Part shown: positions 1-12,101 of the stretch, piece by piece
Layout: every line of letters begins with the position of its first letter
How positions within the stretch are numbered: the first letter of the stretch is position 1
Source: an uncultured bacterium
Lineage (GTDB): Bacteria > Methylomirabilota > Methylomirabilia > Rokubacteriales > CSP1-6
Direction of reading: 5' to 3'
Length of the DNA: 12,101 nucleotides
Assembly: GCA_946479205.1 (NCBI GenBank)
Contig: CAMLFJ010000038.1
Coordinates: 1 to 12,101 of the forward strand
Notes under the pieces: generated by a model
The model's database searches: none
What the model saw: only the letters and a program-made list of their open reading frames with translations
Told to the model about the DNA's origin: nothing
Position numbers and translations under genes: made by a program

Positions 1-245
1 GCGGCCAGGCTCGTGATCGCGGCGTAGCGCGCGGCCTCGTAGCCCTGCTCGATCGAGAGGTCCGCGCCGACGATGCCGGGCAGGTACGGCCGGCCGTCCT
101 TCACCGGGGTGGTGCCGGAGAGGTAGAGCATGTTGCCGACCGCGAGGTGCGAGATGAACCGCGCCCCGGAGGCGTTGCCACGGTAGTGCTGATCGAGATC
201 GGGCAGGGTCAGGCCGAGCTGGGCGAGCTTCGCCTCGACGAGCAT
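1..245 (-). CDS. RidA/YjgF-family protein, partial (C-terminus beyond left edge)
   Basis: The first 81 codons of a RidA (YjgF/YER057c/UK114) family protein are visible on the minus strand, from ATG at 245 to the window edge. The translation contains the typical first half of the fold: GNMLYLSGTTPV, an extended loop with GIVGADLS, then the helix YEAARYAAITSLA. Family members are enamine/imine deaminases or unknown-function trimers; the region that would carry the catalytic arginine lies outside the window, so activity cannot be judged. The start lies 16 nt downstream of the crotonase stop codon, with a GGAG sequence about 10 nt before the ATG, so it is probably cotranscribed with the crotonase gene. 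It is a different protein from the second RidA homologue at 2841-3266. The family call is secure; the exact role is unknown. Confidence 0.85.
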   Translation of the reverse strand, partial: MLVEAKLAQLGLTLPDLDQHYRGNASGARFISHLAVGNMLYLSGTTPVKDGRPYLPGIVGADLSIEQGYEAARYAAITSLA

Positions 246-261
246 GGCGGCCGCGCTCCGG

Positions 262-1071
262 TCAGCGGCCCTGGAACTGCGGCCGGCGCTTCTCCGAGAA
301 GGCCTTCACGCCCTCCTGGTAGTCCTGGCTGTTGAAGCAGTCGGTGATCAGGCGATCCAGCATCGCGAGGTCGCGGTCGGCGGCGGGCCGGAGGAGCTGC
401 TCCACGGTGGCCTTGGCCGAGCGCAGGGTGAGCGGGGCGTTGCGCGCCATCGTCAGCGCGTAGTCGCGGGTGAAGCGCTCGAGGTCCGCCTTCGGCACCA
501 CCTGGTTCACCAGCCCCATGCGCAGCGCGTCCTGGGCGCTGAAGTCGGTGCGCGCGGTGAAGAACAGCTCCTTGGTGTACGCGGGCCCGATCAGGTGCAT
601 CAGCTTCTCCATGCCCTTGTAGTGGTAGCCGAGGCCGAGGCGGGCGGCCGGGATGCCGAAGCGGGCGTCATCGGCCGCGATGCGCATGTCGCAGGTGATC
701 GCGATGCCGACGCCGCCGCCGATGCAGAAGCCGTGGATCATCGCGAGCAGCGGCTTGCCGAGCGTGGTCAGCGACTCCGATCCGGCCGCCGAGATGCGCC
801 GGTACTCCTCCTCGTCGGCCGCGTTGCGCCGGCGGTCCTTGAACTGGGAGATGTCGGCGCCGGCCACGAAGGCGGTCTCGCCCGCTCCCCGGAGGATCAC
901 GACCCGGATCGCGCTGTCCGCGGAGAGCTCGCGCACGTACTCGGGCATGCGCTGCCACATCTCCTGGCTCACCGCGTTGCGCTTGTGCGGCTGGTTGAAG
1001 GTGATCCAGCCGATCGGGCCGTCCTTCTCCATCAGCAGCGTCTCGGCCTGGCTCGTCACGGTCTCGCTCAT
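262..1071 (-). CDS. Enoyl-CoA hydratase/isomerase (crotonase) family protein
   Basis: A 269-residue crotonase-superfamily protein of normal length. The oxyanion-hole motif AGADISQF is at residues 70-77 and the second oxyanion segment GGGVGIA at 118-124, followed by CDMRIAADDARFGIPAARLG (127-146). In true enoyl-CoA hydratases two glutamates sit in GGGCELA and FGQPE; here these positions are G122 and A142, so standard hydratase chemistry is doubtful and another acyl-CoA reaction of the superfamily is more likely. The reading frame is open upstream to 1182, but ATG 1071 is preferred because AGGAG lies 9 nt before it and the N-terminus then matches the family (TLLMEKDGPIGWITFNQP). It is followed by a RidA-family gene and is divergent from the acyl-CoA ligase, a pairing that suggests acyl-CoA catabolism. 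Specific substrate unknown. Confidence 0.9.
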   Translation of the reverse strand: MSETVTSQAETLLMEKDGPIGWITFNQPHKRNAVSQEMWQRMPEYVRELSADSAIRVVILRGAGETAFVAGADISQFKDRRRNAADEEEYRRISAAGSESLTTLGKPLLAMIHGFCIGGGVGIAITCDMRIAADDARFGIPAARLGLGYHYKGMEKLMHLIGPAYTKELFFTARTDFSAQDALRMGLVNQVVPKADLERFTRDYALTMARNAPLTLRSAKATVEQLLRPAADRDLAMLDRLITDCFNSQDYQEGVKAFSEKRRPQFQGR

Positions 1072-1180
1072 GGGCGGTCTCTCCTGGTCTCGGGGTGCCG
1101 TTCGCCCACTGGTGTATCCCGTCCGCCCGCTTCGCGCAAGTGCAGGAGTGCGGTATCCTCGATCGCCGCAGCCCCGGACC
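1072..1180. promoter_or_regulatory. Divergent intergenic region with weak promoter candidate
   Basis: This 109-bp spacer separates the divergently transcribed crotonase and acyl-CoA ligase genes and must hold the start signals for both. On the plus strand TATCCT (1154-1159) could be a -10 element, with a poor -35 (TTCGCG, 1131-1136) at 17 bp. No clear operator palindrome was seen. The assignment of promoter elements is weak; the regulatory role follows from gene layout. Confidence 0.35.
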
Positions 1181-2803
1181 ATGAACCGCCCGAGCCATCG
1201 CGACGCGTGCCAGGCCTTCCGCTGGGAGGAGAGCGCCCGGGCGATGGGCTTCGCCGCGGGGGCGCCGGTGAACCTCGGGCGCGCGATCGTGGACCGTCAC
1301 GCCGGTTCCGGCCGTGTCGCGCTCCGGTGGTTCGGCAAGCGCGGCGAGGCCCGGGCCTACACGTTCGACGACCTCGCCCGCCTGACCGCCCGGTTCGCCC
1401 ACGTGCTCCGCGAGGTGGGCGTGGGCCCGGGCGACCGGGTCGCGGGCTTCCTGCCGCGCATCCCCGAGATGCTCATCGCGATGATCGGGACCTGGAAGGT
1501 GGGGGCGGTCTACGTGCCGATCTTCACCGGGTTCGGCCCCGACGCGATCGACTTCCGCGTGCGCCACAGCGGCGCCCGGGTCCTGATCACGCAGTGGGAG
1601 CAGCGCGCCCGGCTCCCCGCGCCGCTCCCGGACGGGGTCACGGTCATCACGGTGGTGGACGGCGGCGCCGGCGCGCCGGGCGACGTGGACTTCTGGCGGG
1701 TCATGCACGGCCAGCCGGACGTGGCCCGATTGACCGACGTCCGTCGAGAGGATCCGGCGGTGCTGCTCTACACCTCGGGCTCGACCGGGCCGCCGAAGGG
1801 CGTGAAGATCGCGGCGAACTTCCCGGTGGCGATCCATCCGCACTTGATTCACGGCGCCGATCTTCGGCCCGACGACGTCTTCTGGCCGACCGGCGATCCC
1901 GGCTGGGGCTACGGGCTGGTCTGCTACATGGGCGCGCTCGCCCTGGGGGTGCCGGTGGTCTCGCACGAGGCGGCGCCGACGCCTCAGTTCTGCCTGGCGC
2001 GGCTGCGCGAGCTCGGCGTGACCAACCTCGCGACGACCCCGACGCTCCTGCGCGGAGTGATGGCGCTCGGCGCCGCGGCGGCCGGCGCCGGGGTGCGCGT
2101 GCGCAGCGCGAGCAGCTGCGGCGAGCCGCTCAACGCGGAGGTCGTGCGCTTCTTCCGCGAGCACTGGGGCGTCACCGTGCGCGACCAGTACGGCTCGAGC
2201 GAGCTCGGGCTGCCGATCGGCAACTTCGCCACCGTGGACATGACGGTCAAGGCAGGCTCCATGGGCCTGCCCCTGCCCGGCTGCACGATCGCGGTGGTGG
2301 ACGACGGCGGCCGCGAGGTGGCGCCGGACGTGGTGGGGCACGTCGGGATGAAGCCGCACCCGGAGGGCTACTACTCGCTCGGCTACTGGTGCGACGAGGA
2401 CCGGGACCGCGAGATGTACCGCGGCGAGTGGATGACCTGCGGGGACCTGGCGCGGCGCGACGGGGAGGGCTACTTCTGGTTCGAGGGCCGGGCCGACGAC
2501 GTGATCAAGAGCGCGGGGTACCGGATCGGCCCCTTCGAGGTCGAGAGCGCGATCCTGAAGCATCCGGCGGTGGCCGAGGCCGCGGTCGTGGGCAAGCCCG
2601 ACGCGCTGCGGGGCCAGATCGTCAAGGCCTACGTCGTGCTCAAGCCGGGCCTCGCGGTGCCGGGCGGGCTCGAGACGGAGATCGTGGACGTGGTGAAGAC
2701 GCACCTGGGCCGGCACCAGTACCCGCGGGAGATCGAGTTCCTCGATCAGCTCCCGAAGACCGAGACCGGCAAGATCCAGAGGTTCCTGCTGCGGGAGCGG
2801 TGA
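1181..2803 (+). CDS. Acyl-CoA synthetase (AMP-forming, ACS/medium-chain type)
   Basis: A 540-residue adenylate-forming enzyme that should activate a carboxylic acid with ATP and CoA in the cytoplasm. The motifs are complete and in order: P-loop YTSGSTGPPKG at 197-207, the A5 motif DQYGSSE at 335-341, GDL at 421-423, the hinge/A8 motif GRADDVIKSAGYRIGPFEVE at 436-455, and the A10 motif LPKTETGKIQRF at 524-535 with the catalytic lysine K531. The C-terminal domain resembles acetyl-CoA/medium-chain acyl-CoA synthetases; acid specificity cannot be read. ATG 1181 is chosen because the N-terminal segment AFRWEE is typical of the family, although no good Shine-Dalgarno precedes it; ATG 1244 is a less likely alternative. 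It heads the plus-strand group and is followed after 37 nt by the RidA-family gene. Confidence 0.93.
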   Translation: MNRPSHRDACQAFRWEESARAMGFAAGAPVNLGRAIVDRHAGSGRVALRWFGKRGEARAYTFDDLARLTARFAHVLREVGVGPGDRVAGFLPRIPEMLIAMIGTWKVGAVYVPIFTGFGPDAIDFRVRHSGARVLITQWEQRARLPAPLPDGVTVITVVDGGAGAPGDVDFWRVMHGQPDVARLTDVRREDPAVLLYTSGSTGPPKGVKIAANFPVAIHPHLIHGADLRPDDVFWPTGDPGWGYGLVCYMGALALGVPVVSHEAAPTPQFCLARLRELGVTNLATTPTLLRGVMALGAAAAGAGVRVRSASSCGEPLNAEVVRFFREHWGVTVRDQYGSSELGLPIGNFATVDMTVKAGSMGLPLPGCTIAVVDDGGREVAPDVVGHVGMKPHPEGYYSLGYWCDEDRDREMYRGEWMTCGDLARRDGEGYFWFEGRADDVIKSAGYRIGPFEVESAILKHPAVAEAAVVGKPDALRGQIVKAYVVLKPGLAVPGGLETEIVDVVKTHLGRHQYPREIEFLDQLPKTETGKIQRFLLRER

Positions 2804-2840
2804 TCCGGTCCATGGACCGCCCGCGCCCGAGGAGAATGCG

Positions 2841-3266
2841 ATGCCAGCCTACGAGGTGATCACGGGGCCGAGCCCCTGGCCCGCCCGCTACACGTTCTCG
2901 CCCGCCGTCCGCGCCGGCAACCTGCTCTTCATCTCGGGCATGACCGCGGGCGACGAGAGCGGCAAGATCGTCGGGCCCGGGGACATCGCGGCCCAGACGC
3001 GGTACATCTTCGAGAAGTTCGCCCGGCTGCTGGCCGCCGCGGGCGGTGGGTTCGAGCACATCGTGCAGACCACCGAGTACGTCACCACCACCGAGAACTA
3101 CGGCAAGACCGCCGAGGTGCGCCGCGAGTTCTTCAAGGGCCGCTTCCCGACCGCCACCGGTGTCATCGTGGCCGGCCTGCTGCGCGCGGGCGCCCTCATC
3201 GAGATCTCGGCGATCGCCGTGCTGCCCGACTCTTCCCCTCTCCCCTCCGGGGAGAGGGCAGGGTGA
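2841..3266 (+). CDS. RidA/YjgF-family protein with repeat-encoded C-terminal tail
   Basis: A 141-residue RidA-family protein, starting at ATG 2841 with GAGGAG 7 nt upstream. Family features include GNLLFISGMTAGD (27-38), the helix QTRYIFEKFARLLAAAG (52-68), and the C-terminal strand ALIEISAIAVLP (118-129). In E. coli RidA the catalytic Arg105 lies in FPARSCVEV; the aligned segment here is FPTATGVIV (102-110), so the arginine is replaced by A105 and imine deaminase activity of the classical kind is unlikely. The last about 11 residues ([11 protein letters not shown]) are beyond the normal family end and are encoded by a dispersed C/G-rich palindromic repeat. The stop codon at 3264-3266 is 11 nt before the next start codon, so coupling with the downstream MerB-like gene is likely. 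Confidence 0.9.
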   Translation: MPAYEVITGPSPWPARYTFSPAVRAGNLLFISGMTAGDESGKIVGPGDIAAQTRYIFEKFARLLAAAGGGFEHIVQTTEYVTTTENYGKTAEVRREFFKGRFPTATGVIVAGLLRAGALIEISAIAVLPDSSPLPSGERAG

Positions 3267-3272
3267 GGGGGG
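3235..3272 (+). repeat. Dispersed palindromic repeat, copy 1 (intragenic)
   Basis: A 10-bp perfect inverted repeat, CCCTCTCCCC (3236-3245) and GGGGAGAGGG (3249-3258), with a 3-nt loop, followed by CAGGGTGAGGGG. It is the reverse-complement orientation of the copies at 5005-5048 and 12018-12052. It overlaps the end of the RidA-family gene, encodes its last residues and stop codon, and its G-rich tail supplies the ribosome binding site (GGGGGGAG) of the next gene. It may also attenuate transcription, which is inference. Confidence 0.85.
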
Positions 3273-3277
3273 AGACC

Positions 3278-4000
3278 ATGCCCGACGCGCGACTGATGGA
3301 TCAAGCCTTCCAGCGCATCATGCGAAGCCTGGTGGACACCGGCCGCGCCCCGCATCACGCGGAGCTGGCGCGCGCCCTCGGCCTGCCCGTCGAGGCCGGC
3401 CGCGGCCTGCTCCGCGACGTCATGCAGGCGTACCCGATCGGCTGGCTCCACCCCGAGACGGACTACATCGCGTCGTTCCCGCCGCTGAACAATCTGCCCA
3501 CCCAGTACCGCATCACCGTACGGGGCGAGCAGCGGTGGTTCGCCCAGTGCGGGTTCGAGGCCACGTCCGCGACCTGGCTCTTCCCGGGCGAGACCGTCCG
3601 GGTGGACGCGCCGTGCCTCGACTGCGGCGATCCGGTCACGGTGGAGATGCGCGACGGGCGCGTCACGTGGGCGGATCCGCCCGGGCTCGTCGGCCATCTC
3701 GCCTTCGGGTTCGGGCCATCCCGCGGACGATCGTACTACCTCTGAACCGGCATGAACCTCTTCCGGTCGGAAGAGCATGCGCGGCGGTGGAGCGAGTTTC
3801 AGCCGAGGTCCGAGGAGGGGTTCATCACGCTCGAGCAGCTCGCGGGATTCTTCGGCACCGAGAGCCGCCGGCACATGCTGGACGGCGACTACCTCTCGTC
3901 CTGGTATCCGCGCCGCGCCGCGGAGCGCCGCGCCTATCTCGAGCGGATCGGCAAGACCTCGCCGTTCTGGATGGGGACCCCGGACCCGCCCGCGTCCTGA
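3278..4000 (+). CDS. MerB-like (alkylmercury lyase family) selenoprotein, UGA at 3743-3745 read as selenocysteine
   Basis: A 240-residue protein if TGA 3743-3745 is read through; both halves are in the same frame. Residues 1-65 resemble the MerB winged-helix-like N-terminal domain (AELARALGLPVEAGRGLL), and the core matches MerB: LPTQYRITVRGEQRWFAQCGFEA, WLFPGETVRV, then APCLDCGDPVTV and PPGLVGHL. C91 aligns with catalytic Cys96, C113 with Cys117, E94 with Asp99, and the UGA codon (residue 156) with catalytic Cys159: LUTGMNLFRSEEHARRW against FCCHVHFFAS in the R831b enzyme. The C-terminal part continues the family (EEHARRW, then ITLEQLAGFFG). A SECIS-like hairpin follows the UGA at once. ATG 3278 is chosen over GTG 3263 because GGGGGGAG lies 5 nt before it. 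MerB cleaves carbon-mercury bonds, but no other mer gene is present, so the substrate is uncertain. Alternative: a nonsense-mutated pseudogene, judged much less likely. Confidence 0.85.
3743..3745 (+). other. In-frame UGA, predicted selenocysteine codon (U156)
   Basis: TGA interrupts the MerB-like frame between CTC and ACC. It coincides with the second catalytic cysteine of the MerB family. Coding similarity to MerB continues in the same frame on both sides with no indel. The ATG at 3752 has no ribosome binding site and would begin inside the hairpin, so a separate downstream gene is not supported. Confidence 0.83.
3747..3784 (+). promoter_or_regulatory. Bacterial SECIS-like hairpin
   Basis: A 38-nt stem-loop begins one nucleotide after the UGA. 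The upper stem is 7 perfect pairs (CTCTTCC 3758-3764 with GGAAGAG 3769-3775) closing a GGUC loop (3765-3768). A 5'-side bulge AAC (3755-3757) separates it from a 5-bp stem (GCATG 3750-3754 with CATGC 3776-3780), then a single bulged G3781 and three more pairs (3747-3749 with 3782-3784). The E. coli fdhF SECIS has the same loop core GGUC, a 5'-side bulge and a loop 18 nt after the UGA; here the spacing is 19 nt. This is the structure SelB recognises to deliver Sec-tRNA. The element is inside the coding sequence, as is usual in bacteria. Confidence 0.83.
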
Positions 4001-4035
4001 TGAGGTAGACTCGGGGCCCGAAAGGAGCCCTGCCC

Positions 4036-4998
4036 ATGAAAGCGATCCGCGTCTCGGAGTACGGCGGTCCGGCGGTCCTGAAGATCGAGGAGATTCCCAC
4101 GCCCCAGCCGGGGCCCAGCCAGGTGCTGGTGCGCATCCACGCGGTCGGCGTCAACCCGGTGGACACCTACCTGCGCAGCAACACCGACAACCGCGGGCCC
4201 AAGCTGCCCTACACTCCGGGGGCGGACGCGGCCGGCGTCATCGAGGCGGCCGGCACCGGAGTGACCGCGGTCAAGAAGGGCGACCGCGTCTACGTGGGCG
4301 GCACCGTGACCGGCGCCTACGCGGAGTATGCGGTGTGCGAGCAAGGGCAGGTGCACCCGCTGGCCGCGGGCGCCACCTTCCCGCAGGGCGCGGCCATGAA
4401 CGTCCCCTACGCCACCGCCTACCACGCGCTCTTCAACCGCGCCCACGGCGAGGCGGGGGAGACGGTGCTGGTCCACGGGGCGAGCGGCGGGGTGGGCATC
4501 GGGGCGGTGCAGCTCGCGCGGGCGCGGGGGCTCACCGTCATCGGCACCGCGAGCACCGAGAAGGGGCGCCGCCTCGTCGCGGAGCAGGGCGCGCACCACG
4601 TGCTCGATCACACCGCGGCGGGTTATCTCGAGGAGTGCGTCAAGCTGACCGGCGGGCGCGGGCCCGACATCATCATGGAGATGCTGGCCAACGTGAATCT
4701 CCAGAAGGATCTGAACACCATCGCGCTGCGGGGCCGCATCGTGGTCATCGGCAATCGCGGCAATACCGAGATCAACGCGCGGATCGCCATGAACAAGGAC
4801 GCGGCGATCCTGGGGATGGCGCTCAACCACGCCACGCCGGCCCAGCTCGCGGGCATCCACGCCGCGCTCGTCGAGGGGCTCCGCAACGGCTCGCTGCGCC
4901 CGGTCATCGCCCTGGAGCTGCCGCTGGCTCAGGCCGCGCGCAGCCACGAGGCGGTGATGGAATCAGGCCACCACGGCAAGGTCGTCCTCGTCTCTTGA
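4036..4998 (+). CDS. Zinc-independent NADPH:quinone oxidoreductase (zeta-crystallin-like MDR)
   Basis: A 320-residue medium-chain dehydrogenase/reductase. The N-terminal GroES-like domain starts MKAIRVSEYGGPAVL and has VGVNPVDTYLR (38-47) and PYTPGADAAGVIEAAG (58-73); the Rossmann motif GASGGVG is at 148-154, followed by the cofactor strand GLTVIGTAST. The zinc-ligand pattern of alcohol dehydrogenases is absent, so it belongs with quinone oxidoreductases that reduce quinones or activated alkenes with NADPH. ATG 4036 has an AAAGGAG site 8 nt upstream. It begins 35 nt after the MerB-like stop codon and is probably in the same transcript. A functional link to the selenoprotein (for example redox supply) is speculation. 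The gene ends at the palindrome at 5005-5048, a likely terminator. Confidence 0.92.
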   Translation: MKAIRVSEYGGPAVLKIEEIPTPQPGPSQVLVRIHAVGVNPVDTYLRSNTDNRGPKLPYTPGADAAGVIEAAGTGVTAVKKGDRVYVGGTVTGAYAEYAVCEQGQVHPLAAGATFPQGAAMNVPYATAYHALFNRAHGEAGETVLVHGASGGVGIGAVQLARARGLTVIGTASTEKGRRLVAEQGAHHVLDHTAAGYLEECVKLTGGRGPDIIMEMLANVNLQKDLNTIALRGRIVVIGNRGNTEINARIAMNKDAAILGMALNHATPAQLAGIHAALVEGLRNGSLRPVIALELPLAQAARSHEAVMESGHHGKVVLVS

Positions 4999-5004
4999 GC
5001 ACCC

Positions 5005-5048
5005 CCCCTCACCCTGCCCTCTCCCCCTCGGCGGGGGAGAGGGTGGGG
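5005..5048. terminator. Palindromic repeat copy 2, probable bidirectional terminator
   Basis: The 50-bp gap between convergent genes is filled by CCCTCACCCTG followed by an 11-bp perfect inverted repeat (5017-5027 with 5033-5043, loop TCGGC). The position between two convergent stop codons suits a bidirectional terminator; there is no U-tract, so it would have to work by stem strength alone or with Rho. It belongs to the same dispersed family as 3235-3272 and 12018-12101. Confidence 0.65.
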
Positions 5049-5816
5049 CTAGACGAAGTCGGCGCGGACGGGGCCGACCGGGGTGAAGGTCGCGGCGATG
5101 CGGTCGCCGCGGGCGATGGCGTACTGGCGGGTGAACGAGCCCGACATCACCTTCATGCCGGCCTCCAGCGCCAGGCCGAACTCGGCGAGCTTGTTGGCGA
5201 GCCAGGCGATGGAGGCCGCCGGCGTGCCCAGCACCGCAGCACCGGTGGCCCGGTCGGGGGGGCCGCCGTTGACGGAGAGCTCCAGCGCCACCGCGGCGAG
5301 GTCGAAGCCCGCGGGCACCGGTACCGCCGCGCCGGTCACGTAGGCGCGCTGCTGCGCGTTGTCGGCCAGGCTCACGTTGAGATCGGCCGCGAAGTCGCCG
5401 CGCTTCTCGATGATCTCGAAGGCCGGCGCCATCACGCTGAGCGCGGCCTGGGCCTGCGCGTCGGTGACGCCGGGCCCCCGTAGCGTACGGCCCATCGTGA
5501 GGCATAGCTCGTTCTCGAAGCCCGGATTGATCAGGTCCGCGAACTGAAAGCGCGTGCCGCTCGGCCGCTCGCCACTGGCGAGCAGGAAGCCCAGCACCGG
5601 CTCGTGCACCTTCTGCTGGATCTGCATCGCCTTCGAGGTGAGGCCGACCTTCCACCCGGCCTGCCGCTCGCCCGCCGCCACGTGGCGCGCGAGCAGGCCG
5701 AGCTGCACCCGGTAGGCCTCCTCGCGGCTCAGGCGATTCATCCACTCGGCGGGCGGGGCGGTCCGGCTCCGGGCCGCGGTCCAGAACGCGTCGATGGCTT
5801 GCTCGGCGGTGCTCAC
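5049..5816 (-). CDS. 2-oxopent-4-enoate hydratase / 4-oxalocrotonate decarboxylase-like protein (FAH superfamily)
   Basis: A 255-residue member of the MhpD/XylI/XylJ group, which hydrates 2-hydroxypentadienoate or decarboxylates 4-oxalocrotonate in the lower part of meta-cleavage pathways. Seen in the sequence: AGWKVGLTSKAMQ (53-65), the metal-binding ENE triad region GFENELCLTMGR (99-110, E101 and E103), and a third acidic ligand region PAFEIIEKR (131-139, E134). Hydratase and decarboxylase cannot be told apart by eye. The start is GTG 5816: it overlaps the TGA of the upstream oxidoreductase gene by 4 nt (GTGA), has GAGGAG about 6 nt before it, and gives the family-typical N-terminus. Translational coupling is likely. 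No ring-cleavage dioxygenase is in the window, so the pathway link is incomplete. Confidence 0.88.
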   Translation of the reverse strand: MSTAEQAIDAFWTAARSRTAPPAEWMNRLSREEAYRVQLGLLARHVAAGERQAGWKVGLTSKAMQIQQKVHEPVLGFLLASGERPSGTRFQFADLINPGFENELCLTMGRTLRGPGVTDAQAQAALSVMAPAFEIIEKRGDFAADLNVSLADNAQQRAYVTGAAVPVPAGFDLAAVALELSVNGGPPDRATGAAVLGTPAASIAWLANKLAEFGLALEAGMKVMSGSFTRQYAIARGDRIAATFTPVGPVRADFV

Positions 5817-8188
5817 GGCTCTCCTCGGCGGACCTGGCAGATATAGGACCGCAGCGCGACCGTCCCGCTGATCGGATCGGCGGTGTCGGGATCGATCAGG
5901 TTGTTGTAGTTGGCGCTGGCCGCGCCCTCCGCCGGATAGCCCCCGAGCCCCAGCGGCTCGCACGGCTGCCACCAGCCGAACTGGGCGCACACCACGTCGG
6001 CGGCCAGGCTCGGATTGAGCCGGGCCCGTGCGCGCATCGTGGCCCGCGGCGTCTCGATCAGCACCCAGTCGTCGCTCGCGATGCCGCGGGCTAGGGCGGC
6101 GGCCGGATGCAGCTCGACCTGCGGGTCGGGGCTGTGCCGCCGCAGGCGCGCCAGGCTCCGGTGCTGGCTGTGGCAGAACTGCACGACCTTGGCGGTGGTG
6201 AGCTGGAGCGGGAAGCGCGCCGCGAGGTCGGGGCGGCTGACCGGGCTCGCCGCGGGCTCGAGGTACTCGGGCAGCGGCGTCTGGCCGTGCTGCTGGAGCT
6301 GCGCGGAGAAGATCTCCACCCGGCGGCTCGGCGTCGCGAAGCCGACCGGGCCATTGGCGCCGCGGGCCGCGTAGCGCTTGAAGCGCGACTCGACCGCGGT
6401 ACGCACGCCGCCCGGCTGCGCGCGGAGCTGCTCGAGGGTGACCCCGGTGGGCTCCAGCATGAAGCGGTGCCCCGCGTCCTCGTCGCCGTTCCAGAGGCGG
6501 TCGCCGAGCCCGAGCCGCCGGGCCAGCTCGCAGACGATCCAGATGTCCGACCGCGCCTCGCCCCGCGGGGCCAGCACCGCGGGCCGGAGCTGGACGTGCT
6601 GCTCGCCGTCCTGCGTCGGGCCGAAGCCCACGCGGAGGCCCTCGCGCTCCCACGCGGTGGACACCGGCAGCACCACGTCGGCCAGCGCCGCGGTGGGGGT
6701 CAGGAAGAGATCGGCGTAGACCAGGAAGTCGAGGCTGGTGAGCGCGGCGCGGGCGGTGGCCGCGCCCGGGGCGGAGAGCAGCAGGTTGGTGCCGAAGCCG
6801 ACCATGCCGCGCACCGGGTAGGGGGCGCCGTGGAGCATGGCGCGGTAGGCGTCGGCCGCGGTGGGCCAGCCCTGGCGTGCGGGGCCGAGCGGCCGTTCGG
6901 CCAGGCCGAGCGCCTTCGCGCGCTGGCGCTCCGGGAGCAGCGAGAGCGGAGCGAGGTCGTTGACCACCGGCCGGCTCGGCCGCACGTTGCCGCCGGGCGC
7001 GTCGAAGCAGCCGGTGAGCGCATAGAGGAGCGAGAGCGCGCGCACGGTCTGGCTCGCGTTGGTGTGCTGCTCGAGCCCGGTCCAGTGGAAATAGGACACC
7101 GGGCGGCGGTCCCACAGGAGCCGCGCGGTCTCGACGATCTGGGCGGCCGGGACGCCGGTGATCTGCTCGACGCGCTCGGGCGGGTACTCCCGGCAGAGCG
7201 CGGCGTAGGTCTCGAACGCGGGCACGCACGTGACCGGGCCGGAGCGCGTCATGCACCGCACGGTCCCGTCGAGCTGTGGATCGGCGATCGGTTCGATGAA
7301 GTCGGCGGCGGCCGGATCGTATGCGATCGGCCGCCCGGCCGCGCGATCCCAGGCCACGTAGTGCGCGGGGCTGCCGACCGCGGAGAGATCGGCGGCGGTG
7401 AGGAGGCGGCCGTTGTCGGCGCGCACCAGGAAGGAGCCGTTCGACCAGTCGCGGATGAAGTCGCGATCGTACCAGCCCTCCGCCAACATGACGGAGGCCA
7501 ATCCGAGCGCGAGCGCGCCGTCGGTGCCCGGGCGCACGCGCAGCCACTGGTCCGCCCGGGCCGCCGCGCCCGCGCGCCGCGGGTCCACCACGATCAGGGC
7601 CGCCCCGCGCGCCGTCACCTCCGCGACCGCGGTGGCCTGGGCCAGGTAGGTGGCGGACGGGTTGTGGCCCCAGAGCAGGAGGCAGCCGGTGCGATCGAAG
7701 TCGGGCGTGCCGATGTCCACGCCGAAGGTGAACGGGGTGACGAAGTCCCGGTGCCAGGCGCACAGCTCCTCGCCCCACACCAGGTTCGGGCTCCCGAAGG
7801 CCCGGATGAGCCGCAGGATCCACAGGAAGCCGTCGGAGACCGCGGTCCCCGCGGGCGTGGTGCAGCCGAAGGCCACACCCTCGGGCCCGTGCCGCCGGGC
7901 CACCTCCCGTATCCTGGCGGCCGTCCAGTCGAGCGCTTCGTCCCAGCTGATCCGCTGCCAGCCCGCGTCCGGATCGGACTTCGGCCGGGTGCGGCGCATC
8001 GGGTACAGCAGCCGGTCCTCCGCGTAGACCAGCTCCGGGGCCGCGCGGCCCTTCACGCAGAGGCTGGCGCCGGTGGGATGCGAGGGATCAGGCTCGACCG
8101 CGACCAGGCGCCCGTCCTCCACGACCGAGACGCAGCCGCAGCGCGAGCGGCAGAGGGCGCAGAAGCCCGGGATGCGCCGGGTGGTCAT
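5813..8188 (-). CDS. Molybdopterin-dependent oxidoreductase (DMSO reductase superfamily) with [4Fe-4S] domain
   Basis: A 791-residue bis-MGD molybdo- or tungstoenzyme. The N-terminal iron-sulfur domain has C10-x2-C13-x3-C17-x26-C44, with the usual basic residue after it (K46). The molybdopterin domains follow, with the segment WGEELCAWHRDF around 138-149 where the metal ligand normally lies (C143 is a candidate), LLLWGHNPSAT, and the C-terminal dinucleotide-binding domain from about residue 660 (LQLTTAKVVQFCHSQHRS ... YNNLIDPDTADPISGT). There is no Tat signal, so it should be cytoplasmic. ATG 8188 shares one base with the SDR stop codon (TGATG), showing tight coupling. No separate electron-transfer or membrane subunit is adjacent, so either it uses a distant partner or it is a non-redox or self-contained member such as a transhydroxylase or hydratase type. 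Substrate unknown. Confidence 0.9.
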   Translation of the reverse strand: MTTRRIPGFCALCRSRCGCVSVVEDGRLVAVEPDPSHPTGASLCVKGRAAPELVYAEDRLLYPMRRTRPKSDPDAGWQRISWDEALDWTAARIREVARRHGPEGVAFGCTTPAGTAVSDGFLWILRLIRAFGSPNLVWGEELCAWHRDFVTPFTFGVDIGTPDFDRTGCLLLWGHNPSATYLAQATAVAEVTARGAALIVVDPRRAGAAARADQWLRVRPGTDGALALGLASVMLAEGWYDRDFIRDWSNGSFLVRADNGRLLTAADLSAVGSPAHYVAWDRAAGRPIAYDPAAADFIEPIADPQLDGTVRCMTRSGPVTCVPAFETYAALCREYPPERVEQITGVPAAQIVETARLLWDRRPVSYFHWTGLEQHTNASQTVRALSLLYALTGCFDAPGGNVRPSRPVVNDLAPLSLLPERQRAKALGLAERPLGPARQGWPTAADAYRAMLHGAPYPVRGMVGFGTNLLLSAPGAATARAALTSLDFLVYADLFLTPTAALADVVLPVSTAWEREGLRVGFGPTQDGEQHVQLRPAVLAPRGEARSDIWIVCELARRLGLGDRLWNGDEDAGHRFMLEPTGVTLEQLRAQPGGVRTAVESRFKRYAARGANGPVGFATPSRRVEIFSAQLQQHGQTPLPEYLEPAASPVSRPDLAARFPLQLTTAKVVQFCHSQHRSLARLRRHSPDPQVELHPAAALARGIASDDWVLIETPRATMRARARLNPSLAADVVCAQFGWWQPCEPLGLGGYPAEGAASANYNNLIDPDTADPISGTVALRSYICQVRRGEP

Positions 8189-8937
8189 CAGACCGCGAGG
8201 AACCCTCCGTCCACCACCAGCTCGGTCCCCGAGATGTACGAGGCCTCGTCGGAGGCCAGGAACAGGACCGCGTGGGCGACCTCCTCGATCCGCCCCTCCC
8301 GCCTCAGCGGGACCACGTCCAGCAGCGGCTTCCGCCATGCCGGGTCGGCCGAGCCCTTCGAGGTCCGCATCGGGGGCAGGAAGCCCGGGTGCACCGAGTT
8401 CACGCGGATGCCGTCCTTGCCGTACTGCACCGCGCCCGACTTGGTCATGATGCGCACCGCGCCCTTGGAGGCGTTGTAGCCCATGTGGATCTTGTCCTGC
8501 CCCACGAAGCCGGAGATCGACGAGATGTTCACGATGGACCCCCCGCCGCCCCGCCGCATGACCGGTACCGCGTGCTTCATGCCGAGGAAGACGCTCTTGG
8601 CGTTGATGTCCATGAGGCGATCCCACGCGGCGGTGGACTCGTAGTCGGGATCGTGGGTGCCGCTGATCCCCGCGTTGTTGACCAGGATGTCGAGCCGACC
8701 GTACGCGGCCACCGTGGCCTTGATCGCGGCCTCCCAGTCCGCCTCGCTCGCGACGTCGAGCTTCACGAACTGCGCCTTCCCGCCCGCGCCGGTGATGTTG
8801 GCCGCGACCTTTTGCCCGTCGGCGTCCACGTCGGCCACGATCACGCTCGCGCCCTCGCGCGCGAAGATCACCGCCTCGCTCTCACCCATTCCGTGCGCCG
8901 CCCCGGTGACGATGGCCACTTTGCCCTTGAGTCGCAT
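8188..8937 (-). CDS. SDR-family NAD-dependent dehydrogenase (glucose 1-dehydrogenase/3-oxoacyl reductase-like)
   Basis: A 249-residue classical short-chain dehydrogenase. Cofactor motif TGAAHGMG at 11-18, acidic residue after the second strand (VADVD, D36) that favours NAD over NADP, NNAG at 87-90, and the catalytic tetrad N112, S139/S140, Y154 and K158 (YNASKG). The C-terminal GTELVVDGGF is typical. ATG 8937 is preceded by GGAGGAG at 7 nt, a strong ribosome binding site. It is the first gene of the minus-strand group with the molybdopterin oxidoreductase and the hydratase, so it probably oxidises an alcohol or diol intermediate of the same pathway; the substrate cannot be read. Its promoter must lie in 8938-9050, which contains a perfect DnaA-box 9-mer. 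Confidence 0.92.
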   Translation of the reverse strand: MRLKGKVAIVTGAAHGMGESEAVIFAREGASVIVADVDADGQKVAANITGAGGKAQFVKLDVASEADWEAAIKATVAAYGRLDILVNNAGISGTHDPDYESTAAWDRLMDINAKSVFLGMKHAVPVMRRGGGGSIVNISSISGFVGQDKIHMGYNASKGAVRIMTKSGAVQYGKDGIRVNSVHPGFLPPMRTSKGSADPAWRKPLLDVVPLRREGRIEEVAHAVLFLASDEASYISGTELVVDGGFLAV

Positions 8938-8972
8938 CGCGGTCTCCTCCTTGAAGTCAGGATGATAGAGGT

Positions 8973-8991
8973 TTATCCACAGCTATTCACA
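8973..8991 (+). promoter_or_regulatory. Two tandem DnaA-box-like sites (left cluster)
   Basis: TTATCCACA at 8973-8981 is identical to the consensus DnaA box; CTATTCACA at 8983-8991 differs at the first position from TTWTNCACA. They lie in an AT-richer stretch upstream of the SDR gene, followed by ACAAAACTTTCTTTGTC. They could be DnaA sites acting on transcription or part of an origin-like element. Binding is not shown by sequence alone. Confidence 0.5.
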
Positions 8992-9011
8992 AAACTTTCT
9001 TTGTCATCGGC

Positions 9012-9041
9012 TTGACACATCACCACCGACTTCACTAGGCT
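9012..9041 (+). promoter_or_regulatory. Sigma70-type promoter candidate
   Basis: A perfect -35 TTGACA (9012-9017) and a -10-like TAGGCT (9036-9041) are separated by 18 bp. The expected start of transcription (about 9048-9050) coincides with ATG 9050, so the mRNA would be leaderless. The -10 element is poor in its third to fifth positions. Confidence 0.5.
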
Positions 9042-9049
9042 CCTCATTG

Positions 9050-9292
9050 ATGCAGGCCAGTCGCAAACCATTGGCGAAGGTCGAGGGGCGCCGGCGGCTC
9101 CGGTTGAGCGGCCTCACCATCGCGTGGCGCGGCACGCCGGATCTCGATGACTGGGTCGCGTATCTCGCGACCCGCACGAAGTCGAAGAAGCTGATCCTCG
9201 CTGACCAGGTGTCCGAACGTAAGGTCAACGCGCTGCTGGCGCGGCTGGCCAGCCTCTCGCGGCGACAGGTCGAGAAGCTGGCCAAGGGCTAG
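9050..9292 (+). CDS. Small basic protein of unknown function (hypothetical, 80 residues)
   Basis: I do not recognise this protein. It is 80 residues, strongly basic (many R and K in residues 5-18 and 40-48), with a predicted helical second half (VNALLARLASLSRRQVEKLAKG, 59-80). There is no membrane segment, cysteine or obvious catalytic motif. ATG 9050 has no Shine-Dalgarno but sits at the expected transcription start of a TTGACA promoter, which supports leaderless translation; TTG 9047 is an in-frame alternative. It is flanked on both sides by DnaA-box-like sequences and is the only plus-strand gene between two minus-strand operons. Two open minus-strand frames overlap it but lack start signals. 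A nucleic-acid-binding role is possible from charge only. Confidence 0.5.
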   Translation: MQASRKPLAKVEGRRRLRLSGLTIAWRGTPDLDDWVAYLATRTKSKKLILADQVSERKVNALLARLASLSRRQVEKLAKG

Positions 9293-9317
9293 AGCACCGC
9301 TCCAGGCGGGCAGGCGG

Positions 9318-9349
9318 CTATCCACAGTTGTGGATAGGCCTGTGCATAG
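9318..9349. promoter_or_regulatory. Three DnaA-box-like sites (right cluster) forming an inverted repeat
   Basis: CTATCCACA (9318-9326, plus) and its perfect inverse TGTGGATAG (9329-9337) are separated by GT, and TGTGCATAG (9341-9349) is a third similar site on the minus strand. Each is one base from the TTWTNCACA consensus. They follow the small gene by 25 bp. The inverted pair could instead be the site of a dimeric regulator; a 2-nt loop makes it a poor full-length hairpin. Confidence 0.45.
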
Positions 9350-9395
9350 CTCCACCTGAATCCCCGTAACTAGCTGTTTAGGCAGGTCTTTTTCT

Positions 9396-10262
9396 TTACC
9401 GCTTCTCGACGGTCCGGCGCTCCACTTCGAGCAGTTTCTCGAGCTCGATCACGCCCAGCATCTCGTGCTCCAGCGGGCCCCAGTCGCTCCGCGCCTGGCC
9501 CGCGCCGAAGCCCGCGGCGAGGTCCGCGTAGACCTTCTTCCACGCCGCGAACGCGGCGAGCAGCGGCGTGGACGGATCCGCGACGATGCGGAAGCCGAGC
9601 GCGCCCAGATCCGCGAGCGTCATGCCGTGACCGGCGAGACCGCCGCGCCCCGCGAGGTACATGAGCGGCCCGCCGAGGCGCTCGCCGATCAGGCGCAACT
9701 GCTCGGGCGTGTGGGCCATCGAGAGCAGCAGCACGTCCGCGCCCGCCTTGCGGTACGCCTCGCCGCGCCGGAGCGCGTCGTCCATCGTGCTCGCCCGCAC
9801 CGCGTTGGTGCGCCCGATGATGAGGAAGTCCGGGTTGCGCCGCGCCGCCACCGCGGTCGCGAGCTTGGCCGCCATCAGCTCCGTCGGGATCATGTGCTCG
9901 ATGCCGATGTGGTGGTGCGCGCGCTTGGGCACGAGCTGGTCCTCGATCTCGATGGCCGCGAAGCCCGCCGCCTCGCTCATGCCGATCGTGCGGTGCATGT
10001 GCATCGGGTCGCCGTACCCGCACGCCCCGTCCAGGATGAGCGGCAGCCGCGAGACCGCCCCGATGTCCAGCGCGGCCTGGCACATCTCGGTGAGGTTGAG
10101 GTTGGCCTCGAGCGCCACCTTCTGATAGCCGGTGGCCCCGCCGCCCAGGTAGCCGGCCGGGAAGCCGGCCGCCTCGACCATGCGCGCCATGAGCGGGTTC
10201 AGCACGAGCGGCGCGGTGACGGGCAGGGCGCCCTGCAGGAGGGCGCGGAGGGGCGTGGGCAT
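9396..10262 (-). CDS. Isocitrate lyase/PEP mutase superfamily protein
   Basis: A 288-residue protein of the ICL/PEPM family (2-methylisocitrate lyase, PEP mutase, oxaloacetate decarboxylase and relatives). Seen: LILDGACGYGDP (75-86) where the family has the metal-binding DxDTGYG, IEIEDQLVPKRAHHH (104-118) in place of IEDQ..PKRCGH, and IIGRTNA (148-154) for ARTDA. D78, E107, D108 and R151 are kept, but the second metal-site aspartate is A80 and the catalytic cysteine of the lyases is A115. It is therefore unlikely to be an isocitrate or methylisocitrate lyase; a decarboxylase or other 2-oxoacid carbon-carbon or phosphorus-carbon bond enzyme is possible. ATG 10262 has GGGAG about 6 nt upstream. 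It begins 21 nt after the Rieske beta-subunit stop and is last in that operon. Confidence 0.86.
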   Translation of the reverse strand: MPTPLRALLQGALPVTAPLVLNPLMARMVEAAGFPAGYLGGGATGYQKVALEANLNLTEMCQAALDIGAVSRLPLILDGACGYGDPMHMHRTIGMSEAAGFAAIEIEDQLVPKRAHHHIGIEHMIPTELMAAKLATAVAARRNPDFLIIGRTNAVRASTMDDALRRGEAYRKAGADVLLLSMAHTPEQLRLIGERLGGPLMYLAGRGGLAGHGMTLADLGALGFRIVADPSTPLLAAFAAWKKVYADLAAGFGAGQARSDWGPLEHEMLGVIELEKLLEVERRTVEKR

Positions 10263-10283
10263 GCGGGTCTCCCGGGATCGCGG

Positions 10284-10745
10284 CTAGAGGGGAATCGCGA
10301 GCAGGGTGTCCACGCGGCTGCTGTCGCAGACCACGAGCCGCTCGCGGAAGCGCAGGGTGCCGCCCTCGTCCACCATGGTGTCCACGTACCGGCCGGTGGC
10401 GAAGAGGTCCATGGTGCCGTCGCGCATCACGCGCACCACCAGGAACGGGGTCTCCGCCTGCACGGTGTCGCCGGCCCCGGCGCGGAGGGCGGGGAGGCCG
10501 ACCAGGTGCCGGTAGGCCTGCCGCTCGTAGATGTTGGCCTCCCGGAGCGCGGTGACGCGGTCCTTCAGCATGCCCCGGGAGTCGGCGTAGACGAGACCGG
10601 CGGGCAGGCCCCGCCGGTAGTTGTCGGCGGAGGTGATCTTGTAGACGCAGGGGTCGGTGAAGAAGTCCGGCCAGCTCTCGAGCCGGTCGTCGTCGATGGC
10701 CCGCGCGTACTCCGCGTTGAGCTGGGAGACGCGCTCGGCCAGCAT
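10284..10745 (-). CDS. Aromatic-ring-hydroxylating dioxygenase, beta subunit
   Basis: A 153-residue NTF2/SnoaL-fold small subunit. The N-terminus LNAEYARAIDDDRLESWPDFFTDPCVYKITSADNYRRGLP and the central IYERQAYRHLVG with RFRERLVVCDSSRVDTLLAIPL near the end are typical of beta subunits of Rieske oxygenases of the anthranilate/salicylate group. It has no cofactor and supports the alpha-subunit hexamer. Its ATG at 10745 follows the alpha-subunit stop TAG with no spacer (TAGATG), so translation is coupled. Length is normal for the family. Confidence 0.9.
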   Translation of the reverse strand: MLAERVSQLNAEYARAIDDDRLESWPDFFTDPCVYKITSADNYRRGLPAGLVYADSRGMLKDRVTALREANIYERQAYRHLVGLPALRAGAGDTVQAETPFLVVRVMRDGTMDLFATGRYVDTMVDEGGTLRFRERLVVCDSSRVDTLLAIPL

Positions 10746-11987
10746 CTAGTCTTCCATGTACCGCCGGTACGCCTTCCAGAATCCGCGCACCGAGGCCTCG
10801 GTGGCGCGCGTCTCTTGCGATTCGGCGCCCTCGCCGCCCATGTTGACCACGGACAGCTCGTCCCCCGCCGCGGCGACCCCGCGTTGCACGAAGCCGCCCA
10901 CGCAGCCGTCCTCCATCGAGACGTAGCCGGCGGGCCCGACCAGGTTCGACTGCTTCATGCGGCGGCGCTGCATGTCCGCGTCGTCGTCGGCGAACCCCAG
11001 GTAGGTCCAGTGCAGCTCCATCGCCCCCGGCCCCTTGGGCAGAACCTGGCGCACCGCGAGGGAGTTGTGGATCTGCTGGAGGACGAAATTCGGGAAGACA
11101 GTGAGGATCTGGAGCTGGATGTCGTCGCCGAACTCGTTGACCGCGTCCAGCAGACTCGGGTCGGCGAGCCGGTAGTTCTGGTTCTCCGAGCGGATGCCCT
11201 GATCCCGGTAGGCGGTGCTGCTCGCGTCGTCGGCCCGCTGGATGGTGTAGCTGGCGTGGTGACCGCCGTCGGGGCTCACCGTGATTCCACCACCCTGGGT
11301 GAGCCGAGTGATTCTGAACGTCCCGAAGAAGGTATGGAGCAGGCTCGCGTGGTAGGTGTCCTTCACGTTCTCCACGTAGAGCTTCCAGTTATTGGGCAGA
11401 GCCTGCGTGAAGCGGCCCATCACCCGGGCTTCCTTGTGCAGCACGCGCCGGAGCCGGCCCAGCACCTCGTCGCCCAGGTATTCCTCGATGGGCGGGGTGT
11501 CGGACGACAGGGTCGCGAAGACCAGCCCGGCCAGCGCGGTGGTGCGCAGCTTGCGCGGCCCGTGGTCGGCCTTGCAGAAGGAGGCGGGCATGCCGCCCTT
11601 GCCGTTGCTGCCCTTCTCGAAGGCGATGCCGACCAGACTGCCCGCGAGGTCGTAGGTCCAGGCGTGGTAGATGCACTGGAAGTGGCTGCCGGCGGACCCG
11701 CTGTCGTCCAGAGCGATCAGGGCGCCGCGGTGGGCGCAGCGGTTCTCGAAGGCGTGGATCTGGCCCTGCGCCCCCCGCACCACGACGATCGGCATCTCGC
11801 CGAGGAAGGAGGTGCGGTAGTCGCCCGCCTTGGGGAGGTCCGACTCGAGGCAGGCGTAGCTCCAGACCGGCCCCTCGAAGATGCGGCGCAGCTCGGTGTG
11901 GTAGTTCGCCTCGTCCTGGTAGACCCAGTACGGCACGCGCGTCAATGACGCGCCCGGCCATTCGTGGAGCGAACCCCCGTCTGCCAT
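10746..11987 (-). CDS. Rieske aromatic-ring-hydroxylating dioxygenase, alpha subunit (anthranilate/salicylate-type)
   Basis: A 413-residue catalytic subunit. The Rieske [2Fe-2S] motif is C84-x-H86 ... C105-x2-H108 (CAHRGA, CIYHAW). The mononuclear iron site is [11 protein letters not shown] with H213 and H218 and the bridging D210, with D360 (MEDG) as the third ligand. The N-terminus [13 protein letters not shown]...[22 protein letters not shown] and the THASLLH-type site with FFGTFRI resemble anthranilate 1,2-dioxygenase and salicylate hydroxylase large subunits. The substrate is probably a substituted benzoate or related aromatic acid, but this cannot be fixed. ATG 11987 is chosen because further upstream codons are encoded by the palindromic repeat; it has no Shine-Dalgarno, so leaderless initiation is possible. 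Ferredoxin and reductase genes are not in the window. Confidence 0.93.
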
Positions 11988-12017
11988 GCGCCGGGGAGAA
12001 TAGCACAGCGCGCGGGG

Positions 12018-12101
12018 CCCCTCACCCTGCCCTCTCCCCAGAGGGGAGAGGGAGTTGGCCGGAGAACCCACACCCCACAGGGGAGAGGGCTGGGGTGAGG
12101 G
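12018..12101. repeat. Composite palindromic repeat, copies 3 and 4 in inverted orientation
   Basis: CCCTCACCCTGCCCTCTCCCC (about 12018-12039) with its local arm GGGGAGAGGG (12043-12052) is followed, after a short unique stretch, by GGGGAGAGGG-CTGGGGTGAGGG (12080-12101). The two outer units are inverted to each other and can form a large imperfect stem, while each also contains a 10-bp hairpin. It lies directly upstream of the Rieske alpha gene and reaches the window edge. It is the same dispersed family as 3235-3272 and 5005-5048. Confidence 0.8.

Follow-up and report, generated by a model that had tools for sequence, protein, structure and literature searches.

The DNA analyzed here, hereafter the window, is a stretch of 12,101 nucleotides from an uncultured bacterium of the Rokubacteriales (contig CAMLFJ010000038.1), which carries a MerB-like gene whose features are collected in table 1. 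The reading frame runs from an ATG at 3278 to a stop TGA at 3998–4000, and its sole internal stop is a TGA at codon 156, predicted from sequence features to be decoded as selenocysteine (Sec). Mechanical ORF calling splits the gene into a piece of 160 residues (155 when counted from the ATG) and a piece of 82 residues. An earlier note on this DNA had anticipated this usual annotation as two proteins and had proposed that the two short frames are one gene in one frame with a single TGA; on both counts, the 240-residue frame agrees with it. The same cut recurs in databases: 105 of the 120 relatives listed (638 found) are exactly 155 residues long, which indicates that they are truncated at codon 156. 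The neighbors in the window are catabolic (enoyl-CoA hydratase, AMP ligase, RidA, quinone oxidoreductase, and ring-hydroxylating dioxygenase among them), and none of the ten tested is a mer gene. The nearest protein relative on a quick tree, encoded by genome G086 and 89% identical, is followed by Rokubacteria/Methylomirabilota loci; G086 alone shares the gene order of the window, with four neighboring genes common to both, so that the relatives, too, point to the source as a likely Rokubacterium. Other recurrent neighbors were confined to groups of Acidimicrobiia-type loci and to a mixed set of four loci.

Table 1. Positions of the MerB-like gene, its notable codons and hairpin, and the catabolic genes within the window
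Feature	Position	Strand	Basis or content
MerB-like selenoprotein gene, 240 residues, predicted Sec at 156	3278..4000	+	frame and family alignment
Cys91 codon (TGC), equivalent to MerB Cys96	3548..3550	+	alignment, also with solved MerB
Glu94 codon, at the place of MerB Asp99	3557..3559	+	alignment
Cys113 codon, invariant in set A2, aligned with a Cys of MerB and MerB2	3614..3616	+	
In-frame TGA, predicted selenocysteine, equivalent to MerB Cys159	3743..3745	+	frame, column, alignment with solved MerB
82-aa reading frame, C-terminal part of the MerB-like protein, a separate protein in ordinary annotation	3752..4000	+	
SECIS-like hairpin	3758..3775	+	7-bp stem 3758-3764/3769-3775, GGTC loop 3765-3768
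Catabolic genes	5049..12071	-	FAA hydrolase-like, molybdopterin oxidoreductase, SDR, PEP mutase family, ring-hydroxylating dioxygenase beta and alpha

When read through the TGA, the protein scores 59.6 bits against the Pfam MerB model (PF03243; gathering cut-off, 27 bits), and the match covers residues 73–187 and thus crosses the TGA; the earlier note had placed the MerB N-terminal domain and catalytic-cysteine segment before this codon and the C-terminal part after it. The alignment with solved MerB persists downstream of the TGA, and the predicted structure model of the protein adopts the MerB fold. In MerB, Cys96 and Cys159 are the metal ligands and Asp99 is the proton donor. The alignment places Cys91 on Cys96 and the TGA on Cys159, in agreement with the earlier note, the choice between positions 159 and 160 being decided by the alignment with 3f2g (a C160S mutant); the replacement of Asp99 by Glu, also pointed out beforehand, is borne out, all 25 of the aligned sequences having Glu there. 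The set A2 of table 1 consists of 25 sequences picked from 44 loci plus the window, from which L009 (G007:C81), a copy of family A whose frame contains a TAG close to the N-terminus, is excluded. Membership in the MerB equivalogs was rejected, the protein reaching 23.2 bits against NF033555 (cut-off, 200) and 28.5 bits against PRK13239 (cut-off, 193), with Glu94 standing where the equivalog has Asp99.

From genome contigs, 44 loci were fetched, labeled as Rokubacteria, Nitrospinota, Tectomicrobia, Deltaproteobacteria, Acidimicrobiia, and others: all 42 that span the Cys159 site harbor a TGA there (L015 and L043 are not aligned across it), the codon being universal in the closest relatives fetched. 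Matches were also found in 51 of the 95 genomes from the phylum of L001. Over a broader alignment, the Cys159 column holds 113 Sec (TGA), 11 Cys, and no other residue (124 rows, some genes being present twice, after 3 of 127 rows without a letter were dropped). As in bacterial selenoproteins, an in-frame TGA is thus aligned with Cys in homologs, and the random residues that the earlier note had named as evidence against Sec do not occur in any of these rows. Its prediction for the column stood in that only Sec and Cys are seen, though Cys lies in more distant sequences rather than among the closest relatives: all Cys rows belong to a second, more MerB-like group, group B, more distant from the window gene (28 Sec and 11 Cys among 39 different sequences). 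This group, L061–L066, L081, and L124–L148, mostly has TGA at the column, and its member L061 scores 107 bits against the Pfam MerB model. A search for uninterrupted close relatives gave six matches, of which P0002 and P0006 are MerB; P0002, known as a protein record only, has Cys at the site and lacks about 20 residues, and P0006 loses the frame upstream of the site.

On this basis, a pseudogene or sequencing error, which could be entertained for a single window, is refuted in practice by the conservation of the TGA on different contigs, and we regard it as having practically no chance of being correct. Indeed, downstream of the TGA, of the 36 codon differences from G086, 22 lie at third positions, and there are no gaps, as expected for coding sequence. 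The prospect that the TGA is read as some other residue, through a reassigned code or simple readthrough, is negligible as well: we saw no point in its favor, Cys is the only alternative to TGA in the column, and TGA terminates 7 of the 11 window genes looked at, including the MerB-like gene itself, so that the code is not reassigned; moreover, G086 encodes SelA, SelB, and tRNA-Sec on one contig.

A SECIS-like hairpin with a G-rich apical loop, as in bacterial selenoproteins, starts 12 nt after the TGA, with 19 nt from the TGA to its loop. The SECIS element of Escherichia coli fdhF, which served as a control and was located under fdhF in E. coli, shares the GGTC loop of the window hairpin, placed 18 nt from its TGA. 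Among 88 sequences differing in their 60 nt, the stem has all seven pairs in 41 of 47 family-A sequences and six pairs in the remaining 6, and seven, six, and five pairs in 21, 6, and 1 of the 28 Sec sequences of group B, when the Cys forms have seven pairs in 0 of 11 and six in 3 of 11; the GGTC loop is present in 65 of 75 Sec sequences. Compared with synonymous-codon shuffles (2 of the 88 sequences, which contain N, being omitted), the mean energy z is −2.67 and −2.01 in the Sec sets and 0.03 in the Cys forms. The pair count alone shows a weaker excess (median chance by synonymous shuffling of 0.061 in A and 0.224 in B) because the peptide itself already favors the stem. L132, a Cys form with the near-identical peptide FFRSEDH, uses different codons and has no hairpin. 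In about six Acidimicrobiales sequences, three base pairs are changed on both sides, with Glu turned into Gln in the protein; 17 double-change cells were observed versus 0 of 500 shuffles, every slid register being worse, although, since these changes are confined to about six related sequences, they may reflect a single evolutionary event. Two further covariation measures fell within the shuffles (98/500 for pairs changed on both sides and 306/500 for pair types), a plain 61-nt fold of the window sequence is unexceptional (z of −1.26, 22 of 200 shuffles being as good), and the three Rfam matches all lie below gathering scores, with no SECIS among them.

The hairpin also bears on the reading in which translation stops at the TGA and a second product starts from the ATG at 3752. 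All 47 family-A sequences keep this in-frame ATG, which closely follows the TGA. In group B, however, its place is taken by Ile, Leu, or Thr in Sec forms as well as in Cys forms; the frame of the Cys forms is uninterrupted across the site, and the hairpin is kept in the Sec forms and not in the Cys forms. Two separate proteins are therefore very improbable. In sum, TGA conservation, the column, the hairpin, and the third-position bias led us to reject the two-protein reading, a pseudogene, a sequencing error, and code reassignment.

With regard to the Sec machinery, SelA is over the Pfam cut-off in 19 of 20 carrier genomes (weakly in G017), SelB in 18, and tRNA-Sec in 18, to which 12 of 12 further genomes with tRNA-Sec can be added. 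The three models are not fully specific, 2, 2, and 5 of 14 control genomes passing for SelA, SelB, and tRNA-Sec, respectively; the best tRNA-Sec matches reach 64–77 bits and the remainder up to 49. One carrier, G009, passes the cut-off with none of the three, and its assembly may be incomplete. As SelA is over cut-off in 83 of the 95 genomes from the phylum of L001, its presence cannot separate Sec from Cys MerB. Together, the TGA/Cys column, the hairpin, and the Sec genes of relatives support the candidate Sec reading put forward in the earlier note.

In two relatives, L110 (G061) and L085 (G017), the Cys96 column carries a TGA as well. When the stretch of 90 residues that precedes this first TGA in L110 was used as a database query, 50 relatives were returned, known as protein records only, of which 48 end exactly there (WYAL 25, WYGQ 18, WYGL 3, WYAI 1, RYGQ 1) and 2 extend to about the second site; two-Sec genes would thus escape notice, their database entries stopping after about 90 residues and some of these pieces being named hypothetical protein or Lrp/AsnC regulator. 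Within the phylum of L016, 43 of 395 genomes gave matches; at E below 1e-40 there are 27 matches, 26 with two internal TGA and one with a single TGA. In total, TGA occupies both columns in 25 rows corresponding to 24 genes from 24 genomes, L085 and L161 being the same gene. These two-Sec genes (L162–L184 without L169, L110, and L085) have a hairpin after each TGA and no additional stop within the aligned part, L085 excepted, in which a third in-frame TGA replaces a conserved Gly, possibly through decay or an assembly error; in L185 and L186, both TGA are present in different frames. Keeping different sequences only, the hairpin after the first TGA has 6 of 6 pairs in 26 of 26 two-Sec sequences versus 11 of 46 Cys96 sequences, with a GGT-type loop in 18 of the 26; it stands out less from synonymous shuffles (z of −1.62 vs. 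−0.57), as the peptide itself favors the hairpin. SelA was found in 23 of 23 two-Sec genomes tested and SelB in 22 (G131 lacks SelB over cut-off), and the 24th, G017, has SelB, tRNA-Sec, and a weak SelA. Their flanks of about 1.5 kb revealed no clear common neighbor, and no relative was detected in viral contigs scanned with the L110 protein. The name MbdU, given to a metal-binding double selenoprotein in the accessible passages of a review (PMC13188914), was considered for these genes; NF045648 is not among the families reported for three of the proteins, which would speak against that name if the library includes this model.

On a tree of 112 rows inferred with a quick method, near-copies included, the two-Sec genes do not form one clade; four changes are counted at the Cys96 column (three forced by starred branches) and three at the Cys159 column (two forced). 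Probably, the window protein, with its one Sec, belongs to a MerB branch whose metal site was taken over by selenium stepwise, up to putative Sec/Sec diselenolate organomercurial lyases with a SECIS hairpin for each TGA.

MerA is over cut-off in just 2 of the 95 genomes from the phylum of L001 (G039:C11 and G098:C181), neither of which has a family-A match, and this rarity, together with the lack of a mer gene among the ten neighbors tested, counts against a classical mercury-resistance role. G098 also carries a Cys-type MerB (L132). In G101, G102, G056, G076, and others, sub-cut-off matches to MerA-like flavoproteins contain one or two in-frame TGA and are possible further selenoproteins.

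Selenium–mercury antagonism is a long-standing topic, and selenolates bind mercury more tightly than thiolates. Our preferred reading, which we consider probable, is that the gene encodes a MerB-family protein with a predicted MerB fold, the TGA of which would be read as Sec via the hairpin and which likely cleaves carbon–metal bonds. The frame, the TGA, the column, the hairpin and its conservation, and the Sec genes of close relatives come from sequence, Sec decoding and fold are predicted, and we infer the metal, the substrate, and the catalysis. As the message is translated, SelB together with Sec-tRNA would recognize the hairpin and place Sec at position 156; the metal could then be held between the Sec156 selenolate and the Cys91 thiolate, and Glu94, like Asp99 in MerB, would donate a proton for release of the organic group. 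Methylmercury or a comparable organomercurial would be the most likely substrate. The protein may also act as a stand-alone demethylase or on a different organometal. The Glu in place of Asp99, the Cys of P0002, the low curated scores, and the absence of Sec genes over cut-off in G009 are points against this explanation, as are the lack of mer genes among the tested neighbors, the scarcity of MerA, the unexceptional single-sequence fold, the two covariation measures within the shuffles, and the preference of the peptide for the stem.

Somewhat unlikely, in our view, is that this MerB-fold selenoprotein does another job, such as handling another organometal (arsenic, tin, or lead), redox chemistry, or metal sensing, rather than mercury detoxification. 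The replacement of Asp99, the catabolic neighborhood, the scarcity of MerA, the distance from the MerB equivalog cut-offs, and the classification of SaoL as a general organometallic lyase in the accessible literature would all fit such a job; however, no residue other than Cys or Sec fills either metal-ligand column in the rows that have a letter there, and MerB2, with Ser at the Asp99 place, was solved in mercury-bound form.

The earlier suggestion that a Sec-containing MerB may be new holds for the window family and the two-Sec form only, as Sec MerB-like proteins already figure in reviews. Indeed, in the passages accessible to us, the 2026 review PMC13188914 lists as a selenoprotein a "MerB-like organometallic lyase SaoL" with a CU motif, mentions a SAO operon, and cites Haft and Gwadz 2023 for SaoL; similarly, "Alkylmercury lyase MerB-like protein" (PMC9312934) and "Organic mercuric lyase MerB2" (PMC7435645) appear among predicted selenoproteins, a likeness by name, and Sao genes are named in passing in PMC10418091. 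The 2008 GOS paper (PMC2398784) reports mercuric transport selenoproteins, the words "MerB" and "lyase" being absent from its main text as accessed, and the subject terms are absent from PMC5029168 and PMC12013277. No description of a two-Sec MerB was found in the literature searched, and papers outside this search may contain one. A natural series of Cys/Cys, Cys/Sec, and Sec/Sec MerB would offer a direct test of the role of selenium in C–Hg cleavage and metal release. More broadly, our observations suggest that uncultured environmental lineages (Rokubacteria, Nitrospinota, Acidimicrobiia, and Deltaproteobacteria, as labeled) carry putative organometal-handling selenoproteins, present in databases as truncated pieces only.

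With respect to known systems, the window protein shares with canonical MerB (NF033555, PRK13239; PDB 3f0o, 3f2f) the predicted fold and the Cys96 and Cys159 columns, but has a predicted Sec and a Glu where the latter has Cys159 and Asp99, and none of its tested neighbors is a mer gene. Among solved structures, the best match in both sequence and VIA-align comparisons is MerB2 (PDB 5c17), which likewise lacks Asp99, Ser being aligned there, but has Cys rather than Sec at the Cys159 place. SaoL (NF040728), a MerB relative listed as a Sec carrier in the review text accessed, has a profile that aligns with the window family; its model has 159 positions and the motif CU, when the window protein has 240 residues and the local motif LUTGMNLF, and none of the ten window neighbors tested resembles an ABC-transport operon. 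Seven superfamily proteins, including that of the window, score 29.4 to 54.6 bits against a SaoL cut-off of 140 bits (32.6 bits for P0001), and SaoL membership was rejected accordingly: MerB-like proteins with Sec are already known in general, and the window family is, as judged by the curated model, not SaoL. Yet the two may have selenium in common at the same site, as the match of L110 to the SaoL profile stops at residue 156, the second Sec of L110, suggesting that the Sec of SaoL may lie at or near the Cys159-equivalent place.
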